A stretch of 52,609 nucleotides of DNA from Spirochaetaceae bacterium (GTDB lineage Bacteria > Spirochaetota > Spirochaetia > Treponematales > Rectinemataceae), in NCBI GenBank assembly GCA_026418115.1, contig JAOABY010000010.1, positions 1 through 52,609 on the forward strand. Direction: 5' to 3'. Of this stretch, positions 1 to 52,609 are shown in pieces. The position numbers and the translations under genes were made by a program. The number at the start of each line of letters is the position of its first letter. Positions within the stretch are counted from its first letter, which is position 1. The notes under the pieces were generated by a model. It saw only the letters and a program-made list of their open reading frames with translations. It made no database searches and had not been told where the DNA came from.

Positions 1-1481
1 TTCAGCACATCAGCCCATTCCCAGGTTCGCACGACGGTGCCCTGCTCATTGACAATCTGAGCCTGCCAGCGGTCGCCAGGTACGGATTCCTGGAGTATCG
101 TGAGCGTATCATTCCTGCCATCATTATTGGGAGAGAATATGGTCCGCTCGAATTTCACGGTTGCCTGGGGTGGTATGCGATCAATCAGCACATCGAGAGG
201 ACCTGCTGTCCTGAGGGCATCATTCCTGTAGAGCACTTCCAGCGCAAGCGTGTATCTGCCATCGGGCACCGGTACACCTTCGGCCGTAGTGCCATCCCAG
301 CGGTATTCTCTCCTCAGATCCTCATTCCCCGTCCATGTTCGCACCGCTCTACCCTGCGCATCCCTGATGGAAAGCTCATACCTTGCCATTCGAGATACAG
401 CTTCGGCATCAATATTGATTACCAGCTCATCCTGGACTCCATCACCATTGGGACTGAATGCCTTCACATTCGTAGTCATGCGCACGGGGCGGGCGCCAGT
501 CTCTACCTCGATAGAGAGAGGCGCAGTGACGGTTCTGTTACCCGCACGGTCTTCTGATTCTGCAATGTAGCTATAGATACCGTTCGGCACCACATTTCCT
601 GACGCATCCTTGCCATCCCATACCAGGTCCGCAGCCTTCTGCTGCCACGTCCAGGTCCGTACGACTGCGCCACGGCTGTCTCGTATGCTGCCCTTCCAGT
701 CGTCTCCCGGCACCGAATTCTGGAATATGGTGACGGTATCACTCCTCCCGTCGCCATCAGGAGAGAAGATGCTCGCCGATGCCTTAACTTCAATGCTTGG
801 GAAGATGCGATCAATCAGGAATGTACCTGTTGCCGTTTCGGCAATATCGCCATTTCTGTACTCAACCCGCACGGAAGCAGCATAGCTACCATCAGGAGCC
901 GGCAGGTTGGTGTCGGTTTCACCCCGCCATTCAAAAACATACGATGTACCGTCAATTTTCTGTGATTCCGGTAGCGTGCTTCCCTGCCACATTCGCACCG
1001 GACTCATTGCTGCGGGGCCCTCCTGCGCAATGATCTGCAGTCGGTATGCTTTCACCTGATCAGGTGCGGCTACTTCAAGCCTGAGTTGCAGCCTGTCGCG
1101 CACACCGTCTCCATTCGGACTGAACGCACGCTGATCTATGGTCAGGCGTACGGTCTTACGGCCTGTTTCAACCTCAAGCGCCGGACTCTGATAACGGAAA
1201 CTGTTGCCTGCGGCATCACGGGATGTCAGCACATAGCGGTATCTTCCATCAGCAACAACGTTGCCTGCCTCGTCCTTGCCATCCCATTCGAAGGATTTCA
1301 GCACATCAGCCCATTCCCAGGTTCGCACGACGGTGCCCTGCTCATTGACAATCTGAGCCTGCCAGCGGTCGCCCGGCACCGATTCCTGGAGTATCGGCAG
1401 CGTGTCATTCCGGCCATCATTATTGGGAGAGAAAATGGTCCGTTCGAATTTCACGGTAGCCTGGGGTGGTACACGATCTAC
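1..1481 (-). repeat. Near-identical DNA repeat, offset 1296 bp, inside the FlgD-Ig gene
   Basis: Bases 1-185 and 1297-1481 are the same sequence with roughly a dozen substitutions. Both encode the same Ig unit, including the run VKFERTIFSPNNDGRNDTL. The offset of 1296 bp equals 432 codons, that is four Ig units, so the reading frame is kept. The similarity continues to the left window edge, so the duplicated block is probably longer than what is seen here. Confidence 0.85.
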
Positions 1482-4400
1482 CACTATTGGACCAAGGCTT
1501 GCAACCGCCTCATCGCCATTGCGGTAGCTGCCCTTCAGCGTCACGGTATATTGCCCATCAGGTACAGGGATGTCTCCTGTTCCACGTCCATTCCAGGTAA
1601 TGCTCGCAGGCAGATTGTTCGTACCACTCCTGCTGAACACGACGCCAGCACGCGACTGGATGCTGAGCTCCCAGGCAACCAGACGCTCCGGTGCTACCAT
1701 CTGCAACTGCAAGACCAGCTCATCAAGAATGCCATCGCCATTCGGACTGAAAGCCATGCCGGAGGCAGTGATGGATGCCTTCTTTTCCAGTGTATCAATG
1801 GTCAGGGAGAGGGGCGCCGATGCAAACCCATTACCCGCAGCATCCACACAGAGGAGCCGGTACGTATAGGTACCGTCCGGCAGCAGCGCGCCTTCTGCGG
1901 TTCTGCCATTCCAGATAAGGTCTGCTGGCTGTCCTTGTTTGAATTCCCAGCTTCGTACCAGCGTCCCTGCAGCATTGCGAATTTCCGTCGTCCAGAGTGC
2001 TTCCGAGCTGCCTTTCTGGCGGAGCGTCACTGATGCCTGTTCCGGTGCACCTTTGGGGTTGAAGACTTCCCGGCTTGCCAGCACTTCTGCATTCGGCGGT
2101 GTTATGTCCAGTATGAATTCAGGACTTGCAGCACGCGTCTTCCAGCCATTGTCATACTCAAGCTCAAGTGTACACCTATACTTCCCTTCGGCAAGTCTCG
2201 TTGCACCAAGCATGCCGTCCAGCTTCAGGAGTGAGGGGGGCACGGAACCGGTGCCGCCAGCACCAAGCGATCCAATGGCACGGCCCGTCGCATCCGACAG
2301 ATCAAGACGCCACTGTCTGATCCCACCTTTCATATCCAGATCGACTCGCAGTTCGATCACATCTGCCACACCGTCATCGTTCGGGCTGAATGCCTCACGA
2401 TTGAGTGCCAGTCTGGCCTGCGGTCTGCTGGTGTCTACCATGATGGGCTTGTACTCGGTGCGGAATGCATTGCCTGCCCCATCCACACAGGCAAGCAAGA
2501 GTGTATACCGACCGTCCTCCACGAGCTTGCCGCTCGCATCCTTGCCATCCCACACGAAACGGTCAGCAAGCTCTTCAATATAGCTCTTCTCCAGTACCGT
2601 CCTGCCATCGGCGCTCACAATGGAAAGCTTCCAGACATCTTCTCTGGTCCCAGACAGTCTGAAGCCGAGGGTATCACGGCTGCCATCCCCATCAGGGCTG
2701 AAGATTGCCCGTTCATCATCAAGCACAATGGTGGCAGAGGGTGGTATCACATCGAGAAGGAAAGGACTGCTTGCTACTACAGGAGTATAGCCGTTCCTGT
2801 ATCGCAGCCGGACGACTGCCTCATACCATCCATCCGGAAGCATCTGACCGGTATCATCTCTTCCATCAAAGCTGTAGGAAGCCTGTGGCGGATTGTCGCC
2901 CGGACCTCTTCTTACCCATACCTGCTTCTTGTTCTGATCAAGTATGGAGAGCTCCCAGGAGAGTAGATTCCTGGTAGATTCAAGGTTCAGATCGATCGAC
3001 TGGACATCCAGTTCGCCATCGCCGTTGGGGCTGAATGCAGTCACGGCAGACTGCAGGAAAATCCTTGGCCGTGAAGTATCTACGATAATCCAGTCAGACT
3101 CATCGGGAGAATTGCCCACAACACGGGAGCCAATGTTGCCGGATTCATCTGCTGCAGAAAGCCTGAACCGATAGCGCCCGTCCGGCACGACCTTTCCCTG
3201 GTCGTCGGTTCCATCCCAGACAAAATCGCGCGGAGCAGCCTGTTCCTTTATTTCAACCGTTCGAACTGCCTTGCCGGAGCGATCGATGATTTCGTATTTC
3301 CATGCATTCTCTATTGAACCCTGGGTTCTGAAGGCGATTACATCCTTGTTGCCATCGCCATCCGGGCTGAGAATCAGCGAATCTGTGGGTACGTAGGTCT
3401 CGTCGGTACCAGCTACCCAGGTATTTGCTGCAGGAGGCTGTCGGTCAACGACAATCTTGAGACAGCCGTCAAGGTCGGTATTCTTGTTGCCGGCATTGTC
3501 CCATGCATAGAAGCTTGCAAGATAGGTGCCTTCGGGCACGAACGTGCCATTGTTGTCGCGCCCATCCCAGCGCAGTACATCAGGAATGAAAACATCTTTG
3601 TCCACTCTTGCGAGACTGCGGAACAGGTCTCCCAGTGATCGGATCCTGTCGGGAATGAGCTGTCTGCCGGTAGAATAGATTACTCTCTTGCCATCACCTC
3701 TCGAAGGATCTTCAATTCTGAATTCCCAGCCGGCAACAAAGCCCTGTGTATCTCTTACTGTAATGGGAATTTCAAGCCAATCCTTTGAACCGTCTGCATT
3801 CGGAGAGAAAGAATAGATGCCATGCAGAGGAGCCGGAAGCACTGCTTTCACTTCGGGAGGCGTTCTGTCGCGACCGCCAAAGGTGAGATCGACCCCTCCT
3901 CCGACAGCTTGGAGGCTCTTGTACAGCGGTTGGAATCCAGCAGCCGTTTCGACAGCAGAAAGACTGCCCTTGCCGACGTTGGATCCTCCCAGCCTGATGC
4001 GGCCTGACAACGCAGCTGATGGCAGCAGGCTTCTTCCTGTACCTGCAACAAGATCATGAAGGCTGGTCGACCAGTAGGTGCGCAGGAAAAGCGCATTCCA
4101 GAAAGAGAAGCCAAGCCCTACCCCGCCCTCCACATCTGCAAAGGAAGGTGCCGCAAGATCCAATGCTGCATTGATGCTGAGCCAGGGAAGATTGACGAGC
4201 AGAGCGCTGAACCCCAGTGCAGGAGTAAATCGGGGAGGGAATCCTGTAGCTATGCCAGGAAGCAGAGAATCCGTGACAGGGTCGTATTGGCTTGCATAAT
4301 TGAACTCGCGGCCAATGCCGCGCACCGCAAGCCCCATTCTGATATCACTCAGAAAGCCGATTCTTTCGGCTGTGGAACCCCTCGGCTGCTCAATGCTGCC

Positions 4401-4925
4401 CAGCTCCTGGATAATTCCAAGGTCCATCCATGCGCCCCAGCCGAGTGTGCCATTGGAACCTATCCCTGCCCATAGAGAAGTACCAATTGTCAGCCTGGAA
4501 GAAAGCCGCTTGGAAAAGCCTCCTCCAACAAGCCCGAACGTGCCGAGAGGCATGGTGTGCATGGCGCTGTCTGCACTGAAGAAACGAATTGCGCCACTCC
4601 ACACTCCCGCCGGTGCTGGAATGGAAAAGCCGAGCGATGCTGCAGAGCTGTAACCCTCTGGACTTCCCGCAGCTCGATCCAGTACCCCGCTGTATCCACC
4701 ATAGACATGGGTCTGCAGCAGCGAACCAGGAACCGCAGGATTGAAAGGGAAGCTCCATGCCGAGCTTGTTTCGGCTGACGAAAGGCCAGATCCCATGGTC
4801 CACGGCAGATATATCCTCGGCAGCAGCGAAGCTCCCGATGGGGGCGCATAAGCCTGTATCGGAAGCAACGTGCCTGCGATCAGCAGCGCCAACGCAATGA
4901 ACTTGACGTTTCGACTCGCTCTCAT
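1..4925 (-). CDS. Exported FlgD-Ig-like repeat protein, 3' end outside window
   Basis: This reading frame is open from an ATG at 4925-4923 to the left window edge, giving at least 1641 residues with no stop codon. An AAGGGGAAA ribosome binding site precedes the ATG, and an N-terminal hydrophobic stretch (FIALALLIAGTLLPIQAYA) looks like a signal peptide. Residues from about 25 to 350 are rich in Gly, Ser and aromatics and resemble a beta-barrel or PorV/UPF0164-like domain (inference). The rest is a string of about 110-residue Ig-like units, each carrying an FSPNGDGxxD-type motif typical of FlgD-Ig domains. I count twelve such motifs, near positions 3800, 3360, 3015, 2690, 2370, 2060 (degenerate), 1740, 1420, 1110, 760, 445 and 130. 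Units often end in a DGRYRY/AGN pattern. This architecture is common in large spirochaetal surface or periplasmic proteins of unknown function. The likely role is structural or adhesive; no catalytic motif is visible. Confidence 0.85.
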   Translation of the reverse strand, partial: MRASRNVKFIALALLIAGTLLPIQAYAPPSGASLLPRIYLPWTMGSGLSSAETSSAWSFPFNPAVPGSLLQTHVYGGYSGVLDRAAGSPEGYSSAASLGFSIPAPAGVWSGAIRFFSADSAMHTMPLGTFGLVGGGFSKRLSSRLTIGTSLWAGIGSNGTLGWGAWMDLGIIQELGSIEQPRGSTAERIGFLSDIRMGLAVRGIGREFNYASQYDPVTDSLLPGIATGFPPRFTPALGFSALLVNLPWLSINAALDLAAPSFADVEGGVGLGFSFWNALFLRTYWSTSLHDLVAGTGRSLLPSAALSGRIRLGGSNVGKGSLSAVETAAGFQPLYKSLQAVGGGVDLTFGGRDRTPPEVKAVLPAPLHGIYSFSPNADGSKDWLEIPITVRDTQGFVAGWEFRIEDPSRGDGKRVIYSTGRQLIPDRIRSLGDLFRSLARVDKDVFIPDVLRWDGRDNNGTFVPEGTYLASFYAWDNAGNKNTDLDGCLKIVVDRQPPAANTWVAGTDETYVPTDSLILSPDGDGNKDVIAFRTQGSIENAWKYEIIDRSGKAVRTVEIKEQAAPRDFVWDGTDDQGKVVPDGRYRFRLSAADESGNIGSRVVGNSPDESDWIIVDTSRPRIFLQSAVTAFSPNGDGELDVQSIDLNLESTRNLLSWELSILDQNKKQVWVRRGPGDNPPQASYSFDGRDDTGQMLPDGWYEAVVRLRYRNGYTPVVASSPFLLDVIPPSATIVLDDERAIFSPDGDGSRDTLGFRLSGTREDVWKLSIVSADGRTVLEKSYIEELADRFVWDGKDASGKLVEDGRYTLLLACVDGAGNAFRTEYKPIMVDTSRPQARLALNREAFSPNDDGVADVIELRVDLDMKGGIRQWRLDLSDATGRAIGSLGAGGTGSVPPSLLKLDGMLGATRLAEGKYRCTLELEYDNGWKTRAASPEFILDITPPNAEVLASREVFNPKGAPEQASVTLRQKGSSEALWTTEIRNAAGTLVRSWEFKQGQPADLIWNGRTAEGALLPDGTYTYRLLCVDAAGNGFASAPLSLTIDTLEKKASITASGMAFSPNGDGILDELVLQLQMVAPERLVAWELSIQSRAGVVFSRSGTNNLPASITWNGRGTGDIPVPDGQYTVTLKGSYRNGDEAVASLGPIVVDRVPPQATVKFERTIFSPNNDGRNDTLPILQESVPGDRWQAQIVNEQGTVVRTWEWADVLKSFEWDGKDEAGNVVADGRYRYVLTSRDAAGNSFRYQSPALEVETGRKTVRLTIDQRAFSPNGDGVRDRLQLRLEVAAPDQVKAYRLQIIAQEGPAAMSPVRMWQGSTLPESQKIDGTSYVFEWRGETDTNLPAPDGSYAASVRVEYRNGDIAETATGTFLIDRIFPSIEVKASASIFSPDGDGRSDTVTIFQNSVPGDDWKGSIRDSRGAVVRTWTWQQKAADLVWDGKDASGNVVPNGIYSYIAESEDRAGNRTVTAPLSIEVETGARPVRMTTNVKAFSPNGDGVQDELVINIDAEAVSRMARYELSIRDAQGRAVRTWTGNEDLRREYRWDGTTAEGVPVPDGRYTLALEVLYRNDALRTAGPLDVLIDRIPPQATVKFERTIFSPNNDGRNDTLTILQESVPGDRWQAQIVNEQGTVVRTWEWADVL

Positions 4926-5054
4926 GAACTTTCCCCTTGCAGATTTCCAGTTCTACCTTGCAAACAGTATCACGTTCCAGTGCCGCCAACAGGCGCTGGA
5001 AGCCAGTATTTGGTGCATGCTTCGGTCTCTCTGCATCCCGCTGCAGAAAATTCT

Positions 5055-6023
5055 TTACTGATACATGACCAGGCTCGGTCGAGGATTCAGCTGCATGACC
5101 TCAGCCGGCGTCATGAGTGGCTGGTCGTATCCTGCGAATGGAAACTCCGACTTGAAAAACAGCTTGAAACCCTTGACCGGCATGTTTTCGGCTGCAGCAT
5201 TGCGGGCATAGGTTGCCAGTTTCATGGAAGGAGAGCCAAATCCATCAGCTGTATGGATGAGCAGCACCTGATCGCGATCGGTTCTGACCCTGCTCCTGTC
5301 CTGGATCATCTTGTCGGCAAACTGGTGCACCACCAGCATGCGGATACCCGGAATATCATGCTCCTTGATGTAGGCTTCCATGTACTCCTGGGCAAAATTG
5401 ACTTCATCTGCCGTGACGGATCCTATTTCCTTCATTGGTCTCAGCGTTCGCCATTCTGGATCAATGGCAAGGTGCACATTGGGGTAGTGAAGGAAGGGCA
5501 GAATTCTGTCCATCGCTTCCTTGACACTGTATTTGCCTATCTGGTGATCTACGAACACCAGCATGCCCCTCTGCATGGCGTACCGAATATACTCAAGCAG
5601 AATACTGTCATCGAGATATCCAATCTCGCCTCCCGGCCAGCAGGTACCATAGATTATGTAGTAGGCACCAATGACACCATCCCTGCCATTGACGGCATCA
5701 TAGTTCCGTGCCATCTCGGTGACCATATCTGCGATTTCCTCTTTGGAATACCGGCCCAGAATACCCATCTGGACAGATCCGGGCTTGCCGTAGTACGCCA
5801 CGATAGTTCTGTTTGCCACGAGTGGGATGCGGTTCCAGAGATGCCCGCCTGCTGCGTGATAATTGGCCAGACTCATGGTCTGATCGAGGTTCAGCATGTT
5901 CTTTTTAAGATACAGTGAGGGGAAAAGCCTGTAGCTTGCAGGCTCGACAGCCTGAGCACCAGCAAGCACGAGCAGGGCCAGCACAAGGGCGGCAGGGATC
6001 CAGCGATTTCCAGTCTTCACCAT
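5055..6023 (-). CDS. Exported protein of unknown function, possible TIM-barrel fold
   Basis: This 322-residue protein starts at the second in-frame ATG (6023), which has an AAAGG ribosome binding site 7 nt upstream; an earlier ATG at 6038 is possible but lacks one. The N-terminus (IPAALVLALLVLAGAQA) is a clear signal peptide. I do not recognise a named family. The mature part contains HLAIDPEW, LVVHQF and alternating strand/helix patterns, including a DGVIGAYYIIYGTCWPGG segment, which suggests a TIM-barrel of the glycosidase type (inference). It lies 129 nt upstream of the FlgD-Ig gene on the same strand and could be co-transcribed with it. Function remains open. Confidence 0.75.
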   Translation of the reverse strand: MVKTGNRWIPAALVLALLVLAGAQAVEPASYRLFPSLYLKKNMLNLDQTMSLANYHAAGGHLWNRIPLVANRTIVAYYGKPGSVQMGILGRYSKEEIADMVTEMARNYDAVNGRDGVIGAYYIIYGTCWPGGEIGYLDDSILLEYIRYAMQRGMLVFVDHQIGKYSVKEAMDRILPFLHYPNVHLAIDPEWRTLRPMKEIGSVTADEVNFAQEYMEAYIKEHDIPGIRMLVVHQFADKMIQDRSRVRTDRDQVLLIHTADGFGSPSMKLATYARNAAAENMPVKGFKLFFKSEFPFAGYDQPLMTPAEVMQLNPRPSLVMYQ

Positions 6024-6141
6024 AGTTGACCTTTGCATGTGGAGTTACTCTCAATCTTATCGGCATGGCCGAGGTGAGTCTGAAGAGGAGGAGCATCCTC
6101 CGCACTCTTCCCTGCCTGCCGGAATTCTACATGGTACAATG

Positions 6142-6171
6142 AAAAAAAGCCGCTCAGCATCGAGCGGCTTT
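6142..6171 (-). terminator. Rho-independent terminator of rpmB
   Basis: A perfect 10-bp stem (AAAGCCGCTC at 6146-6155 with GAGCGGCTTT at 6162-6171) closes a 6-nt loop. Read on the minus strand it is followed by a T-run (A7 on the plus strand, 6142-6148). It lies 40 nt past the rpmB stop codon. Confidence 0.9.
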
Positions 6172-6210
6172 GCTGCTTCCGCGCATGCGGAACTTCATCC
6201 CCTGAGGGAA

Positions 6211-6402
6211 TCAGACGTACTTCTCGACCTTTCCGGATTTCAGGCAGCGAGCGCAGACCTTTACATGCCTGATGGTGCCATTGTCCATGGTCCTGAGCTC
6301 GATGAGGTTTGGCCGCCAGACACGGCGAGTCCTGTTCTTGGCGTGCGAGATGTTATTTCCGAAAAGCGTTCCCTTACCGCAGATTTCACAAACTCTCGAC
6401 AT
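6211..6402 (-). CDS. rpmB: 50S ribosomal protein L28
   Basis: Ribosomal protein L28 of the large subunit, 63 residues. The start [11 protein letters not shown] at 6402 is chosen because it matches the family start, has a GGAG site upstream, and a promoter places the transcript start near 6424, which excludes the upstream in-frame ATG at 6432. Two Cys pairs (CEIC and CARC) form the zinc ribbon of the C+ form. The segment [18 protein letters not shown] is the conserved rRNA-binding core. The gene follows ffh by 83 nt but has its own promoter and terminator, so it is probably also made as a single-gene transcript. Confidence 0.95.
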
Positions 6403-6430
6403 GATAGTCTCCGCTGATTGTAGTCGAGGC

Positions 6431-6459
6431 ACTATACCCGAATGCCCCTGGAATGTAAA
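6431..6459 (-). promoter_or_regulatory. Sigma-70 promoter of rpmB
   Basis: On the minus strand, TTTACA (6459-6454) and TATAGT (6436-6431) are separated by exactly 17 nt. The predicted transcript start is near 6424, leaving a leader of about 22 nt that contains the GGAG ribosome binding site of rpmB. Confidence 0.75.
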
Positions 6460-6485
6460 GAGGCCAGGTCACTTTTCCTGCCGTC

Positions 6486-7811
6486 TCAGGCTCCTCCACC
6501 GAAGAGTTTTGACATGGCACCCTTGTTCTTCACCATTTTCTTCATCATGGTGCGGCTTTTCTCGAACTTCTTGAGCAGACGATTGACTTCGGCCACCGAG
6601 GTTCCGCTCCCTCTGGCAATTCTGCTCCTGCGGGATGGTCCGATGATGAGATGATTGAGGCGTTCCTTCTTCGTCATGGACAGGAGAATCGCCTCTTCGT
6701 GCTTCATTTCGTCCAGGTTGATCTGATCCTCATCGATCTGACCGGCCAGACCGGGAATCATTTCCAGCATGGATTTGACCGAACCCATTTTCTTGACCTT
6801 CTGGATCTGTTCCAGATAATCCTGAAGGGTAAAGCTTTCCTGACTGATCTTGCGCTCAAGTTCCAGCGCTTCTTTCTGGTCATAGACCTGCTGTGCCTTC
6901 TCGACAAGAGACACAATGTCTCCCATGCCAAGAATGCGATTGGCGATACGGTCCGGATAGAAGGGTTCCAGACCATCCAGCCGCTCGCTCACGCCAATGA
7001 ATTTGATTGCCTTGCCGGTAATGCTCTTGAGCGAGAGCGCGGCACCACCTCTCGTGTCGGAATCGAATTTCGTGAGGATCACGCCTGTCACGCCGATGCG
7101 CTCGTCGAAGGCCCTGGCGATATCCACCGCAGACTGCCCCGTCATTGCATCTGCTACCAGCAGCGATTCCACTGGCTGGACGGCATCACGCACCCTCATC
7201 AGCTCCTGCATGAGAGGCTCATCTATCTGAAGCCGGCCTGCCGTATCGACGATAAGCGTGTCAAAACCCTCGCGCCTGGCGCGAAGCATTGCATTCCTCG
7301 CAACCTGTACCGGATCCCGTGTATCCTCACGGTGAATGGCAACCTCGGCCTGACCGGCCAGCACTGTCAACTGTTCTACAGCTGCCGGCCTTACGAGGTC
7401 GCATGCCACCAGCAACACCTTGCGCCCCTTCTTCTTGAGATGGACGGCGAGTTTGGCGGCTGTAGTGGTCTTGCCTGAGCCCTGCAGTCCGAGCAGCAGG
7501 ATTACGCTCTGTGTATCGGTCCCCTTGAGCACCAGGTCCTGCCGCTCATCACCCAGGAGGGCGACCATACGGTCATAGACAATCTTGACGAACTGTTCGC
7601 CGGGGCTGACAGAGCGCAGCACCTTTTCGCCCTTTGCTTCTTCGAGCGCGCCGTTGATGAAGCGCCGCACCACGCGGACGTTGACATCCGCCTCGAGCAG
7701 AGCAATCTTTATGCGCTCAAGCGCATCCTCGACATTCTTTTCAGAAATGGTAGCCTTGCCGGCTATGGTTCTGAAAACATCGGAAAAGGTCTCGGTAATC
7801 TTCTCTAGCAT
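6486..7811 (-). CDS. ffh: Signal recognition particle GTPase Ffh
   Basis: SRP54/Ffh binds signal peptides of nascent chains together with 4.5S RNA and delivers ribosomes to FtsY at the membrane. The protein has the usual length (441 residues) and order: N-terminal four-helix domain (1-90), G domain with P-loop GLQGSGKTT near residue 108, DTAGR, and the TKFD G4 motif, then the Met-rich M domain from about 300 with the RRSRIARGSGTSVAEVNRLL RNA-binding helices. The G4/G5 stretch reads TKFDSDTRGGAAL where most bacteria have TKLDGDARGGAAL, a mild deviation. It lies 69 nt downstream of the HD gene. A small hairpin (7847-7864) lies in that gap. Confidence 0.97.
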   Translation of the reverse strand: MLEKITETFSDVFRTIAGKATISEKNVEDALERIKIALLEADVNVRVVRRFINGALEEAKGEKVLRSVSPGEQFVKIVYDRMVALLGDERQDLVLKGTDTQSVILLLGLQGSGKTTTAAKLAVHLKKKGRKVLLVACDLVRPAAVEQLTVLAGQAEVAIHREDTRDPVQVARNAMLRARREGFDTLIVDTAGRLQIDEPLMQELMRVRDAVQPVESLLVADAMTGQSAVDIARAFDERIGVTGVILTKFDSDTRGGAALSLKSITGKAIKFIGVSERLDGLEPFYPDRIANRILGMGDIVSLVEKAQQVYDQKEALELERKISQESFTLQDYLEQIQKVKKMGSVKSMLEMIPGLAGQIDEDQINLDEMKHEEAILLSMTKKERLNHLIIGPSRRSRIARGSGTSVAEVNRLLKKFEKSRTMMKKMVKNKGAMSKLFGGGA

Positions 7812-7880
7812 GGTTCAGATTCCTGTTCTGGAATGAAGAATGAGGCGCCCTGTCTGTCCAGGGCTGCTACCCTCCCAGGT

Positions 7881-8447
7881 TCAGAGGTTGCCCTTGAGCC
7901 CGACCTCTGCCGCAACGCCTCGGAGGGCCTGGATGGTTTCTCCAATAAGCTCTTCGAGCGGCATACCGAGCATGGAGGCTCCCTGCTCGATCACCGACCG
8001 CCTCACCCCAGCTGCAAACGCAGCGCTCCCCCATTTTTTCTTCACCGACTTGACTTCCATGTCAAGCACACTCCGTGAAGGTCGCACGTATGCGCAGGCT
8101 GCAATGAACCCCGTGAGTTCGTCGGTCGCATAGAGCACCTTTTCCATGCGATGCTCAGGCTCCACATCCGTGCAGATCCCCCATCCATGGCTCTCCACTG
8201 CATGGATGAATGCCGCATCGAATCCAGCTGCAGCAAGGATCTCCCGGGCATGTTTCAGATGTTCCTCCGGATAGCGCTCATAATCGATATCATGCAGCAG
8301 TCCTACCAGACCCCAGTACTCGACATTTTCACCGAAGCGCGCTGCAAAATGACGCATCACTGCCTCGACGGACAAGGCATGACGGAACAGAGACTCATCA
8401 TGGTTCCAGGTGCGCCACAGACTGATCGCTTCGTCACGGGACAGCAT
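7881..8447 (-). CDS. HD-domain hydrolase
   Basis: A 188-residue HD-superfamily protein. The start at 8447 has an AGGAGG site. Metal-binding residues are visible as an early His (LFRHALSVEAVMRHFA), the HD pair in GLLHDIDYERYPEEH, and a later His in AVESHGWG followed by an Asp in ATDEL. Proteins of this type are annotated as HDIG or HDOD-like phosphohydrolases acting on nucleotides or phosphoesters; the substrate cannot be told. It sits between ftsI (30 nt upstream) and ffh on the same strand and is likely co-transcribed with them. Confidence 0.85.
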   Translation of the reverse strand: MLSRDEAISLWRTWNHDESLFRHALSVEAVMRHFAARFGENVEYWGLVGLLHDIDYERYPEEHLKHAREILAAAGFDAAFIHAVESHGWGICTDVEPEHRMEKVLYATDELTGFIAACAYVRPSRSVLDMEVKSVKKKWGSAAFAAGVRRSVIEQGASMLGMPLEELIGETIQALRGVAAEVGLKGNL

Positions 8448-8476
8448 GCAGACCTCCTTGCGATGGAAAAGCCGGC

Positions 8477-10353
8477 CTATTGTAGCCTGAGAATGATTTT
8501 TGTGCCAGCAGCCACAGGCGTGCCGGGAGCAGGATCCTGTTCTACAACATAGCCCTCGCCTTCAAGTGCAACATCGAGATCATCACGCAGCAGCAGAGGC
8601 AGGAGCTGACGCTTCGAGTAGCCCCGCAGGTCAGGCATGGTAGTGCCGATGACTGCGGCTGGAGGCTCAGTCAAACGCACCACCCCATCATGCGACACAT
8701 TCTGGCTCTTGCCCCGCGGCAGACCAAGAATGCGCAGGGCGGCCTCCGCTGCTTCGCGCAGAAGGGGAGCAGCAATTTTGCCACCCAGGTAGGAAGCTCC
8801 CCTCGGCTTCACGATGGCGACATAGATGGCAAGCCGAGGGTTGTCCGCTGGCAGTACGCCCAGAGTGCTCGCAATGTAGTCCGTCTCCGAATATGCTTTG
8901 GTCTGGGGATCGATCATCTGGGCAGTACCTGTTTTCCTGCCATGCGCACATCAGGCACCTTCGCCCGCCAGCCCGTACCATCCAGGCTTGCAGCGGATTC
9001 CATTGCCGTAAGAATTGCGCGGGATGTATCGGCACTGATGACTCGCCGCAAGGCCGTGGGCCGATGCTCAAAACGAACCACCCCATCCTGAGAGGCAATC
9101 TTCTTCACTGTTGCAGGCTTCAGCAAGACACCACCATTGGCTACCGCTGCGGCTGCGTTCATCATCTGAAGAGCTGTCACCCTGATTTCCTGTCCGATGG
9201 CAACAGTGGGCTTTGTGCGGCCGGACCACTGCTCAGGCTTCCTGATCATGCCAGGGCTCTCGCCGATCGAGCCCATGCCCGTCTTCTGGCCGAAACCGAA
9301 CTCAGTCAGTCGCCGGTACAGCTCGGCTTCGGAAATCCGGTCCGAGGCATAGCCCACGCCTGCATTGCAGCTGTTGGCCAGAATCTGGGAGAGATTCTGT
9401 GTGCCATGGTTATGGAGACACTTGATGACTATACTCTGTCCCGAAGGAAGCACCTTTCTGTAGGCTCCATCGCAGGTAAAGGTGGTCTGGGGCGTAATCA
9501 GGCCCATGTCCAGAATTGAAGCCATCGAGAAAACCTTGAACACGCTGCCTGGTTCATACGTGTAGATCGAGAGCCTGTCCTGGCGCTGCAGGTCGGTAAA
9601 TACTCCGAATGCATTCGGATCAAAATCTGGCATCTGCACATATGCCAGAAGCTCACCCGTATTTACATCAATTGCCGTAATGAAGACTGCCTCAGCCTGG
9701 TGTTCCGTCCACGCATTCCGCGCAAGTTTCTCCAGCGCATATTGAAGCGTTGCATCTATGGTGAGATAGACATCATTGCCAGCCGCATCCCCCTCACTGC
9801 CGGCGAGTTCTCTCTCATACTGCAATTCTATGCCTTCCAGTCCGCGGTTGCCCTCTCCCGTGAAACCGATAAGGTGAGAAGCGAGCCTTCCTTCCGGATA
9901 CATTCTTCCGCTTACTTCATCGACGATGATGCCTGGGAACTTGCCTTCCTCCACCTGCTCGCGCAGCGTCGCAGTCTTTTCACTGTCCATCCTTCGTGCG
10001 AGGTAGACGAAATTTGCGGAACTGTTCTTTACTTTCTGAATGACGGCCGCTGGATCAAGTCCGAGCAGCGAGGCAACTTCGCGAAGTTCCTGCTCGCCGC
10101 CCGTGGCATCAAGCTCGCTCCTGCTGACGGCCACATCATATTTCGGTACATCAAAGGCCAGAACCTTGCCATTTCTGTCAAGAATCTTGCCACGTTCCAC
10201 CGGTACGCGCCGCACTTCAGCAACAGTACCCGGCTGCAGCATCATGAGGTACGCAAAACGGGCCAGCACAGCCAGGGCCATGAGGCCGAGCAGTGCCATG
10301 GCCAGCCGCAATCTGATCTGATTCTGTGAAGCTGCCTCTTTCATGTCGTTCAC
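8477..10353 (-). CDS. ftsI: Penicillin-binding protein (FtsI/SpoVD type) with PASTA domain, frameshifted at the KTG motif
   Basis: A class B transpeptidase that cross-links septal peptidoglycan. It starts with GTG at 10353, overlapping the lepB stop as GTGA (an ATG nine bases further is possible). One membrane helix (MALLGLMALAVLARFAYLMML) is followed by the PBP dimerisation domain, the SVFK active-site box (GSVFK), the SCN box, and a C-terminal PASTA domain ending GTKIILRLQ. The frame breaks exactly at the KTG box: the first frame (8914-10353) ends AGKQVLPR-stop. The second frame (8477-8917) continues from the expected TGTAQ into MIDPQTKAYSE. One extra A in the A4 run at 8932-8935 (minus strand) restores GKTGTAQMIDP. 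It may be a sequencing error, a real mutation, or a slip site. Confidence 0.85.
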
Positions 10354-10808
10354 CTGCGCGGAACAATAATCCCCAGCACATCATCAAGGCGTACCGGTCC
10401 GAACTGTCGTGAGTCTACGGATTCTATTGCATTATCTCCCAGCAGGAACAGAGTGAGCGTGTTGCCCTCCTCCCGTACCTCGGCAATTCTCTTGATCACA
10501 GGAACCCCCGTATCTGGTCGACGTGCAGCAACCACATGGCCGGATTGAGGATTATTCCACCTGACAAGATACTGATTCCCGAATCTCAGCCCATAGAATG
10601 CACGCACTACCAGTACTACCTGGCCATTCCGATAGTGCGGCAGCATGGATTTCCCTTCTACAATGGCAGCATCGAGTATGAAGAAGCGCACCACCACTGC
10701 ACACGCGACAGCGAACGCTATGGGCACCAGCGGGCTTGCGGATGCAGTACGTCCTGAAGACCGTGTCCTGCGACTGCGCAAGGATTCCATCCAACGTTGA
10801 AATTTCAT
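10350..10808 (-). CDS. lepB: Signal peptidase I
   Basis: Leader peptidase that removes signal peptides at the outer face of the inner membrane. The start MKFQRWMESLR at 10808 gives 152 residues. One membrane helix (LVPIAFAVACAVVVRFFIL) precedes the catalytic Ser in EGKSMLPHYRNG. The catalytic Lys is in VIKRIAEV, and the conserved GDN..SxDSR.FG box follows (LGDNAIESVDSRQFGPV). The protein is short, as in Gram-positive and spirochaetal forms. It overlaps ftsI by 4 nt, so the two are translationally coupled. It diverges from the M23 peptidase gene across only 47 nt. Confidence 0.93.
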   Translation of the reverse strand: MKFQRWMESLRSRRTRSSGRTASASPLVPIAFAVACAVVVRFFILDAAIVEGKSMLPHYRNGQVVLVVRAFYGLRFGNQYLVRWNNPQSGHVVAARRPDTGVPVIKRIAEVREEGNTLTLFLLGDNAIESVDSRQFGPVRLDDVLGIIVPRR

Positions 10809-10817
10809 GCAGGCATC

Positions 10818-10845
10818 TAAATTATCGGCTTGATTCTGCCGATAC
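10818..10845 (+). promoter_or_regulatory. Sigma-28-like promoter and inverted repeat between lepB and the M23 gene
   Basis: TAAA (10818-10821), 16 nt, then GCCGATAC (10838-10845) resembles the FliA/sigma-28 consensus TAAA-N15-GCCGATAA, with one extra spacer base. The same stretch is an inverted repeat, TATCGGC (10823-10829) with GCCGATA (10838-10844), so an exact GCCGATAA also appears on the minus strand facing lepB, but without a matching TAAA. It could be a promoter, an operator, or both. Confidence 0.4.
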
Positions 10846-10855
10846 AAGAGGAGCC

Positions 10856-12142
10856 ATGGCACGAATCGCATCCGATGACGAAGTCCTGCTCGAAGAGCAT
10901 GCTCCTCTGCGTGCCCCACTTGTTTCTGTTCTTTCCGGTGAAGAGTTCACGCAGACTGCACGAAAGAGACCCCGCCCTGCTTTCCATCAGAGGAGTATTC
11001 GTCCGGAAAAAGATGCGCCGACCGCACGATCTGCGCACAGCCATGCTACCGCTCTGCCCAGAAATTTCAGAGTCGAGCCATTCGTGCCGTCCTACGAGGC
11101 ATCGGGCATCGAGCCCGATGGGGTGAGAACAGACTCCAGAACTGAACATCGTACAGAATCCGGAGGCAGCAGGGCTGCCACGCACTCACCGGAGTTCCAC
11201 ATCAGGCTCCCGTGGGCGCTTGCACTTGCAGGCGGCATAGGCCTGGCCATCATTGCTCTGGCAGCCGCGATGATCCTCAGTTCCCATGCAGTATTCCCCT
11301 CCTCAGCCCGCAACCTCGTACTTCCCAATGAGGACTCCATCCAGGAAGCACTCATGGCAATCATCGAGCCCGATCCACCGGAGCATCAGGAGAATGTGCC
11401 GCTTCCACCGCTGCCCCCCGTCCTGGCAGAAAGGACCTACACAGTACGCAGGGGCGACAGTCTCCAGTCGATAGCACGGCGCTTTGGCCTGCGTGAGGAT
11501 ACGATCATCGCTGCGAACAATCTCCGGTCCCAGGACCAGCTCAGGAGCGGCCTGGTGCTCAAGATCCCCAACATGAATGGCATCTACCACTCAGTCCGCA
11601 GAAACGAGAACCTCAGCACCATAGCACGCGCGTACGGGGTCACCATCGAGCAGATCGCCGACATCAACAACATCAGCTCGGCGAACATCCAGGCTGGCCA
11701 GCGCCTCTTCATACCCAATGCGAGGCTTTCTTCCTCCATAATGAGCAGCTTCTATGGTACCACGTTCATCTGGCCTGCCCGGGGTCCGATATCCTCGCCG
11801 TTCGGCTACAGATCAAACCCATTCTCGGGAACGAGAACCTTCCACTCGGCAATTGACATTGTGCTGCATCGAGGCACGCCGGTCAAAGCGACGAGGGCTG
11901 GTACCGTTGCCGATACCGGCTACAATGCCGTGTTTGGCAACTATGTCATCCTGCGCCATGGTGAAGGGTATCAATCTCTCTATGCTCATCTCGACCAGAT
12001 TCTGGTAAAGAAAGGTGCCGAGGTTGCACAGGGAACGCTGATAGGCCATTCAGGCAATACGGGACAGAGCACCGGACCGCACCTGCACTTCAGTCTCTTC
12101 CGAAATGGACAGGCATTGGATCCTCTGAAAGTTTTGCGATAG
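10856..12142 (+). CDS. LysM-domain M23 metallopeptidase
   Basis: A membrane-anchored peptidoglycan endopeptidase of the LytM/NlpD class, 428 residues. The ATG at 10856 is chosen because AGAGGAG lies just upstream and the longer frame would overlap lepB. A charged N-terminal cytoplasmic stretch (1-120) is followed by one membrane helix (ALAGGIGLAIIALAAAMIL). Then come two LysM domains (YTVRRGDSLQSIARRFG and YHSVRRNENLSTIARAYG) and a C-terminal M23 domain. Zinc ligands are present: HSAID (HxxxD) and HLHF (HxH), so it should be catalytically active rather than a NlpD-like activator. It is divergent from lepB-ftsI, which fits a role in wall turnover during growth or division. Confidence 0.9.
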   Translation: MARIASDDEVLLEEHAPLRAPLVSVLSGEEFTQTARKRPRPAFHQRSIRPEKDAPTARSAHSHATALPRNFRVEPFVPSYEASGIEPDGVRTDSRTEHRTESGGSRAATHSPEFHIRLPWALALAGGIGLAIIALAAAMILSSHAVFPSSARNLVLPNEDSIQEALMAIIEPDPPEHQENVPLPPLPPVLAERTYTVRRGDSLQSIARRFGLREDTIIAANNLRSQDQLRSGLVLKIPNMNGIYHSVRRNENLSTIARAYGVTIEQIADINNISSANIQAGQRLFIPNARLSSSIMSSFYGTTFIWPARGPISSPFGYRSNPFSGTRTFHSAIDIVLHRGTPVKATRAGTVADTGYNAVFGNYVILRHGEGYQSLYAHLDQILVKKGAEVAQGTLIGHSGNTGQSTGPHLHFSLFRNGQALDPLKVLR

Positions 12143-12368
12143 AGTTCAGCATGATGATGCTGGGGTGAAGGACCCCGCCCGCACAACGCCGAATCATGGC
12201 GATGTGGGGAGCATATTCTGTCATCTTTTTCATACACGCCCATGCGCCTTCTGTATGAATATGTAGACACAAATCCGTATTATCCTGGAGCGAACCACAC
12301 AGTATCAGCGAATTTAATTTATTTCAATATAATATTTTAAATTTATAAACTTTCTTGCTGGCATTTTC
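12143..12368. other. Intergenic region with AT-rich block upstream of the sigma-54 promoter
   Basis: No gene is seen. A short hairpin GGGGT/ACCCC follows the M23 stop without a T-run. Bases about 12305-12355 are strongly AT-rich, with tracts such as TTTATTTCAATAT (12318-12330). This could bend DNA or bind IHF between an enhancer protein and the sigma-54 promoter (inference). Confidence 0.5.
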
Positions 12369-12384
12369 TGGCACGATCCTTGCT
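12369..12384 (+). promoter_or_regulatory. Sigma-54 (-24/-12) promoter
   Basis: TGGCACG-ATCC-TTGCT matches the RpoN consensus TGGCACG-N4-TTGCW at every position. The GG of the -24 element and the GC of the -12 element are 10 nt apart, as required. The transcript should start near 12395, 20 nt before the ATG of the sigma factor gene, leaving room for the GAAGGAGG ribosome binding site. Confidence 0.85.
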
Positions 12385-12414
12385 TATTTCCTTGTGGAGA
12401 GAAGGAGGATCTAC

Positions 12415-13242
12415 ATGCGGACCTGTACAGCTGAAGAAAGCCTTGCATCGTACTTTGAGACCATACGGTCATATCCCATGGCAGACAGGGACGAGGAGCA
12501 GGAACTCGCAGCGCGCATCAGGAAAGGAGACCGTCATGCGCAGCAGCGTCTCATCGAGGCGAACCTGCGCCTTGTAGTCTGCATCGCCAATGCCATGTGG
12601 ACACCGCCTCACTCTCTGCTGGATCTCATACAGGAAGGGAATATCGGCCTTCTGAAGGCAGTCGAGAAATTCGATGGTACGAGAAACGTAAAGTTCTCGA
12701 CCTATGCGGCATGGTGGATCAGACAGTCCATCAGGCGCGCCCTTATCAACACGGGAAGGCACATCAGGCTCCCGCATCGCAAGGATGAAGCGCTTCGCAG
12801 AATGAACGGAGTCCGCGCCAGACTCAGCCAGCAGTTCTCCCGCCAGCCCACCCAGCATGAGCTTGCGGAGGAGCTCGGCATATCACCAGGCGATGTGGAA
12901 ATGCTCATGTCACTGTCCGAAATGCCGCTCGAACTCGAACCGGTGGAGCATGATGCATTGAGCTGGATTGATACGTTTGAGGACTGGCGCTTCAATCCCG
13001 AGCATGAATTCGTACGTTCTGTCGAAGCGCAACAGGCTGAGCACCTCCTTGCCTCGCTCGAGCCACGCGAGCGTGTCGTCATGGAGCGCCGGACCGGCCT
13101 GAAGACAGGCAGGAAGGAATCTCTCAAGGCAACGGCCTCCGTCATTGGATGTTCCGCTGAAACCGTGCGCCACATCGAACGACGCGCCCGTGCATCCATG
13201 GCAGAGACGGCACGACGTCTCGGCCTCGCCATCTGTGCATGA
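12415..13242 (+). CDS. Sigma-70 family RNA polymerase sigma factor (RpoS/RpoD-like)
   Basis: A 275-residue primary-like sigma factor without region 1.1. The ATG at 12415 has GAAGGAGG upstream and fits the predicted transcript start. Region 1.2 ([20 protein letters not shown]), region 2 with [24 protein letters not shown] and the -10-recognition helix [17 protein letters not shown], region 3 ([19 protein letters not shown]) and region 4 ([26 protein letters not shown]) are all present. Region 4 is somewhat divergent from RpoD. Its size and make-up fit a group 2/RpoS-like factor, but RpoH-like or another alternative factor is possible. Expression through sigma-54 suggests a stress or lifestyle switch. 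Confidence 0.88.
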
Positions 13243-13309
13243 TGCCCGCGATGCTCCGTCAGGGGGCATGGGGTTACTTGAGCCGGACCCCCCGGCCCGA
13301 TAGTATGGA

Positions 13310-14353
13310 ATGGTGCAGGATCACAGAAAGAAAAAAAGCTCTCCCCTGATGATGCTCCTCGTGCTGCTGGGCTGTTTTGCGGTATGCCTTGCTCTCGCGG
13401 TCGGTATCCTGAGGTGGAGTGCCGGGCAGAATACAGTCTTGCAACACGGAAGTCCTGAATATGAAATTGAAGTACCGCAGGGCTACGAAGACCTGCGTGT
13501 CGAACATCCTGCCCAGAGCAGCGGAACAGACCAGCCGGCCAGCCCCGCTCCTGCAACCGCTCCATCAGACAGCCAGCCAGCGCCGAGCCCGGCTCAATCC
13601 ACAACCAGTCCAGCTCGCCCGCCGGCACGCGAGCGCATGGTTACCGGCCAGCCTCCAGTACTCATTTTTGTCATCGACGATGCGGGCTACAGGCTCGATC
13701 AGCTGGAAAAATTCCTGAAACTCCCGTTTCCTCTCACCATTGCCGTGCTGCCGCGGGTCACCTACAGCGCCGAGAGTGCGGTGCGAATCACGAATGCGGG
13801 AAAGGAACTCATACTGCATCAACCCATGCAGGCATTGGGAGGCAAGAATCCCGGCGAAGGTGCTGTCCTGCTCTCCATGGATGATGAAACCATTCGTGCA
13901 ACGGTCGATTTCAACCTGGCGAGCCTCGGCTATCCTCGAGGGATGAACAACCACATGGGCTCGGCGGTCACGCTGGATCGCAGGGCAATGACGGCTGTCC
14001 TGCAACTTGCCAAACAGTATGGCATGTATTATCTTGATTCACTCACAGCACCACATACGGTGACTGCCGATTTGAGTGCAGCCTTGGGGGTACCTTGCAT
14101 GGAGCGCGATGTGTTTCTGGATAATCAGGGTGATCGCGAATCAATCCTGTCAGCGATCGAGGAAGGCAAACGTCTTGCCCGTTCGCGCGGGGTTTCCGTG
14201 ATGATCGGTCATATCTGGACGAACGAACTTGCCGCAACCCTCATGGAAGTCTATCCCCAGCTCGTAGAGGAGGGGTATTCGCTGGCGACCATAAGCCAGT
14301 TCATGCAGATGCAGGCTGGAGAGCACAGCGATCATGCTGGTTCTGGGAATTGA
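13310..14353 (+). CDS. Divergent polysaccharide deacetylase family protein
   Basis: A 347-residue membrane-anchored protein of the YibQ/DUF610 (divergent polysaccharide deacetylase) family. An N-terminal helix (MMLLVLLGCFAVCLALAVGIL) is followed by a Pro/Ser/Gln-rich linker (residues about 65-110) and the deacetylase-like domain. That domain begins LIFVIDDAGYRLDQLEKFL and contains TIAVLPRVTYS, ELILHQPMQA, MNNHMGSAVT and MIGHIWTNEL, all family hallmarks. In this family substrate and activity are not settled. No ribosome binding site is obvious; GATAGT at 13299-13304 lies 5 nt before the ATG. It overlaps tsaD by 20 nt. Confidence 0.85.
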   Translation: MVQDHRKKKSSPLMMLLVLLGCFAVCLALAVGILRWSAGQNTVLQHGSPEYEIEVPQGYEDLRVEHPAQSSGTDQPASPAPATAPSDSQPAPSPAQSTTSPARPPARERMVTGQPPVLIFVIDDAGYRLDQLEKFLKLPFPLTIAVLPRVTYSAESAVRITNAGKELILHQPMQALGGKNPGEGAVLLSMDDETIRATVDFNLASLGYPRGMNNHMGSAVTLDRRAMTAVLQLAKQYGMYYLDSLTAPHTVTADLSAALGVPCMERDVFLDNQGDRESILSAIEEGKRLARSRGVSVMIGHIWTNELAATLMEVYPQLVEEGYSLATISQFMQMQAGEHSDHAGSGN

Positions 14354-15353
14354 GACATCCTGCGACGAATGTGCCGCAGCCATTGTGCAGGATGGGCGAA
14401 CCATCCTTTCCTCGATCGTAGCGACACAGATTCCTCTGCATGAGCGCTACCAGGGCGTAGTGCCGGAGGTAGCAAGCCGTGCCCACACTGAATGGATCAT
14501 GGGCATCGTCAAGCGTGCCTTTCAGGAAGCAGGCTTGCAACCCTCGGAAATTGATGCCGTTGCCGCTACGGCTCAGCCGGGGCTCATCGGCTCACTGGCG
14601 GTAGGCCTTTCCTTTGCCAAGGCATTTGCCTGGGCACGAGGTGTGCCTTTCAAGGGCATCAACCATATGCTGGCGCACCTGTACGCTCCCCGACTCGCCG
14701 CAGACATTGCGTACCCATTTCTTGGCCTTCTGGTTTCGGGCGGTCACACCATACTCTGCCGGGCCGACGATTTTGATGATATTACGGTGCTGGGAACCAC
14801 GATCGATGATGCAGCCGGAGAAGCTTTCGACAAAGTAGCCCGCCACTACGGCTTTGGCTATCCTGGTGGCCTTGTGATCGATCAGCTTGCCGAGCGTGGT
14901 GATCCTGATGCCTACCGCTTTCCGATGCCATTCCTGCACAAGGGTGAGCATCGCTACGATGTTTCCTATTCAGGCCTGAAGACAGCGGTGATTCATCACC
15001 TTGAGGACTATGCGAGGGCTGGCACCCAGCCTTCTCCGGAAAACATCTGTGCAAGTTTTCGGAAGACTGCCGTGGATATTCTGCTTTCCCGACTCTGGAA
15101 AGCCATTCGCGATACAGGCATCACCCGGATTGTAGCTGGAGGTGGTGTTGCCGCAAACAGCTATCTGAGAAGACAGCTTATGGCACGCAAGGATCTCCAG
15201 GTCTTTTTCCCACCCCTTGCGCTGTGCGGTGACAATGCTGCCATGGTAGCCGGCCTTGCATATCACTACTTCAGACGAGGAGATAGAGACGGGTGGGATC
15301 TCGCTCCCAGCTCCAGGGTCCCCGATTTCAAATGGAGGAGGGAACAGCACTGA
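14334..15353 (+). CDS. tsaD: tRNA threonylcarbamoyladenosine transferase TsaD
   Basis: TsaD transfers the threonylcarbamoyl group to A37 of ANN-decoding tRNAs (t6A). The protein has the normal length (339 residues) and begins MLVLGIETSCDECAAAIV. The metal-binding HxxxH is in NHMLAHLYA, the glycine-rich SGGHT and the DDAAGEAFDKVAR motif are intact, and VAGGGVAANSYLRRQL completes the ASKHA nucleotide fold. The start lies inside the preceding gene (20-nt overlap), and the stop overlaps the next start as TGATG, so the three genes form one operon. Confidence 0.97.
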   Translation: MLVLGIETSCDECAAAIVQDGRTILSSIVATQIPLHERYQGVVPEVASRAHTEWIMGIVKRAFQEAGLQPSEIDAVAATAQPGLIGSLAVGLSFAKAFAWARGVPFKGINHMLAHLYAPRLAADIAYPFLGLLVSGGHTILCRADDFDDITVLGTTIDDAAGEAFDKVARHYGFGYPGGLVIDQLAERGDPDAYRFPMPFLHKGEHRYDVSYSGLKTAVIHHLEDYARAGTQPSPENICASFRKTAVDILLSRLWKAIRDTGITRIVAGGGVAANSYLRRQLMARKDLQVFFPPLALCGDNAAMVAGLAYHYFRRGDRDGWDLAPSSRVPDFKWRREQH

Positions 15354-16453
15354 TGCACACACTTCGTCAGGCTGCGCATTGTGCGCTTACCGAGTGTTTT
15401 GAGCTCAAGAAAGATGAATCGGTCCTCATCATCACCAATCCCGGGACGGAACAGGCAGCAATAGCACAGGCGCTTCATGAAGAGGCGCAGGACATGGGCG
15501 CCCGCTCCCGACTTCTGTTGCAGCCTGTAAAGAATCAGACTGACTATGCCGACCCGGAGGTGCTGGATGCAATTGCCGAAGCCCCGTCTGTCGTGCTCTC
15601 CATATCGGCCGAAAAACTCGGCAAGGATGACCGTCATCTGACTTCACCGCTCAAGGGGCCGGACGGCCGCAGCTATGATCATATCTTCCATTATTTGCTC
15701 CATGGTACCCGTCAGATAAGGGCAGCATGGACCCCGGGCATCAGCAGAGACATGTTTCTCAGGACTGTTCCGGTCGATTATGCGAGCCTGCGCATGCGGG
15801 CAGACCAGCTCTGCAGACTGCTGGACATGGCAGCGGCAGTGCTGGTTCGCGCTCCTGGCGGCACCGATATCACTTTCTCCATTGAAGGCCGCAAAGCCAT
15901 GAAGGACGATGGCGATTACCGGAGCCCTGGCAATGGCGGCAACCTTCCTGCAGGAGAAGTCTTCATCTCCCCCGCTCTTCGCTCAGCGGAAGGGACAATC
16001 GTGTTTGATGGTTCCATCGCAAATATCGAAGGCGATATCGTCATCAGCACGCCCATTGTCTGCACGGTGCGGGGAGGATATGTCACGGATGTTGAAGGAG
16101 GCAGCGAGGCCTTGCTGCTCGAAGCGGCTCTTCGCAAAGGCATGGACATGGCTGGCCGCCTGGTGCATGAGAAAGGCATGATGCCCGAAATCGCGCTGTC
16201 CTATGGCACAAACGCCAGACATCTGGGCGAATTCGGCATAGGGCTGAATCCCCAGGCGCGTATCACGGGCAACATGCTGGAAGACGAGAAGGTGCTCGGA
16301 ACCTGTCATTTTGCCATCGGATCCAATTACGACGAAGATGCTCCCGCTCTCATCCATCTTGATGGTCTTGTACGCGATCCCACCATCGTGCTCCTGTTCC
16401 CCACAGGAGAAGAGTATACGGTCATGGAAGGCGGTCATTTTGTATCTGATTGA
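15353..16453 (+). CDS. M29 family aminopeptidase
   Basis: A 366-residue metallo-aminopeptidase of the M29 (thermophilic aminopeptidase, AmpS) type. The start at 15353 overlaps the tsaD stop and has GGAGGAGGG upstream. The N-terminal Rossmann-like half (ESVLIITNPGTEQ) is followed by the catalytic half with NLPAGEVFISP, GGSEA, ELALSY-like EIALSYGTNARHLGEFGIGLNP, GTCHFAIGSNY, HLDGLVRDP and the final HFVSD. The Glu and His residues in these blocks are the expected metal ligands. It is probably cytoplasmic and frees N-terminal residues from peptides. Confidence 0.88.
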   Translation: MHTLRQAAHCALTECFELKKDESVLIITNPGTEQAAIAQALHEEAQDMGARSRLLLQPVKNQTDYADPEVLDAIAEAPSVVLSISAEKLGKDDRHLTSPLKGPDGRSYDHIFHYLLHGTRQIRAAWTPGISRDMFLRTVPVDYASLRMRADQLCRLLDMAAAVLVRAPGGTDITFSIEGRKAMKDDGDYRSPGNGGNLPAGEVFISPALRSAEGTIVFDGSIANIEGDIVISTPIVCTVRGGYVTDVEGGSEALLLEAALRKGMDMAGRLVHEKGMMPEIALSYGTNARHLGEFGIGLNPQARITGNMLEDEKVLGTCHFAIGSNYDEDAPALIHLDGLVRDPTIVLLFPTGEEYTVMEGGHFVSD

Positions 16454-16457
16454 GGCT

Positions 16458-16494
16458 ATTACATAAAAATCGCAGGTTCTGTATACTGTCGCGC
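16458..16494 (+). promoter_or_regulatory. Promoter of lysS, probably giving a leaderless mRNA
   Basis: TATACT at 16482-16487 is a strong -10 box. The best -35 candidate is ATTACA at 16458-16463 (18-nt spacer). The predicted transcript start (about 16494) is 2 nt from the ATG at 16496, and there is no Shine-Dalgarno sequence. Confidence 0.55.
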
Positions 16495-16495
16495 C

Positions 16496-18082
16496 ATGGA
16501 ACAGAAGCGAGCTATTCACTGGGCCGACCAGACGGCCGAAAAAATCATCCAGACCTGGGGTGAAAAAGAACTCTACACCTGTGCCTCGGGCATTACCCCA
16601 TCGGGTACGGTACATGTCGGCAATTTCCGCGAAATGATCTCTGTGGAGCTTGTGGTACGGGCGCTCCGCGACATGGGTAAGAAGGTTCGATTCATCTACA
16701 GCTGGGATGATTACGATGTCTTCCGCAAGGTTCCCCTCAACATGCCGAATCAGGAGCTGCTGGCCCAGTACCTGCGCTTCCCCATCACCATGGTTCCCGA
16801 TCCCTGGGGCAGGGACGAATCCTATGCACGCCACCATGAAGTCGATGTCGAGCAGGTACTGCCGGAAGTCGGTATTTACCCGGAATTCATCTATCAGGCA
16901 AAGCGGTACAGAGCCGGCGTGTATGCAGAAGGAATGCGGCGCGCCCTTCAGATGCGCGAGCACCTGAAGAGCATTCTGGACAAATATCGGGATGAGGATC
17001 ATAAAATCCAGGGCGAATGGTGGCCTGTGGCAGTCTTCTGCTCGAACTGCAACCGCGATACCACCGAGATAGATGGGTGGGATGGCGACTGGGGGCTCAC
17101 CTATCATTGTGAGTCCTGCGGTCATCAGGAAACCGGCGATCTGCGCACCCTCAAAGGCGCAAAGCTGGTATGGCGAGTCGATTGGCCGATGCGCTGGGCG
17201 TACGAGCAGGTTGATTTTGAGCCGGCAGGCAAGGACCATCATTCACAGGGCGGTTCTTTCGATACATCGAAGCATGTGGTGGAGGAAGTCTATAACCGCA
17301 AGCCGCCTGTCACGTTCAGGTATGACTTTATTGGCATCAAAGGTTCGCCTGGCAAGATGTCGTCCTCAAAAGGCAAGGTTGTTGATCTGCCCGACCTGCT
17401 GAGGGTCTATCAGCCTGAGATCGTGCGCTATCTCTTCGCGGGCACAAGGCCCAATACCGAATTCGTGATCAGCTTCGATCTCGATGTCATAAAGATCTAT
17501 GAAGACTACGACCGCACCGAGCGCATCTACTGGGGCCTCGAGAAGGCAAAGAATCCCGAGGCTGAAGCGCTGGAGCGCCGTATCTATGAGCTGTCTCAGG
17601 TAGAGAAGGTGCCGGAAGAAATGCCCTACCAGATTCCCTTCCGCCATCTCTGCAACCTGCTCCAGATACACCTCGGCAACATCGACAAGGTGCTGTCGCT
17701 CCTGCCGGATCTCAAGCCTTCCCAGGTGGCCCGCGTCCGCAGACGCGCAGAATGTGCGTGGTACTGGATTACCGAGTGTGCCTCTGAAGAGTTCCGTTTC
17801 TTCCTCAGAGAGCCTGGCGAGCTCGCCGAGCTGTCGGACCTCGAAAGGGAGGCGGTACGGAGACTTCGAGATGATGTAGTGAGCCGGCTTGATACCTTTG
17901 CATCGGACGCAGAGGTTGCGGAAGCAGTCTACGCCGCCGCTCAGTCGGCCGGGTGCGATGCAAAGATGCTGTTCCGCGCCGCCTACCAGGCTTTGATCGG
18001 CAAGGATCAGGGACCGCGGCTTGCCGGTTTTCTCCGCGCAATCGGCAGAGAGAAAATCGAAAGCCTCCTCTCCGCATATTGA
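16496..18082 (+). CDS. lysS: Lysyl-tRNA synthetase, class I
   Basis: Class I LysRS charges tRNA-Lys with lysine; most bacteria use the unrelated class II enzyme, while spirochaetes and archaea use this one. The 528-residue protein has the HIGH-type motif (SGTVHVGNFRE) and the KMSKS-type motif (GKMSSSKGKV). A zinc-ribbon Cys set lies in between (CSNCNRD... CESCGHQE, residues about 182-204). The C-terminal alpha-helical anticodon cage follows. It is 42 nt downstream of the aminopeptidase but has its own promoter. Confidence 0.97.
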   Translation: MEQKRAIHWADQTAEKIIQTWGEKELYTCASGITPSGTVHVGNFREMISVELVVRALRDMGKKVRFIYSWDDYDVFRKVPLNMPNQELLAQYLRFPITMVPDPWGRDESYARHHEVDVEQVLPEVGIYPEFIYQAKRYRAGVYAEGMRRALQMREHLKSILDKYRDEDHKIQGEWWPVAVFCSNCNRDTTEIDGWDGDWGLTYHCESCGHQETGDLRTLKGAKLVWRVDWPMRWAYEQVDFEPAGKDHHSQGGSFDTSKHVVEEVYNRKPPVTFRYDFIGIKGSPGKMSSSKGKVVDLPDLLRVYQPEIVRYLFAGTRPNTEFVISFDLDVIKIYEDYDRTERIYWGLEKAKNPEAEALERRIYELSQVEKVPEEMPYQIPFRHLCNLLQIHLGNIDKVLSLLPDLKPSQVARVRRRAECAWYWITECASEEFRFFLREPGELAELSDLEREAVRRLRDDVVSRLDTFASDAEVAEAVYAAAQSAGCDAKMLFRAAYQALIGKDQGPRLAGFLRAIGREKIESLLSAY

Positions 18083-18132
18083 ACTACAACACGGGCACCT
18101 GTCTCGTGCCAGGCAACATGCCTCTGCAACAC

Positions 18133-18167
18133 AGGAGGCCGTCAGAGATTCGCTCCGACGGCCTCCT
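18133..18167. terminator. Hairpin terminator between convergent lysS and pepF
   Basis: An 11-bp perfect stem, AGGAGGCCGTC (18133-18143) with GACGGCCTCCT (18157-18167), closes a 13-nt loop. It lies between two converging genes and could serve both. T-runs on either side are weak. Confidence 0.7.
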
Positions 18168-18205
18168 GCATTTGCAAGGGGCAAGCAACCCCTCACCTTC
18201 CAGGC

Positions 18206-20005
18206 TCAGCTGATGCCTTGCATCGATGCGGCTTCCTGTTCCAGCTCCTCAACCTCCGGCTCGAACTCCCGCATGGCTTCCATCCAGAAATCTGGCGATT
18301 CAATATCGAATCCTGCCATCCTTGCAACTTCCGCAGCAGGCATGGATCCTGTCGCTCTCAGCAGCGCTCTGTACTGCGGCACAAACGATGCTCCTTCCTC
18401 ACGATAGCGTCGATAGAGTCCCAGACCGAAGAGCTGCCCGAAGGCATAGGGGAAGTTGTAGAAGGAGAGCCCCGGTATGTAGTAGTGGCCTTTTACCGCC
18501 CACATGTAGGGATGCCGTTCATCCTTTCTGAGACCGTCGCCATAGCTTCTTTCCTGAGCTTCAAGCATCAGTGCGCAGAGGCGTTCGGGTGTGAGCTCTC
18601 CCTGCTGCCGTTCTTCAAATACCGCCCGCTCGAACAGGAATCGAGAGTAGATATCCACAATCACCTGACAGCCATCCTGCAGATGCATCTCGATCAGCGG
18701 CAGGCGTGCCGAAGGATCCAGCTCCTGCAGTGCTGCATTGGATACGATGGTCTCCGAGAATATCGAGGCTGTTTCAGCCAGGGTCATGGGATACTGGGTG
18801 AGCAGCGCAGGCAGGTCCTTGATGGTCTCATAGTGCCAGGCATGACCGAGTTCGTGCGCAATGGTCCCGAGTGCCGAGAAAGAGCCATCGAAATTGGTAA
18901 AGACGCGAGGCTGGCGGACCAGCGGGAAGTGCGTACAGAATGCTCCTCCTCGCTTGCCTGGTCTTGGACGGGCATCAATCCAGTTGTGTTCGAAGGCATG
19001 ATCGGCAAAGGCAGCCATTGCAGGATCAAAGGAGGTATACTGCCGCACAATGAACTCGCGCGTTTGATCCCAGTCGAAATGAGGCAGAGAAGCTCCAGAT
19101 TTCTGGACAGGCGCAAAAATGTCATAGAACGAAAGCTGCTCCAGCCCGAGCAGCCTGGCCTTTGCGCGCAGATAGCGCCGCCAGAGTGGTAGAGATGCCT
19201 CCATGGCAGCGAGCAAGGCATAAAGCGTTGCCCTGCTGACGCGCGCCTGTGCGCATGCGGTGTCCAGCGCGGTATCCCAACCCCTTCTTTTGCCCAGCGT
19301 GAGCACCGTACCTTTGACTCCATTCAGCGCAGCAGCCACGGGTATTTCCATGGATTTCCAGATGCCAAGCTCGAGTTCATAGGCTTTCTTTCGCACTGTC
19401 CGGTCGGCATCGTACGCAAGATTGCGCAGCTCGACCATCGTTTTCCGTGTACCTGTTGCCTCGTCCCAGACGGCGCTCGTGTTGGCGAGTATCGATTCCT
19501 GCAGACGTGACCATGCTTCAGCTCCCGAGCGAGCGAGATCGGCAGCGAGCTCTTCAAGCGCAGGCTCCATCTGGTGCTTCTGGAACAGCAGCGCTTCCTG
19601 CAGCACAAAGGCATATGGCCGGAGAGCCGGTTCGGTGTCAATCGCCTGCCGGACCTCGGCTTCATGGCGTGCCAGCACGTTGCGGAAACGCACTTCCACC
19701 ACCGATGCAGGCACCAGCAGGGCCTCAATTGCATTGAGTTCGGCAAGCACACCGGCATCTCTCGTATCGGTGCTGAATCGTGCGTAGACATAGGCCTGGA
19801 GGGTCTCACCAAGCACCTGCAGGCGGTCAAGCCTTGCCAGAAGAGCAACCAGGCTTTCCGCACAGGGAGCATCTGCCAGCGGATCAGCCTCCAGAAGGCT
19901 ATTCAGCTCCGCAAGCAAGGTACTCGTTTCTTCCTTTGCCGCACGATATGCATCCGAATCGAACCCGGGAAACACCTCATTGAGGCTCCAGACTGGTACT
20001 TCCAT
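18206..20005 (-). CDS. pepF: Oligoendopeptidase F (M3 family)
   Basis: A cytoplasmic zinc oligopeptidase of 599 residues. The ATG at 20005 (MEVPVWSLNEVFPGFDSD) is preferred because AAAGGAG lies upstream; the longer frame would need a GTG at 20032 and would overlap ndk. The zinc motif HELGH is in LGTIAHELGHAWHYE, with the third ligand Glu in ETASIFSETIV. The C-terminal GLSFYNFPYAFGQLFGLGLY block is typical of PepF. It lies 17 nt after ndk on the same strand, so the two are probably one transcript. Confidence 0.95.
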   Translation of the reverse strand: MEVPVWSLNEVFPGFDSDAYRAAKEETSTLLAELNSLLEADPLADAPCAESLVALLARLDRLQVLGETLQAYVYARFSTDTRDAGVLAELNAIEALLVPASVVEVRFRNVLARHEAEVRQAIDTEPALRPYAFVLQEALLFQKHQMEPALEELAADLARSGAEAWSRLQESILANTSAVWDEATGTRKTMVELRNLAYDADRTVRKKAYELELGIWKSMEIPVAAALNGVKGTVLTLGKRRGWDTALDTACAQARVSRATLYALLAAMEASLPLWRRYLRAKARLLGLEQLSFYDIFAPVQKSGASLPHFDWDQTREFIVRQYTSFDPAMAAFADHAFEHNWIDARPRPGKRGGAFCTHFPLVRQPRVFTNFDGSFSALGTIAHELGHAWHYETIKDLPALLTQYPMTLAETASIFSETIVSNAALQELDPSARLPLIEMHLQDGCQVIVDIYSRFLFERAVFEERQQGELTPERLCALMLEAQERSYGDGLRKDERHPYMWAVKGHYYIPGLSFYNFPYAFGQLFGLGLYRRYREEGASFVPQYRALLRATGSMPAAEVARMAGFDIESPDFWMEAMREFEPEVEELEQEAASMQGIS

Positions 20006-20022
20006 GATTGCTGCTACTCCTT

Positions 20023-20472
20023 TCATATCCACCTGTCATTGCCATCAGGCCAGGAAATGATTTCATCTTCTCTGAAAAAGAGGGATATCTCCCGCTTCGC
20101 CGATTCCACCGAGTCGGAAGCATGGATGATATTGATATTGGTGTGCATGGCGTAATCGCCGCGTATCGTGCCCGGGCAGGCTTCCTCAGCCCGGGTTGAT
20201 CCGCACAGCATGCGCATCATCCGCACTGCCCCTTCCCCTTCGAGCACCATGGCAACCACAGGACCCGAAGTAATGTACTCGACAAGCTCTCCGAAGAAGG
20301 GCCTGGCAGCATGCTCCGCATAGTGGAGTTCCGCAAGATTCCTTGAAATGCGCATCAATTTCATCGCAACAATATCAAAGCCCTTGCGCTCGATGCGGCT
20401 GATTATCTCACCTGCGATTCTGCGTGCCAGCACTCCCGGCTTGAGCATGACGAACGTACGCTCTACAGCCAT
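20023..20472 (-). CDS. ndk: Nucleoside diphosphate kinase
   Basis: Ndk balances NTP and dNTP pools by phosphate transfer through a phospho-His. The protein has 149 residues and a good AAAGGAG site. It starts MAVERTFVMLKPGVL, contains the PFFGELVEYITSGPVVAMVLEG-type core, and carries the active-site His in NINIIHASDS. It is followed closely by pepF. Confidence 0.97.
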   Translation of the reverse strand: MAVERTFVMLKPGVLARRIAGEIISRIERKGFDIVAMKLMRISRNLAELHYAEHAARPFFGELVEYITSGPVVAMVLEGEGAVRMMRMLCGSTRAEEACPGTIRGDYAMHTNINIIHASDSVESAKREISLFFREDEIISWPDGNDRWI

Positions 20473-20600
20473 GTTTGGCTCCTTTCTCTGGAAAACGGTT
20501 ATTTGCTACAGTACTGTTCACGATACCACGCCTCATCCCTGCCGTAAATGCAGGGCAGCAGGCTTGCGGAGGATGAGCCGCTGCAGCATGATGCAGATAC

Positions 20601-21590
20601 ATGAACCGGGAATTTCACTACTATGCCATGTACTATCTCTGCAGGAGCGCCGGATGCGATGCTGATGAATCGCTGACCATCGCCACGGCCAGCCAGCTCG
20701 TCGATGACTGCAGAAGCCCCTGGAGAATTGCAGGCCGGGAAGAGATCGAGCGAGATACATTGACCGAAGTGACCCAGAATTACCTGTTCTGGGATCCGGA
20801 TATTGGTGCGCGCATCTATGTGCCTTTTCATTTTCTGCCAGGGGGCGAGACCGGAGCAGCAGCATGCATCGTCATACCCGACAGCAATCTTGCCAGAACC
20901 CTGCTGATTGAGGCTCTTCGCAGCAATGATCCATACCGCATAGGCATTGCTTGCCATGCTTATGCGGATACCTGGGCACATCAGGGATTCAGCGGCCTGC
21001 TTGACCAGCGGAATGCTTTCCCACAGCAGAATCTCGTGCCTGTAGTGGGACACCTGCATGCAGGTGTCATGCCTGACAATCCCCGACTGACCTGGAAAGA
21101 TCCCCGCCTGCCTGCCAGCAGCAACATCATTTCCAATACAGCCCGCTGTCTTGCCGCTGCCAGAATGCTGTACCGCTTCCTCTGCACATGGAAGCACCGT
21201 TCTTTTTCAGATGAAGCATTCGTGCTGGATCCGCTTGAGCGCATCTGGACTGGTGGATTTCCCGGAAAGACGGATGAACAGGCCATTGCCAGTGATTATG
21301 TGATATATTTGGATGTACCGATGTATGATTCCGATGCATGGCTCAGAGAAGTTGGCGCAGAGCGTACCGCAGCCCCCTCGGCAACCGCCGATTCCGATCG
21401 CTTCGATCCGGTTGCATGGGTGCGATCGACGTTACGTTCCTTCGCGCTGCATGAGCCCCAGGGCGTGATCGATGCAAGGCGATATGAAGGTTCCAGGCTG
21501 CAGGCATGGAACGGGGCTGCGCGCCTGCATCGAGAAACGGTACATCGATATCTCCGCACGAAAGGGAACCCAGAGTGTCTTCATCAGTGA
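20601..21590 (+). CDS. DUF6765 family protein (phospholipase C-like)
   Basis: A 329-residue protein that starts MNREFHYYAMYYLCRSAG and contains ACHAYADTWAHQGFSG, the His/Asp-rich pattern of DUF6765 and of zinc-dependent phospholipase C-like proteins. Further His residues (PFHFLPGG, HLHAGVMPDNP) could bind metal. No signal peptide is visible. Activity is not known for this family. The ATG at 20601 has no good ribosome binding site. Its 3' end overlaps the lipoprotein gene, suggesting a functional pair. Confidence 0.8.
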   Translation: MNREFHYYAMYYLCRSAGCDADESLTIATASQLVDDCRSPWRIAGREEIERDTLTEVTQNYLFWDPDIGARIYVPFHFLPGGETGAAACIVIPDSNLARTLLIEALRSNDPYRIGIACHAYADTWAHQGFSGLLDQRNAFPQQNLVPVVGHLHAGVMPDNPRLTWKDPRLPASSNIISNTARCLAAARMLYRFLCTWKHRSFSDEAFVLDPLERIWTGGFPGKTDEQAIASDYVIYLDVPMYDSDAWLREVGAERTAAPSATADSDRFDPVAWVRSTLRSFALHEPQGVIDARRYEGSRLQAWNGAARLHRETVHRYLRTKGNPECLHQ

Positions 21591-22576
21591 CTTTCTCCAG
21601 CCATACGCGACTTTCACTCATCGCACTCCTGATGGCCATGCTTGCAGCATCGTGTGCCACACTGGGCAAGCCATCGGATTCCGGCGCAATCTACAATCAA
21701 TTCATCCGTGAACCGGAGATTCTGATACGCTCGGAACCTGTGTTCCTGCGCGACCTGCTGGATGCTCTGCCGGATTCCACCATGCGCTCTCTGGCTGGTA
21801 CCCTGCTTCCCAATGGTTCGGCAGGAAATGCGACCCTCCTCCTCGATCGTGCGCAGGCAGACAAGGCTTTGTCACGCACCAGACTTGCAGTAGTCGGTAT
21901 TTCTCTGTCCGGAACAGCATCCGGAAATACAACGGTCCCCGTAACGGAAATTGTGCTCGAAGGCAATTTCCCGTCCGTACTGACACCTCTCAGCTTTGCA
22001 CTTGATCCGTCCTGGCGCAGGGTTCCCGGCGGATGGAAATCGAATGGCGGCAGCCTCTATCTGCATGACCCCAGAGGAGGCTATCTGCATTTTTCAACCG
22101 AAGCACCTCTCCCCCGCAAGGCCGACGACCCCTATCGCTTTGCACTGTCGCCAGGGAGCAAGGTTGCGCTGCGATCCGGCATGGACAGGGTCCAAACCGA
22201 TCTTGCGCTCTATCTGGACGCACAATCGAGACTCATTGCTGGCAATCCCCTTCTGAAGGGTGTTGAACTGCCTTTTGACGGCATTATGCTGATTGGCATA
22301 CGCTCATCCCGATCGCCAGCGCAGGCATCGGCGTTTGCCGAGTACTCCTGCTCTCTGCGGGTGCTCATGAAGGATGAAGAAACGGCTCGAATCTACAGAC
22401 CTCTCGTCCGCCTGCTCTGGATGCTCACCTCTCGACGTCTGGCGGACCGTGGAATTCCGCTGCCGCAGGATGTAACGGTAGAACAGCAAGGATCCGCAGT
22501 CGTCATCGGCACGATCAATCTGAGGATGTCAGCCATGCTCGATATCGCAATGAGGCTGGCAAGCGAACCGCTCTGA
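21575..22576 (+). CDS. Lipoprotein of unknown function
   Basis: A lipoprotein of about 333 residues if translated from GTG at 21575; the frame is open upstream to an ATG at 21506, but that would lie deep inside the preceding gene. The N-terminus (LSLIALLMAMLAASC) ends in a lipobox LAAS|C, so the mature protein is lipid-anchored in the envelope. The rest is a beta-rich sequence without a family I recognise, with a C-terminal helical end (LRMSAMLDIAMRLASEPL). The 16-nt overlap with the DUF6765 gene suggests coupled expression. Confidence 0.7.
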   Translation: MSSSVTFSSHTRLSLIALLMAMLAASCATLGKPSDSGAIYNQFIREPEILIRSEPVFLRDLLDALPDSTMRSLAGTLLPNGSAGNATLLLDRAQADKALSRTRLAVVGISLSGTASGNTTVPVTEIVLEGNFPSVLTPLSFALDPSWRRVPGGWKSNGGSLYLHDPRGGYLHFSTEAPLPRKADDPYRFALSPGSKVALRSGMDRVQTDLALYLDAQSRLIAGNPLLKGVELPFDGIMLIGIRSSRSPAQASAFAEYSCSLRVLMKDEETARIYRPLVRLLWMLTSRRLADRGIPLPQDVTVEQQGSAVVIGTINLRMSAMLDIAMRLASEPL

Positions 22577-22609
22577 TGCTGGCTGCATGGCCGAAGATGC
22601 GCAGGCTAT

Positions 22610-24070
22610 TCAAGGCAGAAGCAGGCCTTCTGGCTCAGGAGTCACTTTCACCCACGATGCAAGCAGGTCTGCTAGCAGAGGATGCACAGGGTATGCTGGA
22701 TTTACAAACGCATCATAGTTCTGCTCTTCATTCTCAACTTTTTTGAGCAGGTAATTCATGCCCGGGATGAACCTGCGCGGCGCTGACGGCCTTGCAGCGC
22801 AGAGCCTGGCAAACTGATCCTCGGAAACCTGCATATCTTCCGTGCCGCGGACAAAAAGCACTGGCACACCACAATCCGCTATGTCTCGGACAGGATCAAA
22901 TGCCAGCCATGATGCCAGCCATGTCAGTCGTGAAGGAGCAAAGAAATCCGCAAGCACCTCAGGCAGAGCAGGCAGAGGCTGCCCTGCAACCAGGTTTCTG
23001 GCGGCTTGCATGCCAAGTGCATGCAGCTCGTTTCCCAGAGCCATGAGCGAGGAATCCAGCGCCTCCATGGGAGGTTCGCCTGAACTGTCCAGCACGGCAA
23101 AACCGTCCACAATTTCATCGGGATATTTGAAGCTCCTCAGTGCCGCAGCTGCAATCCATGCTCCTTCATGCATGCCTGCGACGAGTAGCCTGCCACCCCC
23201 AACCCACTGGCGTCCAAGCTCAAGAATCCTTGCAAGATCATGCGCATGAGTGTCGATTGAGGTGCTGGTGCCAGGTTTTTCCAGCAGATAGGCTTCCCCG
23301 GTCCCCCGCCGATCATAGCGCAAAGTTGCAACACCCCTGTTCCGCATCTCTCGTGCGAGAAGAGCCAGCACATCATTTCTGCCCGGCACATCGCGATTAT
23401 TCCCATTGCGGTCCGCCTTGCCCGAGCCGGATACCAGCACGAGCAGGGGCACATCAAGGCCTTTTTCCGGAGTGAAGGTGTCTGTTTCTCCTGGTATGGT
23501 CAGCGTGCCCGGCAGAAAGACAGCTTCACTCTGCCTCCCAACCGGGAGATCGACTGCTATTTCACCTGGGGCTTTGGGCTCTACTGCCCGCTGGAGGTAG
23601 AACGACCCTCGCCACGAGGCAGCCTGTATGGTACCGACAATACCCCCCGTCACTGCACTGCCCTGCTGTCGGAAGGATGAGGAGAAGGTCCCTGTGAATG
23701 CAAGCTCCTGCCCCGGTCCTGCCGCATCCAATAGAAACGTGAGTCGATCTCTGCTCAGCGTGAAGGTATCGATTGGATAGGAGAACATCCGCTGTGATGG
23801 AATATCAACCAGCATGCCGCGATCGCGATTGAGAATTCTAAGCACGAGTTCCGGCGTCCATGATCCGCCGTCGCTGCCGGTGGATCTGAGAACGGCTTTC
23901 CCCACCCATGCACCAGGCGCTATGCCGTCTGCCTGCACGAGCTTCCAGGTGCCAGCAGCAACCTGCTGAGGTTCCTCAATCGTTCTGTTCTGACACCAGC
24001 CTGCACCCCAGCCGCCTGTCAGCAGCACTGCCATCAGGATGAGGGATGCCCTTGCCGAGCATCGTTTCAT
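22610..24070 (-). CDS. Exported alpha/beta-hydrolase-like protein lacking the nucleophilic serine
   Basis: A 486-residue secreted protein: a signal peptide (ASLILMAVLLTGGWGAGWC, whose terminal Cys may make it a lipoprotein) precedes an N-terminal beta domain (residues 30-180) and an alpha/beta hydrolase domain. The oxyanion region LVSGSGKADRNGNN and the RRGTG motif (LRYDRRGTGEA) are like those of the EstA/YbbA-type serine hydrolases. The nucleophile elbow, normally GxSxG, reads GMHEG (near residue 301). The acid region (FVRGTEDMQV) and a late segment (NYLLKKVENEEQN) are present. The protein may be a non-catalytic member. Its stop overlaps the start region of nothing, but its start overlaps the adk stop by 4 nt, so both share an operon. 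Confidence 0.8.
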   Translation of the reverse strand: MKRCSARASLILMAVLLTGGWGAGWCQNRTIEEPQQVAAGTWKLVQADGIAPGAWVGKAVLRSTGSDGGSWTPELVLRILNRDRGMLVDIPSQRMFSYPIDTFTLSRDRLTFLLDAAGPGQELAFTGTFSSSFRQQGSAVTGGIVGTIQAASWRGSFYLQRAVEPKAPGEIAVDLPVGRQSEAVFLPGTLTIPGETDTFTPEKGLDVPLLVLVSGSGKADRNGNNRDVPGRNDVLALLAREMRNRGVATLRYDRRGTGEAYLLEKPGTSTSIDTHAHDLARILELGRQWVGGGRLLVAGMHEGAWIAAAALRSFKYPDEIVDGFAVLDSSGEPPMEALDSSLMALGNELHALGMQAARNLVAGQPLPALPEVLADFFAPSRLTWLASWLAFDPVRDIADCGVPVLFVRGTEDMQVSEDQFARLCAARPSAPRRFIPGMNYLLKKVENEEQNYDAFVNPAYPVHPLLADLLASWVKVTPEPEGLLLP

Positions 24071-24726
24071 CGCTCTGCCAGAAAATGCTCGAGTCGAACG
24101 GTGAACGACCGATACACTGTCTCGGCATCAGGCGCACCATCGATGGTCAGCAACAGGCCCCTTGCACCATACCAGCTCTTCAGTGGCTCGGTCTCGGCAT
24201 GGTAGGCAGCAAGACGGGCATGGACGGTCTCCGGCCTGTCGTCATTCCTGATGGTGAGCCTGCCTCCGCACCGATCACAGATATCCTCCTGCTGGGGAGG
24301 CTTGTTCGCCACATGATAGATCGCACCACAGCTGCCGCAGATGCGTCTTCCGGTAAGCCTGAACACGACTAGCTCATCAGAAACTTCGAAATCCACCGCT
24401 GCATCGATGCCACCCAGTTCCTCAAGCGCCTCAGCCTGAGGTACCGTGCGCGGAAAGCCATCCAGAATGAATCCTCTGACTGTATCAGGCTGCGCAAGTC
24501 TTTCCTTTACCAGTGCGATGGTGAGCGCATCGGGCACCAGCCCGCCTCTTGCCAGAATTTCCTTTATTTCGAGACCAAGAGGTGTGGAACTCTTCACTGC
24601 CGCGCGGAACATGTCCCCTGTCGATATGTGAGGAATACCCAGACGCTCGGCAGCCATTGCAGAGATAGTGCCCTTTCCTGCTCCCGGCGGCCCCAGAAAA
24701 ATGAGTCGGAACGAACGATCCACCAT
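24067..24726 (-). CDS. adk: Adenylate kinase
   Basis: Adk interconverts AMP, ADP and ATP. The 219-residue protein has the P-loop GPPGAGKGT, the AMP-binding STGDMFR and GFPRT motifs, and a long LID domain with four Cys (CGSC and CDRC) that bind zinc, as in Gram-positive and some spirochaetal enzymes. The C-terminal ATP-site residues are less standard. A TATAAT box ends 8 nt before the ATG. The stop overlaps the next gene by 4 nt. Confidence 0.96.
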   Translation of the reverse strand: MVDRSFRLIFLGPPGAGKGTISAMAAERLGIPHISTGDMFRAAVKSSTPLGLEIKEILARGGLVPDALTIALVKERLAQPDTVRGFILDGFPRTVPQAEALEELGGIDAAVDFEVSDELVVFRLTGRRICGSCGAIYHVANKPPQQEDICDRCGGRLTIRNDDRPETVHARLAAYHAETEPLKSWYGARGLLLTIDGAPDAETVYRSFTVRLEHFLAER

Positions 24727-24734
24727 GATGCGCG

Positions 24735-24763
24735 ATTATATACTACGGTATAGGTGTTTGGAA
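24735..24763 (-). promoter_or_regulatory. Promoter of adk, probably giving a leaderless mRNA
   Basis: On the minus strand, a perfect TATAAT (24740-24735) has a weak TTCCAA 17 nt upstream. The predicted transcript start near 24728 is 2 nt before the ATG at 24726, and no Shine-Dalgarno sequence is present. Confidence 0.55.
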
Positions 24764-24845
24764 CTGGTGGCAGAGTTCAGGACCACACAAAGATAAGGAG
24801 CATACTGTCGCCCGGTAGCCATCCTCTCTCATGGTCATGAGAACT

Positions 24846-25796
24846 TCAGCTTTCTTCCGAGGTCCAGTTTCGGTGCATGCGGTATCGGAAGAGGATTTCC
24901 ATTTTTTCCCGTATGGCGGGAGTAGGAAGAATGATGGTGAACATTCTGCGGTCTCTGAAATCCGTACTGGATGGTGTACCCAGAATGCTCGCATCAACCG
25001 CCACATCTATGCCCTGTTGTTCAAACACAGGCATATAGGCTGAGGGATCGTCATCAGGACTGCGCTGTACCACAAACAGCCTGTGCTTCCAATCGACGCC
25101 TGAGCTCTTTGCTTCCTGTCTCCAGATTTTCAGATCTTGCTCAAGATAGCGGGCTGCAACGGGCAGTACATCAGAACCTATGAGGTGTGTGAGTTCAAGC
25201 CTGAGGCCTGCATTGAGTCCGATGAAGCGTCGCACGATTTCGATCGTATCCGCCTGGGATCCCAGATCAAGCACTTTCATGAAGGGATCAAACACATCAT
25301 CTATCTGGAGCCTGGCGATGGAAAGTCTGAATGCATAATCGGTCTTGAGCGGCTTTCGAGGGTCTGCCGAACCTTCTGGCACTACAATGACGAAATCCGC
25401 ATTGCTCTGCTCGGAGGCAAGAAACCTCATTGCAACCATGCAGTGGGTGAGCTGAAATGGATCAAAAGATCCGATATAGATGCAGGCTCGGACGACGCCA
25501 CGATCCATCCGTACGATGCGCGGATAGCTTTTCAGATCCACCACCGAGAGCCTGCCACCGATGATCTTTCTGTCTATGCCTTCCAGGCTCTCCACCAGCA
25601 TGCGCTCGTAATATGAATAGTCCTTGATCTCTTCACATGTGAAATATCCCGAGTTTGCGTTCTGATCAAATACGCGCTTCAGCCGTCTGGCTACCGCATC
25701 GACATGGGGCGCTGTAAACCGTGCGGGCCATTTTGGCCTCGAACAAGGATGGTTCTGTTCATTCCAGGGGTTCCCCGCCATATTTTCAGTATTCAT
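24846..25796 (-). CDS. NadD-like nucleotidyltransferase with altered HxGH motif
   Basis: A 316-residue protein with an N-terminal extension of about 105 residues, then a nucleotidyltransferase fold. The first motif reads YIGSFDPFQLTHCMVAMRFL, where nicotinate-nucleotide adenylyltransferases have GGTFDPxHxGH, and the last reads GTPSSTDFRDRR, close to ISST.IR. The segment VPEGSADPRKPLKTDYAFRL resembles the NadD substrate loop. The first His of HxGH is Gln and the Gly is Thr, so activity may differ. The adenylyltransferase assignment is from the fold, and the substrate is inferred. Start is uncertain; an ATG at 25781 is an alternative. Confidence 0.75.
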   Translation of the reverse strand: MNTENMAGNPWNEQNHPCSRPKWPARFTAPHVDAVARRLKRVFDQNANSGYFTCEEIKDYSYYERMLVESLEGIDRKIIGGRLSVVDLKSYPRIVRMDRGVVRACIYIGSFDPFQLTHCMVAMRFLASEQSNADFVIVVPEGSADPRKPLKTDYAFRLSIARLQIDDVFDPFMKVLDLGSQADTIEIVRRFIGLNAGLRLELTHLIGSDVLPVAARYLEQDLKIWRQEAKSSGVDWKHRLFVVQRSPDDDPSAYMPVFEQQGIDVAVDASILGTPSSTDFRDRRMFTIILPTPAIREKMEILFRYRMHRNWTSEES

Positions 25797-25985
25797 TATT
25801 TTACAGAGGAACGCAATAATTTTTTTTGATCCAGATGCAGCGAAGTCTCCCGGTTTTTATGGATTTATTTCAATATTATTCATTGAATTAAATTTATTTG
25901 TATAAAAATATATCATATTAAAACAATATAGCGGAAAATTATAATATAGCAATTAAAATATCATTTTTTTATAGATACTTTTTTC
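25797..25985. other. AT-rich intergenic block upstream of the hydrogenase promoter
   Basis: No gene is seen. The region is strongly AT-rich, especially 25855-25985, and includes TTTATTTCAATAT (25864-25876), a 13-mer also present in the AT block before the sigma factor gene (12318-12330). It may act as an UP element or bind a nucleoid protein. Confidence 0.5.
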
Positions 25986-26013
25986 TTGACAACGTTTCCG
26001 GTTGTGCTATAGT
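25986..26013 (+). promoter_or_regulatory. Promoter of the hydrogenase operon
   Basis: A perfect TTGACA (25986-25991) and TATAGT (26008-26013) are spaced by 16 nt. The predicted transcript start is near 26020, leaving a 60-nt leader with an AAGGAGG site before the first gene. Confidence 0.75.
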
Positions 26014-26079
26014 TAAGGTGTCCAACGCATCATTCGTCAGGCACTGCATTGTTGGCATGCATTCTGGCAAGGAGGCACT

Positions 26080-26595
26080 ATGCCAAGAATCACCGGCAAT
26101 GGCACGACTGAAGGCCTCGAAGCAATAGTAGAGGCAAACCGGGGTAAACCGGGCGACCTGCTCACTATCCTCGAACAGGCTCAGCAGCAGGATCCGCGCA
26201 AGTACCTTTCGGAATCCACGCTCCGCTACATCTCTACCCAGCTGCAGGTTCCTCTCTCACGCGTGTATTCCGTAGCTACCTTTTACTCCTTCTTCAGTCT
26301 CAAGCCACAGGGTTCCCATGTCATTGTGGTATGCAGAGGCACAGCCTGTCATACCCGCGGTTCTCTGGCACTTCTCAACGAAGCGCTCGCGCGCCTCGGC
26401 ATCAGAGAGTTCAGAGAAGAGGAAGAGAATGCTGTCACAAGCCCAGACAGCTTCGCCACCGTACGGACAGTTGCCTGCTTCGGACAATGTGCACTGGCTC
26501 CGGTCATCATGATTGATGGCAAGGTGATGTCGCGCATGACTGTAGGCAAACTGGTTGCAATTCTTGAAAAGCTTCGCAAGGGAGGCGGCGTATGA
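26080..26595 (+). CDS. hydC: NuoE-like [2Fe-2S] subunit of NAD(H)-linked [FeFe]-hydrogenase
   Basis: A 171-residue thioredoxin-like ferredoxin, the small subunit of trimeric electron-bifurcating hydrogenases (HydC/HndA) and of complex I (NuoE). An AAGGAGG site precedes the ATG. The N-terminal helical domain (LTILEQAQQQDPRKYLSES) is followed by the [2Fe-2S] ligands: two Cys in CRGTACHTRGS and two in CFGQCALAP. It passes electrons between the flavoprotein and the hydrogenase subunit. The stop overlaps the next gene by 4 nt. Confidence 0.93.
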   Translation: MPRITGNGTTEGLEAIVEANRGKPGDLLTILEQAQQQDPRKYLSESTLRYISTQLQVPLSRVYSVATFYSFFSLKPQGSHVIVVCRGTACHTRGSLALLNEALARLGIREFREEEENAVTSPDSFATVRTVACFGQCALAPVIMIDGKVMSRMTVGKLVAILEKLRKGGGV

Positions 26596-29500
26596 ATGAC
26601 AGCAGCGATCTCGGTTTCCTGCGCCGTGAAGGGCTCTCCCACCTCACAGGGGACATGCCATGGATTTCGGTAGGCATGGGAACCTGCGGCATTGGTTCGG
26701 GAGCCGACACAATAATGGAAAGGCTCCAGAAGTCTGCTCCACCTTCCATCAGGATCAGAAGAGTCGGATGTTTCGGTTTCTGCGCAGCGGAACCCATCCT
26801 CATGGCATGGAGACCCGGCTACCCGGTACTCATGTTCTGCGACGTCACCGAACAGAAAGCACTCAGGATACTCCGTGGCACAGAGAGCGATCAGGGATTC
26901 GAAGCACTCGCCAAGCTGGCAGAGGCAAGAATCAATCAATGGGAATTTCACACCAGTTCCATAAAATTCGGCGAAGGCTTTATCCAGATACCAGCATGGA
27001 ATGAAATCAATTTCTTCCGTGGTCAGCAGAAAATCGTGCTTCGCGATGCCGGCCTTATCGATCCTGAAGATATTTCGGAGTATATCAGCGTGGGGGGCTA
27101 TCACAGCCTAGTCAAAGTCATCACCTCCATGCCTCCCGAATCCGTGATCGAAGAAGTCAAACGTTCCGGACTCAGAGGCAGAGGCGGTGCCGGGTTCCCC
27201 ACCTGGAAGAAATGGAGCATCATGCGCCAGTCGCTTCTGGACAACCCGGGAGATGGCTACATCATCTGTAATGCTGACGAAGGCGATCCAGGCGCCTACA
27301 TGAACCGCAACGAAATCGAATCAGATCCGCACATGTTACTGGAGGGCATGATTATAGGCGCCTATGCCATGGGTGCGACTCATGGCGTGGTGTATGTGCG
27401 TGCCGAATACCCTCTCGCCGTGGAGCGCCTCCGGAAAGCTATCGACGCTGCACGCAGGCATGGTCTTCTCGGCAAGAACATTCTCGGCAGCAAGTTCTCC
27501 TTCGATATCGAGATCGTCACAGGCGCAGGTGCCTTTGTCTGCGGCGAGGAAACAGCGCTCATTGCCTCGATCGAAGGCAATGCCGGCCGCCCTCGCCCAA
27601 GACCGCCATTCCCCGCACAGAAGGGTCTGTACGGTAGGCCAACCAGCATCAATAATGTGGAAACCTGGTGCAACATTCCTGTGATCATCGCACGTGGCGG
27701 CCAGTGGTTTGCCGGCATCGGCACACCTGCCAGCACAGGCACCAAGGTCTTCTCCTTTGTCGGCAAGGTTCGCAACACCGGCCTTGTAGAGCTCCCACTC
27801 GGCAGCACCCTGGAGCAGGTCATCTATGGCATCTGCGAAGGCATGGGCCCCAAGAAAAAGATCAAGGGAGTACAGTGCGGCGGTCCCTCAGGCGGCTGCG
27901 TACCAGCCTCGCTCTTCAAGACCCCGATAGATTATGAACATCTGGCAGAGCTTGGCGCGATCATGGGTTCGGGCGGTATGGTCGTCATGGACCAGGACAA
28001 CTGCATGGTCGACGTAGCCCGCTATTTCACCGGCTTCGTCGTCAGCGAATCCTGCGGTAAATGCACTCCATGCCGCGAAGGCACTTCGCAGATGCTCAAG
28101 ATCCTGCAGAAAGTCTCGGATGGGGAGGCTACAGAGGCAGACCTGGTGACGCTGGAAGAGCTGGCCATCACCGTCAAGGATTCCTCGCTCTGCGGACTCG
28201 GTCAGACTTCCGCCAACCCGGTACTTACAACATTGCGCTATTTCCGCGACGAGTATATCCAGCACATCAAGGGCAAGCGATGTCCTGCCGGCGTCTGTGA
28301 AAACCTCTACCTTGCGCTCTGCGAATCCTCCTGCCCACTCCATATGAACATTCCGGGATACCTGCAGTTGCTCAAGGAAAACCGCATTGAGGACGCCTTC
28401 GAGCTGACCTTGCGCGAGAATCCCCTGCCGGGCACCATTGGTCGCATCTGCCATTTCCACTGCCGCATGCGCTGCAGAAGAGACATGCTCGACGAGCCGG
28501 TCTCACAGGGAGAAATCCACCGCTATCTCGCCGATACCATGTACAAGATGGGACGCGAGAAACAGATCTATGCCAGACTCATCAAGGAGAAGCTTCCTGC
28601 AACGGGCAAACATATCGCAATTATCGGAGCCGGACCGGCCGGACTCACCGCAGCAAGCTATCTTGTCAGGCTTGGCCATGAAGTCACTATCTATGAGGCG
28701 AGCGATGAGGCTGGCGGAGTCCTCCGCTGGGGCATTCCCGCCTATCGCCTTCCCAAGGATGTGCTCAGGAAAGAAGTCGCTTTCATCGAGAAGCTTGGCG
28801 TACGATTCGTATACAGGACCCGCATAGCCGAACCCGAGCAGTGGGAGAGACTCGTAGCCACGAACGATGCGGTCATCGTGGCAGCCGGTGCCTCTTCCGA
28901 AATGGAGCTCGGGCTGGAAGGCGAACATGCCCAGGGTGTGTACAAGGCATGTGAGTTCCTCGATATGCTCAATCGTGGCCACAAGCCTCATCTGGGCGGC
29001 GAGGTGATCGTCATCGGCGGCGGCAATTCAGCCATCGATGCGGCACGCTCCGCGCTGAGACTTGGCTGTACGGTCACGGTGGTCTATCGGCGATCCAAGA
29101 TTGACATGCCAGCCAACGAAGAAGAGCTCAAAGGGGCGCTGGAAGAAGGTGTCAACCTTGTCTGCATGGCTGCACCGCTTGCAATCGTCACCAGGAAATC
29201 CGGCGAAAAGGAGCATGTCTCGGCGCTCAGGATCCAGCGCATGAAGGCAGGGCCCGTTGATTCGTCAGGCAGGCCGACCCCCGTGCCAACTGACAAGATC
29301 GAGGAAATCCCCTGCACGACCATTATCGTTGCCATTGGGGAGAAGGTAGCCATACCGGGCATCGAATCGGCTGGTGTTGAAGTCATGAAGAATGGACGTA
29401 TCAAAACAGATCCATTCTCGCTGGTTACTTCCAACCCCAAAGTGTATGCCATCGGTGATGCCGTGCTTGGACCCGCCACAGCGGCCGAGGCGATGGGTCA

Positions 29501-29786
29501 GGCAAAGACGGTTGCAGAAATCATTGATCAGGCACTCACAGGTCAGAAGCGCTTTGAGCGCCTTTTCAGGGCCTTCGATTATCGCATGGAGATTCCACTC
29601 AAGATCACCAAGGCCAGGATGACCCGTGCCCCGATGCTGCCCGTCAATGCCCGCAAGAGCAATTTCATGGAGATCAATCTCGGCTATTCGGGTGAGCAGG
29701 CCCGTCTTGAAGCAGAGCGATGCCTGCGCTGCGATGTACGCGAAAAACGCCGCAATCCCATGGGCGTTCCGGCGGAAGAAGATTGA
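26592..29786 (+). CDS. hydB: NuoF/HydB-like flavoprotein fused to GltD/NfnB-like NAD(P)H oxidoreductase
   Basis: A 1064-residue fusion. Residues about 25-80 form a ferredoxin-like [2Fe-2S] domain (GTCGIGSG, CFGFCAAEP). About 130-560 is the 51-kDa NuoF/HydB module, with GLRGRGGAGFPTWKKW for NADH/FMN and SCGKCTPCREGT for the [4Fe-4S] cluster near 486. Instead of the C-terminal ferredoxin of typical HydB, residues 570 onward carry the GltD N-terminal Cys cluster (CESSCPLHMNIPGYLQLLKE, CHFHCRMRC). Then follow the FAD motif IIGAGPAGLTAASYL (about 676), a second dinucleotide motif VIGGGNSAIDAARSAL (about 807) with VYRRSKIDMPA, often linked to NADP(H), and AIGDAVLGPATAAEAMGQA. A second flavin site could give the hydrogenase access to NADPH (inference). 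Confidence 0.92.
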   Translation: MNDSSDLGFLRREGLSHLTGDMPWISVGMGTCGIGSGADTIMERLQKSAPPSIRIRRVGCFGFCAAEPILMAWRPGYPVLMFCDVTEQKALRILRGTESDQGFEALAKLAEARINQWEFHTSSIKFGEGFIQIPAWNEINFFRGQQKIVLRDAGLIDPEDISEYISVGGYHSLVKVITSMPPESVIEEVKRSGLRGRGGAGFPTWKKWSIMRQSLLDNPGDGYIICNADEGDPGAYMNRNEIESDPHMLLEGMIIGAYAMGATHGVVYVRAEYPLAVERLRKAIDAARRHGLLGKNILGSKFSFDIEIVTGAGAFVCGEETALIASIEGNAGRPRPRPPFPAQKGLYGRPTSINNVETWCNIPVIIARGGQWFAGIGTPASTGTKVFSFVGKVRNTGLVELPLGSTLEQVIYGICEGMGPKKKIKGVQCGGPSGGCVPASLFKTPIDYEHLAELGAIMGSGGMVVMDQDNCMVDVARYFTGFVVSESCGKCTPCREGTSQMLKILQKVSDGEATEADLVTLEELAITVKDSSLCGLGQTSANPVLTTLRYFRDEYIQHIKGKRCPAGVCENLYLALCESSCPLHMNIPGYLQLLKENRIEDAFELTLRENPLPGTIGRICHFHCRMRCRRDMLDEPVSQGEIHRYLADTMYKMGREKQIYARLIKEKLPATGKHIAIIGAGPAGLTAASYLVRLGHEVTIYEASDEAGGVLRWGIPAYRLPKDVLRKEVAFIEKLGVRFVYRTRIAEPEQWERLVATNDAVIVAAGASSEMELGLEGEHAQGVYKACEFLDMLNRGHKPHLGGEVIVIGGGNSAIDAARSALRLGCTVTVVYRRSKIDMPANEEELKGALEEGVNLVCMAAPLAIVTRKSGEKEHVSALRIQRMKAGPVDSSGRPTPVPTDKIEEIPCTTIIVAIGEKVAIPGIESAGVEVMKNGRIKTDPFSLVTSNPKVYAIGDAVLGPATAAEAMGQAKTVAEIIDQALTGQKRFERLFRAFDYRMEIPLKITKARMTRAPMLPVNARKSNFMEINLGYSGEQARLEAERCLRCDVREKRRNPMGVPAEED

Positions 29787-29796
29787 GGAGGTCGAC

Positions 29797-31569
29797 ATGG
29801 CAGGCAATGAAATCACCATCACGATCGATGGCCGCAATGTCGCTGTCGATCCTTCCCTGACGATTGTCGAGGCATGTGCCACGGCAGGTATCAAAATCCC
29901 CACCCTCTGCTACCTCAAGAATGTCTCGCAGAACGCTTCCTGTGGCGTATGCGTCGTCGAGGTTGAAGGGGCCAAATCGCTGGTCCGGTCTTGCGTGCAG
30001 AAACCCACTCCAGGCATGGTGATCAAGACCTTCAGCCCGCGCGTCATCAGGGCACGGCGCACAGCAGTTGAACTGCTGCTGGCAAACCACCCCACCGACT
30101 GCCTGTCCTGCATACGCTCCGGCACCTGTGAACTCAGGCAGCTTGCGGACACGCTCGGCGTCAAGGCAGACCGATATCCCAAGTACAAAAAATTCTCACC
30201 ACCTGACAACAGCAGCGAAGGCATAGTGCGCGATGACTCCAAATGCATACTGTGCGGGCGCTGTGTGGCGGTATGCGCTGAAACACAGACAGTTCACGCG
30301 ATTGCCTTCACCAGCCGTGGTGCGAGAACCAGAGTGGGCACCTTCATGGATCGTGGGCTTGCGCAGAGTTCCTGCGTACAGTGCGGCCAGTGCTCGGTGG
30401 TATGCCCCACCGCAGCCATCGCAGAAAAGGATGAATCCCGCGAGGTATTTGGCGCGCTCGGCGATCCTGCCCTCACTGTGGTGGTACAGACGGCACCAGC
30501 GATCAGAGCCTCGCTGGGTGAGGCGCTGGGACTGCCGCCAGGAAGCCTGGTGACAGGTCAAATGGTAGCGGCTCTGCGCCGCCTGGGATTCACAAGGGTC
30601 TTCGATACGCAATTCACTGCGGATCTCACCATCATGGAAGAAGGTTCAGAACTGCTTGAACGCCTGCAGAAGGGCGGAACCCTTCCCATGATTACCTCCT
30701 GCTCGCCAGGATGGATCAATTTCATTGAGGCATTCTATCCTGATCTCCTAGGACACCTTTCCACCTGCAAGAGTCCGCAGCAGATGTTCGGATCCGTCGC
30801 GAAAACCTATTATGCCCAGAAGGCCGGCATTGCTCCCGACACCATGCGCGTGGTGTCCATCATGCCCTGTACCGCGAAGAAATACGAAGCAAGGCGCCCC
30901 GAAATGGATGCAGCCTGGGACTGGTGGAAAGAGCATGACGCTGACAGAGTACCGCCAAGGCCTTTCTACGATGTCGACTGGGCACTGACTACCCGGGAAC
31001 TCGCGCGCATGATCAGGATGGCAGGAATCGACATCGCATCGCTGCAGGAAGAGGACTTCGACGACCCACTTGGCCGGTCTACCGGTGCGGCAACCATTTT
31101 CGGCACCACCGGTGGCGTAATGGAGGCTGCACTGCGCACCGTCTATGAAATCGTTGAACAGAAACCTCTTGCCTCGCTCGAATTCACTCAGGTGCGTGGT
31201 CTGGAGAGTATCAAGACGGCTGAGGTCCCCGTAGGCGGAATCAAGGTACGAGTCGCCGTAGCCCATGGGCTTTCCAATGCACGAGTGCTTCTCGATGAGA
31301 TACGGGCAGGCAGAAGCCCCTATCACTTCATCGAGATCATGTCATGCCCAGGTGGCTGTATTGGCGGAGGCGGCCAGCCTGTACTTGCCGATCTGGAGCG
31401 CAAGCAGGCCCGCAACCAGGCGCTGTACAGGGAGGATCAAAGACTGGCAATCAGAAAATCGCACGAGAATCCTGCCGTAGAGGCCTTGTATCGCGAATTC
31501 CTCGGAAAGCCTCTGGGGCATCTGTCTCACGAGCTTCTGCATACCAGTTATCGGCCTCGACCATTCTGA
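29797..31569 (+). CDS. hydA: [FeFe]-hydrogenase catalytic subunit (trimeric type)
   Basis: Reversible H2-forming or H2-oxidising subunit, 590 residues. The ATG at 29797 has GAGGAGG upstream, 10 nt after the hydB stop. In order: plant-type [2Fe-2S] domain (CGVC, residues about 36-68), His/Cys cluster (HPTDCLSCIRSGTCEL, about 97), two [4Fe-4S] clusters (CILCGRCVAVC about 150, CVQCGQCSVVCPTA about 193), then the H-cluster domain. Its three signatures TSCSPGW (about 300), MPCTAKKYE (about 356) and MSCPGGCIGGGGQP (about 514) are intact. HydEFG maturases are not in this window. The complex likely couples H2 to NAD(H) and ferredoxin, or NADP(H). Confidence 0.96.
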   Translation: MAGNEITITIDGRNVAVDPSLTIVEACATAGIKIPTLCYLKNVSQNASCGVCVVEVEGAKSLVRSCVQKPTPGMVIKTFSPRVIRARRTAVELLLANHPTDCLSCIRSGTCELRQLADTLGVKADRYPKYKKFSPPDNSSEGIVRDDSKCILCGRCVAVCAETQTVHAIAFTSRGARTRVGTFMDRGLAQSSCVQCGQCSVVCPTAAIAEKDESREVFGALGDPALTVVVQTAPAIRASLGEALGLPPGSLVTGQMVAALRRLGFTRVFDTQFTADLTIMEEGSELLERLQKGGTLPMITSCSPGWINFIEAFYPDLLGHLSTCKSPQQMFGSVAKTYYAQKAGIAPDTMRVVSIMPCTAKKYEARRPEMDAAWDWWKEHDADRVPPRPFYDVDWALTTRELARMIRMAGIDIASLQEEDFDDPLGRSTGAATIFGTTGGVMEAALRTVYEIVEQKPLASLEFTQVRGLESIKTAEVPVGGIKVRVAVAHGLSNARVLLDEIRAGRSPYHFIEIMSCPGGCIGGGGQPVLADLERKQARNQALYREDQRLAIRKSHENPAVEALYREFLGKPLGHLSHELLHTSYRPRPF

Positions 31570-31584
31570 ACCCTGCTCAGAGGT

Positions 31585-31622
31585 TGCCGGCAGTTCTCCT
31601 GCATGCTGCAGCACTGCCGGCA
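31585..31622 (+). repeat. Nested inverted repeat after hydA
   Basis: TGCCGGCAGT (31585-31594) pairs with ACTGCCGGCA (31613-31622). The loop contains a second small hairpin CTGCA-TGC-TGCAG. No T-run follows, so it is more likely an mRNA-stabilising structure at the operon end than a terminator. Confidence 0.6.
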
Positions 31623-31669
31623 GCTCATCATGCAGATCCCGGGACGAATGATCATTCCGTTCATTCATG

Positions 31670-31710
31670 CAGCTTCGGTCGATATGGACAATCGACCGAA
31701 GCTGTTTTAT
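31670..31710 (+). terminator. Terminator of the hydrogenase operon
   Basis: A perfect 14-bp stem, CAGCTTCGGTCGAT (31670-31683) with ATCGACCGAAGCTG (31691-31704), closes a 7-nt loop and is followed by TTTTAT. Confidence 0.9.
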
Positions 31711-31719
31711 ACAGGTAGC

Positions 31720-32424
31720 ATGACACGCGTCCCTCAGAGCCTGCCAGAGATACGAGCTGTGGCATGTGACATAGATGGCACACTCTACCCCTCTGCTGCG
31801 ATCAACCTCCACTGCCTCGATCTGCTGGTGCAGCATCCGCTGCTGCTGTCGGCTTTTGCGCGCGTGCGGAGAGAGATCAGGTTGCTGCAGCAGGAGCCAG
31901 GCTATGCACCGCACTCACAGGCCGAACTCCATGATCTCCAGCACCAGCTGGTTGCACGACATCTGAGGATCACCCGGGAGAGAGCTGCCTCGCTGGTGCA
32001 ATCCATTTTTTATCATGAAGTTCCCTCTCGTTTTGGTCATATTGTGCCCTTTGCAGGTGTATTCGAAGCCCTGGCATCGGTAAGACGCAGGAAAATCCTG
32101 CTTGCTGCACTCTCGGACCTGCCTGTGCACCCCAAACTCGAGCTTCTGGGGCTGGATCAGCAGTTTGATCTGGCGCTCTGTTCGGAAACATGGGGCAGGC
32201 TCAAGCCTGATCCACTGGTGTTCCGGCAACTGTGTGCAAGCCTCGGATGCGGTCCTGAACAGGTGCTCTATGTAGGCAATAATCCTCATTATGACATTGA
32301 GGGAGCACGTGCAGTCGGCATGCACACGGCATATCTGGGACGGCACCGTATACTTGCCGACTTCACCTTCACTCGATGGAGCGAACTGCTGCAGTGGCTG
32401 GAAACGCTGCCTTCTTCTCAGTGA
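31720..32424 (+). CDS. HAD-superfamily hydrolase
   Basis: A 234-residue HAD phosphatase of the subfamily IA type. The ATG at 31720 (MTRVPQSLPEIRAVACDIDG) is chosen because the frame upstream contains the hydrogenase terminator. Motif I is DIDGTLYP, motif II is in ALSDLP, motif III Lys is in GRLKPDP, and motif IV is YVGNNPHYDIEGA; here the usual GD/DD acid pair reads GNNPHYD, so only one acid remains clear. A helical cap lies between residues 20 and 110. The substrate is unknown. Confidence 0.88.
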   Translation: MTRVPQSLPEIRAVACDIDGTLYPSAAINLHCLDLLVQHPLLLSAFARVRREIRLLQQEPGYAPHSQAELHDLQHQLVARHLRITRERAASLVQSIFYHEVPSRFGHIVPFAGVFEALASVRRRKILLAALSDLPVHPKLELLGLDQQFDLALCSETWGRLKPDPLVFRQLCASLGCGPEQVLYVGNNPHYDIEGARAVGMHTAYLGRHRILADFTFTRWSELLQWLETLPSSQ

Positions 32425-32461
32425 CACGTTCGCCACTGCGGGCATCCGACCAGCTTCGCCG

Positions 32462-33238
32462 TTACTGTATCAGAAATTCATCACCACTCCGCACCAGCAC
32501 AAGACCTGCCCTGATGCGGGCTGATGCTTCGCTGAGATGTGTCCCCGCAAGAATACGATGAGCCCCTGACCCTTGCACCCCTGCCCGGTGTGCAAGCTCC
32601 ACCAGGCCCTCCGCGCTCAGATGCATGTCATCATTGCCGCTGCCATTCACATCACACAGCACCAGATCAGCAGCCGATCGCAAGAGATATTCCAGCCGCT
32701 CGGAGTATCGTGTGTCGGAACTGTAGACAAATCGCGCATGCCTGGACAGCTCATCAAGAGTCTCTGCCATCTGTTCCGAAAGCATGATTGCAAGCGTAGG
32801 GACAGGATGGTCGGTGCTTACGAAACCAGCCCACATACCGTCCAGCAGGGGCACACACTCACCTTCAGCAACCTCACGAAGCACCACATTGTGCTCGAAT
32901 GCCTGGATATACTGGCTTGTGGGCGAAATTGCGAGCTCAAGCAGCAGGCGCAGGCGCTCCCTCAACCCCTGCGGTCCCATGACTGTGAGTTTCCGCTCCG
33001 GCCGACTCCTCTGCGCCAGCAGCCAGTTGAAGAAGAAAAAGGGGAAGCCAAAGCAGTGGTCTCCATGCACATGGCTGATCCACACTGCCTCGATGTCTGC
33101 CAGACTGACACCCTGCTCACCCAGGGAACGAATGATGTCAGGCGGCGTTTCCAGCAGCAGCCGTCCATTCACCAGCATTGCGTTGCCAGGCAGACCCTGG
33201 TTTTTGAACCCGCCATTGCCGAGAATCCTCACTCTCAT
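32462..33238 (-). CDS. MBL-fold metallohydrolase (RNase Z-like)
   Basis: A 258-residue metallo-beta-lactamase fold protein. The HxHxDH zinc motif is in WISHVHGDHCFGFPFF; further ligands are likely in STDHPVP and SSDTRYS, followed by GTHLSEAS. The start MRVRILGNGG resembles the RNase Z/phosphodiesterase branch, though the flexible arm of true RNase Z is not seen. The start codon overlaps the dnaE stop (ATGA), so the two are coupled. The role could be tRNA 3' processing or cyclic nucleotide hydrolysis. Confidence 0.85.
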   Translation of the reverse strand: MRVRILGNGGFKNQGLPGNAMLVNGRLLLETPPDIIRSLGEQGVSLADIEAVWISHVHGDHCFGFPFFFFNWLLAQRSRPERKLTVMGPQGLRERLRLLLELAISPTSQYIQAFEHNVVLREVAEGECVPLLDGMWAGFVSTDHPVPTLAIMLSEQMAETLDELSRHARFVYSSDTRYSERLEYLLRSAADLVLCDVNGSGNDDMHLSAEGLVELAHRAGVQGSGAHRILAGTHLSEASARIRAGLVLVRSGDEFLIQ

Positions 33239-36200
33239 GAGCGCCAGACCTCCTCAACTGCAGGCAGCGACTCGAGCATCCTGACATCCTCATCAGTGGC
33301 TGAGCAGCGCGTATGGTGGCCAGCTTCCACGACCGCCTCTCCGCCTGTCGAGAGCGGTACATGGAAGAGCACCTTGCACTGGCCGTGCATCGAGAACACT
33401 GCATCTCGCAAAGCTATCAGATGACTGTCGTCATGCCCGCGCGCCGAGGGCGAGAGCTTGACGTGGAGCTCGCGCCATGAGCGGTGTCGCAGCTCCTCCG
33501 GATTCAGCACTTCCGATATTTTCAGGCTCGGCTTGTCTCGAGAGCGATCGAACTGACCGCGAACGCAGATTATGCTGTCCTTGCGGAAGGCCTGCTCGAA
33601 TCGTTCCAGTGTATCGGAAAAGACAACCATCTCGATGCTGCCATTGTAGTCTTCCAGCACGCCAAAGGCCATTTTCCGCCCGTTTTTCGTAATATGGGTG
33701 CGGAATTCCTTCAGCATCGCCACCACAACATACTCCCGTTCAGATACCGCCCGCTCCAGATGGGCCAGATCAAGCGTGGAAGAGCGCTCCCAGATCAGAC
33801 GGTATTCGTCCATGGGATGAGCCGAGAAGAAAAAGCCGAGCAGTTCCTTTTCCGACTGGAGAAGCTCCTGATTCGAAAACTCCTCAGCAGGCTCAAACAT
33901 GAATTCTGGATAGGGCGCCATATCCTCGAGCTCGAACAGCGACCCCAAACGCGACGCCTCATATGCTCGCTTCCCTGCGACATGCTCCATGGCACGCTCG
34001 AGATTCTGCATGAGCTCTCTGCGCTTATGCCCGAGCGAATCGAAACAGCCAGCCAGAATGAGACTCTCCAGAGTCTTGCGGTTCATGCCTGCATCTCCCA
34101 GTCTCTCGAGGAACTGGATAAAGCCGGCATAGGGGCCTCTGGCTTCCCGCTCTTTCTGGATGGCATAGGCAACACCTTCGCCTACTCCCTTGATGCCCAA
34201 AAGCCCATAGATAATCTGCCCCTGATCCACCGTGAACTTGGCCGCGGAACGATTGATGTCCGGTGGCAGGACAGCCAGCCCCATGGCTCGCGCTTCGCCT
34301 ATGTACTCGGTGAGCTTGTCGGTATTCGCGATTTCATTGGTAAGGTTCGCCGCCATGAATTCGGCTGGATAATTGGCTTTCAGATAGGCAGTGCGATAGG
34401 CGACCACCGAATAGGCTGCCGCATGGGATTTGTTGAATCCGTAGCCTGCAAAAGGCGTCAGAATATCGAAAATACGCTCGGCATCCTCTTTGCTGTAGCC
34501 GCGGGCCACTGCGCCTTCAATGAAGGGACCCCGTTCCTTTTCCAGAATCTCGGGTTTCTTTTTTCCCATGGCTCGCCTGAGAAGGTCGGCACGCCCGAGC
34601 GAGTAGCCGGCAACCTCTCGAGCCACCTGCATGACCTGTTCCTGATAGACGATGACGCCATAGGTTCCCTTGAGATATTTCTCCAGAGAAGGATGCGGGT
34701 AGGTAATCGGCATGCGTCCATTCTTGGAATCTATGAACTGGTCGATGAAATCCATCGGGCCGGGTCTGTAGAGCGCATTCAAGGCAATCAGATCCTCGAT
34801 TCTGGCAGGTTTGGCGCGCTTGAGAATGGATTGCATGCCCTGCGATTCAAACTGGAAAATCGAGGTGCTTCTTCCTTCGCCAAGCAGGGCAAAGGTTTTC
34901 TGATCATCTTCAGGTATGGAACCTTCATCAAGTTCGATACCCCGCTTGCGGATCAGATCGAGCGTGTGGCGGATCAGCGTCAGCGTCTTGAGCCCCAAAA
35001 AGTCCATTTTTACGAGGCCGCACTTCTCGAGATATTCCATCGTATACTGGGTGGCCACCAGACCGGTTTTGGGATCCTTGTACAGCGGTACATAGTCAGT
35101 GAGTTCGCTCTTGCCTATTACGATGCCTGCGGCGTGCAGCGAACTGTGGCGGTGCAGGTTCTCCAGTTTGGCAGCAATGCTGAACAGCTCATGATACTTG
35201 GGATTCTGTGCGAGCTGGGCGAGTTTGGGTTCCGACTCGAGGGCCTTGGACAAGGTGATCTTGGGGTCTTCCGGCACAAGCTTGGCAATCTGGTTTGCCT
35301 CCTCAAAGGGAATGTCCAGAGCCCTTGCCACATCCTTGATGACAGCCTTGGCTTTCAAGGTACCAAAGGTAATAATCTGACCAACTCGATCCTGCCCATA
35401 CTTGCCGGCTACATAGTCGATTACCTCGCCTCTGCGTTCGAAGTCAAAATCGACGTCAAAATCCGGCATGCTGATGCGCTCCGGATTCAGAAAGCGCTCA
35501 AACAGAAGGTCGTATTTCAGCGGATCGATGTCGGTGATCCGTATTGAGTAGGCGACCAGGGAGCCAGCTCCCGAGCCTCGCCCCGGCCCGACCGGTATGC
35601 CATGTTCCTTCGCCCAGTTGATAAAGTCCCAGACAATGAGAAAATAGCCCGTAAAGCCCATCTTTACGATAATGTCGAGCTCATACTCGAGACGCTCCCG
35701 TGCTTCTGCCGAAGGATTGCCAAAGCGCTTCTCCAGTCCGGTTCGGGCGATATGTCGGAGGTACTCTTCCGGTGAGGAGAAACCTTCCGGGATCTGGTAA
35801 TCCGGCAGGAGAGGGCCAGGGAACTCGATCTGGAACTGCGCCATCTCATTGATTTTGAGTGTATTTGACAGAGCCTCCGGCACTTCCGCAAACAAGGCCG
35901 CCATCTCTTCGGGACTTTTAAGGTAGAATTCGTCATTGGGAAAACGCATGCGGCCGGGGTCATTCCGGCGGCGGTTGGTGCCGATACAGAGCAGTATATC
36001 CTGAGCGACGGCATCCTCCCGCCGGATATAATGGAGATCGTTGGTAGCAATGAGCGGGATGCCAAGTTCCCGCGAGAGGTGCACGAGCTCTCTGTTCACG
36101 ATACGCTGCTCATCAAGGCCATGGTCCTGGAGCTCGAGATAGAAATGATCCTTCCCGAACAGCTCATTGTAGAAAAGAATCTTTTTCCTTGCCTGCTCGA

Positions 36201-36657
36201 TCTTGCCCGCCAGAATGAGCGAGGGTATCTCTCCTGCCAGGCAGGCAGTCGAGGCAATCAGCCCACGCGCATGCTGAGCGAGCAAATCATCATCAATACG
36301 AGGCTTGTAGTAGAAGCCCTCGGTGAACGACCGGCTGGTCAGTCGCATGAGGTTCCGATAGCCTTCCTGGTTTTCTGCCAGCAACAGAAAATGCCAGTAC
36401 TTGTTGCCGCTCTCGGTGCCGGTCTTCTCAAAGCGGGAAGCGCCCGCAACATAGAATTCACATCCGATAATGGGGTTGATGCCGGCATCACGGCATTCCT
36501 TCTCAAACGACATCACGCCGAACATGTTCCCATGATCCGTTATGGCCAGACCCGGCATACCCATGGCCTTGGCCTGCTGGACAAGAGGTTTGATGGGGGC
36601 GGCACCATCAAGGAGTGAATAGTCGGTATGGTTATGAAGATGGACAAACTCGGGCAT
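33235..36657 (-). CDS. dnaE: DNA polymerase III alpha subunit
   Basis: Replicative DNA polymerase of the DnaE1 type, 1140 residues. The start at 36657 (MPEFVHLHNHTDYSLLDG) fits the family; a GTG six codons upstream is also open. The PHP domain is at the N-terminus. The polymerase palm shows GPGRGSGAGSLVAY and the catalytic acids in PDFDVDFDFERRGEVIDY. The fingers segment (SHAAAYSVVAYRTAYLKANY), tandem helix-hairpin-helix and an OB-fold near residue 980 (REYVVVAMLKEFRTHITKNG) follow. The C-terminus (PAVEEVWRS) is short but complete. Confidence 0.97.
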   Translation of the reverse strand: MPEFVHLHNHTDYSLLDGAAPIKPLVQQAKAMGMPGLAITDHGNMFGVMSFEKECRDAGINPIIGCEFYVAGASRFEKTGTESGNKYWHFLLLAENQEGYRNLMRLTSRSFTEGFYYKPRIDDDLLAQHARGLIASTACLAGEIPSLILAGKIEQARKKILFYNELFGKDHFYLELQDHGLDEQRIVNRELVHLSRELGIPLIATNDLHYIRREDAVAQDILLCIGTNRRRNDPGRMRFPNDEFYLKSPEEMAALFAEVPEALSNTLKINEMAQFQIEFPGPLLPDYQIPEGFSSPEEYLRHIARTGLEKRFGNPSAEARERLEYELDIIVKMGFTGYFLIVWDFINWAKEHGIPVGPGRGSGAGSLVAYSIRITDIDPLKYDLLFERFLNPERISMPDFDVDFDFERRGEVIDYVAGKYGQDRVGQIITFGTLKAKAVIKDVARALDIPFEEANQIAKLVPEDPKITLSKALESEPKLAQLAQNPKYHELFSIAAKLENLHRHSSLHAAGIVIGKSELTDYVPLYKDPKTGLVATQYTMEYLEKCGLVKMDFLGLKTLTLIRHTLDLIRKRGIELDEGSIPEDDQKTFALLGEGRSTSIFQFESQGMQSILKRAKPARIEDLIALNALYRPGPMDFIDQFIDSKNGRMPITYPHPSLEKYLKGTYGVIVYQEQVMQVAREVAGYSLGRADLLRRAMGKKKPEILEKERGPFIEGAVARGYSKEDAERIFDILTPFAGYGFNKSHAAAYSVVAYRTAYLKANYPAEFMAANLTNEIANTDKLTEYIGEARAMGLAVLPPDINRSAAKFTVDQGQIIYGLLGIKGVGEGVAYAIQKEREARGPYAGFIQFLERLGDAGMNRKTLESLILAGCFDSLGHKRRELMQNLERAMEHVAGKRAYEASRLGSLFELEDMAPYPEFMFEPAEEFSNQELLQSEKELLGFFFSAHPMDEYRLIWERSSTLDLAHLERAVSEREYVVVAMLKEFRTHITKNGRKMAFGVLEDYNGSIEMVVFSDTLERFEQAFRKDSIICVRGQFDRSRDKPSLKISEVLNPEELRHRSWRELHVKLSPSARGHDDSHLIALRDAVFSMHGQCKVLFHVPLSTGGEAVVEAGHHTRCSATDEDVRMLESLPAVEEVWRS

Positions 36658-36663
36658 GCTCCG

Positions 36664-36686
36664 AGTATAGCGCACTCAGGCAGCTT
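36664..36686 (-). promoter_or_regulatory. Possible leaderless promoter of dnaE
   Basis: On the minus strand TATACT (36669-36664) ends 6 nt before the ATG at 36657, so a transcript would start on or next to the start codon. A poor TCGTCA lies about 17 nt upstream. A GGAG next to the ATG is too close to serve as a normal ribosome binding site. Confidence 0.4.
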
Positions 36687-36709
36687 TGACGAAGGGTGCT
36701 GATTGCACT

Positions 36710-36738
36710 TTGCGTATCTCCTTGAATCGTGCTATCAT
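36710..36738 (+). promoter_or_regulatory. Candidate promoter of the molybdenum hydroxylase operon
   Basis: TTGCGT (36710-36715), 17 nt, then TATCAT (36733-36738). The transcript start would be near 36745, giving a 38-nt leader that contains AGGAG before the first gene. Confidence 0.5.
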
Positions 36739-36782
36739 TGGCGACGCTCTGTGCAGATTCCATCCCATACAGGAGCGTGATC

Positions 36783-37571
36783 ATGGAAATAAAGGAATAT
36801 GTGCGTCCCTCGAGCCTCGAGGAGGCGTACCAGCTCATGAGAACACGCCACGCAACACCCCTGGGTGGTTGCGTCTGGCTGAGAATGAATGCAAAACCTG
36901 TGGCGCTGGGAGTGGATCTTGCTTCGCTCGATCTCGACTACATCCGTGATACGGGCGACATGATCGAAATCGGCGCCATGACCACGTATCGCAGCCTTGA
37001 AACATCGAACCTGCTTGCAAAACAGTATGGGAAGCTCTTCCCCGAGGCACTCAGTCACATTGTAGGAGTGCAGCTGCGAGCAACCATTTCGGTAGGCGGC
37101 ACGGTTGCAGGGCGCTATGGCTTTTCCGATCTGAATACCACGCTCAGCGCTCTGGGCGCCAAAGTAGTGCTCTATCCAGGAACGATCACGGATCTCGCCA
37201 CCTTCATTGCCGAAGGCGCCGAATCCCCCTTCCTGGTAGAAAAGATCCTGCTGCCAAAAGGTGTCCGGGGAGCCTACCAGCAGATACGGATTACCCGCAA
37301 CGATTTCCCCATCCTGAATGTTGCCGTCGCATGGACTGGCTCGGCCTGGCGTGTTGCTGTCGGCTCCAGACCCGCAGCAACCAGGCTCTGTCACGCTGCC
37401 ATGCAGATGCTGGGTTCCGATCCGTGCCCTTCTGATCAGACGATCGAAGCAGCGTCCATGCAGGCTGCCGAGGAAACTTCGGTAGGTTCAGATATACGCG
37501 CCAGCCACGATTATCGCAAGGCAGTCCTGCCCGTGCTGATCCGGCGCGCACTCCTGGAGGTCCGAGGATGA
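36783..37571 (+). CDS. Molybdenum hydroxylase, FAD-binding subunit (XdhB/CoxM-like)
   Basis: The FAD subunit of a xanthine-dehydrogenase-family enzyme, 262 residues. The ATG at 36783 has AGGAG upstream. The FAD loops read ATPLGGCVWLRMN, where most members have AGGTDL, and TISVGGTVAGRYGFSDLNTT, with LSALGAKVVLY following. It carries electrons from the 2Fe-2S subunit to NAD or another acceptor. The four downstream genes overlap or nearly overlap each other, so the operon is tightly coupled. Confidence 0.92.
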   Translation: MEIKEYVRPSSLEEAYQLMRTRHATPLGGCVWLRMNAKPVALGVDLASLDLDYIRDTGDMIEIGAMTTYRSLETSNLLAKQYGKLFPEALSHIVGVQLRATISVGGTVAGRYGFSDLNTTLSALGAKVVLYPGTITDLATFIAEGAESPFLVEKILLPKGVRGAYQQIRITRNDFPILNVAVAWTGSAWRVAVGSRPAATRLCHAAMQMLGSDPCPSDQTIEAASMQAAEETSVGSDIRASHDYRKAVLPVLIRRALLEVRG

Positions 37572-38023
37572 TAGTCACCATCACCATTAATGGTAAAAAA
37601 GAATCGCTCCAGATTGAACCGGGCGACATGCTGGTTGACACCCTTCGCAATGCCGGCCATGTCGAGGTGAAAAAGGGCTGTGACACTGGGAACTGCGGTG
37701 TCTGCACCGTACTGCTCGATGGCAAGCCCATACGCTCGTGCTCCTTCCTTGCCGTTCGTGCAGAAGGCCATGAGATCACTACGATTCAGGGAGTTGCCGA
37801 GGAAGCGCGCCGTTTTGCAGACTTCCTCAACCGCGAAGGTGCGGATCAGTGCGGTTTCTGCGCGCCAGGCTTTGCCCTTACGGTCATTGCAATGAAACGC
37901 GAACTCAAGAACCCCACCGAAGAGGAAATCCGGCACTATCTTGCCGGCAACCTCTGCCGCTGTACAGGCTACGAGAGCCAGCACCGCGCCATCAGAAACT
38001 ATCTGGAGGCTGACCATGCATGA
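37568..38023 (+). CDS. Molybdenum hydroxylase, [2Fe-2S] subunit (XdhC-small/CoxS-like)
   Basis: A 151-residue subunit with two [2Fe-2S] clusters. The N-terminal plant-type cluster has CDTGNCGVCTVLLDG and a later SCSF Cys; the C-terminal helical domain has QCGFCAPGF and LCRCTGYE. All eight Cys ligands are visible. The start overlaps the FAD-subunit stop (ATGA), and the end overlaps the large subunit by 8 nt. Confidence 0.96.
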   Translation: MIVTITINGKKESLQIEPGDMLVDTLRNAGHVEVKKGCDTGNCGVCTVLLDGKPIRSCSFLAVRAEGHEITTIQGVAEEARRFADFLNREGADQCGFCAPGFALTVIAMKRELKNPTEEEIRHYLAGNLCRCTGYESQHRAIRNYLEADHA

Positions 38024-40373
38024 AGCACCCATGAGAAATGCACCCACGTTCAGTGTTGTCGCCCATCCGCACAAGAAGGTTGATGGAGAAGGCCTGATGC
38101 TGGGAAGGCCGGCATATACCGATGATCTTGTTCCCTCCAATGCTCTCCACGTAAAACTGGTGCGGAGCCCCCATGCCTTTGCACGTATCAAGTCGATCGA
38201 TGCGACAGAAGCGCTCAAACTCCCGGGTGTCGCATGCGTGCTCACCTGGAAGGACTGCCCGCGCATTCCCATCACCAGAGCTGGCCAGGGCAACCCCGAG
38301 CCAAGCCCTCACGATCGCTTCATTCTTGACGAATATGTCCGCTACGTGGGCGATGAGGCTGCCGTGGTGGCTGCAGAGGACGAAGCCACCGCAGAGAAGG
38401 CTGCATCACTGCTGAAAATCGAGTATGAAGTACTCGAGCCGATACTTGATTTCGAGCATGCAAAGGACAATCCCATCATCATCCACCCCGAGGAAGGCAT
38501 CCACGAGATGTTCCCCATCGGCTTCGAGCCGAAGCGCAACATCGCAGCGGCCTACCATATGGAAGTGGGAGACGTCGAGCAGGAGCTGGCTGCAAGCCCC
38601 GTCCGTGTTGACACGGTAGTCTATACACAGGCTCAGAACCATGTTGCGATGGAGCCTCACGCTGCCTTTTCCTATCTCGATGTGCAGGGACGCCTGACCA
38701 TTGTGACGTCCACGCAGAACCCATGGCATACCCGAAGGCTGCTCGGTCTCGCCCTGCAGATGCCGCTGCGCAGCATTCGGATCGTCAAACCTCGTGTTGG
38801 CGGCGGCTTTGGCGCCAAGCAGCACATTCATGTCGAACCCTACGTCGCGCTCGTCACATTGAAAACCGGCAGACCTGCCCGCATTGCCCTTACCCGCCGA
38901 GAAGTCTTCGAAAGCACCTTTACCCGCCACCAGATGCGGGTCAACATTCGCCTGGGTGCCGACCCTGACGGTACGCTCCGCGCCATCGATATGCAGGTGC
39001 TGTCCAATACAGGTGCCTATGGCGAGCATGCGCTGACCACTTTCATGGTTGCAGGCTCCAAGACGCTGCCCCTTTACAACAAGGTCAAGGCAGTGCGTTT
39101 TGGCGGCGATGTCGTCTACACCAACAAGGTTTCGGCCGGTGCATTCAGAGGCTATGGCGCCATTCAGGGCTTGACCGGTCTGGAATCTGCCATCGACGAA
39201 CTGGCCCACAAGCTTGGTGTGTCGCCTGTCGAACTGCGACGCAAGAACATGATCCATGAAGGCGAAACCAGCGAAGTCTTTCGTATCATGGGAGAGGGCA
39301 CCGAAGGCGTGGCAATGAACATCGAGTCCTGCAAGCTTGAGGAATGCATCAGACGCGGCAAGGAGCTCATCGGGTGGAATGATGAGAGGCTCGTCTGGGA
39401 AGTTGCTCCGGGCAGGGTGCATGCCCTCGGCATGGCAATCGCCATGCAGGGATCCGGCATTCCCATGATCGACATGGGCTCGGCTCGCATCGAACTCCAG
39501 GATGGCGGCTTCTTCAAGCTTCATGTCGGTGCCACGGATATCGGCACTGGCTCGGACACCATTCTGGCACAGATTGCAGCAGAAGAGCTCGGTGTCGATA
39601 TGGAGGATATCATCATTCACTCTTCCGACACCGATCATACTCCCTTTGATGTAGGAGCCTATGCTTCCAGCACCACCTATGTCTCGGGCTCGGCAGTCCT
39701 CAAGGCCGCGGCCTCCATGCGCAGAAAGCTGATCGACACTGTCGCCATGCTCTGGAATGTAAGTCCGGAGGACGTGATCTACGAAGACAAGGCGTTCCGG
39801 ACTGTCGACGGCAGCCGGCATCTCACTCTGCATGATTTCAGCTATGATACCCTGTACCACAACGGCGTGCGCATGCAGACCATAGAGGTTACGGAATCCT
39901 TCTCGGGAGAAAAATCTCCTCCCCCCTACCTCGCTGGATTCGTCGAAATCGAGCTCGACAAGGAGACCGGAAAGGTTGATGTAGTGAAATACGTTGGAGT
40001 AGCCGATGTGGGCACCCCCATCAATCCCAACCTTGCAAAGATACAGATCGAGGGTGGTCTGCTCCAGGGTATAGGCATGGCACTGTATGAAGATGTCCGC
40101 TACTCGGACAAGGGACACCTGCTGAGCCACAACCTCATGACCTATGCGATTCCCTCCCGCGAGGATGTAGGCAGTATCGTAGTTGAGCTTGTGGACAGCT
40201 ATGAACCGTCCGGCCCCTGCGGCGCCAAGTCGGCAGGAGAAATAGGCATCGATACACCGCCAGCTGCAATCGCCAACGCCATCCGCAATGCAACAGGCGT
40301 CCGCCTGACACATCTGCCCTTCACGCCGGACAAGGTGCTTGCGGCAATCAAGGCTGCAGAAGGTGCGGCATGA
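38016..40373 (+). CDS. Molybdenum hydroxylase, molybdopterin-binding subunit (XdhA/CoxL-like)
   Basis: The catalytic subunit, 785 residues, which binds molybdopterin (probably as the cytosine dinucleotide) and hydroxylates its substrate using water. The ATG at 38016 has GGAGG upstream. The small a/b hammerhead domain (residues 1-130) is followed by the cofactor-binding domain with VGGGFGAKQH, SAGAFRGYGAIQG and GTGSDTILAQIAAEELGV. The catalytic Glu is in CGAKSAGEIGIDTP near the C-terminus. The substrate may be a purine, an aldehyde or a heterocycle; the active-site loops cannot decide this by eye. Confidence 0.95.
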   Translation: MHEAPMRNAPTFSVVAHPHKKVDGEGLMLGRPAYTDDLVPSNALHVKLVRSPHAFARIKSIDATEALKLPGVACVLTWKDCPRIPITRAGQGNPEPSPHDRFILDEYVRYVGDEAAVVAAEDEATAEKAASLLKIEYEVLEPILDFEHAKDNPIIIHPEEGIHEMFPIGFEPKRNIAAAYHMEVGDVEQELAASPVRVDTVVYTQAQNHVAMEPHAAFSYLDVQGRLTIVTSTQNPWHTRRLLGLALQMPLRSIRIVKPRVGGGFGAKQHIHVEPYVALVTLKTGRPARIALTRREVFESTFTRHQMRVNIRLGADPDGTLRAIDMQVLSNTGAYGEHALTTFMVAGSKTLPLYNKVKAVRFGGDVVYTNKVSAGAFRGYGAIQGLTGLESAIDELAHKLGVSPVELRRKNMIHEGETSEVFRIMGEGTEGVAMNIESCKLEECIRRGKELIGWNDERLVWEVAPGRVHALGMAIAMQGSGIPMIDMGSARIELQDGGFFKLHVGATDIGTGSDTILAQIAAEELGVDMEDIIIHSSDTDHTPFDVGAYASSTTYVSGSAVLKAAASMRRKLIDTVAMLWNVSPEDVIYEDKAFRTVDGSRHLTLHDFSYDTLYHNGVRMQTIEVTESFSGEKSPPPYLAGFVEIELDKETGKVDVVKYVGVADVGTPINPNLAKIQIEGGLLQGIGMALYEDVRYSDKGHLLSHNLMTYAIPSREDVGSIVVELVDSYEPSGPCGAKSAGEIGIDTPPAAIANAIRNATGVRLTHLPFTPDKVLAAIKAAEGAA

Positions 40374-41458
40374 CTGATATCCTGCGCTGGATTGCGGCAC
40401 GGTTGGCGAATGGTTCCTCACTTGCTCTGGCTGCCGTAACCCGTGCCGCAGGATCGACTGCCCGCTCCACCGATGCCTTCATGGTGCTCGATGCAGCGGG
40501 CGGCATGATGGGGACGGTCGGCGGAGGATATGCAGAAGCCAAAACCATTGAAGCCTGCAAAACCTCGCTTGCAACCAGTGCCTCGACCGACCTGGAATTC
40601 GATCTCACTCCCGAAGCCCACGGCACACAGATGGTGTGTGGTGGAAGGCTCTCCATTCACATTGAGTATGTCGAGGGAGGCAGCCCTCCTGCCGACGCAC
40701 TGACGGAGTGCCTGCAGCATGTTGAGAGGGGTGAGGCAGCCGGCTGGTCACTCTGGCATCCCCTGAGCGAGGAAGGCTCGCACACCGGCAGCACGCCATT
40801 TGCCATCGTCTCTCGAGCCGACACCTTTGCTATCCATGGAAATGCACCCGATGGCATCGTGCAGGATGCAATAAAAGCGCTCCATGATACTCCGCCGGGA
40901 TATGGCATGGCTGCCATGCTCAATGCACGTACCTGTCGAGGTTTCTGGCTGGGGTTTGAACCAGTGCCGTTGCTGCATGTGTTCGGAGCAGGACATGTGG
41001 GCAAAGCCCTCTGCGAACTCGCTGCCTTCTGCGGCTTCCGTGTGGTGGTTACCGACGATCGATCCGACCAGCTCACGCGCGAGCGCTTCCCGCACGCATC
41101 AAGCCTCAGACTGATCACCTCGTTTGATGATGCGCTCTCAGCCGGTCCATCTGGCCAGCCTGTTCGACTCGGTGCACGGGATTGCGCACTGATCCTGACG
41201 CGAAAGCCGGATATCGACAAGGCTATGCTTGCACAGCTGCTGCGCAGCGAAGCCGGCTACATCGGTCTCATAGGATCCGTCAGCAAGAGAAACGGCATCT
41301 ATGCAGCTCTGCGCGCCGAAGGCTTTTCAGATGCTGACTTTGCAAGGGTGCACTGCCCTGTCGGCCTTGCGATAGGCGCACGAAATCCTGAAGAAATCGC
41401 AGTCAGCATCATGGCGGAAATCATCGCCCATCGCAGCGGAGCACTGCTGCAGCAATGA
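40370..41458 (+). CDS. xdhC: XdhC/CoxI family molybdenum cofactor chaperone
   Basis: A 362-residue XdhC/CoxI family protein that sulfurates and inserts the Mo cofactor into xanthine-dehydrogenase-type enzymes. The N-terminal XdhC/CoxI domain has AAVTRAAGSTARSTDAFMVL, MMGTVGGGYAEA and MVCGGRLSIHIE. The C-terminal Rossmann domain has VFGAGHVGKALCELA and ends GYIGLIGSVSKRNGI, VGLAIGARNPEEIAVSI. Both neighbours overlap it by 4 nt. Confidence 0.93.
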   Translation: MTDILRWIAARLANGSSLALAAVTRAAGSTARSTDAFMVLDAAGGMMGTVGGGYAEAKTIEACKTSLATSASTDLEFDLTPEAHGTQMVCGGRLSIHIEYVEGGSPPADALTECLQHVERGEAAGWSLWHPLSEEGSHTGSTPFAIVSRADTFAIHGNAPDGIVQDAIKALHDTPPGYGMAAMLNARTCRGFWLGFEPVPLLHVFGAGHVGKALCELAAFCGFRVVVTDDRSDQLTRERFPHASSLRLITSFDDALSAGPSGQPVRLGARDCALILTRKPDIDKAMLAQLLRSEAGYIGLIGSVSKRNGIYAALRAEGFSDADFARVHCPVGLAIGARNPEEIAVSIMAEIIAHRSGALLQQ

Positions 41459-42084
41459 ACCAGGCATTGAGCGGCTGCAAGCCGGCTGCCATCATCCTGG
41501 CAGCCGGCTTTTCCTCGAGAATGGGGCTTCTGAAACCACTCCTCGTGGCCAATGGAAAAACCTTTCTTGCCCATGCAGCCCAGACCTTCCTTGATGCCGG
41601 TATTTCGACGATACTGGTCGTCACAGGCCATCAGGCTCCGCTGGTAGAAGCAGAAGCACGGAGGCTGGGACTGCTGTACCGGCGCAACACGCACTACGCT
41701 GAAGGCATGTACACTTCCATCTGCACAGGAATAGAAGCCTTGGCATCAATCAGCCCTGAGGTTCCGGGGGTATTTCTATTGCCGGTGGACATCCCCTTTG
41801 TTGCACCCGATACCATACGATGTCTATGGCAGCACGCTGTGCGCCTTCCGGGGAATGTACTCGTACCATGCAAGTCCGGCATGAGCGGGCATCCCCCCTA
41901 TCTGCCACGCACTCAGTTCGCTTCCATTCTTTCATGGCGAGGGCCGGATGGGCTGCAGGGTCTTCTTGCTTCTGGCGTAGTACCCGTAGCAGCCATTGAG
42001 GTCTCTGATGCAGCCATTCTTCAGGATTACGACAATCCTGAAGACCTGCAGTTCCTGCCTGCCAACAAATCAGATTTGCCATGA
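41455..42084 (+). CDS. mocA: MocA-type molybdopterin cytidylyltransferase
   Basis: A 209-residue nucleotidyltransferase that makes molybdopterin cytosine dinucleotide for the hydroxylase encoded upstream. The nucleotide loop reads ILAAGFSSRMGLLKPLL, then the catalytic Asp is in LLPVDIPFV, and SGMSGHPPYLPR is the typical MocA/MobA third motif. Its presence suggests the MCD rather than plain MPT form of the cofactor. It overlaps xdhC by 4 nt and ends 16 nt from the convergent YibE/F gene, with no clear terminator between. Confidence 0.9.
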   Translation: MNQALSGCKPAAIILAAGFSSRMGLLKPLLVANGKTFLAHAAQTFLDAGISTILVVTGHQAPLVEAEARRLGLLYRRNTHYAEGMYTSICTGIEALASISPEVPGVFLLPVDIPFVAPDTIRCLWQHAVRLPGNVLVPCKSGMSGHPPYLPRTQFASILSWRGPDGLQGLLASGVVPVAAIEVSDAAILQDYDNPEDLQFLPANKSDLP

Positions 42085-42100
42085 GGAAGTAGCGTCCCAA

Positions 42101-43324
42101 TCACTGACTGATGACTCGAACTGTCATCAATTCTCTGGAATCAGCAATATCGTTCACTGCTGTGCGCTCTGCTCTCTCACCATGTTGCAGCAGCAATCCA
42201 CCGGCCAGGGCGGTAATGGGAGCAACCATGACCAATCCAAAGCTGCCCACCATGGTATGCACGATTTCTGAAGCAACATAGATAGAATTCAGAATATTAG
42301 CCAGAGGAATCCCCTGAGCTATGAATGTCATGAGCAGTGCGGTATATCCACCTGTATAGGCCAGCAGCAGCGTGGTGGTCATGGTGCCTACAACATGTCG
42401 ACCAACCCTGAATCCTGACTGAATGAGATCCTTCCTGGATATGGCTGGATGTTTATGGACAATTTCCGTCATGGCGGATGCGATATCCATGGAGAGATCC
42501 ATGACTGCTCCGCTCGATGCGAGAAAGATCCCTGACATGAAAAGCTGGGGGAGAGAGAGTGTGTCAAATCCCATATAGAGCAGGGATTCGGCAAATGGTC
42601 TTACTGCTCCGTGAATTCTGAACGCCGAGGTAAAAATGATCGACAGCAGCGTGGTGACGATGACACCTCCCATCGAGCCAAGAAAGGAAACCATGCCATG
42701 CCTCGTGAACCCACCTACAAGAAAAATGATGACAAATGTCAGCAATGTTACGACGAACAATGTAATGAGCAGGGGATTCCAGCCATGCAGCATGAGCGGC
42801 AGGAGCACTTTGACAATCAGTGCCGCAGAAAACAGAAACGATACCATTGCCTTGAGCCCTGTCCAGCCGGCGAACCACAGGAGTGAGCCTGCAAAGAGCA
42901 CGAAGATGATGACAATGCCATCTATTCGATAATGATCCATCACATTTGCATACTGTACATCTGAGCGATCAGGAGACAGATCGAGCACCACAAAGGCAGT
43001 GTCACCCGGAGTGAACCATTTATCCAGTTCCTTTTTCCCCAGCAGATTGTTCCATGTGAAGAAATGCCTTCCTCTGAAAGGAGTATTCAGCAGCAAAAGT
43101 TCAATCTGCTGTGAACCATGTTTTGAAGGTCCGATTGTTTTCACAGTGGTGTTGTCTACCGAAATGATCCTTGCACGTGCCCACATGCTCATGCCTTTGG
43201 GATATATGGAATCGAAGCCGGTCGGCAGCAAGAACAACCCCAGACTGATCAGGCATACGGCCACTACAAACATCACATCCCTTTGTATATTCAGAGACAG
43301 ATCGCCTTGCAGTTTCCTTTTCAC
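42101..43324 (-). CDS. YibE/F family membrane protein
   Basis: A 407-residue protein with about eight predicted membrane helices, of the YibE/F family, whose members are putative multi-pass transporters of unknown substrate. A GTG at 43324 is the likely start (MKRKLQGDLSLNIQRDV). A first helix (VMFVVAVCLISLGLFLL) precedes an extracytoplasmic domain (45-130), then the YibE/F domain with IDGIVIIFVLFAGSLLW, the SSGAVMDLSMDIASAM block and GRHVVGTMTTTLLLAYTGG. It lies 74 nt after alkaline phosphatase. Confidence 0.88.
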   Translation of the reverse strand: MKRKLQGDLSLNIQRDVMFVVAVCLISLGLFLLPTGFDSIYPKGMSMWARARIISVDNTTVKTIGPSKHGSQQIELLLLNTPFRGRHFFTWNNLLGKKELDKWFTPGDTAFVVLDLSPDRSDVQYANVMDHYRIDGIVIIFVLFAGSLLWFAGWTGLKAMVSFLFSAALIVKVLLPLMLHGWNPLLITLFVVTLLTFVIIFLVGGFTRHGMVSFLGSMGGVIVTTLLSIIFTSAFRIHGAVRPFAESLLYMGFDTLSLPQLFMSGIFLASSGAVMDLSMDIASAMTEIVHKHPAISRKDLIQSGFRVGRHVVGTMTTTLLLAYTGGYTALLMTFIAQGIPLANILNSIYVASEIVHTMVGSFGLVMVAPITALAGGLLLQHGERAERTAVNDIADSRELMTVRVISQ

Positions 43325-43349
43325 TTCCCGCCCCCATGGAATCAGGAAT

Positions 43350-43375
43350 GGAGCGCAGCCTGTCCGCTGCGCTCC
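43350..43375 (-). terminator. Hairpin between alkaline phosphatase and the YibE/F gene
   Basis: A perfect 10-bp stem (GGAGCGCAGC at 43350-43359 with GCTGCGCTCC at 43366-43375) closes a 6-nt loop. It lies after the phosphatase stop. It has no T-run on the minus strand, so it may only partly stop transcription. Confidence 0.55.
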
Positions 43376-43398
43376 CCCATTTGATGATATATTTTTTA

Positions 43399-44844
43399 TT
43401 ACTGGATTCTGAGATTCATGATTGCCACCAACTTTCTGAACAGATCGGTGTTGTCGTAGTATCCTGCGAACATTTCCTGGCCGACACCTTTGGCAAACAC
43501 GGGGACGGGGACACCTGTGTGTGAGTAGCTAGTCCAGCCGATACCTGCCATCTGATTCAGAATCTGTGTCAGCTTGACGGTGAGTGGCTCATAGCCGCCA
43601 TACAGAAGGTACTCTTCTTCCTTGATCGAGCGCTCCACCTCATTTCCCATTGTGCGTTTGAATGCCCGCTCGATCTGTTCACGCTGTAGCTGACTGAGGC
43701 TATTCACATCAATGCCGAATGCCTGCCTGATGGCAGGAGCCAGATCTTCAAGTTTCGCCTTGTCCTTAGGAGTAGAAGCCTTGTAGGGATTGATCACTTT
43801 TTCATTGAACGCCACATAGGACATGGTCTGCGGTGCAATCTTGTCAAAGAAAGTCTCATAATGGGTACCGGCAAAACCAATTGCCATGCCACCTGTTTCA
43901 TGATCCCCCGTCACCAGTACAAGGGTTTCCTGAGGATGCTTTTCAGCAAACGAGAGCGCGACACGAACAGCCTCATCGAAGGCGAGCGTATCGCGAATGG
44001 CGCTCGCTGCATCATTGGCATGGCATGCCCAGTCGATCTTGCCGCCCTCCACGAAGATGAAGAAGCCTTCGGGACTGTTCTGCAGAAGTTCCACGCCTTT
44101 TCTGACGAAATCGGCGAGACCCAGTTCGCCGGGTTCTCTGTCTATGTCGTATTTCATGGCAGAAGAGTCCTGCAGCACCGGGCTGATGGCGATAACCTTG
44201 CCTGCTCCAGATTTGAGATTGTCGATTGCTGCCTTTGTATTTGCAATCGTGTACCCTCTTGCCGCCGCGAGCTCGTACACGCTGGTTTTATCTTTGTTCT
44301 TGCCAGTGGGCTGTACGAATCCGCCACCGCCGAAATAATCGAAATTGCTCGTGGTGAGCTGTACTGCGATTTCGTAATAGTTGCCTCGTGATGGCGACTT
44401 CGCGTACATAGATGCGGGAGTCGCATGATCGATCGAGACAGAGGATATGACACCGATTTTCCGTCCCTGCTCTTTCGCATATTCCGCTATGGTTTTGTAT
44501 GTCTTTGTCTTGCCGGGATCCATGTTGATCACGCCATTCAAGGTCTTGTTGCCTGATGCGAAGGCAGTTCCTGCCGAAGCAGAATCAGTGATCAGCGATC
44601 CGGCATCATAGGTTGTACAGAGGCCGGTAACCGGAAGCTGTGAAAATGCAAGACGCTTGACAGATACATCCCTGGAGCTCAGCGCATTCGCGAAAGCTTC
44701 CGTTGCCATGATCTGAGGCATGGCCAGACCGTCTCCGACAAAAAAGAACACGTACTTCGCAGTGCCTGCAGCGAATGCGCTGCCAGCCAAAGCCAGCAGC
44801 ATCAATGCTGCCAATACTCTCCTCAAGATAGCTCTGTGCTGCAT
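43399..44844 (-). CDS. phoA: Alkaline phosphatase
   Basis: An exported metal-dependent phosphomonoesterase, 481 residues, with a signal peptide (VLAALMLLALAGSAFA). The start at 44844 has AAGGAGG upstream. Active-site features are all visible: metal Asp in VGDGLAMPQ, nucleophile Ser in LITDSASAGTA, DHATPAS, the KIDWACHAND block, VTGDHETGG and the final His in YSHTGVPVPVF. It would act in the periplasm to release phosphate. No Pho box was recognised in the 219-nt divergent upstream region. Confidence 0.95.
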   Translation of the reverse strand: MQHRAILRRVLAALMLLALAGSAFAAGTAKYVFFFVGDGLAMPQIMATEAFANALSSRDVSVKRLAFSQLPVTGLCTTYDAGSLITDSASAGTAFASGNKTLNGVINMDPGKTKTYKTIAEYAKEQGRKIGVISSVSIDHATPASMYAKSPSRGNYYEIAVQLTTSNFDYFGGGGFVQPTGKNKDKTSVYELAAARGYTIANTKAAIDNLKSGAGKVIAISPVLQDSSAMKYDIDREPGELGLADFVRKGVELLQNSPEGFFIFVEGGKIDWACHANDAASAIRDTLAFDEAVRVALSFAEKHPQETLVLVTGDHETGGMAIGFAGTHYETFFDKIAPQTMSYVAFNEKVINPYKASTPKDKAKLEDLAPAIRQAFGIDVNSLSQLQREQIERAFKRTMGNEVERSIKEEEYLLYGGYEPLTVKLTQILNQMAGIGWTSYSHTGVPVPVFAKGVGQEMFAGYYDNTDLFRKLVAIMNLRIQ

Positions 44845-45063
44845 TTACAGCCCTCCTTGATAAAAGGTGGCTGCAGTATCCAGCCCGACTGCGAAACAAT
44901 TTTGAGAATTCAATGAACTTTCAATGAAAAAGAACATACTGGCCGCTTGAACCGAAGGGCACAATATGCCCCTCATTCTGCCTGACATGTGCCAGCCCTT
45001 GCTTTCCTCAGTATGAAGACGTACTATGTACACCAATAACGCATTCTGGAAGGTAGCACGCTC

Positions 45064-46389
45064 ATGACACTGGCTGAAAAACTGGCTGCGCTGGTACAGT
45101 TCAAGACTGTCTCATTCTTTGACGCGTCACTTGAAGACGACAGCCAGTTTGCGGGTTTGCTTGCCACTCTGCCAGAGCTCTTCCCTGTTCTTCATTCTCA
45201 TGCTGAGCGCATGGTCCTTGGAGACCGGGCAGTCCTGTACAGACTCGAAGGCAGCGATCCAACGCAGAAGCCTGTTGTGCTCTGTGCGCACTTTGATGTT
45301 GTGCCTGCTCAGGATACCCATCTCTGGGACGAAGAACCCTTTGGCGGAGCAGTCCGGGATGGCTATCTCTATGGGCGTGGTACCCAGGATATCAAAGTGC
45401 AGATGACCTGCCAGATGGAAGCGCTTGAACATCTGCTTGCATCTGGAAAGGTTTTCAGTCGCACGATCTATCTGGCCTATGGCGGAGATGAGGAGATTGG
45501 CGGAGTACGAGGAGCTGCACGCATCGCTGCATGGTTGGAAGCACAAGGCATTCGCGCTGCCATGCTGCTCGATGAAGGAAGCCCGGTTGCCGATGGCATC
45601 ATAGGGTTTGTCCAGCAGCCCCTGGCACTGATTGGTGTAGCGGAAAAGGGGTATATGGATGTAATTCTCGAGGCACGTGGCAAAGGTGGTCATGCTTCCA
45701 TGCCTCCTCACCATACTGCGCTTGGCGTACTCGCACGCGCCATCGTGGAGATAGAAGAGCATCCCTTCCCCGCAAAGCTTACCAGAACGACAAGGGAATT
45801 TCTTGATGCTCTTGCCAGGCTTTCCCGCTCTCCCTACCGGTTGATTTTCCGCTTCCGGAATCTGCTGGCGCCTCTCATTCTGCAGGCATTCACACGGATG
45901 CCTTCAACCAATGCTCTGATCAGAACCACCTGTGCTCCCACGATGGCATCGGCAAGCCAGAAGGAGAATGTGCTACCTGACATCGCACGTGCCGTCATCA
46001 ATGTCCGCATCATGCCGGGCGAGACATCACGGGAAGTGCTGGAAAGGCTCAATTCCCTGACCGCTCGGCATGGTGTGTCGGTGCATGTTTCAGCTCCCGA
46101 ATATGTCATAGAGCCATCGGCGGAATCGTCTACTTCTTCCGAAGGCTGGCGCATGCTCGTCCGGGCTCTGGCCATTTCGCACCCCGAAGCATCCGCGGTA
46201 CCTTTCCTGTTCACTGCAGGCACCGATACCAAGCACTACCACAAGATCGCCGATGATATCTATCGTTTCACACCACTGATACAGACACCTGCTGACCTCA
46301 ATGGGGTCCACAACATCAATGAGCGTGTCTCTCTGTCCAATCTCGAACGATGCATGCGTTTCTACATGAGCCTGCTTGAACAGTGCTGA
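45064..46389 (+). CDS. M20 family metallopeptidase (PM20D1/carboxypeptidase S-like)
   Basis: A 441-residue M20 peptidase. The ATG at 45064 has GGAAGG upstream, 11 nt away. Metal and catalytic residues are in VVLCAHFDVVPA (HxD), YGRGTQDIK (catalytic Asp/metal), YGGDEEIGG (Glu pair) and the late GTDTKHY His. The lid domain lies at about 190-330 (EKGYMDVILEARGKGGHASMP). No signal peptide is present, so it is cytoplasmic. It probably cleaves N-acyl or C-terminal residues from peptides. Confidence 0.92.
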   Translation: MTLAEKLAALVQFKTVSFFDASLEDDSQFAGLLATLPELFPVLHSHAERMVLGDRAVLYRLEGSDPTQKPVVLCAHFDVVPAQDTHLWDEEPFGGAVRDGYLYGRGTQDIKVQMTCQMEALEHLLASGKVFSRTIYLAYGGDEEIGGVRGAARIAAWLEAQGIRAAMLLDEGSPVADGIIGFVQQPLALIGVAEKGYMDVILEARGKGGHASMPPHHTALGVLARAIVEIEEHPFPAKLTRTTREFLDALARLSRSPYRLIFRFRNLLAPLILQAFTRMPSTNALIRTTCAPTMASASQKENVLPDIARAVINVRIMPGETSREVLERLNSLTARHGVSVHVSAPEYVIEPSAESSTSSEGWRMLVRALAISHPEASAVPFLFTAGTDTKHYHKIADDIYRFTPLIQTPADLNGVHNINERVSLSNLERCMRFYMSLLEQC

Positions 46390-46421
46390 AAGCATCCTCT
46401 GGAGCCTGCCGCCTCTCTAAG

Positions 46422-46450
46422 TTGCCGATCCGGCGCAGGCGTACTATATT
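46422..46450 (+). promoter_or_regulatory. Promoter of the DOMON gene, probably leaderless
   Basis: TTGCCG (46422-46427), exactly 17 nt, then TATATT (46445-46450). A start 7 nt after the -10 box falls on 46457, the A of the ATG. No ribosome binding site is present. Confidence 0.7.
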
Positions 46451-46456
46451 TTCAGT

Positions 46457-46999
46457 ATGAAAGTCAGAAGTACAGTAATGGTCGTGCTGTTCTTGGTGGC
46501 TTCAACCGCATTTGCGGTCGATGTGGATGGGAGGATTGGCACAGGCGAATATGCCAGGGAGGCGAGTTTCGACAACGGCAATTTCAAAGTTTTCTGGACC
46601 ATCGATCAGGACAGAATCTTCATGGCCCTCGATGTCAAGGCGAATGGATGGATTTCGATTGGTTTTGAGCCATCGAGAGTCATGGCAGATGCCGATATGA
46701 TTTTCGGCATGGTCCCACCATCAGGCCCAGTGGAAGCTATTGATGCATTTTCTACGGGAACCTTTGGGCCGCACCCGCCAGATGCAAATCTGGGCGGTAA
46801 AAATGACGTCTTGCAGTTCGCGGGAACCAGGAACGGGGACCGGATCATATTCGAGTTCGTCCGTCTGCTCGACACCGGCGACAGGTATGACAAGAAGATC
46901 CCAGCCACAGGCAAACTGAAGATTATCTGGGCGTATGGCCCGAACTTCACCTTTAGCGCAAAGCATCTCAAGGCTGGGGCGGAGACACTGGATCTGTAG
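46457..46999 (+). CDS. Exported DOMON-domain protein
   Basis: A 180-residue protein with a signal peptide (VMVVLFLVASTAFA) followed by one DOMON domain. The domain shows FKVFWTIDQDRIFMALDVKANGW-type strands, then WISIGFEPS and IIFEFVRLLDTGD, consistent with a haem- or sugar-binding beta sandwich. Sequence after the start gives a short mature protein without other domains. It stands alone between the M20 peptidase and the CRISPR locus, with its own promoter. Ligand is unknown; periplasmic redox or binding function is likely for the family. Confidence 0.85.
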   Translation: MKVRSTVMVVLFLVASTAFAVDVDGRIGTGEYAREASFDNGNFKVFWTIDQDRIFMALDVKANGWISIGFEPSRVMADADMIFGMVPPSGPVEAIDAFSTGTFGPHPPDANLGGKNDVLQFAGTRNGDRIIFEFVRLLDTGDRYDKKIPATGKLKIIWAYGPNFTFSAKHLKAGAETLDL

Positions 47000-47079
47000 A
47001 GACTGACTCTTAGGTTTCTGAAAGCTGTGGCCCATCGTACGAGATCGAGTATGCTTAAAATTTGAAATTGATACCAACT

Positions 47080-47173
47080 AAAAAAGAAGAGGCCGTCCCG
47101 TAGGGCGGCCTTCTTTCATCTGGTGGCTCCAAGAGCCGTGTTGGCGGGTGCTGATCCCATTTCTTGGTAAGCT
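47080..47173 (-). ncRNA. tracrRNA of the type II-C CRISPR-Cas9 system
   Basis: Minus-strand RNA of about 94 nt. From the predicted start (47173) it reads AGCTTACCAAGAAATGGG and continues as an anti-repeat to 47140; compared with the array repeat it has a substitution and small insertions (ATGGGATC for ATGAGATC, AGCACCCGCC for AGCCCGC). A nexus hairpin follows (GGCTC-TTG-GAGCC, 47137-47125), then a bulged terminator stem (47114-47086) and a run of six U (47085-47080). This order is the normal tracrRNA plan: anti-repeat, nexus, 3' hairpin. It pairs with the array transcript and guides RNase III processing and Cas9 loading. It lies divergent to cas9. Confidence 0.9.
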
Positions 47174-47189
47174 GATATCATGATAAAAT
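47161..47189 (+). promoter_or_regulatory. Candidate cas9 promoter, overlapping the tracrRNA promoter
   Basis: TAAAAT (47184-47189) has a poor TTCTTG (47161-47166) 17 nt upstream, within the anti-repeat sequence. The start would be near 47196. Its -10 box overlaps the tracrRNA -10 box by two bases. Confidence 0.35.
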
Positions 47190-47208
47190 GTGATGGAGAG
47201 TTCGTCAA
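47180..47208 (-). promoter_or_regulatory. Sigma-70 promoter of tracrRNA
   Basis: On the minus strand TTGACG (47208-47203) and TATCAT (47185-47180) are spaced by exactly 17 nt. The start near 47173 coincides with the first anti-repeat base. Confidence 0.8.
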
Positions 47209-47227
47209 GAATCATTTTATAAAATGG
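47183..47227. repeat. Inverted repeat and palindrome in the cas9 leader
   Basis: ATAAAATG (47183-47190) is repeated inverted as CATTTTAT (47213-47220), and the second copy is part of the 12-bp perfect palindrome ATTTTATAAAAT (47214-47225). The elements flank the tracrRNA -35 box and end at the cas9 ribosome binding site. Confidence 0.6.
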
Positions 47228-47235
47228 AGGCCTGT

Positions 47236-50200
47236 ATGGTGCGTTTTGCATTCGACATTGGAACGAATTCCATTGGCTGGGCTGTTCTGGAGCCAAACGA
47301 AGATGACTCCAAAGTAGAAATTCTTGACATGGGAGTCAGAATTTTCAGCGATGGCAGAGAACCGTCTAAATCAGGTCAGCCAGGTGAGCCACTCAATCAG
47401 ACTCGTCGCCAGAAGCGAATGATGCGAAGACAGCTTGAACGAAAAAAACGTCGCAAAAAGGCCATGTATAATTTTCTGATTCGCTCTGGGTATGCACCAG
47501 CAGACGCAGATGCGCATAACAAATGGGTAATGCTTGATCCCTACAGGCTCAGGGCTGAGGCGCTGATTCGGCCACTTGATAAACTGGAACTGGGAAGAGT
47601 CATGATGCAATTGGCTGCCCGAAGGGGTTTCAAATCGAACAGAAAAACTGATACTGGCAAGGATGCTTCAGAATACAAGCAAAAGATAAGTGCTTTCGAA
47701 CAGGAATTAGGAAACCGTACCCTTGGGCAGTACCTGTGGCAGAAAAAGCAGGCAATAGAAGCGTCATTCAGAAAGAGCAATGATTCTCAACCTGCCGTTG
47801 TCAATGAGAGAGTGAGGTTCAGACCTGGAACTTCCTACTATCCCAATAGAGCAATGTATGAATATGAATTTCATGCTATTCAGTCGGTCCAGGCGAATGC
47901 GCATCCGGATTTTGACTGGGGCAAGGCGTATAGGATTATTTTCTTCCAGCGCCCATTAAAAAGGCCTCAACGTGGTTACTGCACTTTTTTTGAAAATGAA
48001 TATCGCGCCTACCTTGCCCAGCCCTCAGCTCAAATCTTCAAAGCACTTCAGGATATCAATAATCTCGAGTACTCGATCGATCATCCTGTTGAACTTACTG
48101 CTGAACAGAAGAAGGTTATCTTTTCCTATCTTCAGCAGAAAGGCTCTATTTCGTTCAACAAGGTGCGCAGTCTGCTCGGGTTGCCAGATGAAGCTGTCTT
48201 TAATCTGGAAAAAGGCACCAAGGATAAGCTGGAAGGAAGTACCACCGATATTCAATTTGCAAAATATATTAAGCAATGGCTGAACATTGATCTAGCGGAC
48301 CGGGATACCCTCGTTGAGACCTTCATAGTTGAGGAAAATGAAGACTATATTCTAGAGGTCTTCAAGCGCTTCGGTATAACAGACACAGAAACAAAACAAG
48401 CCATTGAAAAAATAGACCTTATGGTCGGAGTCGGATCGCTTTCAGCGAGGTTCATGCGGGAATGTTCGGCCATAATGAGTGCTGAGTGGATAAAATATGA
48501 TAAAGCAGTAGAAAAAATGGGATTCCATCATTACGGCACCATGAAGAGCGACGTATACGAAAAACTCCCCTATTATGGCCAGGTATTGAAATATGCTACC
48601 ATTCCGCCTGCCAGATCGAACCAGCACAATCTTACTGGAGGTGCGGCAGAAGAAGCGCAATATGGGAAAATTTCCAACCCCACAGTGCATATTGCGTTGA
48701 ACCAATTGAGAAAACTGTGCAATAAGCTCATTGAAAAACATCATAATAAACCTGACGAAATAGTGGTTGAGGTGGCAACTGAACTCAAACTGGGCAGAGA
48801 GAAAATAAGACAGATCATTCAGGAACAGAACAAAAACAGAAAAGAAAATGAGGATATCAAGGCCGTAATAAGAAATATTCTACAGATCCCTGATGGAATT
48901 GAAATAAGCAGTACAGATGTGCTCAAGTTCCGTTTGTGGAAAGAGCTCGGCACTAATTCTGCAGCCAGACATTGCATGTATTGTGGCAATGTCATAAGCG
49001 CACATCAGCTTTTCAATGGAGAAGCGGAGATCGAGCATATCCTGCCCTTTTCCAGGACACTGCGCAACAATCGCAATAATCTGACGATAGCACACAAGAA
49101 ATGTAATGCAGCAAAGGGAAATAGAACGCCTTATGAGGCATTTGGCCATAGCCCGCCAGGTTATGCATGGAGCGAAATTGAAGCCCGTGTTATGGATGTT
49201 TTCAAATATAATTTTGCAAAGAAAAACAACTTCCTGAAAAAAGACCTGGAACAGGAATTAGCTGTAGATAGCAAATTTCTTGAAAGCCAGCTGACGGATA
49301 CTGCATTTATTGCCAAAGCAACCAGAGAATTCCTGGCCTGTCTCTATCCTTCAAGCAATGGGTTACCATCACCTGCGGTTCGAGTTGTTCCTGGCAGGCT
49401 GACCTCTCTGCTTCGCTCGAAATGGGGTCTGAATGATATTTTAAGCTCACAGTATGACGAAAAAAACAGAGCTGACCACAGACATCACGCTATTGATGCG
49501 CTGGTAATCGGGCTTACGACTAGAAGCATCCTGCAGCGATTTGCAACCGCAAATGCACGTGGCTATTCTGATCGGATTCTTCCTCCCCAGTTGCCCATCA
49601 ACAGATTGCAGCTGGAACAGAAATTGCAGAACATGCTGATTTCAATCAAGCCTGAGCATGGGCTCGGCGGCGGCCTGTTTGATGAGACTGCATATGGGTT
49701 TGATTATTCACCTGAGGATCCAGATAACAAGCCAAAGGAATTCTTTGTCCGCAAGCCAGTAGAATCGCTTACATGGAATATCATCGATGCAGATCTCATA
49801 GTAAGCCCGCAGACTCGTTCGAGAATCAATGCATTCCTTAATGAACGTAACCTGAACTCTAAAAATTCTAATAATGACAACAAGAAACTTGCGACGGCAA
49901 TGCAGGAATTCAGTTCTCTGACAGGAATCAAGGCTGTACGAATCAGAGCCAAGAATTCAGAAGGTTACAAACTGCTTCTCCCTGGCAGAAATGGCAGGAG
50001 AGGTCACAAGGCATATCCCCAAGGTGATATCCTGTTTGTTGATATCTGGAGAATTCCACAAAAAGGGGGCAAGGAATATTCATTCAAGGGAGTATATGTA
50101 TGCAGAGCTGATGTTCACACGCAGAAGGGCGAATTTCATACAGAACGACCTCACCCGGCAGCAAAATTCATGATGAGATTATTCAAGAACGATATATTGG

Positions 50201-50469
50201 CACTGGAATTCCCTGATAGAACAGTATTAGCAAGGATCGCAGGTTTTAGTACAACAAATGACAGAATCGACCTGCGCCCCTTGCATGCCAGTGGTGATAT
50301 CAAAACCTGGATCGAACAGACCAACAGCAGATATCGGGACCCCTTCTGGAAGCCAATCAATTCATTGCAGAACTTCATATCTCTTGATGTTCTTGTAAAG
50401 AAAAACAAAGACATGCAGATAAAACATGTGCATATAAGTATAGATGGTAGGCTAATATGCCGAAAATAG
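47236..50469 (+). CDS. cas9: CRISPR-associated endonuclease Cas9, type II-C
   Basis: RNA-guided DNA endonuclease of 1077 residues, the compact type II-C size. The ATG at 47236 is preferred over 47224 because GGAGG (47226-47230) sits inside the longer frame, 5 nt before it. RuvC-I has the catalytic Asp7 in FDIGTNSIGWAVLE. The Arg-rich bridge helix is TRRQKRMMRRQLERKKRRKK. RuvC-II carries Glu in EIVVEVATELK (about 510). The HNH domain (about 578-635) has CMYCGN, EIEHILPFSRT (catalytic His) and NNLTIAHKKCNAAKGN. RuvC-III has DHRHHAIDALVIGL (about 750). The PAM-interacting domain is the last 250 residues. All catalytic residues are present, so it should be active. Confidence 0.98.
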   Translation: MVRFAFDIGTNSIGWAVLEPNEDDSKVEILDMGVRIFSDGREPSKSGQPGEPLNQTRRQKRMMRRQLERKKRRKKAMYNFLIRSGYAPADADAHNKWVMLDPYRLRAEALIRPLDKLELGRVMMQLAARRGFKSNRKTDTGKDASEYKQKISAFEQELGNRTLGQYLWQKKQAIEASFRKSNDSQPAVVNERVRFRPGTSYYPNRAMYEYEFHAIQSVQANAHPDFDWGKAYRIIFFQRPLKRPQRGYCTFFENEYRAYLAQPSAQIFKALQDINNLEYSIDHPVELTAEQKKVIFSYLQQKGSISFNKVRSLLGLPDEAVFNLEKGTKDKLEGSTTDIQFAKYIKQWLNIDLADRDTLVETFIVEENEDYILEVFKRFGITDTETKQAIEKIDLMVGVGSLSARFMRECSAIMSAEWIKYDKAVEKMGFHHYGTMKSDVYEKLPYYGQVLKYATIPPARSNQHNLTGGAAEEAQYGKISNPTVHIALNQLRKLCNKLIEKHHNKPDEIVVEVATELKLGREKIRQIIQEQNKNRKENEDIKAVIRNILQIPDGIEISSTDVLKFRLWKELGTNSAARHCMYCGNVISAHQLFNGEAEIEHILPFSRTLRNNRNNLTIAHKKCNAAKGNRTPYEAFGHSPPGYAWSEIEARVMDVFKYNFAKKNNFLKKDLEQELAVDSKFLESQLTDTAFIAKATREFLACLYPSSNGLPSPAVRVVPGRLTSLLRSKWGLNDILSSQYDEKNRADHRHHAIDALVIGLTTRSILQRFATANARGYSDRILPPQLPINRLQLEQKLQNMLISIKPEHGLGGGLFDETAYGFDYSPEDPDNKPKEFFVRKPVESLTWNIIDADLIVSPQTRSRINAFLNERNLNSKNSNNDNKKLATAMQEFSSLTGIKAVRIRAKNSEGYKLLLPGRNGRRGHKAYPQGDILFVDIWRIPQKGGKEYSFKGVYVCRADVHTQKGEFHTERPHPAAKFMMRLFKNDILALEFPDRTVLARIAGFSTTNDRIDLRPLHASGDIKTWIEQTNSRYRDPFWKPINSLQNFISLDVLVKKNKDMQIKHVHISIDGRLICRK

Positions 50470-50473
50470 AAAT

Positions 50474-51403
50474 GTGATTGGTGGCGTTGTCGAGATTGCT
50501 GAATCAGATCGCTGCCTCAGGACTGAGCGTGGTTTTCTGGTCGTAGAATCGACAGGAAAGGATCGCTCAGTCCTTGCACAAATAGATTATGATCAATTTG
50601 ATGCTCTTATCTGTTCCAACACAGGTTTTCTGATAACCGGTCCTCTTCTGGCAATGCTGGCCGAGAAGAATAAATTCTTTATTGTATGTGGCCGCAATTA
50701 CAATCCTTTGGCTGTTTTAGTCCCGCTGAGCGATAATTTTGAAAGTATTCGAAGAATACAAAGTCAGTTGCATGCCAGCCTGCCTTTAAAGAAAAGATTA
50801 TGGCAGAAACTGGTTCAGGAAAAACTGAGAAATCAGGCAGCCCTACTCTTTTCAATCGGAAAGGAAGAGACCGCTACTAAAATTGAACATCTGGCATTCA
50901 AGGTTCTTTCGGGCGACTCGGATAACAAGGAGGCATACGCTGCAAGGTTGTATTGGCCTGCTCTCTTTGGCAACACCTTTTTACGTTCCAATGAAGAGGA
51001 TCCTGTTAATGCATTTCTGAATTATGGATATGCTATTCTGAGGAGTTGCATCTGCAGAGCGATTGTCGGGTACGGTCTTCTGACGATGTTTGGCGTGCAT
51101 CATGCAAATCTTAGAAACTATTTTGCTTTAGCTGATGATATTCTGGAGCCTTTTCGCCCTCTAGTAGACCGTTGTGTCTATAGTCTTATTCAAACAGGTA
51201 AATCAAACCTTGATCCGGATGCAAAAAGGATCTTATGCAGCCTGTTGATTCAGGATGTAGCTATGGAAGGCCAAACCATGCCGTTGACCAATGCAATACG
51301 GCACACTGTAGGAACACTGGTTTTATCATATGAGCAGAAGAAGGTATTGCTATGCCTTCCCGGAATCATGGACAGAAAGCCAAGACTCATGAAGAATTCC
51401 TAA
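50474..51403 (+). CDS. cas1: CRISPR-associated integrase Cas1
   Basis: Spacer-integrase subunit, 309 residues. It starts with GTG at 50474, 4 nt after the cas9 stop, without a clear ribosome binding site, so it is likely translated by coupling. The N-terminal beta domain (GGVVEIAESDRCLRTERGFL) precedes the helical catalytic domain, with Glu in NKEAYAARLYWPALFG, His in TMFGVHHANLRNYF and Asp/Glu in ADDILEPFRPLVD. These are the expected metal ligands. With Cas2 it inserts new 30-bp spacers. Confidence 0.96.
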   Translation: MIGGVVEIAESDRCLRTERGFLVVESTGKDRSVLAQIDYDQFDALICSNTGFLITGPLLAMLAEKNKFFIVCGRNYNPLAVLVPLSDNFESIRRIQSQLHASLPLKKRLWQKLVQEKLRNQAALLFSIGKEETATKIEHLAFKVLSGDSDNKEAYAARLYWPALFGNTFLRSNEEDPVNAFLNYGYAILRSCICRAIVGYGLLTMFGVHHANLRNYFALADDILEPFRPLVDRCVYSLIQTGKSNLDPDAKRILCSLLIQDVAMEGQTMPLTNAIRHTVGTLVLSYEQKKVLLCLPGIMDRKPRLMKNS

Positions 51404-51723
51404 GCGGATATAGGCTTATGTGGGCTATTGTCATTTTCGATCTGCCAGTAATTACAAAAGCGGATAGAAAAGAAGCCTCAAAATTCCGAAAGGACCTGCT
51501 GGACAAGGGCTTTCAGATGGTACAGCTTTCTGTGTATTTCAAGCTTCTTTCAGGTGTTGAAGAACTGGAGACCATCGAAAGATACATAGAAAGTATCTTG
51601 CCCAGGAAAGGAAAGGTTGAGATAATTCATATTACAGACAGGCAGTATGAAGATATTAAGAGTTTTTATGGAAATGTTCGAGAATCGCCGAAAAAATCCT
51701 ACACGCAACTCCAACTTTTCTAG
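51352..51723 (+). CDS. cas2: CRISPR-associated protein Cas2
   Basis: Structural partner of Cas1 in spacer integration, 123 residues. It overlaps the end of cas1 by 52 nt; the ATG at 51352 keeps the conserved GYRLMWAIVIFDLPV start, which extends upstream of the alternative Met in RLMW (51418), so the longer start is favoured. The ferredoxin-like fold shows KFRKDLLDKGFQMVQLSVYFK and KVEIIHITDRQYEDI. The end (YTQLQLF) is typical of type II Cas2. No cas4 or csn2 follows, which supports subtype II-C. Confidence 0.95.
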   Translation: MPSRNHGQKAKTHEEFLSGYRLMWAIVIFDLPVITKADRKEASKFRKDLLDKGFQMVQLSVYFKLLSGVEELETIERYIESILPRKGKVEIIHITDRQYEDIKSFYGNVRESPKKSYTQLQLF

Positions 51724-51740
51724 TCAAAGACCATTTTCTC

Positions 51741-51791
51741 AGTGCAGAGACCCTGTTAAATCGTTTCAGAATAACAGATTGTCTCTGCACT
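51741..51791. repeat. Nested inverted repeat touching the CRISPR array
   Basis: AGTGCAGAGAC (51741-51751) pairs with GTCTCTGCACT (51781-51791) as a perfect 11-bp stem; inside it CTGTTA (51753-51758) pairs with TAACAG (51772-51777). The right arm ends on the base before the first repeat. It is at the trailer end if the array is read on the minus strand. There is no T-run. Confidence 0.8.
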
Positions 51792-52609
51792 AATTCAGCT
51801 TACCAAGAAATGAGATCAGCCCGCAACACCTTACAGACTTGTCAAGAATAATTTTCAAATTCAGCTTACCAAGAAATGAGATCAGCCCGCAACGCGAGCA
51901 TATAAACACGTTTCTCATCCGGTAATTCAGCTTACCAAGAAATGAGATCAGCCCGCAACCGATCATCCGCATCAGCCACAGAAACAGCAAATTCAGCTTA
52001 CCAAGAAATGAGATCAGCCCGCAACGAAACAGTTTCAGGACAAGCCGTGACAGCAAATTCAGCTTACCAAGAAATGAGATCAGCCCGCAACCCGAGCCGT
52101 TATCGACTACCACCATGTCGGAATTCAGCTTACCAAGAAATGAGATCAGCCCGCAACCCGCAGAGGACGCTTTTTTTCGCCTTGACGAATTCAGCTTACC
52201 AAGAAATGAGATCAGCCCGCAACTGCCGCCTATTGTCAGTTTAACTTCAAGCTAATTCAGCTTACCAAGAAATGAGATCAGCCCGCAACAAGGCCGCGCT
52301 GTGGAAGATCCTCGATGCGAATTCAGCTTACCAAGAAATGAGATCAGCCCGCAACTCACCATGCAGTCTTGGAATCAGCGTGTATAATTCAGCTTACCAA
52401 GAAATGAGATCAGCCCGCAACTGAGCTTGCGGAGCGAAATCGACAACTTGAAATTCAGCTTACCAAGAAATGAGATCAGCCCGCAACCAAGATCCAGCAC
52501 AGCGAGCTGATCGTCGAAATTCAGCTTACCAAGAAATGAGATCAGCCCGCAACGCCACCCCTCGGCCACTCAACGAGGCTGAGAATTCAGCTTACCAAGA
52601 AATGAGATC
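51792..52609 (-). CRISPR. CRISPR array, 13 repeats (last partial), type II-C
   Basis: Thirteen copies of a 36-nt repeat start every 66 nt from 51792 (51792, 51858, 51924 and so on to 52584); the last is cut by the window end after 26 nt. On the plus strand the repeat begins AATTCAGCTTACC and ends ATCAGCCCGCAAC; the crRNA strand begins GTTGCGGG. All twelve spacers are exactly 30 nt and all complete repeats are identical. The tracrRNA strand implies that pre-crRNA is made from the minus strand, so the leader and newest spacers lie to the right of the window. Several spacers (for example 52290-52319) look like coding sequence of phage type, but sources are unknown. Confidence 0.97.

Follow-up and report, generated by a model that had tools for sequence, protein, structure and literature searches.

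A probable type II-C CRISPR-Cas9 locus with a divergent compact Cas9 and phage-matching spacers in an uncultured spirochaete

The genes and repeats at positions 47080-52609 of the window, i.e. of the whole 52,609-nt stretch of DNA analysed here, raise the question whether an uncultured spirochaete possesses a functional CRISPR-Cas9 immune system, and of which subtype. The sequence-only reading had described a complete, apparently functional type II-C locus in a probable spirochaete. With respect to the host, the evidence supports this: the assembly (2.17 Mb, 96% complete; contig C11 ends at position 52609) shares its order with Treponema sp. JC4, T. berlinense and further genomes, which puts the host in the GTDB order of Treponema but in another family. 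The tracrRNA gene (minus strand), cas9, cas1, cas2 and the repeat array were all recovered at the coordinates assigned earlier (Table 1). We consider it very probable that they form a working type II-C adaptive immune system, and we infer this function from intact genes, a perfectly matching phage protospacer and a repeat and anti-repeat that co-vary in a congener.

Table 1. Positions of the features of the CRISPR-Cas9 locus in the window
Feature	Position	Strand	Description
tracrRNA	47082..47174	-	anti-repeat, nexus-like hairpin, terminator hairpin, U-tract; transcript ends inferred
terminator hairpin	47110-47091	-	followed by U-tract, ends in TCTTCTTTTTT; fold z -3.4
nexus-like hairpin	47137-47125	-	GGCTC-TTG-GAGCC
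anti-repeat	47174-47140	-	upstream of cas9; 26 nt match the repeat at 25/26, inverted
tracrRNA promoter	47208-47180	-	TTGACG (47208-47203), 17-nt spacer, TATCAT (47185-47180); 10/12 consensus matches
cas9	47236..50469	+	1077 aa; TIGR01865 546.6 bits (cut-off 100); HNH_4 and RuvC_III matches
cas1	50474..51403	+	309 aa, GTG start, type II; TIGR03639 260.8 bits (cut-off 120); PADLOC Cas1_II
cas2	51352..51723	+	123 aa; TIGR01573 63.2 bits (cut-off 24.5); PADLOC Cas2_II; solved Cas2 relatives
hairpin	51741..51791		51 nt, between cas2 and first repeat, abuts the repeat exactly; 11-bp perfect outer stem and inner stem
CRISPR array	51792..52609	-	12 complete repeats of 36 nt alternating with 12 spacers of 30 nt; 13th repeat partial
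spacer 4	52026..52055	-	30/30 to portal gene (PHROGs portal) of IMGVR_UViG_3300002219_000211; 3' flank GTAATATCC
spacer 9	52356..52385	-	28/30 to HNH endonuclease gene of phage contig L171; 3' flank GCACTCGAG
spacer 10	52422..52451	-	28/30 in phage contig L263, ORF 10262-10648; 3' flank CTATTAAGG

All three protein-coding genes are intact and lie on the plus strand, the start of cas2 overlapping the 3' end of cas1, and the array reads in the opposite direction. For cas9, an in-frame ATG at 47224 would extend the protein to 1081 aa, and a GGAGG motif sits just upstream of the start at 47236. The sequence-only reading had credited this compact enzyme with every RuvC and HNH catalytic residue, and all of them are indeed present (D7, E512, H751 and D754 for RuvC; E600, H601 and N624 for HNH). 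Among 81 aligned Cas9 proteins these positions are invariant, except that position 600 is either E or D. The presence of type II cas1 and cas2 genes was likewise borne out by family profiles above their cut-offs and by PADLOC; Cas1 can be aligned to the solved Cas1 4zkj, and its putative active-site residues are E153, H210 and D222. In addition, the HNH domain carries a CxxC and an HxxC motif (C580, C583, H620 and C623; about 48973-49104), a putative zinc site. Both motifs occur together in 35 of the 81 aligned proteins (29 spirochaete and six proteobacterial rows), and throughout the alignment C583 and C623 are either both present or both absent. In the alignment of PDB sequences, the CxxC set of the window is absent from ThermoCas9 or GeoCas9. 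These residues likely represent a lineage-specific zinc site.

The tracrRNA had been read as having its own promoter and terminator, and both were found, next to an anti-repeat (Table 1). The predicted duplex of repeat and anti-repeat reaches -55.0 kcal/mol, compared with a minimum of -33.3 kcal/mol among 300 random 60-mers of the window. Rfam gave no match within the window. With the anti-repeat on the minus strand, the array and its crRNAs are assigned to that strand as well, running toward cas2, and the crRNA-sense repeat is GTTGCGGGCTGATCTCATTTCTTGGTAAGCTGAATT. The array is as uniform as had been noted, with 12 exactly identical repeats at a spacing of 66 nt (51792-52553) and all 12 spacers exactly 30 nt long. 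The locus was less complete than claimed in one respect: all listed parts are present, but the contig stops at 52609, inside the 13th repeat of the array (52584-52609), and no further repeat exists anywhere in the 2.17-Mb assembly, so that the array lacks its distal end. The cas2-proximal end is regarded as the acquisition end, since cas-distal repeats are degenerate in many relatives; judged from these degenerate repeats, the locus fits the type II-C trait of acquisition at the 3' end of an array transcribed toward that end. Two published accounts of II-C polarity agree with cas2-proximal acquisition (PMC12080349, PMC12638026).

Among nine other congeners searched, a relative of this Cas9 was detectable in a single genome, G006. 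Since only this congener has such a relative, and among different neighbour genes, within this genus the locus has been acquired, relocated or lost. The sister locus (L025) resembles that of the window in gene order, in its similar repeat, in its conserved tracrRNA and in a promoter with a TTGACA / TATCAT-like arrangement, and its Cas9 is 63% identical. It differs in a truncated cas2, in the lack of a long array-side hairpin, in its chromosomal neighbours and in having no spacers in common with the window. Repeat and anti-repeat have changed in concert (AAATGAGATC:AAATGGGATC in the window, AAATGGAATC:AAATGGAATC in G006), which suggests that their pairing has been maintained. At positions 9600-9760 of the sister locus, cas2 has lost its C-terminal half and runs straight into the array, leaving about 30 nt that resemble a spacer. 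This looks like a deletion reaching from cas2 into the array, and the sister locus has probably lost acquisition, unless the assembly is in error.

Three of the 12 visible spacers match phage sequences, one of them perfectly (Table 1). Spacer 4 is also found at 29/30 in a related phage, and the phage targeted by spacer 9, which was found by fetching relatives of the spacer 4 phage, belongs to the same family. Shuffled spacers, scanned as a control against the first 1.04 Mb of the fetched loci, gave no match of at least 23/30. Spacers 2, 7 and 8 gave seed matches in IMG/VR, none of which was full-length. No match was found among GenBank phages and plasmids, and no convincing prophage target in 30 genomes of the family and 394 of the order, where weak matches, such as that of a congener spacer to a pyruvate dehydrogenase gene (26/30), were put down to chance. 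The spacers of G006 had no target among the fetched phages. Matching spacers to phages had been proposed as a way to predict the PAM, and this succeeded in part: three of 12 spacers could be used, and their 3' flanks agree only at +3 (A) and +5 (T), where at least two agreeing positions among eight are expected by chance with a probability of about 0.09. The resulting motif, NNANT, is tentative. The repeat starts with GTTGC, which has a T in the +3 position and a C in the +5 position and therefore would not match NNANT, as self-avoidance requires. The phage contigs L166 and L169-L172 are IMG/VR fragments of tailed phages, their portal proteins sharing 88-94% identity with that of L166. This phage family probably parasitizes the host of the window, and because the portal protein has only distant matches (25-27%) in spirochaete genomes, it is the spacers alone that link the two. 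They tie an uncultured spirochaete to a family of tailed phages in IMG/VR.

With cas9 carrying RuvC and HNH residues, a complementary tracrRNA, type II cas1 and cas2 and a repeat array, the locus has the traits of type II, and the assignment to subtype II-C made from the sequence is supported as well. The gene order is cas9-cas1-cas2, the Cas1 and Cas2 profiles are those of type II, and neither csn2 nor cas4 could be seen in the ORFs of 44000-52609; a search of the genome with the csn2 profile PF09711 gave no match, with the positive controls likewise silent. The PDB sequences nearest to the Cas9 are ThermoCas9, GeoCas9 and NmeCas9, all of type II-C, whose systems share with the window a dual-RNA guide and, as far as the ORFs show, the lack of csn2. 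An AlphaFold2 model built from 81 sequences (pLDDT 84.6, pTM 0.75; a model from only 11 sequences was poor, with a pLDDT of 58.7) superimposes on Nme1Cas9 over 907 residues (Z 27.1, 4.1 A, 24% identity) and on ThermoCas9 over 855 residues (Z 26.7, 27% identity), with the same domain order. St1Cas9, a type II-A enzyme, ties in Z (27.5; 5.8 A, 22% identity), and the fold by itself therefore cannot fix the subtype. In a FastTree phylogeny of 91 Cas9 proteins, the window Cas9 groups with that of G006 (support 100), then with those of two Spirochaetota loci (99) and then with a Treponema (99), within a spirochaete clade of 29 rows (99) that adjoins Cas9 proteins of Pseudomonadota and Nitrospinota. 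This single-method tree includes no named II-A or II-B references and its outgroup does not fall on one side of a branch, so it establishes kinship and not the root. The alternative, a locus of a different subtype (II-A, II-B or II-D) or no CRISPR system at all, would be in line with this composition of the tree and with a match to the NCBIfam Cas9d model, albeit a weak one at 153 bits versus a cut-off of 375. Against this, csn2 and cas4 are unseen at the locus, the protein has 1077 aa, its best solved relatives are II-C enzymes, and it groups within a clade in which most of the sampled loci carry an anti-repeat ahead of cas9 and, behind the genes, an array oriented as in the window; we regard such an assignment as extremely improbable. 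The Treponema II-C loci (T. berlinense, T. socranskii, Treponema sp. JC4) share with the window the spirochaete Cas9 clade, an opposite-strand anti-repeat preceding cas9, a downstream array read toward the cas genes, the CCHC zinc-site candidate in HNH and a hairpin at the acquisition end. They differ in a Cas9 about 33-41% identical, in another repeat and in a near-consensus promoter within the repeat.

This last difference bears on whether the II-C locus is still in use. The repeats of the Treponema relatives contain TTGACA or TTGACC, 16 nt and TATAAT, i.e. 11-12 of 12 consensus bases, and the same repeat positions in the window read CTGATC and TGAATT (3/6 each, 6/12 in total). Together with the loss of the C-terminal half of cas2 in G006, this degenerate repeat promoter would fit a decaying or silent locus with intact genes and an array that has stopped being transcribed or acquiring spacers. 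The repeat-embedded promoter is degenerate in G006, too, and many other sampled II-C repeats show none. Moreover, all genes of the window are open, all catalytic residues are there, the repeats are 100% identical, the congener shares a conserved tracrRNA and tracrRNA promoter, and a sampled phage still offers a perfect match to one spacer, which makes decay or silence very improbable. In a working type II-C system, as known from the family, the tracrRNA transcribed from its own promoter would pair with the repeat part of the crRNA, and the two RNAs are able to pair here and differ in concert between the congeners. The duplex would be loaded into Cas9, which would cut phage DNA beside a 3' PAM, provisionally NNANT; the matched spacers derive from phage genes. 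Cas1-Cas2, the genes of which are intact like all other parts, would insert new 30-bp spacers at the cas2-proximal end, beside the hairpin.

The comparison of loci raises a testable question about this hairpin at the acquisition end. In the window it is a single-copy element of the genome with a fold z of -4.65 and -7.1. Within the 60 nt beside the first cas-side repeat, z falls below -2 relative to shuffled sequences in 45 of 58 II-C loci, as compared to seven of 41 at the distal end (Fisher p 3e-9). Forty loci have a strong stem, at most 2 nt away from the repeat in 17 of them, and in most of these 40 a T-rich sequence follows on the crRNA strand, in the manner of an array terminator. The ordinary explanation is a terminator between two convergent transcription units. 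A pure intrinsic terminator was not accepted for the hairpin of the window, as neither strand has a U-tract. Since the window and the loci L082 and L102 retain the stem with no U-tract, and since the stem is so close to the repeat in the 17 cases mentioned, the hairpin might instead serve II-C loci as a structural element that does more than terminate transcripts, such as marking the site of Cas1-Cas2 integration or shielding the 3' terminus of the newest crRNA, a reading we consider unlikely. The sequence of the hairpin is specific to each locus across the II-C loci compared. PMC12080349 treats hairpins and terminators at the opposite, upstream end of arrays, and within the literature covered, which was partial, we found no report of a hairpin at the cas2-proximal array end.

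The locus is an ordinary, very probably functional type II-C system in which nothing departs from the type, and what is new about it is chiefly its distant Cas9 sequence. In the alignment of Cas9 proteins the closest relative found is 63% identical and all others reach at most 46%, and the Cas9 as a single query against genome and viral contig collections found no related locus. The special interest expected of such a compact Cas9 is modest, as type II-C is already common in the phylum, although so divergent an enzyme does merit a PAM assay. The PAMs reported for NmeCas9, GeoCas9 and ThermoCas9 (NNNNGATT, NNNNCRAA and NNNNCNR, respectively) differ from the tentative NNANT. Even close II-C enzymes differ in PAM, according to PMC9433092. 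As a divergent compact Cas9 that comes with a cognate tracrRNA, a provisional PAM and phage targets already identified, the enzyme is directly testable. Elsewhere in the same order, the genome G042 (locus L029) encodes a 1271-aa Cas9 and a short ORF, followed downstream, at 10580-12762, by two ORFs of 330 and 397 aa, the latter with likely membrane helices; cas1 and cas2 were not recognised among the ORFs listed for this stretch.

What the first reader, a model, noticed from the sequence alone, without database searches (positions are those of the whole stretch)
47080..47208. tracrRNA gene with anti-repeat starting at its own +1, back-to-back with cas9
The minus-strand promoter TTGACG-N17-TATCAT sets the start at the first base of the anti-repeat, so almost no 5' extra sequence is made. 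The degenerate repeat (47140-47175), nexus and terminator follow in order. The scaffold would be short, about 94 nt, with a bulged repeat:anti-repeat duplex.
Basis: seen in the sequence. Interest (0 to 1): 0.75.

Follow-up and report, generated by a model that had tools for sequence, protein, structure and literature searches.

The report
Ordinary type II-C tracrRNA gene
This is the gene for the helper RNA (tracrRNA) of a standard type II-C CRISPR-Cas9 immune system in a spirochaete; its promoter ends right where the CRISPR-pairing part begins, a layout that related bacteria share, so the sequence is read correctly but is not surprising.

Summary
On the minus strand, TTGACG-N17-TATCAT (47208-47180) predicts a start at A47173. 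A 36-nt anti-repeat (47175-47140), a small nexus hairpin and a U-run terminator ending at 47080 follow, divergent from cas9 (ATG 47236). The anti-repeat is 96% complementary over 26 nt to the 36-nt repeats of the array at 51792-52609, and co-folding gives a long duplex with small bulges on the tracrRNA side only. Only three promoters this good occur in 52.6 kb on both strands. The locus is cas9-cas1-cas2-array without csn2 or cas4: type II-C, in a Spirochaetota MAG.

The flagged feature is not peculiar to this locus. In 18 spirochaete loci with a cas9 relative, the anti-repeat lies divergently upstream of cas9; in 17 a TTGACA-like promoter puts the predicted +1 inside the anti-repeat (position 4-12, usually 7). 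Several proteobacterial II-C loci give 0-3. Published II-C loci have the same plan (EHCas9). Repeat and anti-repeat co-vary with the nearest relative.

Verdict: a real, ordinary new member of a known kind. One weak oddity: the cas2-proximal spacer matches the tracrRNA -35/cas9 leader (14/15), but PAM-distally, with no such trend elsewhere.

The parts
47203..47208 (-). -35 hexamer TTGACG of the tracrRNA promoter
   Evidence: sequence; scan
47180..47185 (-). -10 hexamer TATCAT of the tracrRNA promoter (part of the palindrome TATCATGATA, 47176-47185)
   Evidence: sequence; scan
47080..47173 (-). predicted tracrRNA, 94 nt, +1 at A47173
   Evidence: promoter/terminator positions and co-fold; start site predicted only
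47140..47175 (-). anti-repeat, complementary to the crRNA repeat
   Evidence: inverted-repeat pairs I1-I12, I15; co-fold
47125..47137 (-). nexus-like hairpin GGCUC-UUG-GAGCC
   Evidence: fold; equivalent hairpins in most relatives
47080..47116 (-). terminator hairpin plus U-run
   Evidence: fold
47236..50469 (+). cas9, 1077 aa (GGAGG 47226-47230 before ATG 47236; alternative ATG at 47224)
   Evidence: TIGR01865 E=1.5e-163; HNH and RuvC_III Pfam domains; conserved D7, E512, H601, H748, D754
50474..51403 (+). cas1 (type II form)
   Evidence: TIGR03639 E=1.3e-77
51352..51723 (+). cas2
   Evidence: TIGR01573 E=2.1e-17
51792..52609 (-). CRISPR array, 36-nt repeats and 30-nt spacers: 12 full repeats plus a partial one cut by the contig end; crRNA strand is minus, as the anti-repeat dictates

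Best explanation
It is the tracrRNA gene of a type II-C CRISPR-Cas9 system. Sigma-70 RNA polymerase starts a roughly 94-nt RNA at about 47173, so its 5' end is the anti-repeat itself. The anti-repeat pairs along almost all of a 36-nt repeat of the pre-crRNA; RNase III can cut that duplex, and the nexus and terminator hairpins dock the guide on Cas9 for target cleavage. Because no 5' extension is made, there is no upstream segment that could act as a built-in guide (as the long tracrRNA form of Streptococcus pyogenes does; own knowledge). Shown here: sequence elements, pairing, conservation of layout, covariation. Inferred: transcription, RNase III processing, Cas9 loading and immunity.
For: Anti-repeat:repeat match and co-fold of -76.8 kcal/mol with the expected duplex, nexus and terminator. 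Promoter 10/12, rare in the window. cas9-cas1-cas2. Same divergent anti-repeat in 18 of 18 spirochaete loci tested and in most named II-C loci. Predicted +1 at repeat-equivalent position 4-12 in 17 of 18, mostly 7, with per-locus shuffle p of 0.003-0.05 in the 16 loci scored before the script stopped. The cognate repeat/anti-repeat pair is the best for 12 of 15 loci. One compensatory pair between this locus and L044 (C-G to U-A), with intact pairing. Literature: same plan in EHCas9 (PMC10281378) and in the inverse repeat with reverse promoter and terminator of Haemophilus parainfluenzae (PMC6199352).
Against: No transcript data. The -10 (TATCAT) is not perfect. The relatives are not independent, so the combined significance is overstated if multiplied. 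L066 puts the start at -11, and L073 (a Treponema with a near-identical anti-repeat copy) lacks a good promoter.
Confidence: 0.95

Rival explanations
1. The segment is transcribed on the plus strand, making a crRNA-like or scaRNA-like RNA (a degenerate repeat in crRNA sense) or a cas9 leader, rather than a tracrRNA.
For: A terminator-like hairpin can be read on the plus strand too. The TATCATGATA palindrome puts a TATCAT on both strands, and the best plus-strand promoters score only 7-7.5 of 12.
Against: The strong promoter is on the minus strand, and the hairpins and U-run follow in tracrRNA order. One search found no other anti-repeat-like segment near the locus and no further repeat copy in the genome, so without this one the system would lack a tracrRNA. 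All relatives have the minus-strand arrangement.
Confidence: 0.03
2. A longer tracrRNA form from a promoter inside cas9 is also made and carries a 5' guide-like extension that regulates cas9, as in Streptococcus pyogenes.
For: Such long forms exist in type II-A (own knowledge).
Against: No minus-strand promoter scores above 8 in the 750 nt upstream. In the relatives the only promoter at or above 9 near the anti-repeat is usually the one abutting it.
Confidence: 0.03
3. The locus is a decayed remnant whose repeat-like segment and promoter are leftovers.
For: The array is cut by the contig end, so completeness cannot be judged.
Against: cas9, cas1 and cas2 are open with catalytic residues conserved. 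12 of 12 full repeats match the 34-nt pattern without mismatch, spacers are all different, and pairing is kept by covariation.
Confidence: 0.02

Closest known systems
EH CRISPR-Cas9 (type II-C, metagenomic, PMC10281378)
   Same: cas9-cas1-cas2 order; ~100-bp tracrRNA gene upstream of cas9 with predicted promoter, anti-repeat and terminator; 36-bp repeats; array cut by the contig end; [quoted passage not shown]
   Different: Different Cas9 and RNA sequences; the EH system has been tested biochemically and its PAM determined, this one has not
Type II-C of Campylobacter jejuni (PMC3656092)
   Same: Minimal cas9-cas1-cas2 system with a short tracrRNA (~74 nt and ~62 nt forms) pairing with the repeat
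   Different: C. jejuni repeats end in an extended -10 (GGTAAAAT) that starts each crRNA; the repeats here end in CTGAATT with no good -10, so crRNAs probably start from a leader promoter beyond the contig end
II-C loci of Treponema and other Spirochaetota (L044-L067, L069-L073, L084, L140)
   Same: Divergent tracrRNA whose -10 abuts the anti-repeat; cas1 and cas2 downstream; array at the far end
   Different: Cas9 63% identical in the nearest (L044), about 34-48% in the others; many Treponema tracrRNAs carry an additional hairpin, and their repeats end in TATAAT

Membership tests
Type II-C CRISPR-Cas | Cas9 with HNH and split RuvC, catalytic residues kept | tested here: met
   TIGR01865, HNH_4 and RuvC_III hits; D7, E512, H601, H748, D754 invariant in an alignment of 14 relatives
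Type II-C CRISPR-Cas | cas1 and cas2 present; neither csn2 nor cas4 in the operon | tested here: met
   cas1 and cas2 directly follow cas9, and the array starts 68 nt after cas2; the part beyond the contig end cannot be seen
Type II-C CRISPR-Cas | tracrRNA with anti-repeat complementary to the array repeat, with terminator | tested here: met
Type II-C CRISPR-Cas | nearest solved Cas9 proteins belong to the ~1050-1150-aa size class that includes II-C enzymes | tested here: met
   best PDB sequence matches are Cas9 chains of 1055-1154 aa; the search did not label their subtype
Type II-C CRISPR-Cas | tracrRNA transcription, RNase III processing, guided cleavage | not testable with these tools
   needs RNA-seq and biochemistry
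II-C with crRNA promoters inside each repeat (Neisseria, Campylobacter type) | -10 element at the 3' end of the repeat | tested here: not met
   repeat ends CTGAATT; best array promoter scores 8/12 and none recurs per repeat; Treponema relatives end in TATAAT
Long-tracrRNA (tracr-L) autoregulated type II | second, upstream tracrRNA promoter giving a 5' guide-like extension | tested here: not met
   no minus-strand promoter above 8/12 upstream of the abutting one

The most novel reading that the evidence does not exclude
The cas2-proximal (presumably oldest) spacer, 51828-51857, shares GTCAAGAATnATTTT (14/15) with 47204-47218, which spans the tracrRNA -35 and the cas9 leader. Its crRNA could therefore base-pair with the tracrRNA/cas9 control region or the cas9 mRNA leader and tune the system's own expression, an RNA-guided autoregulation not described for type II-C as far as I know.
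Probability: 0.03. Interest if true: 0.6.

Novelty: new member of a known kind. Interest (0 to 1): 0.15.

Why it matters
It adds a Cas9 (63% identical to its nearest relative found here) with its guide RNA parts fully readable. The survey suggests a simple rule for spirochaete II-C loci: the tracrRNA -10 abuts the anti-repeat, so the RNA begins with its pairing segment. That helps annotation and single-guide design but changes no concept.

Tried and rejected
Rfam at gathering thresholds finds nothing in the window. A single-protein search for close relatives in named genomes and viral contigs gave none; the alignment search did. Shared or bidirectional cas9/tracrRNA promoter around the TATCATGATA palindrome: plus-strand candidates are weak and relatives place their cas9 promoters elsewhere, so not claimed. 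Spacer 0 as a self-regulating guide: match p=0.002 for this locus over 11 spacers and both strands, but it lies in the PAM-distal half, the seed half does not match, L044 lacks it, and over 57 loci the cas2-proximal spacer ranks at chance (0.49 +/- 0.04; three of the 57 loci, L096, L152 and L157, had badly delimited repeats). No match of spacer 0 elsewhere in the genome or in viral contigs.

Full report
What is there. On the minus strand between the end of the DOMON gene (46457-46999) and cas9 (ATG 47236), the sequence reads TTGACG (47208-47203), 17 nt, TATCAT (47185-47180), GATATC, A47173, then the anti-repeat to 47140, a GGCUC/GAGCC hairpin (47137-47125) and a strong hairpin followed by a U-run ending at 47080. 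The promoter scan finds exactly this site and no other in 46950-47350. Over the 52.6 kb window, both strands, only three sites score 10 or more of 12.

Pairing. The array at 51792 onward has 36-nt repeats (AATTCAGCTTACCAAGAAATGAGATCAGCCCGCAAC on the plus strand) with 30-nt spacers, 12 full copies plus a partial one at the contig end; an own-genome search for the repeat returned only these 12 copies. The anti-repeat complements the minus-strand (crRNA) repeat with a 24-26-bp uninterrupted upper duplex, then a 2-nt and a 1-nt bulge on the tracrRNA side before GUUG:CAAC.

System. Cas9 (1077 aa; TIGR01865 E=1.5e-163), type II Cas1 and Cas2 follow in order. The nearest solved sequences are Cas9 chains of about 1055-1154 aa. 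Relatives found by name are Spirochaetota first (Treponema, Spirochaetales MAGs), then Proteobacteria, and several loci from the window's own order and class are the same contigs as these Treponema and Spirochaetales records, so the host is a Spirochaetota MAG (2.17 Mb, 141 contigs). This placement is by inference from the relatives.

Is the start position special? Of 18 spirochaete loci with a cas9 relative, an array and a detectable anti-repeat, all have the anti-repeat upstream of and divergent from cas9. Placing +1 seven nt after the -10, the predicted start lies at repeat-equivalent position 6 in the window, 7 in ten relatives, 4-12 in six more, and -11 in one (L066). In most loci this is the only site scoring 9 or more near the anti-repeat. 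Dinucleotide shuffles give p=0.003-0.05 for the 16 loci scored before one search stopped with an error at L066; the relatives are related to each other, so these should not be multiplied. Two further named Treponema loci (L072, L140) conform and one (L073) has no good promoter. In proteobacterial II-C loci with a recognisable promoter the start is often at 0 to +3. A tracrRNA that begins with its anti-repeat is thus the usual design in this group, and it agrees with published II-C loci of the same plan (PMC10281378; PMC6199352) and the short tracrRNA of C. jejuni (PMC3656092).

Coevolution. Each repeat pairs best with its own anti-repeat in 12 of 15 loci; for the window the cognate energy is -55.0 against -44.0 for the next best. 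Between the window and L044 one pair changes on both sides (C-G to U-A) and one changes from G-U to G-C.

How it works. Established type II biology supplies the mechanism: tracrRNA pairs with pre-crRNA, RNase III trims the duplex, Cas9 holds the dual guide (PMC5965380). In some II-C systems the repeat itself ends in a promoter (PMC3656092). The repeats here end in CTGAATT and no promoter recurs per repeat, whereas Treponema relatives end in TATAAT. In this lineage the crRNAs probably come from a leader promoter and depend on processing; this is inference, because the leader lies beyond the contig end. L044's leader has a candidate promoter with a TAAAAT -10 whose start would lie 29 nt before its first repeat.

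A side lead, tested. The cas2-proximal spacer shares 14 of 15 nt with 47204-47218, its only match of that strength in 105 kb of sequence (p=0.002). The match is in the PAM-distal half of the guide, the seed half does not match, the nearest relative lacks it, and terminal spacers in 57 loci show no tendency of this kind. It is most likely chance.

Verdict. Observation confirmed, interpretation supported, novelty low: a new member of a known kind.

Noticed in passing
51828-51857 versus 47204-47218: The cas2-proximal spacer matches the tracrRNA -35/cas9 leader at 14 of 15 nt (PAM-distal half); p=0.002 for this locus, not seen as a trend in other loci.
   Followed up: yes
L044:6148-6175 and 12382-12409: A perfect 28-nt direct repeat flanks the whole tracrRNA-cas9-cas1-cas2-array cassette of the nearest relative, as if the cassette had been inserted as a unit.
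   Followed up: no
51792-52609 and L044 array: Repeats end in CTGAATT instead of the TATAAT-like -10 that ends the repeats of Treponema relatives, suggesting loss of the in-repeat crRNA promoters in this lineage.
   Followed up: partly
51741-51791: An 11-bp perfect inverted repeat (AGTGCAGAGAC...GTCTCTGCACT, 29-nt loop) sits between cas2 and the first repeat, possibly stopping array read-through.
   Followed up: no
L044:12311-12326: A 16-bp perfect palindrome ATCCGAACGTTCGGAT abuts the leader-end repeat of the array.
   Followed up: no
L062 and L063, upstream of cas9: The tracrRNA lies 668 and 363 nt from cas9 instead of 57-164 nt in the other loci, so something was inserted or lost between them.
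   Followed up: no
47176-47185: The tracrRNA -10 is part of a perfect palindrome, TATCATGATA, so a -10-like TATCAT also faces cas9; the matching plus-strand -35 is poor.
   Followed up: partly
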